From Arenicola marina (taxonomy: Eukaryota; Annelida; Polychaeta; Arenicolidae): a stretch of DNA of 64,000 nt. Every line of letters starts with the position of its first letter. Positions within the stretch are counted from its first letter, which is position 1. Where the stretch lies: NCBI GenBank assembly GCA_964019135.1, contig OZ025255.1:6944001-7008000 (forward strand). Reading direction: 5' to 3'. A program made the position numbers and the translations under genes. The notes under the pieces were generated by a model. That model did not search any database. It saw only the letters and a program-made list of their open reading frames with translations, and had not been told where the DNA came from. Below, piece after piece: positions 1 to 64,000 of the stretch.

Positions 1-635
1 CACCTTGTATTGTTTCCCTGGTTATAAATAGGTATTTCATTAACAAATTGAGATATATTTTGATAAAATAGTCACTTAACCAGAGCTTAGTTTCTACAAT
101 GGATATCCCAAAGGCAATCAGTGACTGATGTTCTTACTTCTCTTGTGGATGTCTTATGTAGTGAGTAAACAGCGAGTTTACTCATGTTTATAGCAGCCTT
201 GAGGAACTGTATATCTATACCTGGAGAATGGAAAAACCATCAGAACATAAGCATGCATATTGCCCGTAACCGTGAGAAGGCGTAAGCCAAAAACAGAGTT
301 GGCCAGATTTAGGCCAATACATCTCACAATATAGGACCGGTCACAATGTGCGGCTGTTAAAGCCATACAATCAGGACAGCTGGTGCGCGTTCACGAAAGT
401 ATTCCGTGATAACACGAAGCGTCTGACTTCGTTCGTCACCTGAAGTTTATTTTATCGGCGAAAGTTGTTGGATCCGATGTGTGTTTGATGTTGGTTTACT
501 GGTTTTGTCTTGACAAAGCTTGATTCGTTCTAAAAGACTTGGCACCGTGGGCTTGAAACGATTAGATGGTAGAAAGACATAGGCAAGTCATAACTGGTGA
601 CACATTTACATCGATTACATGACATTAATACCCAC
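1..635. other. Region 3' of METTL5 exon 3, no gene seen
   Basis: This is METTL5 intron or downstream DNA on the minus strand. I searched it for the rest of the methyltransferase domain and did not find a convincing next exon, so the remaining coding exons should lie left of the window. The one short open frame has no recognisable motif. Confidence 0.4.
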
Positions 636-2262
<1,627 letters not shown>

Positions 2263-2269
2263 AACACAA

Positions 2270-2412
2270 ATTTTCGGGTCCAGGTAGTCTGCCTCGCCTC
2301 TCCCCTTTTCGGGTCCAGGTAGTCTGCCTCGCCTCTCCCCTTTTCGGGTCCAGGTAGTCTGCCTCGCCTCTCCCCTTTTCGGGTCCAGGTAGTCTGCCTC
2401 GCCTCTCCCCTT
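2270..2412. repeat. 36-bp minisatellite, about 4 copies
   Basis: Four nearly identical units, each containing TTTTCGGGTCCAGGTAGTCT followed by a pyrimidine-rich half. Because 36 is a multiple of three, open frames of 60-73 codons cross it. They are by-products and not genes. Confidence 0.95.
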
Positions 2413-2450
2413 TTTTTGAGAGAGATGAAGTCATTTCTCAATGCGAATTA

Positions 2451-3171
2451 CCGTAAACTGCCTATTTGAAGCTGCGGCTTATATTAGGAAGTTGAAGGTT
2501 CCACTTTCCAGGGTTTGAGTCGCGAGTCAGTGTGCGGCTTCAAGTGAGCGTGGCGAGACAAGCAGGGTGTGCAGGGGTAATATCACTGGTGTTGCCAAAA
2601 TAATTTATTGCATCATAACGCCATACAAGTTAACAAGTTGGGAGATAATTCAAGTTGGAAGCTGCATATCGTAAGATTTTCCCAGGCATTGTGTTACTGT
2701 GGCAATCAAGACTGACAAGGAGCTACTTACGGTTGTGTTATTTATTACTACTGCCACGTGACTTCACCCACAACTATTGTAGACCAATGATCAGAGGTCA
2801 GGTTTTAGGGAGTTTAAACTGATACGGCAGCCGTCTGCCTCGCACCAAATGCAATAAGTTAATTGTACCTGACAGATACTGGGTAGGTACAACAGTGATT
2901 CATAAACATGCAGTAAGAGCCAGGAGAGCCAGCCACTGGTGTGGCACTTGATAAGAGCTATGATCAGAGAGGAAGAGTTGAATGTTGTTAGTGGTCATGA
3001 CTGCTTGTATAAACAATGAATTGGTTTCATTGGCGGGATGGGATTAAGCAGGGATACAGAGGGGGTGGGGTGGGGGGGGGGGGTCGAAAGACCAAAGTCT
3101 GGGTGCGGCTTATAATATGTAGTTTTCCGAGGCTTCTAATATGTATGCGGCTTTAAATAGGCAGTTTACAG
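2451..3171. mobile_element. Non-autonomous DNA transposon with TA duplication (721 bp)
   Basis: The ends are inverted repeats: CCGTAAACTGCCTATTTGAA at the left and, read from the right end on the other strand, CTGTAAACTGCCTATTTAAA. The similarity continues into GCGGCTTATA-like sequence. A TA dinucleotide flanks each side (2449-2450 and 3172-3173), as expected for Tc1/mariner/pogo-type insertion. The interior has a G-run near 3061-3082 and no transposase, so it is a MITE-like derivative. Assignment to the pogo/Tigger branch is a guess from the end sequence. Confidence 0.75.
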
Positions 3172-3200
3172 TAGATGCCATCTTAGATGATAAACCCACC

Positions 3201-3385
3201 AATTTTTTTGTGCACCTCCTTTTTATGGTTATACATGTTAAATTGCTGCCAGGGCACAACATTTCAAGTGAACCCTCCACCACCCCAGCCTACACATGAT
3301 TTTCTGCCAATTTTTGTGTGCACCTCCTTTTTACAGTTAAATTGCTGCCAGGGCATAACATTTCAAGTAAACCCTCTACCACCCC
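3201..3385. repeat. Direct duplication of about 80 bp
   Basis: Two diverged copies, 3201-3286 and 3309-3385. Both contain GTGCACCTCCTTTTTA, then TTAAATTGCTGCCAGGGCA, then an ACATTTCAAGT...CCACCCC end. Two poly-G runs follow at about 3430-3490. The plus-strand open frame across them (3187-3681) has no recognisable motif. Confidence 0.8.
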
Positions 3386-4137
3386 TACTACAAGTGTATG
3401 GTCTGTCTGTGACACAACACTCTCGATCCTGGGGGGGGGGGGGGGGGGTACTTAATACATTGCTGGGTTTGGGGAAGGGGGGGGGGGGCTTTTATTGCTT
3501 AAGGTTTATAGATCTAGTGGCCTGTCAGATTTTACTACCCCTTACCATTTCTGACTGTTTCCTATATTTCAGTCTACTGTCTTTTAATATTGCTTGCCTG
3601 TCTGCCACAGCACTAATTTTCCATTACTTGCATGAGATGTTACTCATTTATAAGTACAATGAAGGAACAGACCAACTATAGCACATACATGCTCAAGCCT
3701 GCCTCACACTTTTTCAATCATGGTGGGGGGTTGTAAAGTCCCAGTTCGCCAAATTCAGCAGCTCACAAAACATCTACCAAAAGCAAAACAAACCTACTGC
3801 AGTATTTTTGAAATGGCGGTGAGTGGCACAAGGTTTGTTTTGGTGGATGTTTTGTGGGCTGATGAATTCGCCAATAGCACTTGGGGCCTTCAATCTTTGT
3901 GGCCGCCACATATATGTATCCTGGACATTCATAAATGTATCCTGGACATGAATATATATAGATCTATGTGACATATATGTGGCGTCTTTATCACATTTTT
4001 GTGAAATCCAAAAATCTTTGTCCCCCCCCCCCCCCACCCCTGCTTTGGGGAATCCTGCTCGGGAATCCATGGCCCTCCGGTCCGCCCTGGGGCCGGTGGG
4101 GCATGTTACAGGGCTAGGCTAAGGTTAGGCTAGCAGT

Positions 4138-4317
4138 AGCCTGAAAAGACGTTACTCAGCTTACGGCAAGTCGTCTCATTGCCAACTGTCTTACGACAGT
4201 AACGTCTTGTTTTCAGGCTAGGCTAGCAGTAGCCTGAATGTTCAGACGTTACAGTCTTGACACTTGTTCTTGTGACTAGAACAAGTGTCAAGACTGTAAC
4301 GTCTGAACATTCAGGCT
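4138..4317. repeat. Two tandem fold-back hairpins sharing the same ends
   Basis: Hairpin 2 is a perfect inverted repeat: arm 4231-4270, 7-base loop 4271-4277 (TGTGACT), arm 4278-4317, 40 bp each. Hairpin 1 (4138-4222) has shorter arms with a 3-base indel and a longer, differently folded middle. Both begin AGCCTGAA and end TTCAGGCT, both carry GACGTTAC near the ends, and they are separated by copies of GGCTAGCAG. This looks like a duplicated palindromic mobile or satellite unit. Confidence 0.85.
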
Positions 4318-4330
4318 AGGCTAGCAGCCG

Positions 4331-4784
4331 ATGTCGGCCCAAGTATGCGAGCGATAATAGGGATGTGGTCGAAAAGTACACACAGTGAGGATATAATTCA
4401 AAAAGCTTGACATGAAAAAACCCACCAGAAATAGATCTATATTCTAACATTCCCCACTGCTTACTGTGACACACTGCAGCAGCTGGAGCAGCTGTACATC
4501 TACATATACTATGATCTAGCCATAGACTGTCATGTAGGTATGTTTACTTCCGGCGCAGTCCAAGGTAGCTGACAAGTAATCAGGCAATGTCTTTTAGCAG
4601 CTCTTTTGCCTGGCGGAGCACGATCGACCGCCGCGTACAATTTGTTGCGGGCATATCCACTAAATAATTAACACTAATTTGGAAATAGCAGCACACTGTA
4701 AATAGTGGAAAATATTGATAAACAAAGGATAATTATTATGCATCGATACTTACGGGTTGTCCCCACGTATTTCAGGAGAACCGA
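4331..4784. other. Spacer, no gene seen
   Basis: Ordinary unique-looking sequence between the fold-backs and the GC-rich array. I see no exon, RNA gene or repeat end here. Confidence 0.35.
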
Positions 4785-5735
4785 CGTCCGGGACGTGGCC
4801 TGGGGGATGTCGGCGACCCGTCCGGCACGTGGGCCCCCTGGGCCTGGGGAACGGCGACCTCCGGGACGTGGGCCCCCTGGGCCTGCGGAACGGCGATCTC
4901 CGGGGCGTGGGCCCCCTGGGCCTGGAGAACGGCGACCTCCGGCCGGGACGTGGGCCCCCTGGGCCTGGGGAACGGCGACCTCCGGGGCGTGGGCCCCCTG
5001 GGCCTAGGGAACGGCGACCTCCGGGACGTGGGCCCCCTGGGCCTGGGGAACGGCGATCTCCGGGGCGTGGGCCCCCTGGGCCTGGAGAACGGCGACCTCC
5101 GGCCGGGACGTGGGCCCCCTGGGCCTGGGGAACGGCGACCTCCGGGGCGTGGGCCCCCTGGGCCTGGGGAGCGGCAACCTCCGGGACGTGGGGCCCCTGG
5201 GCCTGGGGAACGGCGACCCGTCCGGGACGTGGGCCCCCTGGGCCTGGGGAACGGCGACCTCCGGGACGTGGGCCCCCTGGGCCTGGGGAGCGGCAACCTC
5301 CGGGGTGTGGGCCCCCTGGGCCTGGAGAACGGCGACCTCCGGCCGGGACGTGGGCCCCCTGGGCCTGGGGAACGGCGACCTCCGGGACGTGGGCCCCCTG
5401 GGCCTGGGGAACGGCGATCTCCGGGGCGTGGGCCCCCTGGGCCTGTGAACGGCGACCTCCGGGGCGTGGGCCCCCTGGGCCTGGGGAACGGCGATCTCCG
5501 GGACGTGGGCCCCCTGGGCCTGGGGAACGGCGATCTCCGGGGCGTGGGCCCCCTGGGCCTGGGGAACGGCGACCTCCGGGACGTGGGCCCCCTGGGCCTG
5601 GGGAACGGCGACCTCCGGGGCGTGGGCCCCCTGGGCCTGGGGAACGGCGACCTCCGGCCGGGACGTGGGCCCCCTGGGCCTGGAGAACGGCGACCTCCGG
5701 GGCGTGGGCCCCCTGGGCCTGGGGAACGCCCCTGC
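4785..5735. repeat. GC-rich 39-bp minisatellite, about 24 copies
   Basis: The unit contains GGACGTGGGCCCCCTGGGCC followed by TGGGGAACGGCGACCTCCG. A G/C swap at GGACGTG/GGGCGTG and an extra CCGG-type insertion create subtypes. Each copy holds a GGGCCC palindrome. The unit length is 13 codons and lacks stops, so all frames stay open on both strands (up to 459 codons) and give collagen-like [13 protein letters not shown] text. Poly-C tracts follow to about 5868. Confidence 0.97.
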
Positions 5736-5871
5736 GACCCCCCCCCCCCCCCACTTGGGAACCTGAACATACACTGTTCAAGTCGGCTTCTCCGAGCACC
5801 CCCCCCCCACCCGGTCGGAACCTTTCAGAGAGCAGCACCCCCCCGCCCCCCCCCCCCCCCCCCCCCCCACT

Positions 5872-5898
5872 TTGGCAAATTCCTAGATCTGCCCCTGG
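5872..5898. mobile_element. hAT-like transposon end
   Basis: The motif CAAATTCCTAGATCTGCCCC TG closes a poly-C-rich stretch. The same end, with CCTGGATCCGCC, recurs at 10782-10804 and 30723-30745. Read on the other strand it begins CAGGGGC.GAT, the style of hAT terminal repeats. The partner end and the 8-bp duplication were not found. Confidence 0.4.
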
Positions 5899-6870
5899 GC
5901 CAAGCACTGTTAAGTCGGATTTTTTAGGACAAATTTCCGGCTTTTTTGTATGTAAAATATTCTCACACGGTTTTACGCGCTTGATGCAATGAGCACGACC
6001 CGCACTGATCCGTGCATGCCAGTTTGGACTAGGTGAAATTGATGATTTACTGGTTGTGGGAAGGACAATCCGGAGCCGGCAGACGCTGGGCCCGTGCGTA
6101 GGACCAGTGTCAGTGAATCTGGACTCCACTCCCAGTCGGAATTAGTCTCCCATTTTGGCCGTCTCATCCGCCATATATCCCCGCAAAAGGCCTTTCTCAA
6201 AATGTATGCATGTCGCGCATTCCGTCGTAACGTCCTAGCGTAATGTGTTGTGGTCCCGTCGGTTTTGTCGGGCGTAAAATGTACTTTGTAATTTTAATAT
6301 ATCCTTGCCAGAGTTGGCCATATCCTTTTATATGTCCTTATTGCGAGGTTAATTGTGACTGGTGACGTGGCCTGCCTTAAAATATATCCCAGCTCTATAT
6401 AGGTCATCACCTGAGATTACGGAAACCTGAGTGAGGGGCTTCGCAGAGAACTTGTGTCTTATCCTAAAACAAAGAAATGTGGACCCTTGACCAAGGCTCT
6501 GGACGTCACATTTCTGGCTGAAATTGCTGTCAACTACTCGGATGTCTATGATGACAGAGTTGCCCAGAGATTTCATCTATGTTGGGGAGGAAGCTACAGA
6601 TCTTACAAGTGGACATGACGGGACAAAACTTTCGCTGTGCCATGCTGAAAGAAGACAACCGCTACTTCAGAAAGTATTTTGTTGGGTCACATTGATGATC
6701 AACACTTTGTACTATTAAGAATGAATTAAGGGTGCTGGTCATCTCGTCACTGGTTGTGATATTATGGAGTCATCACAAGAAGCCAATACTCGCCAGGAGG
6801 TGGTCGGACTGTTATGGAAAAAAAGAGGACAAAACATGGCACAGGTGATGAGTTACAAGGATCCCAGGTG
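5899..6870. other. Spacer, no gene recognised
   Basis: Unique-looking sequence. Short open frames on both strands (for example 6349-6576 minus and 6524-6718 plus) overlap each other and match nothing I recognise. Confidence 0.35.
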
Positions 6871-7245
6871 AAAAAATATCATGGTATTTATTGTGGTATA
6901 CCATAGTTTACCGCGATATACCATGATAAACTGATGTATACCATAGTAAGTACAGCAGTCTTGATTATCATAAATCCCAGTACCATAGTATACCATGGTT
7001 TTTACTTTGGTATACATTATTTACCTTGGTAAATATTATGGTATGTACCACATATCATAGTGATACCATGGTATATGGTACTTACTATAGTATTTACCAT
7101 AATAACTGCCGCATACCATAGTAATACCATGGTATATATTATAGTATTTACCGAAATAATTACCACATATACTGTGGTAATTACTTTGGTAATTGTAATA
7201 GTAAGTACCATATACCGTGGTACGCGATATGATGTTTTTTACACT
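6871..7245. repeat. Degenerate TACCATGGTA-type repeat block
   Basis: Irregular alternation of TACCATGGTA, TACCATAGTA, TTTACC and GGTATA, rich in short palindromes. No fixed period is obvious. A related block lies at 9340-9850, on the other side of the weak plus-strand gene. Confidence 0.7.
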
Positions 7246-7645
7246 GTAGTATTTTACTGTATTGTGGTATTCTGTGGATATGATGCTAATGCAATATGTG
7301 GCATTGTATTTCCAAAAACTAACGATTTCTTTGTGGCATATATATAGCATTAAAAGATTGATCGAAAATACCTTTTCATTAAAATAGTGCCGGTATAGTA
7401 ATGTAAATGGATACCTTACATGTTTTTGAAAAATGCGTTAGACTCAATACTTCATCGAATAAATACACAATAAAGTGGGCAAAGATTGGTAGGTTTGGAC
7501 AGATAAAACTGAAGGGTCTTTGAAGAGTATCTCTCTGGCCACACCGCGACACTGCATGGCGCCAGAGCTCGTCTATTTTTAGACCGATCCAATCTTGGCC
7601 AATCAGATGACAAGTAGCCCGCCCGCGAAATCCTGTGGTCAGTGA

Positions 7646-9140
7646 GCAGTGAGAAGTTGGATCCCGATTCACACCCATGTGCACAGTTCCTCTTGTGAAA
7701 GATTAAGTGGCGTTTGTTTTTATTATTTTGCGCCCACAAATCATTGGAGATTTGGAGAAACGACTGTGATTAGTGTCGTTGATCCAAGCGAGATATGTGA
7801 AGGGAAGGATGTGCTGGTAACATGGACTGACAAGAAGCTGTTTCCAGCACGCATCATGGCGCTGTGCGGTAAGTGAAATTATCTTTCGGTTGTTGAATTT
7901 TGTGTCCCAGGAGCTAGTAAGTCCTGGCGGGTCATACAGTTACATCTGGCGCGTCCAGACATAAACACCAATTGACCAAGGCAACTGGCCTCCGCCAAAT
8001 AATAGCTATGTTTCACATTGTATGTAATCTATATATATCTTAGGTACATATAGTATATGCTACCCCAGATCCTGCGTGGGAGGGACGTGTGAGACGTGCA
8101 CCTTGGCTTACAGCAGAGCATCCTGACAAGAAACAGCACTGTATGGCTTACACGTCACGTTCACTGGCGCGCCAGTGCTCACGGCACGCACGGACTCAAA
8201 TTGGATTACCCTCATAAAATTAGCGAAAAGCAGGGCGCAGCAGTCCGAGGTGGGGGTGGCTTTAGCGGACGGTGATGGTCATGCCCCCCATCCCCCCCAC
8301 CTATATCTCTATAGCTGTATAATATAAGTAAATACATCAAAGAGTGCAAACCTACCGGCCGCCTGTCATGAATAGGGGCTTCGCATTAAAGTTTCTCGAA
8401 GATGGGGAGGGGCGTGATTCCCTGGCCACACGTCGTCACCCCTCCTCGCCCCAAAACCTGTACACACGGGGTGCATTTTGGTCAAGACTGTAGAGCCCCG
8501 GCCGGACGTGGATGGGGGTTTACATTAAATCAGACTGACAGAGATTTGGAGGCACGGGAGCGGGGTGGGATGGTCATTCCCCCCGCCCCCTCTATCTCTG
8601 AATTTGTACATAGGCAAAGACATGAAAGAGGGCAAAAGGACCGGCCGCCTGCCTTAAATGGGGGCTTCGCATTAAAGTTGCCTGAGGATGGGGGAGGAGG
8701 TGATTCCCCAACACCCCCGTCATCACCACCCCTAGCACCAAATCCTGGGCGCCGTACATTTTGGTCCTGTATTAACTGACCCGGGCATTTTACGTGATTT
8801 GTCTGCCATTGAATAATTAAATTTCAAGTTAAGTGGATTACGTTACGTATACCGATGGTTACATGGATGGCTAAATGATATAGCACGATAATATTGTATC
8901 GATAAATATTTGTGCATGTACCATTAAGTCTTGTAATGTATATTGGTCACTATATAATTGTCTATAATGTTGGGGTTATACTGTATTTATTTCTTTTATT
9001 CCATGTTTCATTTAGACGTGACACGAAGGATGTTCATGCCGGCAAGTGAGGCTGCCGTGAAGATGACCACCCGGAACAAGTTCGGAAACGAGGATAAATT
9101 GATCAAGCAGGCTGCCAACGAGAATGTGACAAACAAGTAA
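7646..9140 (+). CDS. Possible two-exon gene, Tudor-like N-terminal domain (unrecognised family)
   Basis: Exon 1 is open from 7646 to a GTAAGT donor at 7869. Its end reads ISVVDPSEICEGKDVLVTWT, then DKKLFPARIMALC. The pattern of small beta-strand blocks, with VxVxWxDxKxFPARI at the end, resembles the Tudor-like module at the start of many invertebrate BEN-domain proteins. That assignment is inference. No ATG lies in frame upstream, so the start is either in an earlier exon or downstream of an acceptor (AAG|TGG near 7708). Exon 2, 9016-9140, follows a TTTCATTTAG acceptor and reads VTRRMFMPASEAAVKMTTRN then KFGNEDKLIKQAANENVTNK and a stop. The phases agree (1 base plus 2 bases, GAC codon), which supports joining them. 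A middle exon cannot be excluded. No BEN domain is visible. Confidence 0.4.
8215..8790. repeat. Diverged tandem duplication of about 290 bp
   Basis: Two copies share ACCGGCCGCCTG, GGGGCTTCGCATTAAAGTT, a GATGGGG run, CCCCTC...CCCCAAAACCTG or its variants, and CATTTTGGTC. The region also holds C-rich tracts. It lies in the intron of the weak plus-strand gene model. Confidence 0.7.
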
Positions 9141-9339
9141 CCGGACACCCCCCCCCCCCCCCCCCCCTTTACCCAACCTGGGTCTCCGGAGTAAATCCAT
9201 CCATAATTGCATTTCATCGTTATTTGTAGTTGAATAGTTGTAATTGATAAAGCTAATGTAAACTGAAACATCGTGTTTGAGTTTTTTTCCCCATAACATG
9301 ACAATCGAATGACAGCCGCCCGTAGTCGTAGAATTATGT

Positions 9340-9850
9340 CAATTTATGCCATCATATATTGAGGTATAACTCTACCTGTTCGACTGGCGAATATCATCAT
9401 TTATCGTGATGTATCATAATCATGGTATATCAAGGTAAATACCCTGGTATTGCAAGGTAAATACCCTGGTATTTCAAGGTAAATACCCTGGTGTTTCAAG
9501 GTAAATACCCTGGTATTTCTAGGTAAATACCCTGGTATTTCAAGGTAAATACCCTGGTATTTCCAGGTAAATACCCTAGTTTATGCGGTAAATACTCTAG
9601 TTTACTGCGGTAAATACCACAATTTACCACAATAATATACCATGGTATATCAAGGTAAATACCCTGGTTTACCATGGTAAATACCCCGGTTTACTGTGGT
9701 AAATACCACAAATTACCATGCTATCTCAAGGTAAAATTCAGGTTTACTGTGGTAAATACCACAAATTTCCATAGTATTTTGATGTAAATACCTTGAAATT
9801 TCCGCGAAAATACCATAGTATTTATACCATGGTAAATATCATGGTAATTG
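9340..9850. repeat. GGTAAATACC minisatellite, 22-bp core
   Basis: At 9430-9600 a regular 22-bp unit, GGTAAATACCCTGGTATTTC plus two bases, is repeated about 8 times. It decays rightward into GGTAAATACCACAATTTACC-like palindromic variants. It belongs with the block at 6871-7245. Confidence 0.85.
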
Positions 9851-10019
9851 CTGGCCTTATGCATATTATCGTTCAAGCTTTAATGATATAATAATGGCTG
9901 TGATGCTCTGTGCGCTGCTGCTTATGATTGAAATAAAAAATGAAATTTTACTTTCGGGCATTTATATTACCCCAATAAGACGATGTAGAATAGCCCTAAT
10001 CCGAGCTACTTGCATATAC

Positions 10020-10225
10020 TGCTGGCGAGCCGCAATCGGGCCAGCGCTGGTCGCTTGCCGGCTCAGTACCGGCCCGTTATCGGCCCGTTATCGACCGATA
10101 CCGGCGTGCCGGCATCGGCCCATTACTGTGCCGCTGTACACGGTTTTACTGGCCCCATAAACCGGGTGCCAGCATCGGGCCGGCACCAGCAGTATGGGCA
10201 GCCTGTATCAGGCCAGTACTGGTCC
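10020..10225. repeat. GGCCCGTTATCGG-type palindromic repeat block
   Basis: Short words such as CCGGCCCGTTATCGGCCC, GGGCCAGCGCTGG and GGCCAGTACTGG recur with local dyad symmetry. Open frames across it are overlapping in three phases and are not credible genes. Confidence 0.5.
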
Positions 10226-10299
10226 GATTCCGTCTTGTTTGTTGGGTTACCACAACTCTGTTGTGAGTCCGAAGACAAAGTTCTACAGGAGCAGCTGAA

Positions 10300-11470
10300 G
10301 ACGTGCGCAAAAACCGCCAAGTATACATAAAAGACAGCACCGAATGACCTTCTACAGATTATAAATGAATTTATGCAAGACGAAATCGTTTCCGCTAGGT
10401 AGGTGACTTTTACCGCCAAAATGAGCTCGGGCAGAGTAGTTTTGCGCCGCTGTATGACCGCCCAAATTCCAGAGCACCCCCCCCCCCCCCACCCCCCCGG
10501 GCTTTATCTATCAGTGCATTTTTCGATTCTATTCAATCTCGCGTCATACGAGTCGCCTTGGGTGTAAATCATTGAAACGTTCTGTAGCTAGGTCCGAGAC
10601 ATGAAAAGTGCAATAAAATTATAAACCTGTCTATTCTGTATTGTTTTTCTCAATAAATCATTCAAAACGCTTCCACTGTCCACAACTGATAGCCCCTATT
10701 TAAAAGTGGGTGGGAGTGGGGGAATAGTACACCACATGTATTTCCTCTCATTGTTTCTGGAATCTGGCGCCCCCTCTTTCACAAATTCCTGGATCCGCCA
10801 CTGCAGAGTTTAACCTTATGATGCCACGCCACTCCGCGCGTTCGATTGGTACCTGTTCTAGTTCTGGACCTACCAGAACTTACTCATCCCTCGAAGCAGA
10901 ACAGTAAACAAGAACACACAAAGAACAAGAACAAACCGGGCCTATAGGGTATCGCGCAGATGAGCCTTGCAAGCAAAAAGAGCCGGGTTTAAAGTTGAGC
11001 CACTTCAGCGCCCAAATGTTTTATGGATTTACATTGTAATTAAAATAGTTTTTAACATCTGCTAATCAGGGGAAAAAGAACAACAGGACGGCGAGGGGGT
11101 GGGCGGTCGCGAGCGGTGACAGTGGGCGCGGTGCGAGTGTGCGTCTGGGGGCGGGCGGGTTCAAGCTGGGGTGGTGGGATTATTGAGTTGCCTGGATGCT
11201 ATGAAACTAATGTGCATGGTATGGATGTAGAAAGTAGAAATGTAGACCGAAACAGATTAAACGGGCAGCTTGGTTTTAGCTGTCGGTCGAGTGAGATCGT
11301 TGCGTGTTAAATCCTGCCCTGCGGGTGAACTTAGATGCGAAACTGAAGACCAAATCTGACACTGGTGCCAGTACAGGGCTCGGGGGTTGGGGTGGGGTGG
11401 GGGGACGTATAACTAAACTAAGCTAAACGTAATTTACATATCATGAGACTATTGCCAGTTGATTTTAGTG
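10300..11470. other. Spacer with a hAT-like end, no gene seen
   Basis: It contains a poly-C run (about 10478-10500), the AAATTCCTGGATCCGCCACTG end at 10782-10804 and otherwise unique sequence. I see no credible exon. Confidence 0.35.
10782..10804. mobile_element. hAT-like transposon end
   Basis: CAAATTCCTGGATCCGCCAC TG follows a GGCGCCCCCTC stretch. It differs at one base from the end at 30723-30745. The partner end was not found. Confidence 0.4.
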
Positions 11471-11488
11471 ATATATATATATATATAT
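11471..11488. repeat. (AT)n microsatellite
   Basis: Nine AT dinucleotides in a row. Confidence 0.9.
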
Positions 11489-11879
11489 TTTAAATTTAAA
11501 TATCATGTCTTTTCTGAGGTTCCCCTGCAAGGGATGCCATCAAGCATGGTCACCTGTAACAAAGAAAAACATATATGCTCACATACAAAGAAACTTACAT
11601 ACAAAGAAACTGAAGTAAATAAAATACTAAATTAAAGATATATATGTATGTGACTTTTGACTTGTGATTGTGACAGTTATCAACATGTGAAAGGGATATT
11701 AAAATCTATTGGATACCACAATATAGTTCCAAAATAAATTTACTGCCAGTTTGCATGGATAACCGCGATACATTCTGAAGCAAGGTAACTTTGTCGATGC
11801 TGAACCTTTTATGCGATATTCATTATATAACAAAATACATTTATTACTCATAATACTTATAACTGTATAGATACTTACT

Positions 11880-12290
11880 TATAGATAGATGGATAGTTTA
11901 TTGGTAACTTTGATCAGGCACCAGGCCCCTCGTACAAATACAGAACACAAAAATACCATGCAACCGACTAGAACAAACTTAGTTAATTAGAGAGAATTTG
12001 GCTAAACTTTTTTCATACATGGTGAATGCTTTTTGTATAAACCTTGCTAAGGAGATTAAACATGTTTTTTCCTCGGAAGTCATAATACATAAAAAAAACT
12101 CCTAATATCATATGTCGTTAAATATCTTGTAGGAAAATAATTATTGCGGAGATTGTCATACAATGGGCATTTCATTAAAATATGGAACTCGTCAAGAGAA
12201 GAAATAGTTTCATGTTGTAGGCAATATTTACAGATAGAGTTTTCTCCCCTACAGTACGAACTTGTCCATGGCACCCTACATCAGAATCTG
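11880..12290 (-). mobile_element. LINE 3' end (5'-truncated copy)
   Basis: The minus-strand frame ending at about 12080 reads ICKYCLQHETISSLDEFHIL followed by MKCPLYDNLRNNY. This is the CxxC...H...C cysteine-histidine motif found at the C terminus of many LINE ORF2 proteins, downstream of the reverse transcriptase. It is followed by a 3' UTR ending in CAATAAACTATCCATCTATC-like sequence and a short TATC-type tail near 11885. The copy lacks everything upstream. The clade is not resolved. Confidence 0.7.
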
Positions 12291-12299
12291 GCTAAGATC

Positions 12300-13765
12300 T
12301 GCCGTAGTCTAAAATCCTAGAGAAGACACAAGTATGGTTCGCGTATGAGGAACTTCTTATATTCTTTACAATTCATCAGGTCTGTCTTACTCTGCCAGTT
12401 CTGGTAAGCGCAGACAATTACCCCTTTGTATTACTTATAATGGATTACATGTCGTTAATATCTAATTCAGTTACCACATATTTCACGTATGTTTTCCGAC
12501 GCTAAGAATAGTTATTTTTGCGGCTGTCCGCAAACATACAGTAAACAAAAATACTTGCCATCTTAATTCTACTGTCCGAAAGCTTTCGCTTTTCTTTCGC
12601 AAACAAAATCCCGCTTGTTAATTGGGCCAATTATCACGTTCCCTCTCACACTTTTACGGCGGGTGTGATAATCTCGCACTGCCCATGCATATGCGACTGG
12701 CCAACTGCAACGCCGGGGATTCGCACCAAGTCCGGGCTTCAAACGACAGTACTACTAAGTTACACGCGCATGCTGATTGCTGATTGGATTGTTTGCTGGT
12801 GCCCTCAAGAACGTCAACCAAGAAATCATCGTTAATTTTTTTCAAATATGCAAAATACGGCAGCTTACCTCTGCCTCTGCAATCACAACCGCTGAAGTGC
12901 AACCATGATATTCAGCGTTGCGCAGTTTCTAAGGTTTGACAAAGTGTCCGAAAACATACATATGCGTGAAAAAATAACTGCTTTGAGGGCCCAAAAAATT
13001 CTTCTCTTACCTGGCTTTATATGGGCGTCCAAAAATATACGGTACCTGAAAAATTTCTAAAAAATATCCCTCAAGAACCGAACAAAGCTTATGCTATAGA
13101 ATAATATCACTATTGTCTATCATGTAGAAAAAACATAGCGCTGGGGGAGGGGGGGGGGGCGTTGATATCAAATGGTCCGTCAAAATGCAAAAAATGCTAG
13201 ATTAGCGTCTTATGTTTCAAGCTCAACAAAAAAAGCATTTTATTTTTAAATTTTTTCCTGTCGCCATTCTTGGCTGGTGTGGGTGTAATTTTGGACAGGC
13301 TGGTTTCCGGCGAATTACCGTCCGCCATTATTGTTTCGAAAACACATCTCGATGCTCCTGTTCTCGGACACTCCCAATCGAGTCATTGAAATATGAATAG
13401 GAATGAGACCTATAGGCTATAACGTTAGCACTTTCTGATGCGTCACGTGACGTCACGATGACGTCATTTTCGGTATCGAAAAAATGCAAAAAATGCTAGA
13501 CTAGCGTCATATTGTAGGGCAAGTGATCTCCTGTAGAGCTGGATAATAAAAACAATACGTTCCAATCTTACTTCCGGTTCCAGGTGTGACGGTAATTCCC
13601 TATGGGACCTCCCATGTTAAAGCCCTTTATCTCTCAAGCTGGATTTTTAGTTTGGTTACACATGGTACCCGGTAGCCACAGTGCTTACCATATACAATTC
13701 GAGCAAGAAATGACGTCACAGGAGGTTTTTGAAAATTGGACAAAATAAGGAGGATAGGGATTATT
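12300..13765. other. Spacer, no gene recognised
   Basis: A short phrase, ATGCAAAAAATGCTAGA followed by TAGCGTC, occurs twice (about 13184 and 13484). A poly-G run sits at 13143-13160. Short open frames have no recognisable motif. Confidence 0.35.
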
Positions 13766-13768
13766 GGC

Positions 13769-14180
13769 GCTAGCAGAGGCTCACAGGAGCGTCCTATGTC
13801 GCTAGCAGAGGCTCACAGGAGCGTCCTATGTCGCTAGCAGAGGCTCACAGGGGCGTCCTATGTCGCTAGCAGAGGCTCACAGGAGCGTCCTATGTCGCTA
13901 GCAGAGGCTCACAGGGGCGTCCTATGGCGCTAGCAGAGGCTCACAGGGGCGTCCTATGTCGCTAGCAGAGGCTCACAGGGGCGTCCTATGTCGCTAGCAG
14001 AGGCTCACAGGGGCGTCCTATGTCGCTAGCAGAGGCTCACAGGGGCGTCCTATGTCGCTAGCAGAGGCTCACAGGAGCGTCCTATGTCGCTAGCAGAGGC
14101 TCACAGGGGCGTCCTATGTCGCTAGCAGAGGCTCACAGGGGCGTCCTATGTCGCCAGCAGAGGCTCACAGGAGCGTCCTA
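13769..14180. repeat. 32-bp minisatellite, about 13 copies
   Basis: The unit is GCTAGCAGAGGCTCACAGG followed by (A/G)GCGTCCTATGTC. The only common variation is A/G at one position, so the array is young or homogenised. Each copy has an NheI-type GCTAGC palindrome. Confidence 0.97.
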
Positions 14181-14339
14181 TACAAGCCATCACTCTATGC
14201 AAGGTGACAGTCCAGGCGATTGGTGCAGTATTTTGAGCGAATTGGATTTTTTTTTCATAAAAACATGAGATTTGGCATACAGCATAAATACATTATAAGC
14301 AATATTTTCAGACATGGACTCATCGCGAATTCAGCCCAT

Positions 14340-14675
14340 ATCGGCCGTGTCGGCCTGCAAATAACTGCTTGGTCCCTATCTTCACAACCAAGCACGCTGC
14401 TGCGGCATTCTTTATGAACTCACCTATATTTTCATGGTTCATATGACATTTAAAATATTGTGGGATCGTGCAGAATTGAGTTGGGCGGCCATTTTGTTCC
14501 GCCCTTACTGAAAATGACTGATTGGTCCATATCTTCAAAACCAAGCATGCTAGTGCGGCATTCTTGGTGAACTCACCTATATTTGCTCGGTCAGCTATTA
14601 TTTCTATGACATTTAAAATGTCGTGGTATTGTCTAGAGTTGAGCTGGGCGGCCGTTTTGTTCGGCAATTGCTGAA
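14340..14675. repeat. Diverged tandem duplication of about 160 bp
   Basis: Two copies share ATCTTCA(A/C)AACCAAGCA, GTGCGGCATTCTT, GAACTCACCTATATTT, ATGACATTTAAAAT and GGGCGGCC(A/G)TTTTGTTC. They are clearly older than the neighbouring minisatellites. Confidence 0.85.
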
Positions 14676-14699
14676 AATTACATTTGTATGAATAGGTTT

Positions 14700-14978
14700 A
14701 CAGCCAGTCCTTTAGAACTCCGCGATTCTCCTGCCCACCCAGTCCTGTCTAACTCCGCGATTCTCCTGCCCACCCTGTCCTCTCTAACTCTGCGACTTTC
14801 TTGCCCGCCCAGTCCTAGCTAACTCCGCAACTCTCTTGCCCGCCCAGTCCTGTCCAACTCCGCAACGCTCTTGCCCGCCCAGTCCTGTCTAACTCCGCAG
14901 CTGTCTTCCCCTCCCAGTCCTGTCTAAATCCGCGACTCTCTTGCCCGCCCAGTCCTGTCTAACTCCGCGACTCTTCGT
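14700..14978. repeat. 36-bp minisatellite, about 8 copies
   Basis: The unit contains CCCAGTCCTGTCTAACTCCG followed by CGACTCTCTTGCCCGC. A partial unit in the opposite orientation stands alone at about 16440-16480 (GAGAGTCGCGGGCAGGAGAG). Confidence 0.95.
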
Positions 14979-14979
14979 G

Positions 14980-16728
14980 GACTTGTATACATTTATATAA
15001 TACGGTGCTATATAGCCGTAAAAAAAAGAAATGCAAAGCAAGAGTTCTAAAATTATCCAAATATATGCTAGCATAGCCTTTTCCGGAAGTCGATATCTTT
15101 TGTTGCAGGTTTTGGAGGCGTGATATATTCATTTGCCATTAACTATTCCGCAGCTGTCACCTTTCTTGCATGTTGATTTGGTTGGTTGGTTTAATTCAAA
15201 TAGGACGCGTTAACCCGAGAGCTGGAAGGGTCGACTGGCACACTGGGTGACCCCGAAACAAGTGAAACACCAAAGTATCAGTGCAAACCACACTATTTAT
15301 TACTCTGTTGTCAAAGGACAGTTATGCATATAATGTTAAGTTGTTCAATCGTCAGACCGCCCAGCGGTCACGAATAGTAGACAATGTATACGATTGAGAC
15401 AAATACTCCCTGTCACAGGCTAAGCAATTTTTTTTCAAACAAACATCATTACATTTTCTGTATATGTAATTACATTGTATACTCAGATGATTTGTTTTAC
15501 CTAAGAATTGTTCATTCTTGAGTGGGCTAAATTGGGTTCTCGCCAAGGCTAGTGATAAAAAAATTGCCAATTCATTTGTCACACAGACTTACACGTAAAC
15601 GGCACGGGAAAAATAAACACACAGGCTGACGATCTAGAAGTAAATTCACCATGATCAGGTACAGAATACCATGGTAAATAACGAAGCCAGTAAGACAGAT
15701 ACTGACAATTTGCCTTTGCACTTAAAAAATAAATCATGCTTCATGTTGTCAAGATAGGACAGATATCTAATATTATTTGGGCTTGGAGGGACACCGTTTA
15801 GAAGCGTGCACACGTTAAGCCTTCATTAAGGTCTCCTTTTCCATTACACTCAATGCAAATAGAATTTGCAATGGGTCTCCATGTGATGCTATCGACATCA
15901 CCAGAACACTAACACACGATGTTAAAGTTAACTCATACTTATGCATCAGTGACAACCGTAAAGACACATCCTACAGATCTGGCACGGCGGAAAAGATAAC
16001 TAATATAATATGAATGGGAAAATATGTTCAATTTATATATGAATACGCTGATCAATGTGAAGTAACATTGCTGAACATATGTTCATAATGGTCTTCCTTT
16101 CAAACGAGGTTCCGAAGTGAATTCTATAATGAAACCGTGCCATAATGAACTAGTATAAGGGACATATTTATACTGCTGTTTCTAATCTCAACCGTTACTG
16201 GCTTTTCTCGTTGCCTCTTGAAGCTTGAAGACGACAGCTGGCCATGCTGGGCATGTTGATCACGCACCCAGTACTGTCCATAGCCTGCAACATGATCCTA
16301 CATTACGTGACTTAGGGCGTTCACTGAAAGGTATCCCACTGATTTAACCCTGTCATAAACGTCAGTTTTAATGTTTATCTCTGTGACCATACCTTTCCCA
16401 TTTGTTTATCTCTGAGCCAAAGACGTGTTTTAACTTCTGGTCACGAGAGTCGCGGGCAGGAGAGTCGCGGAGTTCTGGTCTTGCTTGTGGCCGTTTAACA
16501 TTTATAGGGGGATTTTAGCTGCCCAAACAATGCCCGTGTGAGTGCATATCATGAACGGCAACAGTTCAATGCTCCCTTACACAAGGCCCGTTAATTACAT
16601 TTAGACACATTTTAAACTATTTTACCCTACATACGCATTGAGGAAACAAAATAACACTCTCGTCATGAATGGGAAAAAAAGACACAGCGAGAATGAGATT
16701 TGCAATGAGTCCCATCGAGAGGACGCAG
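14980..16728. other. Downstream flank of ASMT, no gene seen
   Basis: AT-rich sequence. Apart from the orphan array unit at about 16440-16480 I see nothing but short open frames. An ATTAAA on the minus strand near 16366-16371 could be a polyadenylation signal for ASMT, but this is weak. Confidence 0.35.
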
Positions 16729-19700
16729 TTACAGTTTTCTGGCCATGATGGAGTCCCTAAGGCACATGTCGGGCAGGAGCTTTATGGTGACGTCACCGAA
16801 GCCGTGCTTCTCTAGCAGTCCTATGTATTCTTCCGCCGAGCGACAGCGTCCCTCCGCCATCAGCATGAACCCGATGTCGAACATGAGGGCGCTGATGGGA
16901 CCGTCTTTCTGGTCGCTGAGAATCTTTTCCAGAATCAAAACAGCGCCACCTTGCGGACAATATCGCAACCATCATAACCTATAATCTTAAAACTCATGAT
17001 AAGTGTGACATGCTGGGTAGTAGCCTTTGGTGGGATTTAGGCCTTGCTTAACAAAAATTAGAGAACCACACCTTCAAAATGAAACCATTTAATCTTTGGT
17101 GTCGTGGCCGTTTTGTTATAGACGTACATATATTATTTTAGATTAAGTCTATAATAGCAATCAACAGCATTCTTATTGGCTTCGACAAAGAGATTATTCA
17201 TTTAGCCTATTAGATAATAGGCTATCGTAATCCAGATCGTAATCCAAATATAAACGCCAATTTTTTTTAACATTACTTACCCGAGCGCAGGGAGCTAAAT
17301 ATTTTCTGCAGTATCTTGTCAATTTTCTGGTCGCTCCAGGCATGAATCACGTGACTAAGGATGTAGAGATCTGCTTCCGGTAGAGGGTCAATAAGAGCGT
17401 CACCTAGAAAATAAATATTGATATATGGGTTCAAATCGAGGTTGTGCACCCTGTAATTCTGTCTCGATATTGAACAGAACATTATTACTTCAAGGCCTCA
17501 AGCCCATAGTACACACAAATATTAATAAACCGGTTAAATAATATAAACTGCAGTAATACTTTTTTGATACGTGTCATGATTGTTGAAGATCGCTATTCTT
17601 AGTGGGCATTACATTTCTGAAAGCAAAGTGACCATGTATTTTACAATTCACAGGCAACGATGACGGAAGTTGTTTAACTTCTTGGTAGCTTAGTACAGAC
17701 CATAAAGATAGTTCTGTTTCGAGCAGAGATTTATATGTACATTACGATGATAACTTTGACGTTCCCGTAGACATGGCATTCCATTATTGCATAGTGATGT
17801 CAGCTACCCGTTGCTTAAATTAGGAAACAACTAAGTCATGGTTTCCTACTCCATGGCATTCCCAAATATGTCCAAATCCGTATTTAAATAACAGTTCCTT
17901 GATATGATGCGATGAAGTTCTTTTCCTATATGATTGTTACAAGCTGGAAAAGGCGGTCGTAGTAACTATGATTATATCGAATGTAGCTGGGTTTTTTCCT
18001 TCGCAATCCATACAAATGCAAATATCACACGAGAAAAACCAACACTTGTGCAGACCCCTCTGTCATTAAACTGGCCATTTGAATATTTCTTATCTTGTGT
18101 AGGTTGAAGAAAAACATAAGCCAGTTAAATATGCAAAGGAGACCCCGCCATGCGGAGCAAGCGGCTGGCAGTTAGGCATCGGACTACTACTGGCAGATAA
18201 GCAGATAAGGGCTTTATTGGGGTGCAATGAAAATTGTATGTGCGTTTATATGTGCCGTGCATCCTTCTTGAAGGATAAACTGGATTGGGTTATCTAATAA
18301 ATGAAACACATACATTTAGATCTCACAACGAAGAGAGAGGAAAGACTGTATGCAGCAACTTTTATCAAGATACGTATGTCGTCAGGCCTACCTTCTAGCA
18401 AGGTGAGATTTTTGGGCTGAGCTTTAGGCAGGAATCGGGACGTCATACCAATCACGTGAGGCAATTCAAGTATAGTTATGTGACTGCGAGCGCACCACGT
18501 GGCGAACTCCATGGCCATGGCACCAGTGCCACCTGGGGAGGAAAAGAAGCAAAAGAATCGCTTTGTCATTCTACATTGCAAGTAAAAAATTCCAATTGGG
18601 AGGGGAATTTCAGCATCAAATATGCACTGCTAAGATAACAAACTAAATAATATGAGGAAAAATGAGACTCAAGGTTGACCGCAACGGTTTTGGGGTCACG
18701 AATCGTTTTAGAGGGTTGCTTAGGTTGAATTTTGTATTTTCGATGCAGAATTTGAAAAATGTTCGGTTGTCGAATGATCACAATGGAAGAGTTAAGCGAG
18801 AGAATATTTCAAAATAACACGAGGTAAAGTTCAAAGCGCTCCACGCTTTTGACCTCGATCGAACTCGAAAACAAACCTTCTAATAAATCAAACTCGAATG
18901 AATTCGTCCGGTACGGTCCAAGTAGCGCAGTACATGGTAAACAGTGGTGTATGGGATGCCAAACTACGAATATGTATCTTCGATTAGATTCATTTTCAAT
19001 GTTCGTGTATGAAGGAGAATTCTGATGGTTAACATTGACGCTTCCAGGGCAGTGGGACTATAGAGTTAGCGGAACGCCTTCTGCTGGGGGTGTTTTCGAT
19101 TACCCCGTTCGCCGCAGTTGGCAGTAGCCAGTGCGACAACGACAACGACAAACTTGATCGCACAAATAGTTGTTTTAACTGACAGCAACGCATTGACATC
19201 CAACAAAAACTTCGTAAATCTAATATTGTTTTTTTTTATAATACGATATTGTCACTAAAACATCAAAATAGTGATTCATAGTGTTATAATAAGCACAGTT
19301 TTTTCTTTCGACTTTTCTGCACCGGCTCCCGTCACCTTGGATATCCTTGTGCTCCTGCGCTCGGCCGGGAGTACGCGACGCGGTGAAATAGGTCATGTGA
19401 CACACCGCTCGGAGCGCGACTGGCGTCGTTTGATTTACAAATCCTTGTGGCTGGAGTACTCCGCGCGCATAATCGAAAACGCCCCGCGAGATCGATGCTT
19501 ACCCCCAATGTCGCAGATTCTACCGAACTGGCTGAAGTCAAAGGAGTTAACTACGCAGGGGGCATCCATTCGGGAGAACATGTGCATACACTTCATGAAC
19601 TCTTGTTGGTTGTTCTCATTTACGTAGCAGCCCTTGCCCTTGGCGAACAGTTCCTCGGCTCCGCCAAACGCAGGTGCCAGCTGGCAGTTACCTAAGGGTA

Positions 19701-22327
19701 AGCAGACACAATTTAGGTAAGGTTTAGTGTTAAACATGTTTGTTCATAACACTAAATTATCAGTTTAAGGTCAAGGATCCACGTTTCGCGAAGAATAAAC
19801 ACCGCAGCTGCCGTCCCATTGTTGCGACTGTACAATACTTCATAAGTCACAATGTTTACATTCGAATGTATCGTTAGTTTTTCATGGTTGGGGTCCAGAT
19901 AACGTATTGAAATCCGGGGGGTGGGGGGGGGGGCACTACATATAGTTAGGTACATACATATGTGCCGCCCAAATGACCCCTTTTTTCGCCTATTTTCTCT
20001 CAATCGCCGAAGCAGAAATCAACAATTTCCCTCACTGTGCCCATCTTATTTTTTTTTTCAAAATCGGAGTATAGTCCAGCTGATATCGAAAGTGTTCAAA
20101 TAAGTATCTTCCAGACATTTTGTCATGAACGTGTCTATTTTGGATGCCTTTCCAACCACAAATTTCTGTCAGTGTCTATTTTAGACGCCTATATTTAACC
20201 ACCAATTTCTGTCAATGTCTATTTTATATGCCTTTTTAACCAAAAAATTCTGCCGGTGTCCATTTTAGATGCCTTTCTCTCATCTCTCATCTCTCTCAAT
20301 GACCACAAAATCGGGCACTTTTCTCTCGCTCTCCAAATCCTCTTTACGGCATGGGCGGCACACCCCCACCACTGTAGTAATGCAGTGCCACCCGCCCCCG
20401 CTCCCACACACCCGGGATTTACTATAAAGACAACGCCACCGACCTAGTCTTACTCCGTTTTCCAGCCTTGCCCATAAACCGTACATCTCCCGGTTCTGCA
20501 GAATTACTGGCTTCATGGACATGGCACTTGCATCCACCAGATACTTAGCTGACGCAGAGGAGTTGTGATAACTTGCTGCAGAGATCATGTAACACATGTC
20601 ATTATCAAACATATACGTCATCTCAAATGATCAATTCCTCACAGTCTGATGCTTAACATGTACATGCTGTAAGGTTAGAGGTTGAAAGGAAAGAAAATGA
20701 ATTGGTGTGTCAGGCCGCTTTTGTGCAGATACCTGGGACAAGAAGCCTCCCAGGACGGTGAAGGATGAGTGGATGAAAACATGCCCCAGATCAGGCGCCC
20801 AGGTTCGGTGTCCCATGCGGTAATGCCCTCCATGCGTAGGTGCCGTCCCTGTATCTATCATAATGGCACCGTACGAACACATGGCGCGGAGAGGGTCTCA
20901 ATATTATCTCTATACTAATAAAGTGAAGCTGTCTGTCCCACCTATGCCGCTGCATGCCCTATAGGCCACTTCCCCGAAAAGGCCAATCGCGCGGTTTCCT
21001 CGCCCGGAGAACTCTGGGAACCATGCCTATAATACGCTGCTCTTAACATCAGTCACGGCAGTATCCAATTTTACAGTACAGTTAAGGGGACTACACGTCA
21101 ATTCTACAGATCCAACCATGACTTCAGGCAGATTTTGTCCACTGAAGGTATGTTAAATGACGAACAACGGGCGGGGAACATGTATGAGGTTAAATTGCCC
21201 GTTTTAGCTCAATCAATGTATGAGCTTGGGCTTTAGTTTTACTGGACTGATTTTTGTTTATGCTATTTCTGTCCATCTCCTGCCTGCTACTATTTGACGT
21301 ATAAAACAAAATATTGTCATAGGCCTACTGTTATCTCTTTCGCTTATTGCTACGAGAGCTAGACATCGCGAACGGGGCGGCTAGTCTATTTTATGTAAGG
21401 GGGGCATCACCGCATGGGGAGGCATTTCCGCATGTGACACCGGATTCAAGCCAACGCTCTATTGATCAGCGTTGCAGTTTGCTAAGGTTCGCGAACTTAG
21501 TGGTTCTCTCGTCGCCTTGGCGCAGTGACGTGAATGACGGACGAGAGGACACGTACCGACACCGTTATCGTCCAGAGCCTTGTCCAGCAGTCCCAGCCCC
21601 GCACACGCGTTCAGCACGCGCTCCAGGCTGTCCTCATCCACGCGCATGCGCTGCGCAAGGCGCTCTACCGTCACTGCCCCAGTCATGCTCTGCAGGATAT
21701 CGAAGACTCCGAGCGAACACGCCGTCATCAGAATCTGCGAGAAAACCGAAACGTCTTACATATCATTTAATAAATGCAACGTGTTCGATAAATCTCAATA
21801 GAGCATGATATAGAACGCCACTTGGCTGTGTATAACCATTCGTCACATCACGTCCGGGATAAAATCCCCCATGTCTAGAGTATAGGCAACAACCTTAACA
21901 ATGCCAGTGTCATGCCTAAACGTCATCAACAGATCAATGCCAAGGACATGTGTGGATGTACGTTAACAATGCCAACGATACGCATACAAGAACGTTCACA
22001 TTGGCAATGATATGCATCCACGAAACTTTAACAATGTTAATGGTATACATAAATAAACGTTAACATTGTCAGGGGCAGGTCTATATGAACGTTAATATTA
22101 TCAATGTTATGTTCACATGAACGTTTAACAATTTAAAAGGTGTTTGGCGTGCAACGTTAATAAACTGAGGCACCATCCCCGTGAATCCAAATAAACACAT
22201 ATCACAGAGGCAATTACATCCACTTGGGACGAATTTAGTACATGGTCGTATTCCGAACCTGGCTCTTCTGATATCCAACGGCAAGATCGACGATGCTCTT
22301 CCCTGTAACGTCATTCCCTGCTGCCAT
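16729..22327 (-). CDS. ASMT: ASMT-like acetylserotonin O-methyltransferase, complete, seven exons
   Basis: ASMT transfers a methyl group from SAM to N-acetylserotonin, the last step of melatonin synthesis. The plant-COMT-like family also has members with other substrates. Exons: 22259-22327, 21557-21734, 20444-20575, 19503-19691, 18392-18532, 17281-17403 and 16729-16949. All junctions are GT-AG with matching phases (0, then 1 throughout). They sum to 1053 bases, 350 residues plus stop, against 345 in the human enzyme. Residues 24-82 form the dimerisation/winged-helix part (ILMTACSLGVFDILQS). SAM motif I is DIGGGTGAMAMEF from residue 187, with acidic E212 in ITILELP. DPLPEADLYIL leads to HVIHAWSD, where H257 aligns with the catalytic histidine. 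The C terminus is GFGDVTIKLL...IMARKL. Exon 1 is short (MAAGNDVTGKSIVDLAVGYQ...) and has a weak GTTCGG donor; it was chosen because it supplies the helix expected before ILMTAC. Substrate specificity cannot be read from sequence alone. Confidence 0.92.
20110..20275. repeat. About 41-46-bp repeat, 4 diverged copies (ASMT intron)
   Basis: Units share GTGTCTATTTTAGATGCCT, AACCA and AATTTCTGTCA. The block lies in the intron between exons 3 and 4 of ASMT. Confidence 0.8.
21890..22130. repeat. Diverged AACGTTAACAATG repeat (ASMT intron 1)
   Basis: Five or six diverged units with AACGTTAACA(A/T)TG, then GATATGCAT-like words. The spacing is roughly 40-46 bases. It lies between ASMT exons 1 and 2. 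Confidence 0.65.
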
Positions 22328-22329
22328 CT

Positions 22330-22930
22330 TGAGGAGCGAATCTGCGCCTGATCTGCATTCAAGCACAACACACACATATGTAATGTACACCTGCATGATC
22401 TAACAACGACAAGTTTGGTCCACTTCTTACATATATCACACGGCTAGGCAAAACGAAAGCCGCTGTTGCAACAAACCACATTTTTGTAATACCTACAATA
22501 AGGTTGCTAATGTTTAAATGTCCGTGTTTTCATTCTGCGCAATGCTTCCAAATGCATGCGTCCACCGGTCAAGCGAAATATATAATCGCGTGTCGGTTAT
22601 CTTTTACTCGAGGCAATCGGAGTGAATTGTTCCTTTGCTGCAGCCTGACACGAGACACTGTGACGTAACGAGTAGTCCTGCCGTCATGACTCATGACCCA
22701 GGCAACCATCGGACCTGTCAGCATGTGGGTTAATAGGCAACCAGGTCATTAGCTTGTTTTCACTTGACCATTGCCTGCTTATTCATCCATGCTTCTCAAA
22801 TTGAGCTCTGAGAAAAACTACTGGAAGAGAGACTCAATGCGGCTCGTTGTGCGAGTGAACAGTCGGGTGGGAGTAGCCCTGACGCATGGCCCTCACGACC
22901 TCAACCCTAACGGGGGTGTAAGGGCCATGC
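22330..22930. other. Upstream flank of ASMT, no gene seen
   Basis: It should hold the ASMT 5' UTR and promoter. I see no TATA box in a convincing position and no coding signal. Confidence 0.35.
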
Positions 22931-22934
22931 CATG

Positions 22935-23940
22935 CACACGGTCAAAAAAGTAGCATTGCATCACCCAACTCGCTTCGATGAATGATTGTCGATTATCACG
23001 ACGAACCTACCTCTCCTAATCGCCTCGACCCTCTTCTTTAGACATTACTTGGACCATAGGATGCATTCATTTTAAAGTTGCATGTGGAGTTCTTTCCCGC
23101 CAAAAGTAAGCCTAGGCGAAATTTATATCAAAATTTGCAGAAAACTCGATTGTTTCATTCTATAAATTCAGAAACCTGATAAACATCGCCGTTTCGGCTG
23201 TGGAGTGGCAAACGTGTCTCTCCCGGGACACCACAGAACTCGGTCGCGGCACTGCTACTTATACCAAAGCATCGCGAAGCACACAAACTGATGACGTTTA
23301 CCACTAAAATGAAAACTTGTGGTAAATTGATATCACGGACAAGGCTAAGAGACACTATTTGGCAGTCTGGTATGGGTGGAGTATAGATAAAAGAAGTCTT
23401 GAATGATTCAAGGACTGATTCTTATATGTATTTTGATCTCATTAGTTTTGGCGGGAAAGAGCTCGACATGCAACTTTAAAGTTTGCTCTCTACTGCTTGC
23501 ACATCAATGATATTTTCGTCGGTCGTTAACGGTTTCCCTCCGTGCCGCTTCAAATTTGTCTAGGCGGTTGCCGCGGCTCGTTTGTTGACATCAGGTAATA
23601 CACCCGACAGCTTCCGTATGGCGGCGCCACTAATTCTCGTTGTGTGTCTATAGTCGTGCGTGCGTTTTTGACGCAACTAGCGGCGCCGCCATGCGGATTA
23701 TGTCTGTTTTATTGCCTGGTCAAATTTGAAGCGTCAGAGAGGAAAGCCGTTAACAGCCGATGAAAATATCATTCATGTGCAAGTAATAGAGAGCAAACTT
23801 TAAAATGAATGCATCCTAGGGTCCAAGTAATGTGTAAAGAAGAGGGTCGTGGCGAGTTAGAGAGGTAGGCTCGTTGTCATAATCGACAAGCATTCATCGA
23901 AGTGAGCTGGGTGATGCATTACTACTTTTTTAACCATGTG
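22935..23940. repeat. Long inverted repeat (about 1 kb, fold-back element)
   Basis: The left arm begins at about 22935 (AAAAAAGTAGCATTGCATCACCC) and the right arm mirrors it to about 23940. Shared words include TTCGATGAATG, TTGTCGATTAT, CGACCCTCTTCTTTA, CATTACTTGGACC, GGATGCATTCATTTTAA, TTTGCTCTCTA and GATATTTTC. Arms are about 300 bp, moderately diverged, and the left arm is interrupted by the MITE at 23076-23475. The centre, with GGCGGCGCC words, is itself dyad-like. Confidence 0.85.
23076..23475. mobile_element. 400-bp MITE with TTAA duplication, copy 1
   Basis: Ends are inverted repeats AGTTGCATGT(G/C)GAGTTCTTT leading to CCCGCCAAAA. TTAA flanks both sides (23072-23075 and 23476-23479). 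The uninterrupted right arm of the surrounding inverted repeat has CATTCATTTTAAAGTTTGC at the same place, so it is an empty site showing a single TTAA. TTAA targeting is the habit of piggyBac-type elements, but the end sequence is not the usual CCC start. No coding capacity. A second copy lies at 44487-44886. Confidence 0.93.
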
Positions 23941-23945
23941 TATTG

Positions 23946-23987
23946 CTTGACCCTTCTGCCTATCAGCTTGTTGTCAGAAGGGTCAAG
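23946..23987. repeat. Perfect 13-bp hairpin
   Basis: CTTGACCCTTCTG at 23946-23958 pairs with CAGAAGGGTCAAG at 23975-23987 across a 16-base loop. It lies just outside the right arm of the long inverted repeat. The context does not suggest a bacterial-type terminator. Confidence 0.75.
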
Positions 23988-24232
23988 TTCACTGGGCTAG
24001 GGTGGGAGGTGCCGTCGTGATCGCCTCACTCCGCCAGTCCGACCGGCAGGTCTGAACTTACTTTATGCCAGCTTATCGCGTTAATGGGAGAAGGAAGGGG
24101 GAGTGCCATGTCCCCGGGGGTAACCCCCTACTCCTTGCGAAGAAGAACATGGGATCTTTATCCTGCGATCACAGAGACTCGATCCTTATGGCCCCATACG
24201 GGCTTTTTCGACACGGCGACACGGCGATTTTT

Positions 24233-24425
24233 AAAATCGACAACGCGACATTGGGGTTGTCTTAGAATCGACATGCGACATAAGATTTAGCGACACGCGA
24301 CATTGGACTTTTCTTAAAATCGACACGCGACATGGACCTTTTCTTAAAATCGACACGCGACATGGACCTTTTCTTAAAATCGACACGCGACATGGACCTT
24401 TTTCTTAAAATCGACACGCGACATG
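24233..24425. repeat. 30-bp minisatellite, about 6 copies
   Basis: Units contain CGACACGCGACATGGACCTT then TTCTTAAAAT. The leftmost units are more diverged, and the right ones are almost identical. Confidence 0.93.
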
Positions 24426-24440
24426 GCTACCCCCCCTCAG

Positions 24441-24526
24441 GGCCCCTATCCTTCGATCCACGGCTCTCAGGCGTCCAGTAGAGCAATCAAGGCGAGCGCG
24501 CTAACCCACTGAGCTATCGAGGTGGC
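24441..24526 (-). mobile_element. tRNA-derived SINE head or tRNA pseudogene
   Basis: On the minus strand, GATAGCTCAGTGGGTTAGCG matches an internal pol III A box, and about 50 bases later GTGGATCGAAGG resembles a degenerate B box. The spacing suits a tRNA with a long variable arm. The two acceptor-stem halves do not pair, so this is not a working tRNA gene. The 3' boundary is unclear because a minisatellite follows. Confidence 0.5.
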
Positions 24527-24687
24527 CCCCTTGAACCTTTCAGTTTCGTATAAGTCACGGCTTCCCGCACCATGGCGGAGCTTGACGAAGAGTGCCATCA
24601 GCGAAGAGTTGGTCCTCAAACTCCATCCGTGGCTCTCCATTCCCGCAATTAGGGCCCATCTCATTGGCTGAGGAAGGCATCCCATGT

Positions 24688-26406
24688 TTCCGTGTTGCCA
24701 GCTACCCCAGGCATGTTTCCGGGTTGCCGCCTACCCCAGGCATGTTTCCGTGTTGCCAGCTACCCCAGGCATGTTTCCGTGTTGCCAGCTACCCCAGGCA
24801 TGTTTCCGGGTTGCCACCTACCCCAGGCATGTTTCCGTGTTGCCAGCTACCCCAGGCATGTTTCCGTGTTGCCAGCTACCCCAGGCATGTTTCCGTGTTG
24901 CCAGCTACCCCAGGCATGTTTCCGGGTTGCCGCCTACCCCAGGCATGTTTCCGTGTTGCCAGCTACCCCAGGCATGTTTCCGTGTTGCCAGCTACCCCAG
25001 GCATGTTTCCGTGTTGCCAGCTACCCCAGGCATGTTTCCGTGTTGCCAGCTACCCCAGGCATGTTTCCGGGTTGCCGCCTACCCTTGGCATGTTTTCCGG
25101 CCTCCTAGCCCTGATATGTTTCCCGGGCTTCTGCCTACCCCTGGCATCTTTCCGGGCTGCCGCCTACCCCAGGCACGTTTCCGGGCTGCCGCCTACCCCT
25201 GGCATGTTTCCGGGTTGCCGCCTACCCCTGGCATGTTTCCGGGGCCGCCTACCCCTGGCATGTTTCCGGGGCCGCCTACTCCTGCATGTTTCCGGACTGC
25301 CACCTACCCCTGGCATGTTTCCGGGTTGCCACCTACCCCAGGCATGTTTCCGGACTGCCACCTACCCCTGGCATGTTTCCGGGTTGCCGCCTACCCCTGG
25401 CATGTTTCCGGGGCCGCCTACCCCTGGCATGTTTCCGGGGCCGCCTACCCCTGGCATGTTTCCGGACTGCCACCTACCCCTGGCATGTTTCCGGGTTGCC
25501 GCCTACCCCTGGCATGTTTCCGGGTTGCCGCCTACCCCTGATATGTTTCCCGGGCTGCCGCCTACCCCTGGCATCTTTCCAGACTGCCACCTACCACAGG
25601 CATGTTTCCGGGTTGCCACCTACCCCTGGCATGTTTCCGGACTGCCACCTACCCCAGGCATGTTTCGGGACTGCCACCTACCCCTGGCATGTTTCCGGGT
25701 TGCCACCTACCCCAGGCATGTTTCCAGACTGCCACCTACCCCTGGCATGTTTCCAGACTGCCACCTACCCCTGGCATGTTTCCGGGTTGCCACCTACCCC
25801 AGGCATGTTTCCGTGTTGCCACCTACCCCAAGCATGTTTCCGGGTTGCCACCTACCCCAGGCATGTTTCCGGGTTGCCGCCTACCCCAGGCATGTTTCCG
25901 GGTTGCCACCTACCCCAAGCATGTTTCCGGGTTGCCACCTACCCCAGGCATGTTTCCGGGTTGCCACCTACCCCTGGCATGTTTCCGGGTTGCCACCTAC
26001 CCCAGGCATGTTTCCGGGTTGCCACCTACCCCAAGCATGTTTCCGGGTTGCCACCTACCCCAGGCATGTTTCCGGGTTGCCACCTACCCCAAGCATGTTT
26101 CCGGGTTGCCACCTACCCCAGGCATGTTTCCGGGTTGCCACCTACCCCTGGCATGTTTCCGGGTTGCCACCTACCCCAGGCATGTTTCCGGGTTGCCGCC
26201 TACCCCTGGCATGTTTCCGGGTTGCCGCCTACCCCTGATATGTTTCCCGGGCTGCCGCCTACCCCTGGCATCTTTCCAGACTGCCACCTACCACAGGCAT
26301 GTATCCGGGTTGCCGCCTACCCCTGGCATGTTTCCCGGGCTGCCACCTACCCCTGGCATGTTTCCGGGCTGCCGCCTACCCCAGGCATGTTTCCCGGGCC
26401 TCCTAC
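24688..26406. repeat. 29-bp minisatellite, about 59 copies
   Basis: The unit is TTGCC(A/G)(C/G)CTACCCC followed by (A/T)GGCATGTTTCCG(G/T)G. Subtypes are clustered: GTGTTGCCAGCTAC dominates the left end, GGGGCCGCCTAC the centre and GGGTTGCCACCTAC the right. A segment with CCTGATATGTTTCCCGGG, then GGCATCTTTCCAGACTGCC, occurs near 25538 and again 697 bases later. The array produces open frames up to 548 codons that are not genes. Confidence 0.97.
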
Positions 26407-26409
26407 CCC

Positions 26410-27295
26410 ACATTTATTGCATAGGTAGGCCTACCAGTGATTGCGTACTTGCAGAAATGCCCCTTGGTTATTTCAATCATGTGATTTGGGCCCAAACTTG
26501 TATCAGGCAGAAGCTGTGATGTTTGGCAGCTAACAATTAATTTTCCTGGCATCCGCCTAGCTACTCCTGGCCTGTTCCGGGCTCCCACATACCCCTGTAA
26601 TACTGTGATGTCTATTTTGTAAGATTCTAAGCGATTGGTTGTTCTATTTTTGCCTTTTTTGGCTCAGTACTCAGTTGCTCAGTGCGCTAGTCCGATTCCA
26701 TATGTTAGGCTAGTGGAAAGGCTTAGGCTAGTGGAAAAGTTTCAGAACGGCTGACATGGATATTCATGTAGATCTATGACGTTATGATGATATGGAAGCT
26801 AACATCAGATGTCAATATCACTAACCTTAGGCAAATATGCATTAGATCTATATGGCGCTGGGCTTATCTCACGCGAATTTGTGATGCGAATATTTTATCC
26901 CTTAAACCCTAATAGATAATGATAGCTGTGTGAAACCTGTTTTGTAATCTCTTTAGGTAAAACTTAGCTAAGCTTACATCAATATACTTTCATCCGGCCC
27001 CACCTGGCATAGTGCGTTACTTCGTCAGTCGCTAATAATATATGATGCGGTGCAGCCATACGGAACAGTTGTGAAGTGGCAACGAAGGCCAAGTCATGTG
27101 CACGTGCTGAAGAACTCGGTCAACCGATTGCCATGGCGCAATAGCACGTGACGGCAAACGACAATGGAATGCATGCACTCATTAACCTATCAGCTCTAAT
27201 GAATGAATGAATGAAAAATCAGGGTCCATTGAACGTTCGGTTACGTCGGACGTAAATCTAATCATTATATATATGCATGGGCTATGAATTTGGTT
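26410..27295. other. Spacer, no gene seen
   Basis: It contains a short direct repeat, TTAGGCTAGTGGAAA, twice near 26707-26739, and otherwise ordinary AT-rich sequence. Confidence 0.35.
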
Positions 27296-27301
27296 ATAAC
27301 A

Positions 27302-28445
27302 TACGGAAGCCCGTTGGTGCCAAGGGATGACATTACTTATTTACAGTTTATGTGTTAATTGTCTGAAGAGTATGGAGAGCTTGCATGGATGATGAACCAT
27401 GGATTGCGACCTGCGGCTGCCATATATTAAATTACACCAAGGATACACGATCCTTGTTTACATGGACATGTTGGGAGCATTGGCCGCCAAACACCTAATG
27501 TGACAATTATGGGAAGTTAACAATAACCTGTGGCCTATTTCACGAACATAGTTTAGCCGGCTACGGGGCTTAGACGGCTAAAATCGCCCATCGTTTACAT
27601 GGTAACTTTAGACGACTAAGCGCCCTAGTCGGCTAAACTGCGTTCGTGAAATCCGCCACTGTTATATTGCTAAAAATACGGATAGATCTAATCGGCGAAT
27701 TTTAAAGCCGCAGTGACGTCATCACCAGGTGGAATGCGCTACCTCTATCAAGAGGGGTTAGGATTCAATTGGTTATTGAAAAATATGTAAGTTTGGGGAT
27801 AAACTTCATAGTTTTAATTACAAATCATTAATCGCTTATCTGGTCTTTTCATTTCAAATGGCGTAGCAGATTCTGGTAGACTATTTTACTACAAATTTCG
27901 TGCATTTAACGTTTCGATGCCAGGCTTCGATACCACCACGTTCTGGGTGTTTCTCTTCAGCGAGCTTGTGTAATTAATTCTCCTTCATATAAAATCCCCC
28001 TTCAGCGCAATGAGGGATGCCCGTAAGCGCTGGGCACGCCATAAATGATATCTCTGCAGTCCATTCTAAAGCCATGTTTTCATTGTGACTCAATACAGAT
28101 TCACAAACTGTTGACATTTTGTAAACTGATGCTTCTATGCAGACAGCTCCAAGCATACATCCAAGTAGACATCGCAATGCCAGGGAATTATTTTATTCCA
28201 TTCATTGGCTCCGTTTATATCTTTATAGTTTGCAATACGTGATCGCAGTGCTGAACGAAATTTATCTAGTCCGAATATTGTGGTGAAACAGAACGTTTTT
28301 ATTGGCCCTACTTATACACACACACACACAAATCAAAAGGAAAATAATATGGCGGCCAGCAGAAAAATATGTGGCGACCGCCATATATTAAGCGCTAATC
28401 TGTAACTAAAGTAATGTCATCCGTTAGCACCAACGGGCTTCCGTA
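27302..28445. mobile_element. Non-autonomous transposon, about 55-bp inverted ends, ATAACA duplication
   Basis: The ends are TACGGAAGCCCGTTGGTGC, with similarity continuing through GGATGACATTACTT and TTACAG. ATAACA flanks each side (27296-27301 and 28446-28451). The 1144-bp interior holds a palindrome (27531-27659), a CA microsatellite near 28316-28329, and no transposase. The superfamily is not assigned. A 6-bp duplication is unusual, so chance extension of a shorter one is possible. Confidence 0.75.
27531..27659. repeat. 129-bp palindromic MITE-like hairpin
   Basis: The left half GTGGCCTATTTCACGAAC, TAGTTTAGCCG is mirrored by CGGCTAAACTGCGTTCGTGA, AATCCGCCAC. Arms are roughly 55 bp with several mismatches around a short centre near CATCGTTTACATGG. 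It is nested in the 27302-28445 element. Confidence 0.8.
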
Positions 28446-28881
28446 ATAACACACTCGTGTCCATTTTGTTCAACCATGGTAAATCCGGTAGGTCATACCC
28501 ATACAACACACAATAGGGAAGTGGGCCTGTCCTTGATAAGGAATACGCAAACAGCGGGCACCAATTTAAGGATTGGCACAAGAAAAGAAAGAAACGACGC
28601 AATAAATACTACGTGGTTCAAGCCGTAACAAAATCTAACAAGGAATACCATACAGTGTAGAATCGAGCAAAGGAATGTCACAGCATTGGTAGACTCAGGC
28701 GCATCAGTCTTGTGTATAAGCCAAACATTGTATTCAGTGTTTTTATGGTTGTCATTTTTATTAATATGTTAAGATTACAGGAGTAATCTACTTGGTGTAC
28801 CAGGCATATATCACAGGGAGAAAAACTGTAAACAGTGACGTGACTGTAAAGAGGGGTTCGTGGCTAGTGCGGCGAGGCGTC

Positions 28882-29152
28882 TGTTACGTTGCAAAATGTC
28901 CGCCAGGCAAATATCGTTGTATTATGTCCGCCCAAAAACCAATTCGTCGTTGCAAAATGTCCGCCCGGAAAATATCGTTGCATTATGTCCGCCCAAAACT
29001 CAATTCGTCGTTGCAAAATGTCCGCCCGGAAAATATCGTTGCATTATGTCCGCCCAAAACTCAATTCGTCGTTGCAAAATGTCCGCCGGGCAAATATCGT
29101 TGCATTATGTCCGCCCAAAACTCAATTCGTCGTTGCATTATGTCCGCCCACT
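28882..29152 (+). repeat. 61-bp array, 4.5 copies, left member of an inverted pair
   Basis: Units start at 28887, 28948, 29009 and 29070. Each has CGTTGCAAAATGTCCGCC and later CGTTGCATTATGTCCGCCC, so each unit is itself a diverged dimer. TGTTACG precedes the first unit. The same array in opposite orientation lies at 33593-33800. Confidence 0.93.
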
Positions 29153-29159
29153 GCATGAT

Positions 29160-30230
29160 GTCTTTGTCGCATGATCAGCTCTATATACCTATCATTTCTT
29201 ACTATATCATGAGCCGCCCATTTAGCTCAGTATCTTAAACAGTTGGTGCCACGCCAAAACAACTTTAGCTCATATGAATCTTCTGTGTTCCACGCTTATA
29301 TTATCGAGCTATAACGCCCCAATTAGTAAAAGGAAATACTTTTTCCACTTGTTTTCGCACATGTCGAGTTAATGTCTGGGAGCGAGGAAAGTGACGTCAA
29401 AGGGGAATACAAACGCATGTGCTTTTACATTGAGACTCTTTGCCGATTGGCTTGAACTCAACGAAAAGCACTCAACCATGAGAACAATACACGCCCTCGA
29501 CGACAGATGCCTATACGCACTGCATCAAAGCTCACCTGTCAATCTTGTGACATCATTGGGCAATTTCTAAATAACGCTCAGATGCAATGCTCCTAGAATT
29601 AAACCCGCTGGATCTCACTTTTGCTACTTTGACGAACGCGTTTATAGTGATATAGTGGAATAAAAGCTGAAAACTCCCATTAAAACAAATTCTTATTTGT
29701 TTGTCTTCCTTAAACTAAGTTAACTATGAGCTAAGCAAAATCGTGGCACGAACACTTTAAGTAGCGCGCTTGACATGAGCTCCGCGCTGGAACTGAGAGC
29801 CTAACGGTACGCGAGTCGCGAGCCCTTGGTAAGGGGGGGGGGGGTAAGCCCTACCCGGGTGACTCTCAGCATAATGGCGGCATTGCGGCGACACCCCCCT
29901 CCAATTTCTCTTTCTCTCTCTCCATCCCCGTGTCCCCACGTACCCCGCTCCCCACCTCCTTGTTCTAAAAATTTCAACATTTGATGACTTGCAGTTTTCA
30001 TCATTAAGTTATAATAGAGACTTCTGTTGGTTTGCTATTATTAAATTGTAATTTAATAATAGCAATAGTGAAGGAGGGACAGATGTGAACTTCAGCATAA
30101 AATATGCCGAGACCCGGTGGCGGGGCGGGGGGGGGGGGGGGGTACATACAAGTGTAATATAACCTTATTTAAGTTGCCCCATACTTGTTCCATTATGATT
30201 ATGCGATGATTTTTGTTTCACTTTTTTTTT
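29160..30230. other. Spacer, no gene recognised
   Basis: It contains poly-G runs near 29830 and 30130. A minus-strand frame near 29801-30004 has no recognisable motif. Confidence 0.35.
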
Positions 30231-30393
30231 TTCTTTTTTTTTGTGGCTCCTATGCTAGCGACCTTCGTGGTCTTAATAGGAGTCTCCAGAGTAAGAATTG
30301 GTTAATTTATCCCGTTGTTTTGTATTTGACGATTGCATGCATTCGATCTTGCTCAAATAAATGACATTGAATTGAATTGAATTGAATTGAATA
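30230..30393 (+). mobile_element. LINE 3' UTR end with ATTGA tail
   Basis: TTTTTTTTTTGTGGCTCCTA, then CTCAAATAAATGACATTGAA, ends in a tandem TTGAATTGAATTGAATTGAA tail. A short-repeat tail right after an AATAAA-like signal is the usual 3' end of several LINE clades. No coding part remains. Confidence 0.55.
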
Positions 30394-30446
30394 GGTTGGG
30401 GGTAGGGGGTCTGCGGTAAAGCCCCCCCCCCCCCTTTCACCTCCTA

Positions 30447-30625
30447 AATCCGCTCGGTCGGGGCGTTTTACCACCAAAATCCGCTCTGTCGGGGCGTTTC
30501 ACTACAAAATCCGCTCGGTCGGGGCGTTTTACCACCAAAATCCGCTCGATCGGGGCGTTTTACCACCAACATCCGCTCTGTCGGGGCGCTTTACCGCTAA
30601 AGTCAGCTCGTACGGGGTATTTTTT
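30447..30625. repeat. About 31-bp minisatellite, 5-6 copies
   Basis: Units read AAATCCGCTCGGTCGGGGCG followed by TTTTACCACCA. The last copy is diverged. Confidence 0.93.
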
Positions 30626-30722
30626 CCCGGCAACCCGCTCCATGAACGTACATTTTCAGAGCCCCCCCCTCCCCCCCCCCCCCGGTCGCAAGTTCCAATG
30701 GATCCTCCCCCCACCCTTTTTT

Positions 30723-30745
30723 TCAAATTCCTGGATCCGCCCCTG
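30723..30745. mobile_element. hAT-like transposon end
   Basis: CAAATTCCTGGATCCGCCCC TG after a long C-run (30661-30683). It is the same end as at 5872 and 10782. The partner end was not found. Confidence 0.4.
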
Positions 30746-30749
30746 CAGC

Positions 30750-31570
30750 ATGTTACTTTCTTGTCAGTATCTGAAGTAAATACTCTCCAATTGTGCCTAC
30801 CGTTAGCAAAGATTATCCATTTCATGCTCACGAATATCACTACGTGTAAGCGTCGCTTAGTGTATGGATCGATCTATTCAGCCGGCTCGATCAAAATAGG
30901 CCATCGTCAATTTCTCGATTCACCAATACTTATTGACTCTGTTATGGCACCTACCCAAACAATCGACATAGACAATCATATATTGCCTTGTAGGCAATCA
31001 CACGATGACTGGACCGGGCCAAGAAGCCCCTCGATGCCATGAATAATGGTTGAAACATGCCCAAGACTTAGTGTCGGGGTCGAGATATCACGATACATTG
31101 TCATAGTTTACAGATGGCATGTTTTACTAAATCTGACTTTTGCATACGCTTTATGCTTGGAATGTGGGCCTAGTTCATTGCTCGATTACCCCTTAGTCGA
31201 AGGCAAGCGGCGACCCGCATAGATGTTGCCTTTGCACCCCTGCCTCCACTCCTCCCAATTGTCTACATTCCAAGTAAATGGAAGACGGGTGGGGGAAGGG
31301 CGACTCGGAGACAAACGGGGCACCCGTTTTATCATCTAATTACATTACCCTGAACCGCCATTGGGTCCCACCCGGGGATCCCACGTGTGCACTCATCCAA
31401 TCTACGTATCTTCCTACACACACGAAATGTAATAGAATGTGCTTTCTGCGATTATATATTTGGGTTGCGATGAAAATTCCTGTTCACGTTGACGTTGATA
31501 CGAAAGCTTGTTAGGGCCCTTCAGATTGTTTTTTTATTAATCAACATTTTTTCTGCTTGTCAACCAGCAG
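30750..31570. other. Spacer, no gene recognised
   Basis: The plus-strand frames at 30698-31042 and 31278-31514 overlap low-complexity sequence and show no motif I recognise. Confidence 0.35.
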
Positions 31571-31705
31571 TTCAATATTCAAACCCGGAGTAGATGCTTT
31601 TAACTGTAATAAATGATTTAAACCTGAATAAATTATTAAAACTGGAAATTAATTATTCAAACCAGGAATAAGTTATTCAAACCAGGAGTAAATGATTCAA
31701 ACTCC
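31570..31705. repeat. About 22-bp degenerate repeat, 6 copies
   Basis: Units resemble ATTCAAACCAGGAATAAGTT with drift in both directions. Confidence 0.75.
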
Positions 31706-31709
31706 GGAT

Positions 31710-32270
31710 ATGTGGTGTCAAATCTGGATTTGTCGGGTCAATCTGGATCCCGAAATCAAAAAAAGGCACACGTTTTTGGTTATTAAAGCAACCTCTATTG
31801 TCCCATTTACATTTTGCATTTCATGGTATTATAGGTTCCCACGAGGTCCATGTGATCTTACGAGTGCTAGACAGGGGGTTTTCTCATTCCATTTCGGCAT
31901 GTCAAATGGAGACAACGCTTAGCAAGGCTCGTAATAAACGTAAGAAATTCTTATTCTTGACAAATATCTCCTTGAAAATGTGCAATGCGCACGTTGTAGA
32001 TTAAGATAATCCACAAGGAAGGCAACATATGCCGTGGAATTAAACCTATAATCATGTTACAAGCCTTTTGATAGTGACAGGGCAATACAATTGGAAAGGT
32101 AATTCATGTATTGTGACACCTTGATTGGATGAAGGGCCATATTTATCACGGTCCATGCATCGGGAAGAACAAATGGACGCATGTCACAACGTGGAATCGC
32201 TTTTCGGCGAACGGCTTACCATAACTACCATGATGACGTAACGGGAAGCATATAGGAGTCAACCACGCCG
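31710..32270. other. Spacer, no gene recognised
   Basis: Two overlapping plus-strand frames (31692-31922 and 31798-32004) have no recognisable motif. Nothing else is visible. Confidence 0.3.
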
Positions 32271-33185
32271 TATTGACCTGTAAGATCCTGATTTAATCCA
32301 TCGTATCAGTATTTGACTATGATCATCTCCACTAGACCTCTAGGATCCCAATTGGATTGAACCATCAGATCTAGATTGACCCCTCAGATCCAGATTTGAC
32401 CTCTCGGATCCAGATTTGACCTTCAGATCCAGATTGAACCCGCAGATCCAGATTTGACCTCTCAGATCCAGATTTTACCCATCAGATCCAGATTGAACCC
32501 GCAGATCCAGATTTGACATCTCAGATCCAGAGTTGACCCTTCAGATATAGATGTGACCTCTTAAGTCCAGATTTTGACCCTTCAGATCCAGATGTGACCC
32601 TTCAGATCCGGATTGACCCATCAGATTTAGATTGACCCCTCAGATCGAGATTGACCCCTCAGATCGAGATTGACCCCTCAGATCGAGATTGACCCCTAAG
32701 GTCCAGATTTGACGCCCCAGATCCAGATGTGACCTCTGAAATCCAAATTTGACCCCTCAGATCCAGGTTTGACCCCACATATCCGGATTTGACCTATGAG
32801 ATCCAGATTGACCCTTTAGATCCAGATTTGACCTCTTAGGTCCATATTATACCCCTCAGATCCAAATTGACCCTTCAGATCCAGCTTTGACCTCTTAGGT
32901 CCATTTTATACCCCCTTAGATCCAAATTGACCCTTCGGATCCAGATTTGACCTCTTAAATCCAGATTGAACTATCAAATCCCGATTGACCCCTTAGATCC
33001 GGATTGACCTTTCAGATCCAGATTTGACCTCTTAAATCCAGATTGAACCATCAAATCCAGATTGACCTATCAGATCCAGATTGACCTTTCAGATCCAGAT
33101 TGACTCTTTATATCGAGATTTGACCCTCAGACCCAGATGTGACCCCTCAGATCCAGGTTTGACCCCTTGTATCCAGATTGACCGT
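32270..33185. repeat. About 19-20-bp degenerate minisatellite, about 45 copies
   Basis: Units are variants of CAGATCCAGATTTGACCCCT. Divergence is much higher than in the other large arrays, so this one is old or no longer homogenised. Confidence 0.93.
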
Positions 33186-33415
33186 TCCTATCCCGGAGAC
33201 ACCTGCCCAGATCGACACAACCCACCGTCACACCCCTCTCTTTCCTCCCCGTCAATGCTCACACAAGCAGGTTTGAGCAGTCCCCACAGTAACCTTTTCT
33301 CAGAATTATTGGCCCCATCTGCCAATGATTAAGGACAGAATAAAAATATTGTGACCTTGAGCTTTGACCTACATACCCCGCTAATGAACTTGACCGAGCC
33401 ATGTCGGTGACACGC

Positions 33416-33442
33416 AGACGCACACACACACACACACACACC
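33416..33442. repeat. (CA)n microsatellite
   Basis: About 13 CA dinucleotides. Confidence 0.9.
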
Positions 33443-33592
33443 TGTAGACAAACAGACAAATTGAGATATGTCGGAAACATCCGTCATAACAACTCAGACC
33501 GACATTTAAAATTTAGATAATAACAGAACACACCGAGATTAGACTTTGAAATCTTACATTTTCGTTTTGAAAAAACGGAACCAACCGACATA

Positions 33593-33800
33593 CCGGCGGA
33601 CATTTTGCAACGACGAATTGAGTTTTGGGCGGACATAATGCCACGATATTTGCCGGGCGGACATTTTGCAACGACGAATTGAGTTTTGGGCGGACATAAT
33701 GCAACGATATTTGCCGGGCGGACATTTTGCAACGACGAATTGAGTTTTGGGCGGACATAATGCAACGATATTTGCCTGGCGGACATTTTGCAACGTAACA
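33593..33800 (-). repeat. 61-bp array, about 3.4 copies, right member of an inverted pair
   Basis: This is the reverse complement of the 28882-29152 array. It contains GGCGGACATTTTGCAACGAC and GGCGGACATAATGCAACG, and ends in CGTAACA exactly as the other begins with TGTTACG. Confidence 0.93.
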
Positions 33801-34880
33801 GCGTGGAGCCGGCTGGGCAGCGGCCGGTGGGACATGGGGGTCACGTGGAAACATTTCCGCCACAACCCAGTGGGCAGTGGTGTTGAACACGTATGTTGGG
33901 TGAACTGGCCACGAAGGTAACGCGTCTATGCGCGTCTGGCTCCGCTTGACCGGCACCCGCCATATAAACCCCTGGGCTGGAGGCTTGAGAAACAATCGAC
34001 AGAGGAACGCAGCTTGCGGACTGACCCACGCCACACCCCGGGTCTGCTGGAGCCTGGACACTGGGATAGGACGCACTCAGCGAGCGCTGCCACGTTTTCC
34101 CCATATGTTTATGTCGCAATAAATGGAGATTGCTGGCAAAAGCCCTGCGTCATCTGTTCATCTGTATAACCCCCAGGGCCGGTTATAACTACGCCCGGAG
34201 CCACAGCAAGCGAGAACGCGGGGACAGAACGCGAGATCGGCACTAACATGCCACCATATGCCATAGTTGGTTGATACGATTAACGACATTTGTAGCCCAT
34301 TGAAGCATTGGCGAGGACACCATCAAACTGAAAACAATACCACCTTGGCGGATGTATCTTGGAGGAAACTTAAGAAAAGTTGTGGTCACTCACTATGGAT
34401 TACAGACGCGTGGGTTCATCGTTGAAATCACCATGCACAAAGGCCTCCAAACCTTGCATTGTATTTGAAGTTCTATATTTGGTTTTTGCATTCCTTTAAT
34501 GGACACAATCTTTGCTTCTTTTGGAAATTTTGGCCCAATTACAGGTTCAAAACATCGTAAAACGCTGGTCCACCATTCAACGTCCACCGCATTTTAGCGA
34601 CACTTCGTCGTGCGATGCAGAGCCATGTGCGGTCGATAACCGTGTATCGAAAAACACAATCAATGAACAAAATCATCATTTGGATCAGTCCAGCCATTCG
34701 GAAACTTTTTAGCGCATGCGAGTAGATATAAATAAATACAGTGACATCTCTCTGCCCGACCACCTCTCAAACCCGATCGATTTTGTGTAAGTCTGGGCTT
34801 AGAATAGAGAAGCTTTACTGTACATCTGTTAAGTATTTGTTTCCGGAGCACTTTAAAATCGGATTTGGAAATTGTTACAT
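33801..34880. other. Unassigned region with a TATAAA / AATAAA pair
   Basis: CATATAAACCCC near 33961 is followed about 155 bases later by GCAATAAATGG. A TATA box and a polyadenylation signal this close recall a long terminal repeat, but I find no matching second copy, no clean ends and no primer site that I can name. A conventional small transcription unit or chance are alternatives. Confidence 0.25.
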
Positions 34881-35085
34881 TAGAGGAAAAAATGGTTGCT
34901 ACAATTGTGGTTGACAAAGTTTGCTACATTAGAGGGCAAATATTTTTACATTTGCGGGTGAGGTTTTATTACATTTGAGGGAAATTTGTTGTTACATTTG
35001 AAGGCGATGTTTCATTTGCGGGAAAAAAAGTTACTACATTTGTGGGTTTTGTTACATTAGAGGGAAAAAAGTTGTTACATTTGGG
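34880..35085. repeat. Degenerate GTTACATTTGNGGG repeat
   Basis: About 7 irregular copies of (G/T)TTACATT(T/A)G(A/C)GGG with A-rich spacers. It sits immediately upstream of the LINE coding sequence and may be part of its 5' UTR or an independent repeat. Confidence 0.7.
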
Positions 35086-35087
35086 GG

Positions 35088-35934
35088 CAACGACTGCTCC
35101 AATCGCGGCGCTTCCCTGGACACCATCGTGGAGCGCTTCAGCAAGCTCATTCGGGCTGCCAAGGACAAAGCTGCCTCCGTGATTGTGTCTGCCATGTGTT
35201 CGCGACTTGACACGGACACGAGGGAACGCATCGACATGGTAAACCCCGGCCTGCAAGGACTCTGCGACGACATGGGAGGCCACTTTACCGACAACTCCCC
35301 CCTGTTTAGGCTTAATGACGGATCCTTCAACGACGGATACATGACGAATGACGCGACACATCTGACGTGCAAGGGCCAGAACAGACTCTGCCAACTGCTC
35401 AAGTTGACACCAACAGACGATGCGGACAATGAAAAAAGAGGTCTGTTCCCGACCCCGTAAGACCCCCAAGGACCACGACGGATGTGGACGCAGCCGGACG
35501 CATCAGGACGGACCGGCGACGGGACCAGGACGGGACCAGGACGCCATAACGCGACAGTGGACAGGAGACCTGTGTATCGCATCGCCGACCGCGGAGAACG
35601 GCACCGTGACGGAGACGACTGGACCCAGGTTCAGCGACGGCACCGTGACGGAGGCGAGTGGACGCGGGGACAGCGACGGCACTGTGACGAAGGCGAGTGG
35701 ACGCAGGTAGAGGGACGGCACCGTGACGGAGGCGAGTGGACACATGTAGAGCGACGGCACCGAGCCCGACGAGAGGCGACAGACAGATCCCGCGCGACAG
35801 AGGAGACAAACGACCAGCCTAGGTGCTACTATTGCGCGGAGGAAGGACATGTGACCGACAACTGCCGACATGAACACTACGTCACTTGTTACACTTGTGG
35901 TCGCTCGGGCCACAAGGCCAAGTTTTGTAAATAG
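35088..35934 (+). pseudogene. LINE ORF1: SGNH hydrolase domain and two CCHC zinc knuckles
   Basis: The frame opens with GGNDCSNRGAS, the GxND block of SGNH hydrolases. It continues to TNDATHLTCKGQNRLCQLL, where D-x-x-H is the catalytic Asp-His block. An in-frame TAA at 35458-35460 separates this from a basic, tandemly repeated linker and two CX2CX4HX4C knuckles (CYYCAEEGHVTDNC and CYTCGRSGHKAKFC), ending in a stop at 35932-35934. ORF1 proteins of this kind bind the element RNA. The esterase part is known from CR1-like LINEs. The GDS block expected upstream is not visible, so the N terminus is missing. Confidence 0.75.
35610..35768 (+). repeat. 39-bp coding repeat inside LINE ORF1, about 4 copies
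   Basis: Units contain CGACGGCACCGTGACGGAGG then CGAGTGGAC, and encode RHRDGGEWT plus four variable residues. The frame is kept through all copies. Confidence 0.85.
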
Positions 35935-36347
35935 GTATTCGGCAATGGAGGCCGATATGTTAACTGATGCCTCTACTGACGATTTAATAATATTATGTAG
36001 CAAGTCTGATTTACCTTTTATGACTGAAGAGAGCTGTCAATGTGATTTTACTGGGAAACTAGGCAGTAAAGCCCATATTTTAAGCAATCTGACCGACACA
36101 GATGTTGTACAGCTTTGTTTTATGGAAGACGACATGTCACTCGTCGTGTTTTTACGATACCATGCAAGGTAAAAGAGTCAAATGATATTTTAAGCCGTGC
36201 TGCAGAGAGTGTAAGATACCGGCCTGATCAGCCTTTTATGATGAATGAGGATCATACATGTGCCCAGATCTGTCCAGGACTGCGGAAATCATGAAAAGGT
36301 AAGCGAACGACCGGAGAATTTAGTGACAGCGATCGAAGCCAGCGAAG

Positions 36348-37245
36348 ATGAAGAGTTATTTGGACTCGCCCCATTTCATCTCCAGATACCCCACACTAAC
36401 ATGTGTAGGACATAAGTTTGGACCGCTAAGCCAAGCACTTGGCGAAGGCGCATTAGATGTCTTGTTCATTCAAGAGACGATGATAGATGATAGCTTTCCG
36501 GCAGGTCAATTTACTTTAAATGGTTACAAGGCCCACCGAAATGATAATATAGACAGCTCTGGAGGCATAATGGTCCAAGTAAAAGGCGACATACCACACC
36601 GTCGGTGCAAGGATATAGAAATTAATAAAGACGAGAATGGACGTATTGAATCCTTGGCAATAGAAATGACGCTAAATACTGCAAAGTGGCTCTTTCTCAG
36701 TGTATACAAGCAGCCGAAGGTAAAAAACGCATTACTCGATAGCCTTCTGAATGCAATCGCTGCTGAACTGGTAAACATTGTACTGTTGGGAGATTTAAAT
36801 GTAAACATGTTAAACCATAAAAATTGTTTGAACGACATACTAGAGGTATATGGTGCTAAAACTATCGTTAAGCCACCCACTTGTTTCAAAGGTAAAATAC
36901 CGACCTTAATTGATCTTGTGATTACAAATGTGTCGAAGCGCTTATGAGATGTATCATGTATAGATACTGGCCTCAGCGATTTTCACCATATGGTATGCGT
37001 AGCAACGAAAATAGAAGTTCCCATCAGGCAGCAGAAACGTGTCTATTAACGAAGCTTCAAACATTTTGATGAGATATAAATACAAAGATGATCTAGCCTC
37101 GGTGCCTTTTCATGTAGGTGAAGTTTTTGAAGTAGTTAAGAATAACAAGTACATAAAGGGGAAATGTAGCGAAGCTACGACTAACGGTAAGGAATTCTGG
37201 AAAGTTGTAATAAAACCACTGGAGGAAGGAAGGAAGGTCACCAAG
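36348..37245 (+). pseudogene. LINE ORF2: apurinic-type endonuclease domain, truncated
   Basis: The intact part, 36348-36947, reads LDVLFIQETMID (the metal-binding glutamate block), NGYKAHRND, SGGIMV, LLGDLNVNM (the D-x-N block) and TLIDLVITN. The stop after VSKRL at 36945-36947 is followed in another frame by DTGLSDFHHMV, the expected SDxH block, and then KYKDDLASVPFHVGEVF and NGKEFWKVVIKPL, which resemble the linker to the reverse transcriptase. The reverse transcriptase itself is absent. Confidence 0.78.
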
Positions 37246-37579
37246 GCATAGAAATGAAACTTCCTTAAAAGGTGAAACTTCCTTTGTAAAATCCATTTTA
37301 GTTTTCCAATCGTGCGTTGTTTTGCGGCCGCTATTCACGTTCACGTTACAGATCAGTGCTCACCGCGGTGTCAATGCGCGCAACTCATATTTACATTATT
37401 AGTTCCAACAAACCCACCGAACTTAATAGTTATAGTCCTGAATCATATGAACTCCAACTAAAGAGATAATAGCTACTATTTACCAAATAAAAGGTTCATG
37501 TTAAGAAATATATACCATTTTGCCTAAAACAATATGTTCGTTAGGCCTACTTCCGCCGCAGAGGCGTAATCACGCGCAA

Positions 37580-38340
37580 CACCTATAGTCGCAACGGAAA
37601 CTCTCCGGACAACGAAATTTCCCGTTTACGAGAAAATATTCACTGATTCGAAGAGCAAAATACTTTCTGTGTGAACTTCAAATCGGAGCCTAATAAGTGT
37701 ATGTCAACTCACGTTTCCAGAGACACTTGCAAATAAACTATAAGCAGATGTCAAAGCAGCCGATCGGCTTGATGGCGCCATTCACTGTTTACTGTGACGT
37801 CACTGGGCGATACCATTTACATCTTTGTAAGGGGTCATGGATTTGAATTCCTTTGTAGTGTTAAAACACTACACTACTCATTGACTCTGTTTTTAAGCAC
37901 TGATGCAGAGGGAACTTGAAATCAGTTTAGTATCAATTGAGGCTAATTGAGGCTGGATTCATTGCGCGAAAGCAAACGCCTTCTGCAAAAGTGGGTACAG
38001 CAGACCATTGCATTCAACCTCGGTACCCTCGTCAAATGACGCGATGAACTTTACCAACCTGACCTAGATTTTGAACCAATCAGGTGGCAGTTGGATGACC
38101 TTTACATTTGCGCAATTGACAAGAGAACGATAAAAAAAACATCGTCTGCTCTATTAAATAGCATGGTAGGTCATGTATTGTGAGGATAGGAATCGAACTG
38201 CATATCGGATAAACAATTGTTCAGACAGGCCCCAGTTCATAGGTAAGGAATATGCATAGATTTCGTCCTCAACTCGTAGAGTAAACAAATAATTCGCAAA
38301 TTTCGATGTCCGGAGAGTTTCCGTTTTGACTATAGTTACT
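37580..38340. repeat. Inverted repeat pair of about 40 bp, about 760 bp apart
   Basis: CTATAGTCGCAACGGAAACT with CTCCGGACAACGAAATTT near 37580-37619 is mirrored by AAATTTCGATGTCCGGAGAG with TTTCCGTTTTGACTATAG near 38297-38335, with three mismatches. It may be the ends of a further non-autonomous transposon. No target duplication was recognised. Confidence 0.6.
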
Positions 38341-38656
38341 GGTGCTATTGAGCGCCACTGTTATGATTTTGACCCAATATTTACGTGCAGTCGTGAGTAG
38401 TATCGTCATCGTTATATCTCCGTGTTCACTTAATAGCGACGTTTGAAGTTCTATTCGAGGGAGAAAATACATATGGCATTGCTTCTCGTGCGATATGGGT
38501 TTATCCAAAGAATGTATAGAACAATAAAGAAGCGAAAGCGCGACGTAAAACGGTAACCAGACATGCGCGCGTGCCGCCTAGCGGGGAGGGTTAATCAGCG
38601 CTCGGTCAACTCGGTCAAAGAATTTATAGAACAAGACTTTTCCATACAAGTTCTTC

Positions 38657-38717
38657 GGTTTATCTCAGCACGCCTTTCCGAAATCCAGGATTTTGGAGAC
38701 TTGTGCTGAGATAAACC
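38657..38717. repeat. Perfect 15-bp stem-loop
   Basis: GGTTTATCTCAGCAC (38657-38671) pairs with GTGCTGAGATAAACC (38703-38717) across a 31-base loop. Confidence 0.8.
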
Positions 38718-39492
38718 CATCTCGCACTCGACACAATGCCATATGCATGTCTTATCTTATCTTATCTTAAGTGCGTAATCGGGTAATGATTGTCCCGCTC
38801 TGTCATAGCTCGACGCGAACATATGCTTCATATTGTAAATTGAACAGAGCTCTTTGAATAGCCTGGATACAAGAGCGCTGCCATTGTCGGATACGATATC
38901 CCGGGGCAACCGTGAACACATATGATGCTCCAGCCGTAGTGGAGGAGGTTGGCCTGGCAAATGCGTAGCCACTGTACTAGTCGGTAACCACCACGATGTA
39001 TTTGTTGCCTGCGTCAGAGACTTTGATTGGTCCCATCCAATCGATGCATACCTTTTCGAAAGGCGCGTGTGTCAGCTCGTGAGGCTGTAAAATTAATTCG
39101 CGTTCGACTTTTTGCGTCGAGGCTTTAGACCGGTTACAGACTTCGCATGATGCGACATAGTTTGTAATGTCGGTGGGCATGGTTTTCCAAAATAACCGGT
39201 CACGAAGGACGCTAAGCATTTTACTGGTTCCGACATGACCAGCAAAGCTTGACTCGTGATAGAGAGCGAGAATCTGGGATTTTAGACCCTGGGGTATCAC
39301 CAGTTGGGCCTTCGCTGCTTCAGCTTTGTTGTGGGAAGTGAAAAGGTCATAAAGTACATTATCTATGACATAGTAGTCTCATTCCCTGAGGACAAGAGCT
39401 CGAGCCTCGTCGTCATTGGCAGGTAAGGTGCCAAACTTCAGAAAGTCATACAGTTGTTTGCATTCTGGATCGGCTTGCGGTGCCTGTTTAAC

Positions 39493-41483
39493 TATGGCAA
39501 GCCAAAGTGGAATTTAATAGAGTATTTGCACATATGTCCAAATGAATTACACATATGTGTAATTCAATTGCACATATGTCCAAATAAATTCAACATATCT
39601 TCAATTCAATTAAAGATATCTTTAAAGACCCCTATTTAGACATATGTGCAAATGACTTAGACATATGTCCAAATGAATTGCACATATGTCCAATTCAATT
39701 GTACAGATGTCCAATTCAATTGTACAAATGTCGAAATCATTTAGACATATGTGCAATTCATTTCGACATATGTCCAAATAATTTGGACATATGTCCAAAT
39801 GAATTGCACATATGTACAATTCAATTGTACATATGTCCAATTCATTTGCACATATGTCAAAATGAATTGGACATATGTACAATTCCAAATTAATGTTATC
39901 ATTATTTCGAATTAATGATATCATTAACTTAAATGAATTAATGTTGTCATTAATTCGAATTAGAAGTGGAGGTGGAGGAGATGGAGGTGGTGGAGGTGGA
40001 GGTGGGTGTGGAGGTGAAGGAGGCGGAGGTGTATGGCAAGCCAAAGTTGAATTTAATAGAGCATTTGTACATATGTTCAAATATTTGCACATATGTCCAA
40101 ATGAATTACACATATGTGTAATTCAATTGCACATATGTTCAAATGAATTTAACATATCTTCAATTCAATTAAAGATATCTTTAAAGACCCCTATTTAGAC
40201 ATATGTGCAAATAATTTAGACATATGTCCAAAAGAATTGCACATATGTCCAATTCATTTGTACATATGTCCAATTCATTTGCACATATGTCCAAATCATT
40301 TAGACATATGTCCAAATCATTTGGACATATGTCCAATTCATTTATGTCCAAATAAATTGCACATATGTACAATTCAATTGTACATATGTCCAATTCATTT
40401 GCACATATGTCCAAATCATTTAGACATATGTCCAAATCATTTGGACATATGTCCAATTCATTTATGTCCAAATAAATTGCACATATGTACAATTCAATTG
40501 TACATATGTCCAATTCATTTGCATGTCCAAATGAATTGGACATATGTACAATTCCAAATTAATGTTATCATGAATTCGAATTAATGATATCATTAATTCA
40601 AATGAATTAATGTTATCGTTAATTCGAATTCGAAGTGGAGGTGGAGGAGTTGGAGGTGCTGGAGATGGGGGTGGGGGTGGGNNNNNNNNNNNNNNNNNNN
40701 NNNNNNNNNNNNNNNNNNNNNNNNNNNNNNNNNNNNNNNNNNNNNNNNNNNNNNNNNNNNNNNNNNNNNNNNNNNNNNNNNNNNNNNNNNNNNNNNNNNN
40801 NNNNNNNNNNNNNNNNNNNNNNNNNNNNNNNNNNNNNNNNNNNNNNNNNNNNNNNNNNNNNNNNNNNNNNNNNNNNNNNNNTGTACAATTGAATTCAACA
40901 TATGTGCAATTGAATTCAACATATGTGAAATTGAATTCAACATATGTGCAATTGAATTCAACATATGTGCAATTGAATTCAACATATGTGCAATTGAATT
41001 AAACATATGTGCAAATTATTTGGAGATATGTGCAATTGAATATGCAATTGAATTAACATATGTGCAAATTATTTGGAGATATGTGCAATTGAATTCAACA
41101 TATGTGAAATTGAATTCAACATATTTAAATTAGACTTTAACATATGTGAAATTGAATTCAACATATGTGCAATTGAATTCAACATATGTGCAAATTATTT
41201 GGACATATGTGCAAATGATTTGGACATATGTACAATTGAATTAAACATATGTACAATTGCATTAAACATTTGTGCAATTCAATTGCACATATGTCCAAAT
41301 CGGAAGGATTTGTACATATGTTTAATTGAATTAAAGATATGTCCAAATCAATTTTACATATGTTAAATTCAATTATACATATGTCTAATTCAATTTCACA
41401 TCTTTAATTCAATTGCACATATATGTGCAAATATTTGAACATATGTGCAAATACTCTATTAAATTCCACTTTGGCTTGCCATA
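39493..41483. mobile_element. Satellite-filled transposon with TATGGCAAGCC inverted ends
   Basis: The ends are perfect 45-bp inverted repeats starting TATGGCAAGCCAAAGTGGAA. TTTAAC flanks both sides (39487-39492 and 41484-41489). The interior is an AT-rich array of CACATATGTCCAAATGAATT-type units of about 20-22 bp, GA-rich GGAGGTGGAGG tracts and a second, internal copy of the terminal repeat at 40032. The unit (end, array, GA tract) is therefore at least duplicated in tandem. A 200-base run of N interrupts it. No transposase is visible. An isolated right end of the same family occurs at 48521. Confidence 0.85.
40682..40881. other. Assembly gap (200 N)
   Basis: A run of exactly 200 N inside the satellite core. 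It is probably a placeholder, so the true length of the transposon is unknown. Confidence 0.99.
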
Positions 41484-41561
41484 TTTAACGGCAGCGGGAG
41501 TAAGAGCAATATCTACTAGAATTTCTGGCGCTGCCGCCGTCGTTCGCTGCTGGTATTTTGC

Positions 41562-41797
41562 CCTACGTGTGTCGGCACGAGGGTACGCGTCACGTGACGG
41601 CCTACGTGTGTCGGCACGAGGGTACGCGTGACGTGACGGCCTACGTGTGTCGGCACGAGGGTACGCGTCACGTGACGCCCTACGTGTGTCGGCACGAGGG
41701 TACGCGTCACGTGACGCCCTACGTGTGTCGGCACGAGGGTACGCGTGACGTGACGGCCTACGTGTGTCGGCACGAGGGTACGCGTCACGTGACGGTC
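41562..41797. repeat. 39-bp minisatellite, 6 copies
   Basis: The unit contains CCTACGTGTGTCGGCACGAG then GGTACGCGT(C/G)ACGTGACG. ACGCGTCACGTGACG gives each copy E-box-like CACGTG and local dyad symmetry. It starts within two bases of where the Gypsy-type similarity fades. Confidence 0.95.
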
Positions 41798-41799
41798 TG

Positions 41800-42328
41800 G
41801 TTTGTTGGTCATAGGGCTGTACAGTCACTTTGGGATCTGATCGAGACCCCAAGAGACGGGAATTCTTATGCTCTACGTCAACGCGTAGCATCAACGGCCT
41901 GTACGGGCTGCCTACCTTGTTTGCCTTCACTCGCTTCACACACAACATATCGGCTAAAGCTGTCCTTGGAAGCACAAATAACCACTGAAGTTATGTGCAT
42001 ATCCGAATTATAACCATCCGAGTATATTTATGTAATAGATGAGCGGTTAGACAGCTGATAAACCAGAATGCGGTTGTCTCATGAGTAACTGTCAGTGTCA
42101 GGCGACCTAATTAGCTAATAGGCCATGCAAGTGAATCTCGTTTTATGTGTGCGATACCTCACGAGATCAGATTTTCGGGATATAACGTAAAATGCGTTAA
42201 GTTTTCACTGCGCAGCTCACTCCCTCCCTGCTTGACTAATCAAAACGCTGTCTTTCTATATAGTCACGATTTAGTGACAATATATTGTTGAAAGACACTT
42301 TGAACCTGTATTTTTCCGTATCAAGGGG
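41800..42328. other. Spacer, no gene seen
   Basis: Unique-looking sequence between two arrays, without a credible exon. Confidence 0.35.
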
Positions 42329-42329
42329 C

Positions 42330-44297
42330 TCTTAGCGGGGTGGCTGATAATGGGGGTCTCAGGAAGGGGTTCTCTGCCGGGTGACTGGGAATGGGGGTCT
42401 CAGGAAGGGGCGGCAGGGAATGGGGGTCTCAGGTAGGGGGTCTCAGGAGTGCGGCTGGGAAATGGGGTCGCAGGAAGGGGCGGCTGGGAATGGGGGCCTC
42501 AGGAAGGGGCGGCTGGGAATCGGGGTCTCAGGAAGGGGCTCTTGGGAGGGTGGCTGAGACTGGGGCTCTCACGAAGGGGCTCTTGGGAGGGTGGCTTAGA
42601 CTGGGGGGTCTCAGGAAGGGGTTCCTAGAAGGGCGGCTGGGAATGGGGGTCTCAGGAAGCGGCGGCTGGAAATGGGGGTCTCAGGAAGGGGCGGCTGGGA
42701 ATGGGGGTCTCAGGAAGGGGCTCTTGGGAGGGTGGCTGAGACTAGGGGTCTCAGTGACGGGCTCTCAGGAAGGGGTTTCTAGAAGGGCGGCTAGGAATGG
42801 GGGTCTCAGGAAGCGGCGGCTGGAAATGGGGGTCTCAGGAAGGGGTTTTCAGGAGGGTGGCTAGGAATGGGGGTCTCAGGAAGGAGTTTTCAGGAGGGTG
42901 GCTGGGAATAGGGGTCTCAGGAAGGGACTCTCAGGAGGGTGGCTGGGAATGGGGGTCTCAGGAAGGGGTTTTCAGGAGAGTGACTGGGAATGGGGGTCTC
43001 ATGAAGGGGTTTTCAGGAGAGTGACTGGGAATGGGGGTCTCAGGAAGGGGTTTTCAGGAGGGTGGCTGGGAATGGGGGTCTCAGGAAGGGGTTTTCAGGA
43101 GAGTGACTGGGAATGGGGGTCTCAGGAAGGGGTTTTCAGGAGGGTGGCTGGGAATGGTGGTCTCAGGAGGGCGGCTGGGAATGGGGGTCTCAAGAGGACG
43201 GCTGGGAATGAGGGTCTCAGGAAGGGGCGGCTGGAAATGGGGGTCTCAGAAAGGGGCGGCTGGGATTGGGGGTCTCAGGAAGGTGGCTGAGAATGGGGGT
43301 CAGGAAGGTGGCTGGGAATGGGGGTCTCAGGAGGGTGGCTGGGAATGGGGGTCTCAGGAAGGTGGCTGGGAATGGGGGTCAGGAAGGTGGCTGGGAATGG
43401 GGGTCTCAGGAGGGCGGCTGGAAATGGGGGTCTCAGAAAGGGGCGGCTGGGATTGGGGGTCTCAGGAAGGTGGCTGGGAATGGGGGTCAGGAAGGTGGCT
43501 GGGAATGGGGGTCTCAGGAGGGTGGCTGGGAATGGGGGTCTCAGGAGGGTGGCTGGGAATGGGGGTTTCAGGAAGGTGGCTGGGAGTGGGGGTCTCAAGA
43601 AGGGGCGGCTGGGAATGGGGGTCTCAGAAAGGGGCGGCTTGGAATGGGGGTCTCAGAAAGGGGTTATCTGGAGGGTGGCTGGGAATGGGCTCTCAGGAAG
43701 GGGGGGGGGGGGGCTGGGAATGAGGGTCTCAGGACGGTGGCTGAGAATGGGGGTCTCAGGACGGTGGCTGGGAATGTGGGTCTCAGCAAGAGGGTCTCAG
43801 GAAGGGGCGGCTGGGAATGGGATCTCAAAAAGGGGCGGTTGGGAATGAGGGTCTCAGGTAGGGGGTCTCAGGAAGGGGCGGCTGGGAATGGGATCTCAAA
43901 AAGGGGCGGTTGGGAATGAGGGTCTCAGGTAGGGGGTCTCAAGAAGGGGGTCTCAGGAATAGAGCGGCTGGGAATGGGGGTCTCAGGAAGGGGCTCTCGA
44001 GAGGGTGGCTGGGAATGGGGGTCTCATGAAGGGAGTTTCAGGAAGGGGCGGCTGGGAATGGTGGCATCAGGTAGGGGGTCTCAGGAAGGGGGTCTCAGGA
44101 ATAGGGCGGCTGGGAATTGGGGTCTCAGGAAGCGGTTCTCGGGAAGGGGGTCTCAGGAGGGTGGCTGGGAATGGGGTTCTCAGGAGGGTGGCTGGGAATG
44201 GGGGTCTCAGGAAAGGGTGGATGGGAATGGGGGTCTCAGGAAGGGGTGGCTGGTTATGGGGGTCTTAGGAAGGGGCGGCTGGGAATGGGCGTCTTAA
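42330..44297. repeat. G-rich 29-bp minisatellite, about 65 copies
   Basis: The unit is CTGGGAATGGGGGTCTCAGG followed by AAGGGGCGG, with shorter (GGAGGGTGG) and longer (GGTTTTCAGG) variants. The plus strand has three or four G-runs of at least three per unit, so the array can in principle form many G-quadruplexes. It yields several overlapping glycine/tryptophan-rich frames that are not genes. Confidence 0.96.
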
Positions 44298-44486
44298 TTA
44301 TTTTCTCCTTGCAAGGAGGCGGAAAATATTAACACTCACCAATTTAATTTAATTGAATGTTATTGTAAATTTTCGGCGCAAAGCGTGATTAAAGGAACGG
44401 TAGTTTACCGATTCATATAATACATAAGTGTCTATCCTCCAAATTAGAGAATTCTCCGTCCTGTCTGTAGCTCACAATAAAATTAA

Positions 44487-44886
44487 AGTTGCATGTGGAG
44501 CTCTTTCCCGTCAAAACTAAAGAGGTCAAAATACAAATAAGAATCAGTCCTTAAATCATTCAAGATTGGTTTTGTCTATACTCCACCCATGCCAGACTGC
44601 CAAATAGTGTCTCTTAGCCTTGCCCGTGATATCAATTTACCACAAATTTTCATTTCAGTGGTAAACGTCATCAGTTTGTGTGCTTCGCGATGCTTTGTTA
44701 TAAGTAGCAGTGCCGCGACAGAGTGCTGTGGTGTCGCGGGATAGACACGTTTGCCACACCACAGCCGAAACGGCGAGGTTTATCAGGTTTCGGAATTTAT
44801 GGAATGCAACAATCGAGTTTTCCGCAAATTTTGATATCAATTTCGCCTGGGCTTAGTTTTGGCGGGAAAGAACTCGACATGCAACT
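44487..44886. mobile_element. 400-bp MITE with TTAA duplication, copy 2
   Basis: Same family as 23076-23475, in the opposite orientation and exactly the same length. TTAA flanks at 44483-44486 and 44887-44890. The ends are AGTTGCATGTGGAGCTCTTT and, from the right, AGTTGCATGTCGAGTTCTTT. The interior matches copy 1 with scattered substitutions. Confidence 0.93.
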
Positions 44887-45177
44887 TTAAGAAGTGACCG
44901 CCAGCCACGATTTTACCGCTTAACCAGGCGGCAGCCCTTTTTGGAGTTGTGTCCGCGAATGACCAATCAGAAGGCGTGGGTGTGTGTGTGTGGGGGGTTG
45001 GGTTGATGCAGGGGGAGTCAACTCAGCTGGGCGTGGACCAAGGTCTGCTTGAACATGGCAGTGTGTGTGGAAGGGGTGGGGGGGGGGGGAGTTGAGGCAC
45101 TCTGCCTTAAGACTCACTCCGTTAGGGCTCCATTATGTCTCTGTTGTCGCCTACTTTCTCAATGCATTTTCACAGGC

Positions 45178-45885
45178 TGTGGAACCTCTGTGGGGAATAC
45201 AGGCTGGAGTCCCTGTGGGGAATACAGGCTGGAGCCCCTGTGGGGAATACAGGCTGGAGCCCCTGTGGGGAATACAGGCTGGAGCCCCTGTGTGGAATAC
45301 AGGCTGGAGCATACGTGGGGAATACAGGCTGGAGCCCCTGTGGGGAATACAGGCTGGAGCCCCTGTGGGGAATACAGGCTGGAGCCCTGTGGGGAATACA
45401 GGCTGGAGCATACGTGGGGAATACAGGCTGGAGCCCCTGTGGGGAATACAGGCTGGAGCCCCTGTGGAGAATACAGGCTGGAGCATACGTGGGGAATACA
45501 GGCTGGAGCCCCTGTGGAGAATACAGACTGGAGCCCCTGTGGGGAATACAGGCTGGAGCCCCTGTGGAGAATACAGACTGGAGCCCCTGTGGGGAATACA
45601 GGCTGGAGCCCCTGTGGAGAATACAGACTGGAGCCCCTGTGGGGAATACAGGCTGGAGCATACGTGGGGAATATAGGCTGGAGCCCCTGTGGGGAATACA
45701 GGAGGCTGGAGCCCCTGTGGGGAATACAGGCTGGAGCCCCTGTGGGGAATACAGGCTGGAGCATCTGTGGGGAATACAGGCTGGAGCCCCTGTGGGGAAT
45801 ACAGGAGGCTGGAGCCCCTGTGGGGAATACAGGCTGGAGCCCCTGCGGGGAATACAGGCTGGAGCCCCTGCGGGGAATACAGGCA
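45178..45885. repeat. 25-bp minisatellite, about 28 copies
   Basis: The unit is GGAGCCCCTGTGGGGAATAC followed by AGGCT. Variants GAGCATACGTGGGG and GTGGAGAATACAGACT alternate in a partly regular order. Confidence 0.97.
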
Positions 45886-45889
45886 GTTA

Positions 45890-46250
45890 AATAATTGGGC
45901 ATTTCTTTATTTCTAGGAATTGCCAACCTTTAATTACACACATACACATGTCCAAAAATGAAATAACATTGTTAAATACGGTCGAAAGAAAAGTGTATGA
46001 AATAGTTGACCAGGGAACCAGCTTGTCGAACTCTAGGAGACCCAACTCTGGGTTCACTAGGTCATAACTGTCATCGGGCCGAACTTATACCTTGGGGTCT
46101 CTCGTAAGACAGGGTTGTACTCAACGGTCAGGAAATCATATGTAATACAATTTTAGCACTTTCTTAGTTCAGAAAGGCCACCTCTTGGTCAAATACTTGT
46201 AAATAAATGTATTTTGAACCGATAATCGTTTGGCAAATGTTCCACCGCGT
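45890..46250. other. Spacer between arrays, no gene seen
   Basis: Unique-looking AT-rich sequence. No exon or repeat end recognised. Confidence 0.35.
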
Positions 46251-46254
46251 AGAG

Positions 46255-48180
46255 ACAGTTGTGGGCGCTGTGGGTCGGTGACAGCTGTGGGCTCGGGCTG
46301 TGGGTCGGTGACAGCTGTGGGCTCGGGCTGTGGGTCGGTGACAGCTGTGGGCTCGGGCTGTGGGGCGGTGACAGCTGTGGGCTCGGGCTGTGGGGCGGTG
46401 ACAGCTGTGGGCTCGGGCTGTGGGGCGGTGACAGCTGTGGGCTCGGGCTGTGGGGCGGTGACAGCTGTGGGCTCGGGCTGTGGGGCGGTGACAGCTGTGG
46501 GCTTGGGCTGTGGGGCGGTGACAGCTGTGGGCTCGGGCTGTGAGGCGGTGACAGCTGTGGGCTCGGGCTGTGGGGCGGTGACAGCTGTGGGCTCGGGCTG
46601 TGGGGCGGTGACAGCTGTGGGCTCGGGCTGTGGGGCGGTGACAGCTGTGGGCTCGGGCTGTGGGGCGGTGACAGCTGTGGGCTTGGGCTGTGGGGCGGTG
46701 ACAGCTGTGGGCTCGGGCTGTGGGGCGGTGACAGCTGTGGGCTCGGGCTGTGGGGCGGTGACAGCTGTGGGCTCGGGCTGTGGGGCGGTGACAGCTGTGG
46801 GCTTGGGCTGTGGGGCGGTGACAGCTGTGGGCTCGGGCTGTGGGGCTGTGACAGCTGTGGGCTCGGGCTGTGGGACGGTGACAGCTGTGGGCTTGGGCTG
46901 TGGGTCGGTGACAGCTGTGGGCTCGGGCTGTGGGGCGGTGACAGCTGTGGGCTCGGGCTGTGGGGCGGTGACAGCTGTGGGCTCGGGCTGTGGGGCGGTA
47001 ACAGCTGTGGGCTCGGGCTGTGGGGCGGTGACAGCTGTGGGCTCGGGCTGTGGGGCGGTGACAGCTGTGGGCTTGGGCTGTGGGGCGGTGACAGCTGTGG
47101 GCTCGGGCTGTGGGGCTGTGACAGCTGTGGGCTCGGGCTGTGGGACGGTGACAGCTGTGGGCTTGGGCTGTGGGGCGGTGACAGCTGTGGGCTCGGGCTG
47201 TGGGGCGGTGACAGCTGTGGGCTCGGGCTGTGGGGCGGTGACAGCTGTGGGCTCGGGCTGTGGGGCGGTGACAGCTGTGGGCTCGGGCTGTGGGGCGGTG
47301 ACAGCTGTGGGCTCGGGCTGTGGGGCGGTGACAGCTGTGGGCTCGGGCTGTGGGGCGGTAACAGCTGTGGGCTTGGGCTGTGACAGCTGTGGGCTCGGGC
47401 TGTGGGGCTGTGACAGCTGTGGGCTCGGGCTGTGGGACGGTGACAGCTGTGGGCTCGGGCTGTGACAGCTGTGGGCTCGGGCTGTGGGGCGGTGACAGCT
47501 GTGGGCTCGGGCTGTGGGGCGGTGACAGCTGTGGGCTTGGGGTGTGACAGCTGTGGGCTCGGGCTGTGGGGCGGTGACAGATGTGGGCTCGGGCTGTGAC
47601 AGCTGTGGGCTCGGGCTGTGGAGCGGTGACAGCTGTGGGCTCGGGCTGTGACAGCTGTGGGCTTGGGCTGTGGGGCGGTGACAGCTGTGGGCGCGGGGTG
47701 TGGGGCGGTGACAGCTGTGGGCTCGGGCTGTGGGGCGGTGACAGCTATGGGCTCGGACCGTGGGGCGGTGGCAGCTGTGGGCTCGGGCTGTGGGGCGGTG
47801 ACAGCTGTGGGCTCGGGCTGTGGGGTGGTGACAGCTGTGGGCTCGGGCTGTGGAGCGGTGACAGCTGTGGGCTCGGGCTGTGACAGCTATGGGCTCGGGC
47901 TGTGGGGCGGTGACAGCTGTGGGCTCGGGCTGTGACAGCTGTGGGGCGGTGACAGCTGTGGGCTCGGGCGGTGGGGTGGTGACAGCTGTGGGCTCGGGCT
48001 GTGACAGCTGTGGGCTCGGGCTGTGACAGCTATGGGCTCGGGCTGTGGGGCGGTGACAGCTGTGGGATCGGGCTGTGACAGCTGTGGGCTCGGGCGGTGA
48101 CACCTATGGGCTCGGGCTGTGACAGCTGTGGGCTCGGGCTGTGACAGCTGTGGGCTCGGGCTGTGGGGCGGTGACAGCGC
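46255..48180. repeat. 30-bp minisatellite, about 64 copies
   Basis: The unit is GGTGACAGCTGTGGGCTCGG followed by GCTGTGGGGC. It is strictly 30 bp to about 47380, then interspersed with 22-bp deletion units. All frames are free of stops in the common unit. The minus strand therefore shows a 644-codon frame of PQPEPTAVTA repeats, which I do not call a gene: there is no non-repeat domain, and the deletion units shift the frame without selection against it. Confidence 0.97.
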
Positions 48181-48239
48181 AGCGTCTGCCCTGGGTTAGC
48201 AGGGCTGTGCGGTAGAGGGGGGGGGGGTGTTCAGCCACT

Positions 48240-48341
48240 GTCACATCCGATGGGTGGACACCAATAATAGACAACACGCTGATTCTGCCTGTCACATCCG
48301 ATGGGTGGACACCAATAATAGACAACAGGCTGATTCTGCCT
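48240..48341. repeat. 51-bp repeat, 2 copies (left part of an interrupted array)
   Basis: The unit contains TCACATCCGATGGGTGGACA, CCAATAATAGACAACA and CTGATTCTGCCT. The same unit resumes at 48632-48760 after about 290 unrelated bases. Confidence 0.93.
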
Positions 48342-48419
48342 AACCATTCCTAATCTCTATGTTTCATATGCTATGTGAAATCCAAATTATTATCTAATTT
48401 ACTTCACATTGTAATATGT

Positions 48420-48521
48420 TTTTAAATAATAGGACATATGTCCAACTCATGTAAAGACATGTATACAACAATTTTACGGTTAATTTCTTGAAGATATGAA
48501 CATTCATTTTGGCTTGCCATA
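48420..48521. mobile_element. Right end of a TATGGCAAGCC element (fragment)
   Basis: The sequence has GGACATATGTCCAACTCATG and ends CATTTTGGCTTGCCATA, matching the terminal repeat of the 39493-41483 element. No left end is visible, so the left boundary is a guess. Confidence 0.6.
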
Positions 48522-48577
48522 GCATCTGCACGACCACTGGCGCTCGACCAATCACGGAGGCTTAAAAATTACTAGTG

Positions 48578-48624
48578 ACCGGCCTAGTATGCTGCGAGCA
48601 GCTCTAGGCCGGTTCCCAGCCTAA
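48578..48624 (+). mobile_element. Possible Helitron-type 3' end
   Basis: A perfect 10-bp stem (ACCGGCCTAG / CTAGGCCGGT, 48578-48587 and 48604-48613) is followed seven bases later by CTAA and then T. A hairpin close to a CTRR end before T is the hallmark of Helitron 3' termini. No matching 5' TC end was found, so this is tentative. Confidence 0.3.
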
Positions 48625-48631
48625 TTCTGCC

Positions 48632-48760
48632 TGTCACATCCGATGGGTGGATACCAATAATAGACAACACGCTGATTCTGCCTGCCACATCCGATGGGTG
48701 GACACCAATAATAGACAACACGCTGATTCTGCCTGCCACATCCGATGGGTGGACACCAAT
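48632..48760. repeat. 51-bp repeat, about 2.5 copies (right part of an interrupted array)
   Basis: Continuation of the 48240-48341 array after the interruption. Confidence 0.93.
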
Positions 48761-49497
48761 AAAACGCAATACGTACTTGTGGGAGATACCTCCGTTTATT
48801 TGGCCGTGTTTTGGGCTAGTGATGAACAATCACCGTCACAACAACGGACCGTCACACACGAACAGCAGCACTCTTCCCCGCCAGGTGGCGGCATCACGAG
48901 AGAGCGGCGCTCGACAGGTACAATGGGTAGCGGCTCTCTCGTCACATAAAAGTACACATATTCAGGCAGCTGCGCCAGTACAGCCTACAGTGGTGGATGG
49001 AACAATCATCGAACTTGATTTAACAAATCAAAATGATATAGTTTACGACAAAGCTGCCCTCTTTCACTGGTCCACCGGCTGTTGCCGAGATCCATGGTTA
49101 TATAGAAGACAAAGCTGACGTGGGCGTGGTGCAGGCGGCTGGGTGTAAGGAAGCCTAGCAACGGGCTCCAAAAACGACGGATAGCTCATCGGGAATGTAG
49201 AATGAAATATCTCGCTACAGTGTAGGCTCCGGGAAATATAGGCAATATGCAAAACGATCCTTCTCTTTGAATTTGCCGCATGGATAAATAGAATGTCAGA
49301 CTTGCCGCGTGATTTACCACGCAATAGACATGTACAAATGCACATACATGAATATAAACAACATTATAATCACGTTCAGACTAAACAAATATTCATTGTC
49401 AAAGATGTGGTCTAAACACTGAACAATTGTTATCCCAGTGTTTCACATTACTCTACAAACCAAAGTGAGTGACTCTATCGCCGATACTTGCGACCTT
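48761..49497. other. Spacer, no gene recognised
   Basis: Overlapping open frames on both strands match nothing I recognise. No repeat ends seen. Confidence 0.3.
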
Positions 49498-52400
49498 TGC
49501 ACGGCGAGTCAGTGATAATCAGATGTCCGTGACCAGACATTGTCACGGCGAGTCAGTGATAATCAGATGTCCGTGACCAGACATTGGCACGGCGAGCCAG
49601 TGATAACCAGATGTCCGTGACCAGACATTGGCACGGCGAGCCAGTGATAACCAGATGTCCGTGACCAGACATTGGCACGGCGAGCCAGTGATAACCAGAT
49701 GTCGGTGACCAGACATTGGCACGGCGAGCCAGTGATAACCAGATGTCGGTGACCAGACATTGTCACGGCGAGCCAGTGATAACCAGATGTCGGTGACCAG
49801 ACATTGTCACGGCGAGCCACTGATAACCAGATGTCCGTGACCAGACATTGGCACGGCGAGCCAGTAATAACCAGATGTCCGTGACCAGACATTGTCACGG
49901 CGAGCCACTGATAACCAGATGTCGGTGACTAGACATTGGCACGGCGAGCCAGTGATAACCAGATGTCCGTGACCAGACATTGGCACGGCGAGCCAGTGAT
50001 AACCAGATGTCGGTGACCAGACATTGGCACGGCGAGCCAGTGATAACCAGATGTCGGTGACCAGACATTGTCACGGCGAGCCACTGATAACCAGATGTCC
50101 GTGACCAGACATTGTCACGGCGAGCCAGTGATAACCAGATGTCCGTGACCAGACATTGTCACGGCGAGCCAGTGATAACCAGATGTCCGTGACCAGACAT
50201 TGGCACGGCGAGCCAGTGATAACCAGATGTGCGTGACCAGATATTGTCACGGCGAGCCAGTGATAACCAGATGTCGGTGACCAGACATTGGCACGGCGAG
50301 CCAGTGATAACCAGATGTCCGTGACCAGACATTGGCACGGCGAGCCAGTGATAACCAGATGTCGGTGACCAGACATTGGCACGGCGAGCCAGTGATAACC
50401 AGATGTCGGTGACCAGACATTGGCACGGCGAGTCAGTGATAACCAGATGTCGGTGACCAGACATTGGCACGGCGAGCCATTGATAACCAGATGTCCGTGA
50501 CCAGACATTGCACGGCGAGTCAGTGATAACCAGATGTCCGTGACCAGACATTGGCACGGCGAGCCAGTAATAACCAGATGTCCGTGACCAGACATTGTCA
50601 CGGCGAGCCACTGATAACCAGATGTCGGTGACTAGACATTGGCACGGCGAGCCAGTGATAACCAGATGTCCGTGACCAGACATTGGCACGGCGAGCCAGT
50701 GATAACCAGATGTCGGTGACCAGACATTGGCACGGCGAGCCAGTGATAACCAGATGTCGGTGACCAGACATTGTCACGGCGAGCCACTGATAACCAGATG
50801 TCCGTGACCAGACATTGTCACGGCGAGCCAGTGATAACCAGATGTCCGTGACCAGACATTGGCACGTCGAGCCAGTGATAACCAGATGTGCGTGACCAGA
50901 TATTGTCACGGCGAGCCAGTGATAACCAGATGTCGGTGACCAGACATTGGCACGGCGAGCCAGTGATAACCAGATGTCCGTGACCAGACATTGGCACGGC
51001 GAGCCAGTGATAACCAGATGTGCGTGACCAGACATTGTCACGGCGAGCCAGTGATAACCAGATGTCCGTGACCAGACATTGTCACGGCGAGCCAGTGATA
51101 ACCAGATGTCGGTGACCAGACATTGTCACGGCGAGCCAGTGATAACCAGATGTCCGTGACCAGACATTGTCACGGCGAGCCAGTGATAACCAGATGTCGG
51201 TGACCAGACATTGGCACGGCGAGCCAGTGATAACCAGATGTCCGTGACCAGACATTGTCACGGCGAGCCAGTGATAACCAGATGTCCGTGACCAGACATT
51301 GTCACGGCGAGCCAGTGATAACCAGATGTCCGTGACCAGACATTGGCACGGCGAGCCAGTGATAACCAGATGTGCGTGACCAGATATTGTCACGGCGAGC
51401 CAGTGATAACCAGATGTCGGTGACCAGACATTGGCACGGCGAGCCAGTGATAACCAGATGTCCGTGACCAGACATTGGCACGGCGAGCCAGTGATAACCA
51501 GATGTCGGTGACCAGACATTGGCACGGCGAGCCAGTGATAACCAGATGTCGGTGACCAGACATTGGCACGGCGAGTCAGTGATAACCAGATGTCGGTGAC
51601 CAGACATTGGCACGGCGAGCCATTGATAACCAGATGTCCGTGACCAGACATTGCACGGCGAGTCAGTGATAACCAGATGTCCGTGACCAGACATTGGCAC
51701 GGCGAGCCAGTAATAACCAGATGTCCGTGACCAGACATTGTCACGGCGAGCCACTGATAACCAGATGTCGGTGACTAGACATTGGCACGGCGAGCCAGTG
51801 ATAACCAGATGTCCGTGACCAGACATTGGCACGGCGAGCCAGTGATAACCAGATGTCGGTGACCAGACATTGGCACGGCGAGCCAGTGATAACCAGATGT
51901 CGGTGACCAGACATTGTCACGGCGAGCCACTGATAACCAGATGTCCGTGACCAGACATTGTCACGGCGAGCCAGTGATAACCAGATGTCCGTGACCAGAC
52001 ATTGGCACGTCGAGCCAGTGATAACCAGATGTGCGTGACCAGATATTGTCACGGCGAGCCAGTGATAACCAGATGTCGGTGACCAGACATTGGCACGGCG
52101 AGCCAGTGATAACCAGATGTCCGTGACCAGACATTGGCACGGCGAGCCAGTGATAACCAGATGTGCGTGACCAGACATTGTCACGGCGAGCCAGTGATAA
52201 CCAGATGTCCGTGACCAGACATTGTCACGGCGAGCCAGTGATAACCAGATGTCGGTGACCAGACATTGTCACGGCGAGCCAGTGATAACCAGATGTCCGT
52301 GACCAGACATTGTCACGGCGAGCCAGTGATAACCAGATGTCGGTGACCAGACATTGGCACGGCGAGCCAGTGATAACCAGATGTCCGTGACCAGACATTG

Positions 52401-53229
52401 TCACGGCGAGCCAGTGATAACCAGATGTCCGTGACCAGACATTGTCACGGCGAGCCAGTGATAACCAGATGTCCGTGACCAGACATTGGCACGGCGAGCC
52501 AGTGATAACCAGATGTGCGTGACCAGACATTGTCACGGCGAGCCAGTGATAACCAGATGTCCGTGACCAGACATTGTCACGGCGAGCCAGTGATAACCAG
52601 ATGTCCGTGACCAGACATTGTCACGGCGAGCCAGTGATAACCAGATGTCCGTGACCAGACATTGTCACGGCGAGCCAGTGATAACCAGATGTCCGTGACC
52701 AGACATTGCCACGGCGAGCCAGTGATAACCAGATGTCCGTGACCAGACATTGTCACGGCGAGCCACTGATAACCAGATGTCCGTGACCAGACATTGTCAC
52801 GGCGAGCCAGTGATAACCAGATTTCCGTGACCAGACATTGTCACGGCGAGCCAGTGATAACCAGATGTCCGTGACCAGACATTGGCACGGCGAGCCAGTG
52901 ATAACCAGATGTCCGTGACCAGACATTGTCACGGCGAGCCAGTGATAACCAGATGTCCGTGACCAGACATTGTCACGGCGAGCCAGTGATAACCAGATTT
53001 CCGTGACCAGACATTGTCACGGCGAGCCAGTGATAACCAGATTTCCGTGACCAGACATTGTCACGGCGAGCCAGTGATAACCAGATGTCCGTGACCAGAC
53101 ATTGGCACGGCGAGCCAGTGATAACCAGATGTCCGTGACCAGACATTGTCACGGCGAGCCAGTGATAACCAGATGTCCGTGACCAGACATTGGCACGGCG
53201 AGCCAGTGATAACCAGATGTCCGTGACTA
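49498..53229. repeat. 44-bp minisatellite, about 85 copies, with a 1143-bp higher-order repeat
   Basis: The unit contains CACGGCGAGCCAGTGATAAC, CAGATGTC(C/G)GTGACCAG and ACATTG(T/G). A marker unit with CCAGTAATAA occurs at 49861, 50564 and 51707. The spacings are 703 (16 units minus 1 base) and 1143 (26 units minus 1 base). Between about 50100 and 52515 every variant recurs 1143 bases later, including a unit with a one-base deletion and one with GTGCGTGACCAGATATTG. The array lies just downstream of the ARNT 3' UTR. Confidence 0.97.
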
Positions 53230-53483
53230 CTGCGTTGCCACGGCGTGACGCGGAACCTTCCGGGAAGTCAGCAGAGACAGGCAATCTGCTCTCCAACTAT
53301 TGCATGAATGGTTTTCCTCCCTATGATACATATACATATATATTGGACATTACTTTACTTTATACACAACACAATGAAGTTAATACATGCAGTCATTCAA
53401 ATGATCTGTCTTTGGTGATGAATTCATGTTGCTGATGAAATTCCATTAGAAATGAGCATTAATTAACATGATAAAGATAGAAA
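53230..53483 (-). other. Probable ARNT 3' UTR
   Basis: Unique AT-rich sequence between the ARNT stop codon and the 44-bp array. No canonical AATAAA was seen on the minus strand, so the transcript may end further downstream, inside or beyond the array. Confidence 0.4.
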
Positions 53484-55841
53484 TCAGTCCGTGAAATTCT
53501 CGAACATTCCCGATAGGTCACTGAACTCAGTGCCAGAATTGTCGAGCATACGCAGAACGTTAGAAAACTCCTCTTGCGTCCCATGGCCCCCGCCCCCCGC
53601 CGACCCTCCCGCGTGAGGTTGGCTGTGGGCTGCGCGCGCGGCGTGCTGCTGTGGCGCCCCCTGGCTGTGTTGTTGGGAGGCGTCCGCTGCTCCTGGTTGG
53701 GGTTGCCACTGGGGCCACACGGCGGGCTGGGAGTAGGACCCCTGGCTCCCTGACGACACCCCGGCCGCCACCCCCGCGCCCAGCTGCGTGTACGTGGGCG
53801 CCACTGAAACAAAGGAACAGTCCACATGTAACGTGTACACCACAGGGTACACCAGAGGGTAAACCAGACAATGTAACATCTCTCATACACTCAACAGTCC
53901 ACATGTAACGTGTACACCACAGGGTACACCAGAGGGTACACCAGACAATGTGACATCTCTCATACACTCAACAGTCCACATGTAACGTGTACACCACAGG
54001 GTACACCAGAGGGTACACCAGACAATGTGACATCTCTCATACACTCAACAGTCCATATGTAACGTGTACACCACAGGGTACACCAGAGGGTACACCAGAC
54101 AATGTGACATCTCTCATACACTCAACAGTCCACATGTAATGTGTACACCACAGGGTACACCAGATGGTACACCAGACAATGTGACATCTCTCATACACTC
54201 AACAGTCCATATGTAACGTGTACACCACAGGGTACACCAGAGGGTACACTAGACAATGTGACATCTCTCATACACTCAACAGTCCACATGTAACGTGTAC
54301 ATCACAGGGTACACCAGAGGGTACACCAGACAATGTGACATCTCTCATACACTCAACAGTCCACATGTAACGTGTACACCACAGGGTAGACCAGAGGGTA
54401 CACCAGACAATGTGACATCTCTCAAACACTCAACAGTCCACATGTAACGTGTACACCACAGGGTACACCAGAGGGTACACCAGACAATGTGACATCTCTC
54501 ATACACTCAACAGTCCACATGTAACGTGTACACCACAGGGTAGACCAGAGGGTACACCAGACAATGTGATATCTCTCATACACTCAACAGTCCACATGTA
54601 ACGTGTACACCACAGGGTACACCAGAGGGTACACCAGACAATGTGACATCTCTCATACACTCAACAGTCCACATGTAACGTGTACACCACAGGGTACACC
54701 AGAGGGTACACCAGACAATGTGACATCTCTCATACACTCAACAGTCCACATGTAACGTGTACACCACAGGGTACACCAGAGGGTACACCAGACAATGTGA
54801 CATCTCTCATACACTCAACAGTCCACATGTAACGTGTACACCACAGGGTACACCAGAGGGTACACCAGACAATGTGACATCTCTCATACACTCAACAGTC
54901 CACATGTAACGTGTACACCACAGGGTACACCAGAGGGTACACCAGACAATGTGACATCTCTCATACACTCAACAGTCCACATGTAACGTGTACACCACAG
55001 GGTACACCAGAGGGTACACCAGACAATGTGACATCTCTCATACACTCAACAGTCCACATGTAACGTGTACACCACAGGGTAGACCAGAGTGTACACCAGA
55101 CAATGTGACATCTCTCATACACTCAACAGTCCACATGTAACGTGTACACCACAGGGTAGACCAGAGGATAACCAGACAATGTGACATCTCTCATACACTC
55201 AACAGTCCACATGTAACGTGTACACCACAGGGTACACCAGAGGGTAGACCAGACAATGTGACATCTCTCATACACTCAACAGTCCACATGTAACGTGTAC
55301 ACCACAGGGTAGACCAGAGGATAACCAGACAATGTGACATCTCTCATACACTCAACAGTCGACATGTAACGTGTACACCACAGGGTAGACCAGAGGATAA
55401 CCAGACAATGTGACATCGTTCATACACTTGGGTTTGGATTAAACATGCCTCAAATGCAGACACCAGGGTTCGAACCTATGACCTGTTGGTCTGCAGCTCA
55501 GCCTGCTTTCAGACTTAGATGGAGAGGTTTTTCGGGGGAGAGAGACAAACGTGCATCGTTAAGGCAATTCAAGAAACACTATAACTAACCTGGTGAGCTG
55601 CCCGAGCCGGGGCTGAGCTGTCCATAGCTGGAGACGGGCGCTCCGCCACCCCCGGCACCCCCGCCCCCCGCGCCGCTGTAGCCACTGGCGCGGTACAGCG
55701 AGGTGGGCTGCGGGGGACTGCCACGCTGGGCCAGTGACGTCATGCCCGTGGCGCCCCCTGGCGGGTGGCTCATGGCACTGTTGGGTGTGACGCTCGGGTA
55801 CTTGATGTTGGAGGGCGCGCCGTAGTACATGTCCGGGGCCG
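53484..55841 (-). CDS. ARNT: ARNT (aryl hydrocarbon receptor nuclear translocator), last two coding exons
   Basis: ARNT is the common bHLH-PAS partner of AHR, HIF and SIM in the nucleus. Visible exons are 55590-55841 and 53484-53803. Acceptors are TCGACAG and TTTCAG, the donor is GTTAGT, and phases match. The last exon has SYSQPAVWPQWQPQP, a glutamine-rich stretch, then EEFSNVLRMLDNSGTEFSDL and SGMFENFTD followed by a stop. This matches the conserved ARNT/ARNT2 tail pattern (a WPQWQ block, then F-x-x-x-L-x-M-L and F-x-D-L-x-M-F-x-x-F), part of the C-terminal transactivation region. BMAL proteins end differently. The upstream exon (DMYYGAPSNIKYPSV...) is low-complexity Ser/Pro/Gly. The bHLH and PAS domains must lie beyond 64000. 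ARNT and ARNT2 cannot be separated here; an invertebrate would usually have one gene. Confidence 0.82.
53815..55427. repeat. 77-bp minisatellite filling the last ARNT intron, about 21 copies
   Basis: Units contain CATGTAACGTGTACACCACA, GGGTACACCAGAGGGTACAC, CAGACAATGTGACATCTCTC and ATACACTCAACAGTC. The array begins about 12 bases from the terminal-exon acceptor and occupies most of the 1786-bp intron. Variants (GGGTAGACC, AGAGGATAACC) cluster at the 55 kb end. Confidence 0.96.
55430..55589. other. ARNT intron remainder with a B-box-like word
   Basis: On the minus strand, GGTTCGAACCCTGG resembles a pol III B box, but no A box stands at the right distance. At best it is a remnant of a tRNA-derived repeat. 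Confidence 0.3.
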
Positions 55842-55890
55842 CTGTCGACGAGAAACTCAGGCGTTAGCATGTACACACCTCCTCCCACCA

Positions 55891-58800
55891 TGTCTATGAT
55901 ACGTAAGGCACCACAAGCCTGGCCACAGTCAGTTCAATATGTCTATGATACGTAAGGCACCACAAGCCTGGCCACAGTCAGTTCAATATGTCTATGATAC
56001 GTAAGATACCACAAGCCTGGCCACAGTCAGTTCAATATGTCTATGATACGTTAGGCACCACAAGCCTGGCCACAGTCAGTTCAATATGTCTATGATACGT
56101 TAGGCACCACAAGCCTGGCCACAGTCAGTTCAATATGTCTATGATACGTAAGGCACCACAAGCCTGGCCACAGTCAGTTCAATATGTCTATGATACGTAA
56201 GGTACCACAAGCCTGGCCACAGTCAGTTCAATATGTCTATGATACGTAAGGCACCACAAGCCTGGCCACAGTCAGTTCAATATGTCTATGATACGTAAGG
56301 TACCACAAGCCTGGCCACAGTCAGTTCAATATGTCTATGATACGTAAGGCACCACAAGCCTGGCCACAGTCAGTTCAATATGTCTATGATACGTAAGGTA
56401 CCACAAGCCTGGCCACAGTCAGTTCAATATGTCTATGATACGTAAGGCACCACAAGCCTGGCCACAGTCAGTTCAATATGTCTATGATACGTAAGGCACC
56501 ACAAGCCTGGACACAGTCAGTTCAATATGTCTATGATACGTTAGGCACCACAAGCCTGGCCACAGTCAGTTCAATATGTCTATGATACGTAAGGCACCAC
56601 AAGCCTGGCCACAGTCAGTTCAATATGTCTATGATACGTGAGGCACCACAAGCCTGGCCACAGTCAGTTCAATATGTCTATGATACGTTAGGCACCACAA
56701 GCCTGGCCACAGTCAGTTCAATATGTCTATGATACGTAAGGCACCACAAGCCTGCCCACAGTCAGTTCAATATGTCTATGATACGTAAGGCACCACAAGC
56801 CTGGACACAGTCAGTTCAATATGTCTATGATACGTTAGGCACCACAAGCCTGGCCACAGTCAGTTCAATATGTCTATGATACGTTAGGCACCACAAGCCT
56901 GTCCACAGTCAGTTCAATATGTCTATGATACGTTAGGCACCACAAGCCTGGACACAGTCAGTTCAATATGTCTATGATACGTTAGGCACCACAAGCCTGG
57001 CCACAGTCAGTTCAATATGTCTATGATACGTAAGGCACCACAAGCCTGGCCACAGTCAGTTCAATATGTCTATGATACGTAAAGCACCACAAGCCTGGCC
57101 ACAGTCAGTTCAATATGTCTATGATACGTAAGGCACCACAAGCCTGGCCACAGTCAGTTCAATATGTCTATGATACGTTAGGCACCACAAGCCTGGCCAC
57201 AGTCAGTTCAATATGTCTATGATACGTAAGGCACCACAAGCCTGGCCACAGTCAGTTCAATATGTCTATGATACGTTAGGCACCACAAGCCTGCCCACAG
57301 TCAGTTCAATATGTCTATGATACGTAAGGCACCACAAGCCTGGCCACAGTCAGTTCAATATGTCTATGATACGTAAGGCACCACAAGCCTGGCCACAGTC
57401 AGTTCAATATGTCTATGATACGTTAGGCACCACAAGCCTGGCCACAGTCAGTTCAATATGTCTATGATACGTAAGGCACCACAAGCCTGCCCACAGTCAG
57501 TTCAATATGTCTATGATACGTAAGGCACCACAAGCCTGGCCACAGTCAGTTCAATATGTCTATGATACGTAAGGTACCACAAGCCTGGCCACAGTCAGTT
57601 CAATATGTCTATGATACGTAAGGCACCACAAGCCTGGCCACAGTCAGTTCAATATGTCTATGATACGTAAGGCACCACAAGCCTGGCCACAGTCAGTTCA
57701 ATATGTCTATGATACGTAAGGCACCACAAGCCTGGCCACAGTCAGTTCAATATGTCTATGATACGTAAGGCACCACAAGCCTGGCCACAGTCAGTTCAAT
57801 ATGTCTATGATACGTAAGGCACCACAAGCCTGGCAACAGTCAGTTCAATATGTCTATGATACGTAAGGCACCACAAGCCTGGCCACAGTCAGTTCAATAT
57901 GTCTATGATACGTAAGGCACCACAAGCCTGGCCACAGTCAGTTCAATATGTCTATGATACGTAAGGCACCACAAGCCTGTCCACAGTCAGTTCAATATAT
58001 CTATGATACGTAAGGCACCACAAGCCTGGCCACAGTCAGTTCAATATGTCTATGATACGTAAGGCACCACAAGCCTGGCCACAGTCAGTTCAATATGTCT
58101 ATGATACGTAAGGCACCACAAGCCTGGCCACAGTCAGTTCAATATGTCTATGATACGTAAGGCACCACAAGCCTGGCCACAGTCAGTTCAATATGTCTAT
58201 GATACGTAAGGCACCACAAGCCTGGCCACAGTCAGTTCAATATGTCTATGATACGTAAGGCACCACAAGCCTGGCCACAGTCAGTTCAATATGTCTATGA
58301 TACGTAAGGCACCACAAGCCTGGCCACAGTCAGTTCAATATGTCTATGATACGTAAGGCACCACAAGCCTGGCCACAGTCAGTTCAATATGTCTATGATA
58401 CGTAAGGCACCACAAGCCTGGCCACAGTCAGTTCAATATGTCTATGATACGTAAGGCACCACAAGCCTGGCCACAGTCAGTTCAATATGTCTATGATACG
58501 TAAGGCACCACAAGCCTGGCCACAGTCAGTTCAATATGTCTATGATACGTAAGGCACCACAAGCCTGGCCACAGTCAGTTCAATATGTCTATGATACGTA
58601 AGGCACCACAAGCCTGGCCACAGTCAGTTCAATATGTCTATGATACGTAAGGTACCACAAGCCTGGCCACAGTCAGTTCAATATGTCTATGATACGTAAG
58701 GCACCACAAGCCTGGCCACAGTCAGTTCAATATGTCTATGATACGTAAGGCACCACAAGCCTGGACACAGTCAGTTCAATATGTCTATGATACGTTAGGC

Positions 58801-61800
58801 ACCACAAGCCTGGCCACAGTCAGTTCAATATGTCTATGATACGTAAGGCACCACAAGCCTGGCCACAGTCAGTTCAATATGTCTATGATACGTAAGGCAC
58901 CACAAGCCTGGACACAGTCAGTTCAATATGTCTATGATACGTAAGGCACCACAAGCCTGGCCACAGTCAGTTCAATATGTCTATGATACGTTAGGCACCA
59001 CAAGCCTGGACACAGTCAGTTCAATATGTCTATGATACGTTAGGCACCACAAGCCTGGCCACAGTCAGTTCAATATGTCTATGATACGTAAGGCACCACA
59101 AGCCTGGCCACAGTCAGTTCAATATGTCTGATACGTAAGGTACCACAAGCCTGGCCACAGTCAGTTCAATATGTCTATGATACGTTAGGCACCACAAGCC
59201 TGGCCACAGTCAGTTCAATATGTCTATGATACGTAAGGCACCACAAGCCTGGCCACAGTCAGTTCAATATGTCTATGATACGTTAGGCACCACAAGCCTG
59301 GCCACAGTCAGTTCAATATGTCTATGATACGTAAGGCACCACAAGCCTGGCCACAGTCAGTTCAATATGTCTATGATACGTTAGGCACCACAAGCCTGGC
59401 CACAGTCAGTTCAATATGTCTATGATACGTAAGGCACCACAAGCCTGGACACAGTCAGTTCAATATGTCTATGATACGTTAGGCACCACAAGCCTGGCCA
59501 CAGTCAGTTCAATATGTCTATGATACGTAAGGCACCACAAGCCTGGCCACAGTCAGTTCAATATGTCTATGATACGTAAGGTACCACAAGCCTGGCCACA
59601 GTCAGTTCAATATGTCTATGATACGTTAGGCACCACAAGCCTGGCCACAGTCAGTTCAATATGTCTATGATACGTAAGGCACCACAAGCCTGGCCACAGT
59701 CAGTTCAATATGTCTATGATACGTAAGGCACCACAAGCCTGGACACAGTCAGTTCAATATGTCTATGATACGTAAGGCACCACAAGCCTGGCCACAGTCA
59801 GTTCAATATGTCTATGATACGTTAGGCACCACAAGCCTGGACACAGTCAGTTCAATATGTCTATGATACGTTAGGCACCACAAGCCTGGCCACAGTCAGT
59901 TCAATATGTCTATGATACGTAAGGCACCACAAGCCTGGCCACAGTCAGTTCAATATATCTATGATACGTAAGGCACCACAAGCCTGGACACAGTCAGTTC
60001 AATATGTCTATGATACGTAAGGCACCACAAGCCTGGCCACAGTCAGTTCAATATGTCTATGATACGTAAGGCACCACAAGCCTGGCCACAGTCAGTTCAA
60101 TATGTCTATGATACGTTAGGCACCACAAGCCTGGCCACAGTCAGTTCAATATGTCTATGATACGTTAGGCACCACAAGCCTGGACACAGTCAGTTCAATA
60201 TGTCTATGATACGTAAGGCACCACAAGCCTGGCCACAGTCAGTTCAATATGTCTATGATACGTTAGGCACCACAAGCCTGGCCACAGTCAGTTCAATATG
60301 TCTATGATACGTTAGGCACCACAAGCCTGGCCACAGTCAGTTCAATATGTCTATGATACGTAAGGTACCACAAGCCTGGCCACAGTCAGTTCAATATGTC
60401 TATGATACGTAAGGCACCACAAGCCTGGCCACAGTCAGTTCAATATGTCTATGATACGTAAGGCACCACAAGCCTGGACACAGTCAGTTCAATATGTCTA
60501 TGATACGTTAGGCACCACAAGCCTGGCCACAGTCAGTTCAATATGTCTATGATACGTAAGGCACCACAAGCCTGGCCACAGTCAGTTCAATATGTCTATG
60601 ATACGTAAGGCACCACAAGCCTGGCCACAGTCAGTTCAATATGTCTATGATACGTAAGGCACCACAAGCCTGGCCACAGTCAGTTCAATATGTCTATGAT
60701 ACGTAAGGCACCACAAGCCTGGCCACAGTCAGTTCAATATGTCTATGATACGTAAGGCACCACAAGCCTGGCCACAGTCAGTTCAATATGTCTATGATAC
60801 GTAAGGCACCACAAGCCTGGCCACAGTCAGTTCAATATGTCTATGATACGTAAGGCACCACAAGCCTGGCCACAGTCAGTTCAATATGTCTATGATACGT
60901 AAGGCACCACAAGCCTGGCCACAGTCAGTTCAATATGTCTATGATACGTAAGGCACCACAAGCCTGGCCACAGTCAGTTCAATATGTCTATGATACGTAA
61001 GGCACCACAAGCCTGGCCACAGTCAGTTCAATATGTCTATGATACGTTAGGCACCACAAGCCTGGCCACAGTCAGTTCAATATGTCTATGATACGTAAGG
61101 CACCACAAGCCTGCCCACAGTCAGTTCAATATGTCTATGATACGTAAGGCACCACAAGCCTGTCCACAGTCAGTTCAATATGTCTATGATACGTTAGGCA
61201 CCACAAGCCTGGCCACAGTCAGTTCAATATGTCTATGATACGTAAGGCACCACAAGCCTGGCCACAGTCAGTTCAATATGTCTATGATACGTAAGGCACC
61301 ACAAGCCTGGCCACAGTCAGTTCAATATGTCTATGATACGTAAGGCACCACAAGCCTGGCCACAGTCAGTTCAATATGTCTATGATACGTAAGGCACCAC
61401 AAGCCTGGACACAGTCAGTTCAATATGTCTATGATACGTTAGGCACCACAAGCCTGGCCACAGTCAGTTCAATATGTCTATGATACGTAAGGCACCACAA
61501 GCCTGGCCACAGTCAGTTCAATATGTCTATGATACGTTAGGCACCACAAGCCTGGACACAGTCAGTTCAATATGTCTATGATACGTTAGGCACCACAAGC
61601 CTGGCCACAGTCAGTTCAATATGTCTATGATATGTAAGGTACCACAAGCCTGGCCACAGTCAGTTCAATATGTCTATGATACGTTAGGCACCACAAGCCT
61701 GGCCACAGTCAGTTCAATATGTCTATGATACGTAAGGCACCACAAGCCTGCCCACAGTCAGTTCAATATGTCTATGATACGTAAGGCACCACAAGCCTGG

Positions 61801-64000
61801 CCACAGTCAGTTCAATATGTCTATGATACGTTAGGCACCACAAGCCTGGCCACAGTCAGTTCAATATGTCTATGATACGTAAGGCACCACAAGCCTGGCC
61901 ACAGTCAGTTCAATATGTCTATGATACGTTAGGCACCACAAGCCTGGCCACAGTCAGTTCAATATGTCTATGATACGTTAGGCACCACAAGCCTGGCCAC
62001 AGTCAGTTCAATATGTCTATGATACGTTAGGCACCACAAGCCTGGCCACAGTCAGTTCAATATGTCTATGATACGTTAGGCACCACAAGCCTGGCCACAG
62101 TCAGTTCAATATGTCTATGATACGTTAGGCACCACAAGCCTGGCCACAGTCAGTTCAATATGTCTATGATACGTTAGGCACCACAAGCCTGGCCACAGTC
62201 AGTTCAATATGTCTATGATACGTAAGGCACCACAAGCCTGGCCACAGTCAGTTCAATATGTCTATGATACGTAAGGCACCACAAGCCTGGCCACAGTCAG
62301 TTCAATATGTCTATGATACGTAAGGCACCACAAGCCTGGACACAGTCAGTTCAATATGTCTATGATACGTAAGGCACCACAAGCCTGGCCACAGTCAGTT
62401 CAATATGTCTATGATACGTAAGGCACCACAAGCCTGGCCACAGTCAGTTCAATATGTCTATGATACGTAAGGCACCACAAGCCTGGCAACAGTCAGTTCA
62501 ATATGTCTATGATACGTAAGGCACCACAAGCCTGGCCACAGTCAGTTCAATATGTCTATGATACGTAAGGCACCACAAGCCTGGACACAGTCAGTTCAAT
62601 ATGTCTATGATACGTTAGGCACCACAAGCCTGGCCACAGTCAGTTCAATTCGTCTATGATACGTAAGGTACCACAAGCCTGGCCACAGTCAGTTCAATAT
62701 GTCTATGATACGTAAGGCACCACAAGCCTGGCCACAGTCAGTTCAATATGTCTATGATACGTTAGGCACCACAAGCCTGGCCACAGTCAGTTCAATATGT
62801 CTATGATACGTTAGGCACCACAAGCCTGGCCACAGTCAGTTCAATATGTCTATGATACGTTAGGCACCACAAGCCTGGCCACAGTCAGTTCAATATGTCT
62901 ATCATACGTAAGGCACCACAAGCCTGGACACAGTCAGTTCAATATGTCTATGATACGTTAGGCACCACAAGCCTGGCCACAGTCAGTTCAATATGTCTAT
63001 GATATGTAAGGCACCACAAGCCTGGCCACAGTCAGTTCAATATGTCTATGATACGTTAGGCACCACAAGCCTGGCCACAGTCAGTTCAATATGTCTATGA
63101 TACGTAAGGCACCACAAGCCTGGCCACAGTCAGTTCAATATGTCTATGATACGTAAGGCACCACAAGCCTGGCCACAGTCAGTTCAATATGTCTATGATA
63201 CGTAAGGCACCACAAGCCTGGCCACAGTCAGTTCAATATGTCTATGATACGTAAGGCACCACAAGCCTGGCCACAGTCAGTTCAATATGTCTATGATACG
63301 TAAGGCACCACAAGCCTGGCCACAGTCAGTTCAATATGTCTATGATACGTTAGGCACCACAAGCCTGGCCACAGTCAGTTCAATATGTCTATGATACGTT
63401 AGGCACCACAAGCCTGGCCACAGTCAGTTCAATATGTCTATGATACGTTAGGCACCACAAGCCTGGCCACAGTCAGTTCAATATGTCTATGATACGTAAG
63501 GCACCACAAGCCTGGCCACAGTCAGTTCAATATGTCTATGATACGTTAGGCACCACAAGCCTGGCCACAGTCAGTTCAATATGTCTATGATACGTAAGGC
63601 ACCACAAGCCTGGACACAGTCAGTTCAATATGTCTATGATACGTAAGGTACCACAAGCCTGGCCACAGTCAGTTCAATATGTCTATGATACGTAAGGCAC
63701 CACAAGCCTGGCCACAGTCAGTTCAATATGTCTATGATACGTAAGGCACCACAAGCCTGGACACAGTCAGTTCAATATGTCTATGATACGTAAGGCACCA
63801 CAAGCCTGGCCACAGTCAGTTCAATATGTCTATGATACGTTAGGCACCACAAGCCTGGCCACAGTCAGTTCAATATGTCTATGATACGTAAGGCACCACA
63901 AGCCTGGACACAGTCAGTTCAATATGTCTATGATACGTAAGGCACCACAAGCCTGGCCACAGTCAGTTCAATATGTCTATGATACGTTAGGCACCACAAG
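55891..64000. repeat. 49-bp minisatellite in an ARNT intron, about 165 copies, runs off the window
   Basis: The unit is TATGTCTATGATACGTAAGG, CACCACAAGCCTGGCCACAG, TCAGTTCAA. The main variants are GTTAGG for GTAAGG, GGTACC for GGCACC, and CTGGAC, CTGCCC or CTGTCC for CTGGCC. Near 59127 one unit has lost two bases, and otherwise the length is almost invariant. The array starts 50 bases from the exon at 55590-55841, so it is intronic unless the model is wrong. It ends outside the window. Confidence 0.97.

Follow-up and report, generated by a model that had tools for sequence, protein, structure and literature searches.

A transposon family with tandem-repeat arms and 6-bp target-site duplications in Arenicola marina, provisionally of IS3EU/GingerRoot type, and its possible link to a satellite

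Within the 64,000 nucleotides of Arenicola marina DNA analysed here (the window; C8:6944001-7008000), the segment 39493-41483 is bounded by inverted ends and filled with tandem repeats. This raises the questions of whether the segment is a transposon, what kind of enzyme would move it, and whether its tandem array is passive cargo, a working part of the ends or material from which a satellite could arise. The window was therefore compared with the whole genome, which comprised 867 Mb in 762 contigs.

Ends and parts of the window element

A preliminary description of the window had claimed perfect 45-bp inverted ends and a 6-bp flanking duplication, and both are present. Inverted-repeat alignment places the left terminal inverted repeat, which begins with TATGGCAAGCC, at 39493-39537 (plus strand) and the right one at 41439-41483 (minus strand). 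The element thus reads TATGGCAAGCC...GGCTTGCCATA, and the inverted identity of its two ends extends over exactly 45 bp. Directly outside the ends stands the word TTTAAC, at 39487-39492 on the left and at 41484-41489 on the right. Both occurrences are evident from the letters and from the comparison of copies, and the left one also from a paralogous site on C12 (see below).

The last bases of the left inverted repeat form the first ACATATGT unit of a 21-bp array (39526-39882), which makes up the outer left arm (39524-39885, plus strand, delimited by repeat finding). Its unit is ACATATGT NN AAWTNAWTT NN, both blocks of which are palindromic. Further in on the same strand, repeat finding revealed an AT-rich segment of 22-bp repeats at the inner edge of the arm (39888-39962), followed by a first purine tract of the GGAGGT type (39966-40031), which is also apparent from the letters. 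A second left arm (40032-40551, plus strand), recognised by end search and by alignment to the outer arm, carries a copy of the end at its start; its own 21-bp array occupies 40065-40551, and the arm also contains an internal duplication of 120 bp. A second AT-rich segment of 22-bp repeats (40557-40630) and a second purine tract (40634-40681), identified on the plus strand in the same ways as the first ones, come next. This tract runs into an assembly gap of 200 N within the core (40682-40881), so that 1991 bp is not a measured length of the element. The right arm, again a 21-bp array found by repeat finding, lies on the minus strand at 40882-41450. Both the 21-bp arrays and the GGAGGT tracts of the tandem-repeat core that had been described are accordingly in place. 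No Pfam match was found in the two arm frames of the window that were tested, and no Rfam match in the window or in loci L031, L032 and L033. On the minus strand at 38977-39378, an open reading frame about 115 bp beyond the left end of the element encodes an integrase zinc-binding fragment (Pfam Integrase_H2C2, E 3.1e-19).

Allowing up to three mismatches, the 18-bp end sequence occurs four times in the window compared to 0.02 expected occurrences. Two of these matches are the exact ends, one is the internal copy at 40032 (one mismatch) and one is a relative at 48504 (two mismatches). This relative, a diverged end at 48504-48521 on the minus strand (TATGGCAAGCCAAAATGA, with AAGAAATTAACCGTA further in), resembles the end of L008/L036 (AAGAAGTTAACCGTA) and may represent a further branch of these ends.

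The internal copy at 40032 had been described as an end. It is that, but it is also more, since a whole second left arm follows: 40032-40681 repeats 39493-40031 with 481 of 514 aligned bases identical (93.6%). The second arm begins directly after the purine tract and has no visible right end of its own. Judged from this alignment, the stretch is probably a tandem duplication of the left arm that was joined at the purine tract. Alternatively, a second element could have inserted into the purine tract of the first, with its right end hidden in the gap, the true length of which is not fixed by the 200 N. The full end copy at its start would agree with such an insertion. We nevertheless consider nesting possible but rather unlikely, as the stretch repeats the plan of the outer arm at the identity given above, closes again with a purine tract and shows no second right end.

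Copies of the family and their target-site duplications

The end is not confined to this locus. When the genome was searched for it in both orientations, as the preliminary description had suggested, the 18-bp end was found 1318 times in forward and 414 times in reverse orientation with at most one mismatch, compared to a single match for the reversed control. The forward excess is probably due to a satellite array on C3, in which 9.9 kb of sequence read contained 156 matches of the 18-mer with up to four mismatches. A 65-bp version of the end (up to three mismatches) gave 127 matches, 58 forward and 69 reverse, of which 30 were exact, and none for the reversed control; 97 of 100 ends among these matches start with TA. 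The element family is dispersed across the genome.

To characterise the insertions, we compared 34 two-ended copies, namely the window copy, 12 loci containing both ends and 21 plus/minus pairs among the matches listed, a selection that favours young copies and leaves out an unpaired end at C8:10613029. The flanking hexamers, as recorded for each copy, form a perfect 6-bp target duplication in 20 of the 34 copies and agree in at least five of six positions in 31. A perfect duplication of 5 or 8 bp was seen in none of the 34, whereas one copy (L038) has a perfect duplication of 7 bp and two (L110/L111 and L116/L117) have no duplication. Since three C1 copies share their flanks, as do two C19 copies, the independent loci number 31, with 19 perfect 6-bp duplications and 28 of at least five matching positions. 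Cross-paired flanks, used as a control, agreed in all six positions in 2 of 1116 pairings and in at least five in 10 of 1116; both complete agreements come from the duplicated C19 locus. The 20 duplicated words varied widely (TTTAAC, TGTGGT, CACCTC, GCGGTG and others). At L116/L117 (C294:6047-8458), one of the copies without a duplication, another TATGGCAAGC sequence lies one base past the right end, and it is possible that two elements stand side by side there.

A query for the empty site was built by joining both window flanks through one TTTAAC. Besides the two window flanks themselves, it found one uninterrupted place, the paralogous site C12:39381754-39381898, which matches this query across 145 of 145 bp with 90% identity (alignment only). 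The 34 copies and this uninterrupted site bear out the proposal of a transposon with these ends and 6-bp duplications, and it is one with no recognised transposase. That the structure arose by chance or as an assembly artefact, as the 200-N gap in its core might suggest, is hardly conceivable in view of the number of copies, their duplications and the C12 site.

The copies range from 365 to 6564 bp in length, with a median of about 1800 bp (the value for the window copy includes the gap). Towards the short end of this range, the 636-bp copy at C7:40921235 consists almost entirely of arm sequence; it has 26 ACATATGT sites, and GGAGGT is absent. In the longest copy (L053, 6564 bp), 35 ACATATGT sites are accompanied by 285 GGAGGT words, and the purine tract occupies locus positions 633-5170. 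Between copies, the purine core ranges from absent to about 4.5 kb in size, and the contents of the two copies just compared indicate that their difference in length comes mainly from the core.

Superfamily assignment and the search for an autonomous partner

As described in the literature, TA..TA ends are a constant feature of complete IS3EU families and 6-bp duplications are the usual one; GingerRoot is similar, and IS3EU lacks an H2C2 zinc finger (PMC10045372). The window ends carry TA..TA termini, and the copies have 6-bp target duplications, perfect or with at most one difference in all but three of the 34 and complemented by the C12 site. Together with the presence of IS481-like transposases in the same genome, these features make membership in IS3EU/GingerRoot likely; the family differs in that its arms consist of a 21-bp array and in that IS481-like queries matched nothing in the 15 full copies. 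With no transposase relative detected there and no partner found in the IS481-like searches, the filing is provisional. That the family is a non-autonomous cut-and-paste transposon of the IS3EU/GingerRoot type, with the roles of arms and core proposed below, is the reading we favour and regard as fairly probable.

Other groups were compared as well. Helitrons and Helentrons are not known to make a target duplication, in contrast to the 6-bp duplications of this family. Polintons bring their own integrase and polymerase genes; their 6-bp duplication is matched by the family, whose copies measure 365-6564 bp, and IS481-like queries gave no match in 15 of these copies. Dada is a target-specific group. 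The same transposon could be moved by another superfamily with duplications of 6-7 bp, such as Dada or an undescribed group, which would be in line with the single perfect 7-bp duplication and with the IS481-like searches, in which no partner was found. However, the duplicated hexamers vary from copy to copy, which sits poorly with the target specificity of Dada, and TA..TA ends combined with duplications that are mostly 6 bp exactly agree with the description of IS3EU/GingerRoot (PMC10045372), so that we think this alternative improbable. Ginger1 is characterised by a 4-bp CCGG/CCGT duplication, TGTNR ends and an H2C2 zinc finger (PMC2836005), and the family has neither this duplication nor such ends.

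Another candidate considered was a foldback element like Galileo and Tetris, whether P-like or of unknown superfamily. Tandem repeats in the ends are common to Galileo, Tetris and the present family, and Tetris additionally shares the variable non-coding middle and the link to satellite arrays (PMC4079207, PMC3688188). In contrast, Tetris has duplications of 8-10 bp, repeats of 220 bp and inverted ends of up to 1.7 kb (PMC4079207), compared to 6 bp, 21 bp and a perfect 45 bp here, and the longest match between the arms of the window element is 77% over 248 bp. Neither 8-10 bp duplications nor very long inverted ends were observed, and a foldback element is very unlikely.

IS481-like transposases are present in the genome. 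A genome search with the IS481 family model yielded 68 matches, which are the 68 that were scored of 1789 first-look candidates; none was above the curated cut-off, and many resemble retroelement integrases, as judged by inspecting L056 and L058. A further genome search, with pieces of two IS481-like proteins as queries, gave 25 and 78 matches. In the best match, L055, which consists of two separate pieces, OTU was above the cut-off and rve and HTH_21 were below it; in L072, rve was above the cut-off. A multi-copy IS481-like group (L068-L074) has open frames of up to 680 aa from stop to stop, and one of its copies aligns with the second piece of L055 over 448 aa. Pfam H2C2 had no match in the tested pieces of L055 or of the multi-copy group. 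L055, L073 and L074 were noted as IS481-like transposase genes, and the L055 element carries a 30-bp tandem array that resembles the window array at 30435-30617.

The preliminary description had suggested looking for a longer copy with a transposase or a Rep/helicase gene. No such copy was encountered in searches with IS481-like protein pieces, which had no match in 15 two-ended copies and recovered the positive control L073. Of the copies read, the two of greatest length, 6.6 and 4.8 kb, contained only more low-complexity repeat, as judged by eye and with a repeat finder. Of 81 IS481-like protein matches, three have one of the 225 listed ends within 20 kb, and all three are weak (E ~4e-4). 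Two of these, C1:43803424 and C1:43727198, are 17.8 and 14.7 kb away from a single-ended GGGATTTA repeat in an apparently duplicated stretch, and the third, C3:60380748, is 15.5 kb away from a listed end. Around the IS481-like matches L061-L072, none of the 12 loci contained TATGGCAAGCC within one mismatch; weak words with two mismatches occur inside three of them.

The GGGATTTA ends were tried as ends of an autonomous element and rejected, the 24-mer being internal to another repeat in the six copies read. Three of the 53 exact copies of TATGGCAAGCCGAAGTGGGATTTA and three A-variant copies are alike on both sides of the 24-mer, which places it inside another repeat there. Inspected by eye, none of the 53 exact copies had an opposite-strand partner within 10 kb among the matches listed. 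The surrounding sequence, seen at L031, L032, L033 and L120-L122, is an interspersed repeat of about 0.5 kb that carries TATGGCAAGCCRAAGTGGGATTTA internally, with the 53 exact copies representing its G variant. It matches the transposon end at 23 of 24 bases in the A variant and at 22 of 24 in the G variant.

Arm repeats, purine core and the C3 satellite

Unit sites, defined as sites within one mismatch of ACATATGT, were collected from 14 elements. This revealed 395 sites, with a successive spacing of 21 bp in 266 cases and of 20 bp in 45. The 21-bp spacing is found in 11 of the 14 elements, which carry 13-61 sites apiece, and is lacking in L037, L047 and L048, where no more than 6-10 sites occur. 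Exact ACATATGT occurred 300 times compared to 0.1 times in 20 base shuffles. The information at the ACATATGT positions is 1.5-1.95 bits, partly by construction as the sites were chosen by this word. The AAWT/AWTT blocks, which were not selected for, reach 1.6-1.8 bits at fixed positions and about 0.8 at W, compared to 0.09-0.6 bits at the four NN positions and 0.28 at the central N. Between in-register left arms (11 ends), the departure from the consensus was 0.043 in the core and 0.068 in the spacer, a difference without statistical significance (492 of 5000 permutations). Strong contrasts obtained elsewhere (0 of 5000) were set aside: the first comparison had mixed arms and orientations, and the 28 ends, of 39, that lack the left-arm marker belong to a mixture of subfamilies. 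The contrast from unit to unit would reflect constraint on a long-lived source lineage, and the lack of one between copies would reflect neutral decay after insertion. Beside the palindrome, positions -1/+8 are anti-complementary (z -4.5), and positions -2/+9 (z 4.0) and -5/+12 (z 8.3) are complementary, all z values being inflated by the relatedness of the units. Selection for hairpins in the 21-bp units was considered and is unsupported, since the signs of this covariation are mixed.

Genome-wide, the two-core pattern of the unit was found at 1340 sites and in the reversed control at none; the pattern equals its own complement, so that forward and reverse counts are identical. The first 50 of these sites (C1 up to 40.5 Mb) include four long runs, each of which coincides with a listed element end, and the remaining seven places consist of one or two units each. 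The window element, L053 and L054 have the array in both arms. The idea that the element carries a tandem array is hence supported, but the array looks like a part of the arms rather than cargo that was spread, as far as the first 50 of 1340 sites indicate. The contrary reading, that a host satellite was captured as cargo and has no part in transposition, could draw on a published model of tandem-repeat capture by small transposons (PMC12628747), on the non-significant core/spacer contrast between copies and on the three of 14 elements with few units. It appears doubtful to us because the 45-bp inverted end already includes the first unit, the array occupies both arms in the three elements named and its long runs, among the first 50 sites, sit in elements. 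We infer instead that the arm repeats are multiplied putative transposase sites.

The C3 satellite spans 66 kb (C3:783133-849321), with every listed place on the plus strand, and is continuous in the 9.4 kb read. Locus L035 comprises 155.6 copies of its 60-bp unit, GGGGAAGGGGAA-TATGGCAAGCCAAAGTGGACTTTAATGG-CGTGGGAAGGCGGAGGGGGC. The 28-bp middle of the unit is identical to the start of the end at L002, and the remainder is purine-rich; the element to which this end belongs, L037, is among the three in which 21-bp units are scarce. In the satellite unit, purine DNA meets TATGGCAAGCC at a junction of the same kind as that at 40031/40032. This likeness may point to a shared origin by recombination at purine tracts, or alternatively to convergence.

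Under the favoured IS3EU/GingerRoot-type reading, a transposase made elsewhere would cut at TATGGCAAGCC, and the arm palindromes would act as extra binding sites that help it to find and pair the ends. One palindrome every 21 bp corresponds to two helix turns, so that the sites would lie on one face. The Galileo transposase has been described to bind repeats inside its long inverted ends (PMC3688188). The purine core would have no function of its own and could grow or shrink by slippage or recombination. Recombination at the purine tract may have joined the second left arm onto the window copy, and a similar junction of purine DNA and element end, repeated many times, may have given rise to the 60-bp C3 satellite. 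It may be speculated further that the arms are helically phased arrays of palindromic transposase sites and that the purine core is a recombination hot spot which joins tracts to ends and turns the cutting site into a satellite monomer. We regard this more specific combination as distinctly doubtful. If it were true, the 66-kb C3 array would consist of many potential transposon tips in one orientation, and there would be a direct line from transposon end to satellite, of which the window copy would represent a similar first step.

Tetris, pearl and the Xenopus MITEs are precedents for such a link. In Drosophila virilis, a satellite derives from the tandem repeats in the ends of Tetris (PMC4079207); unlike there, the satellite unit here comprises the tip and purine DNA rather than an arm repeat. 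Pearl-type elements of bivalves, to which the preliminary description had pointed, are non-autonomous class II elements tied to satellites, and the likeness to them is a general one that was drawn from published table entries (PMC9659126). In the Xenopus elements Xstir and miDNA4, the tandem repeat of a small transposon likewise forms satellite arrays; compared by description, miDNA4 is listed as derived from Tc1/mariner, and Xstir stands without a superfamily in the table (PMC9659126, PMC12628747). Two oyster satellites have been labelled IS3EU (PMC8268682). A literature search for the letters of the end and of the unit gave no transposon paper among the matches listed, as judged by title and start of abstract. 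As far as published descriptions and literature allow a judgement, the repeat-armed family is new and its kind is known, which adds a repeat-armed family with IS3EU-type hallmarks. One genome contains, side by side, copies without a purine core, copies with long cores and a copy with a second arm at the tract, and it also has a long satellite built on a similar junction of purine DNA and end. Provided that these connections are real, the route from transposon to satellite is open to stepwise testing.

The window contains further repeats. A second transposon-like element at 28881-33801 is bounded by 209-bp inverted ends with 97% identity. A 61-bp tandem repeat (CGTTGCAAAATGTCCGCC...) lies within these ends and a 31-bp array further in; a close relative of the element is apparently inserted in the IS481-like element at L073. 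Much of 42323-64000 consists of tandem arrays with units of about 14-77 bp, the last of which, with a 49-bp unit, runs off the end of the window.
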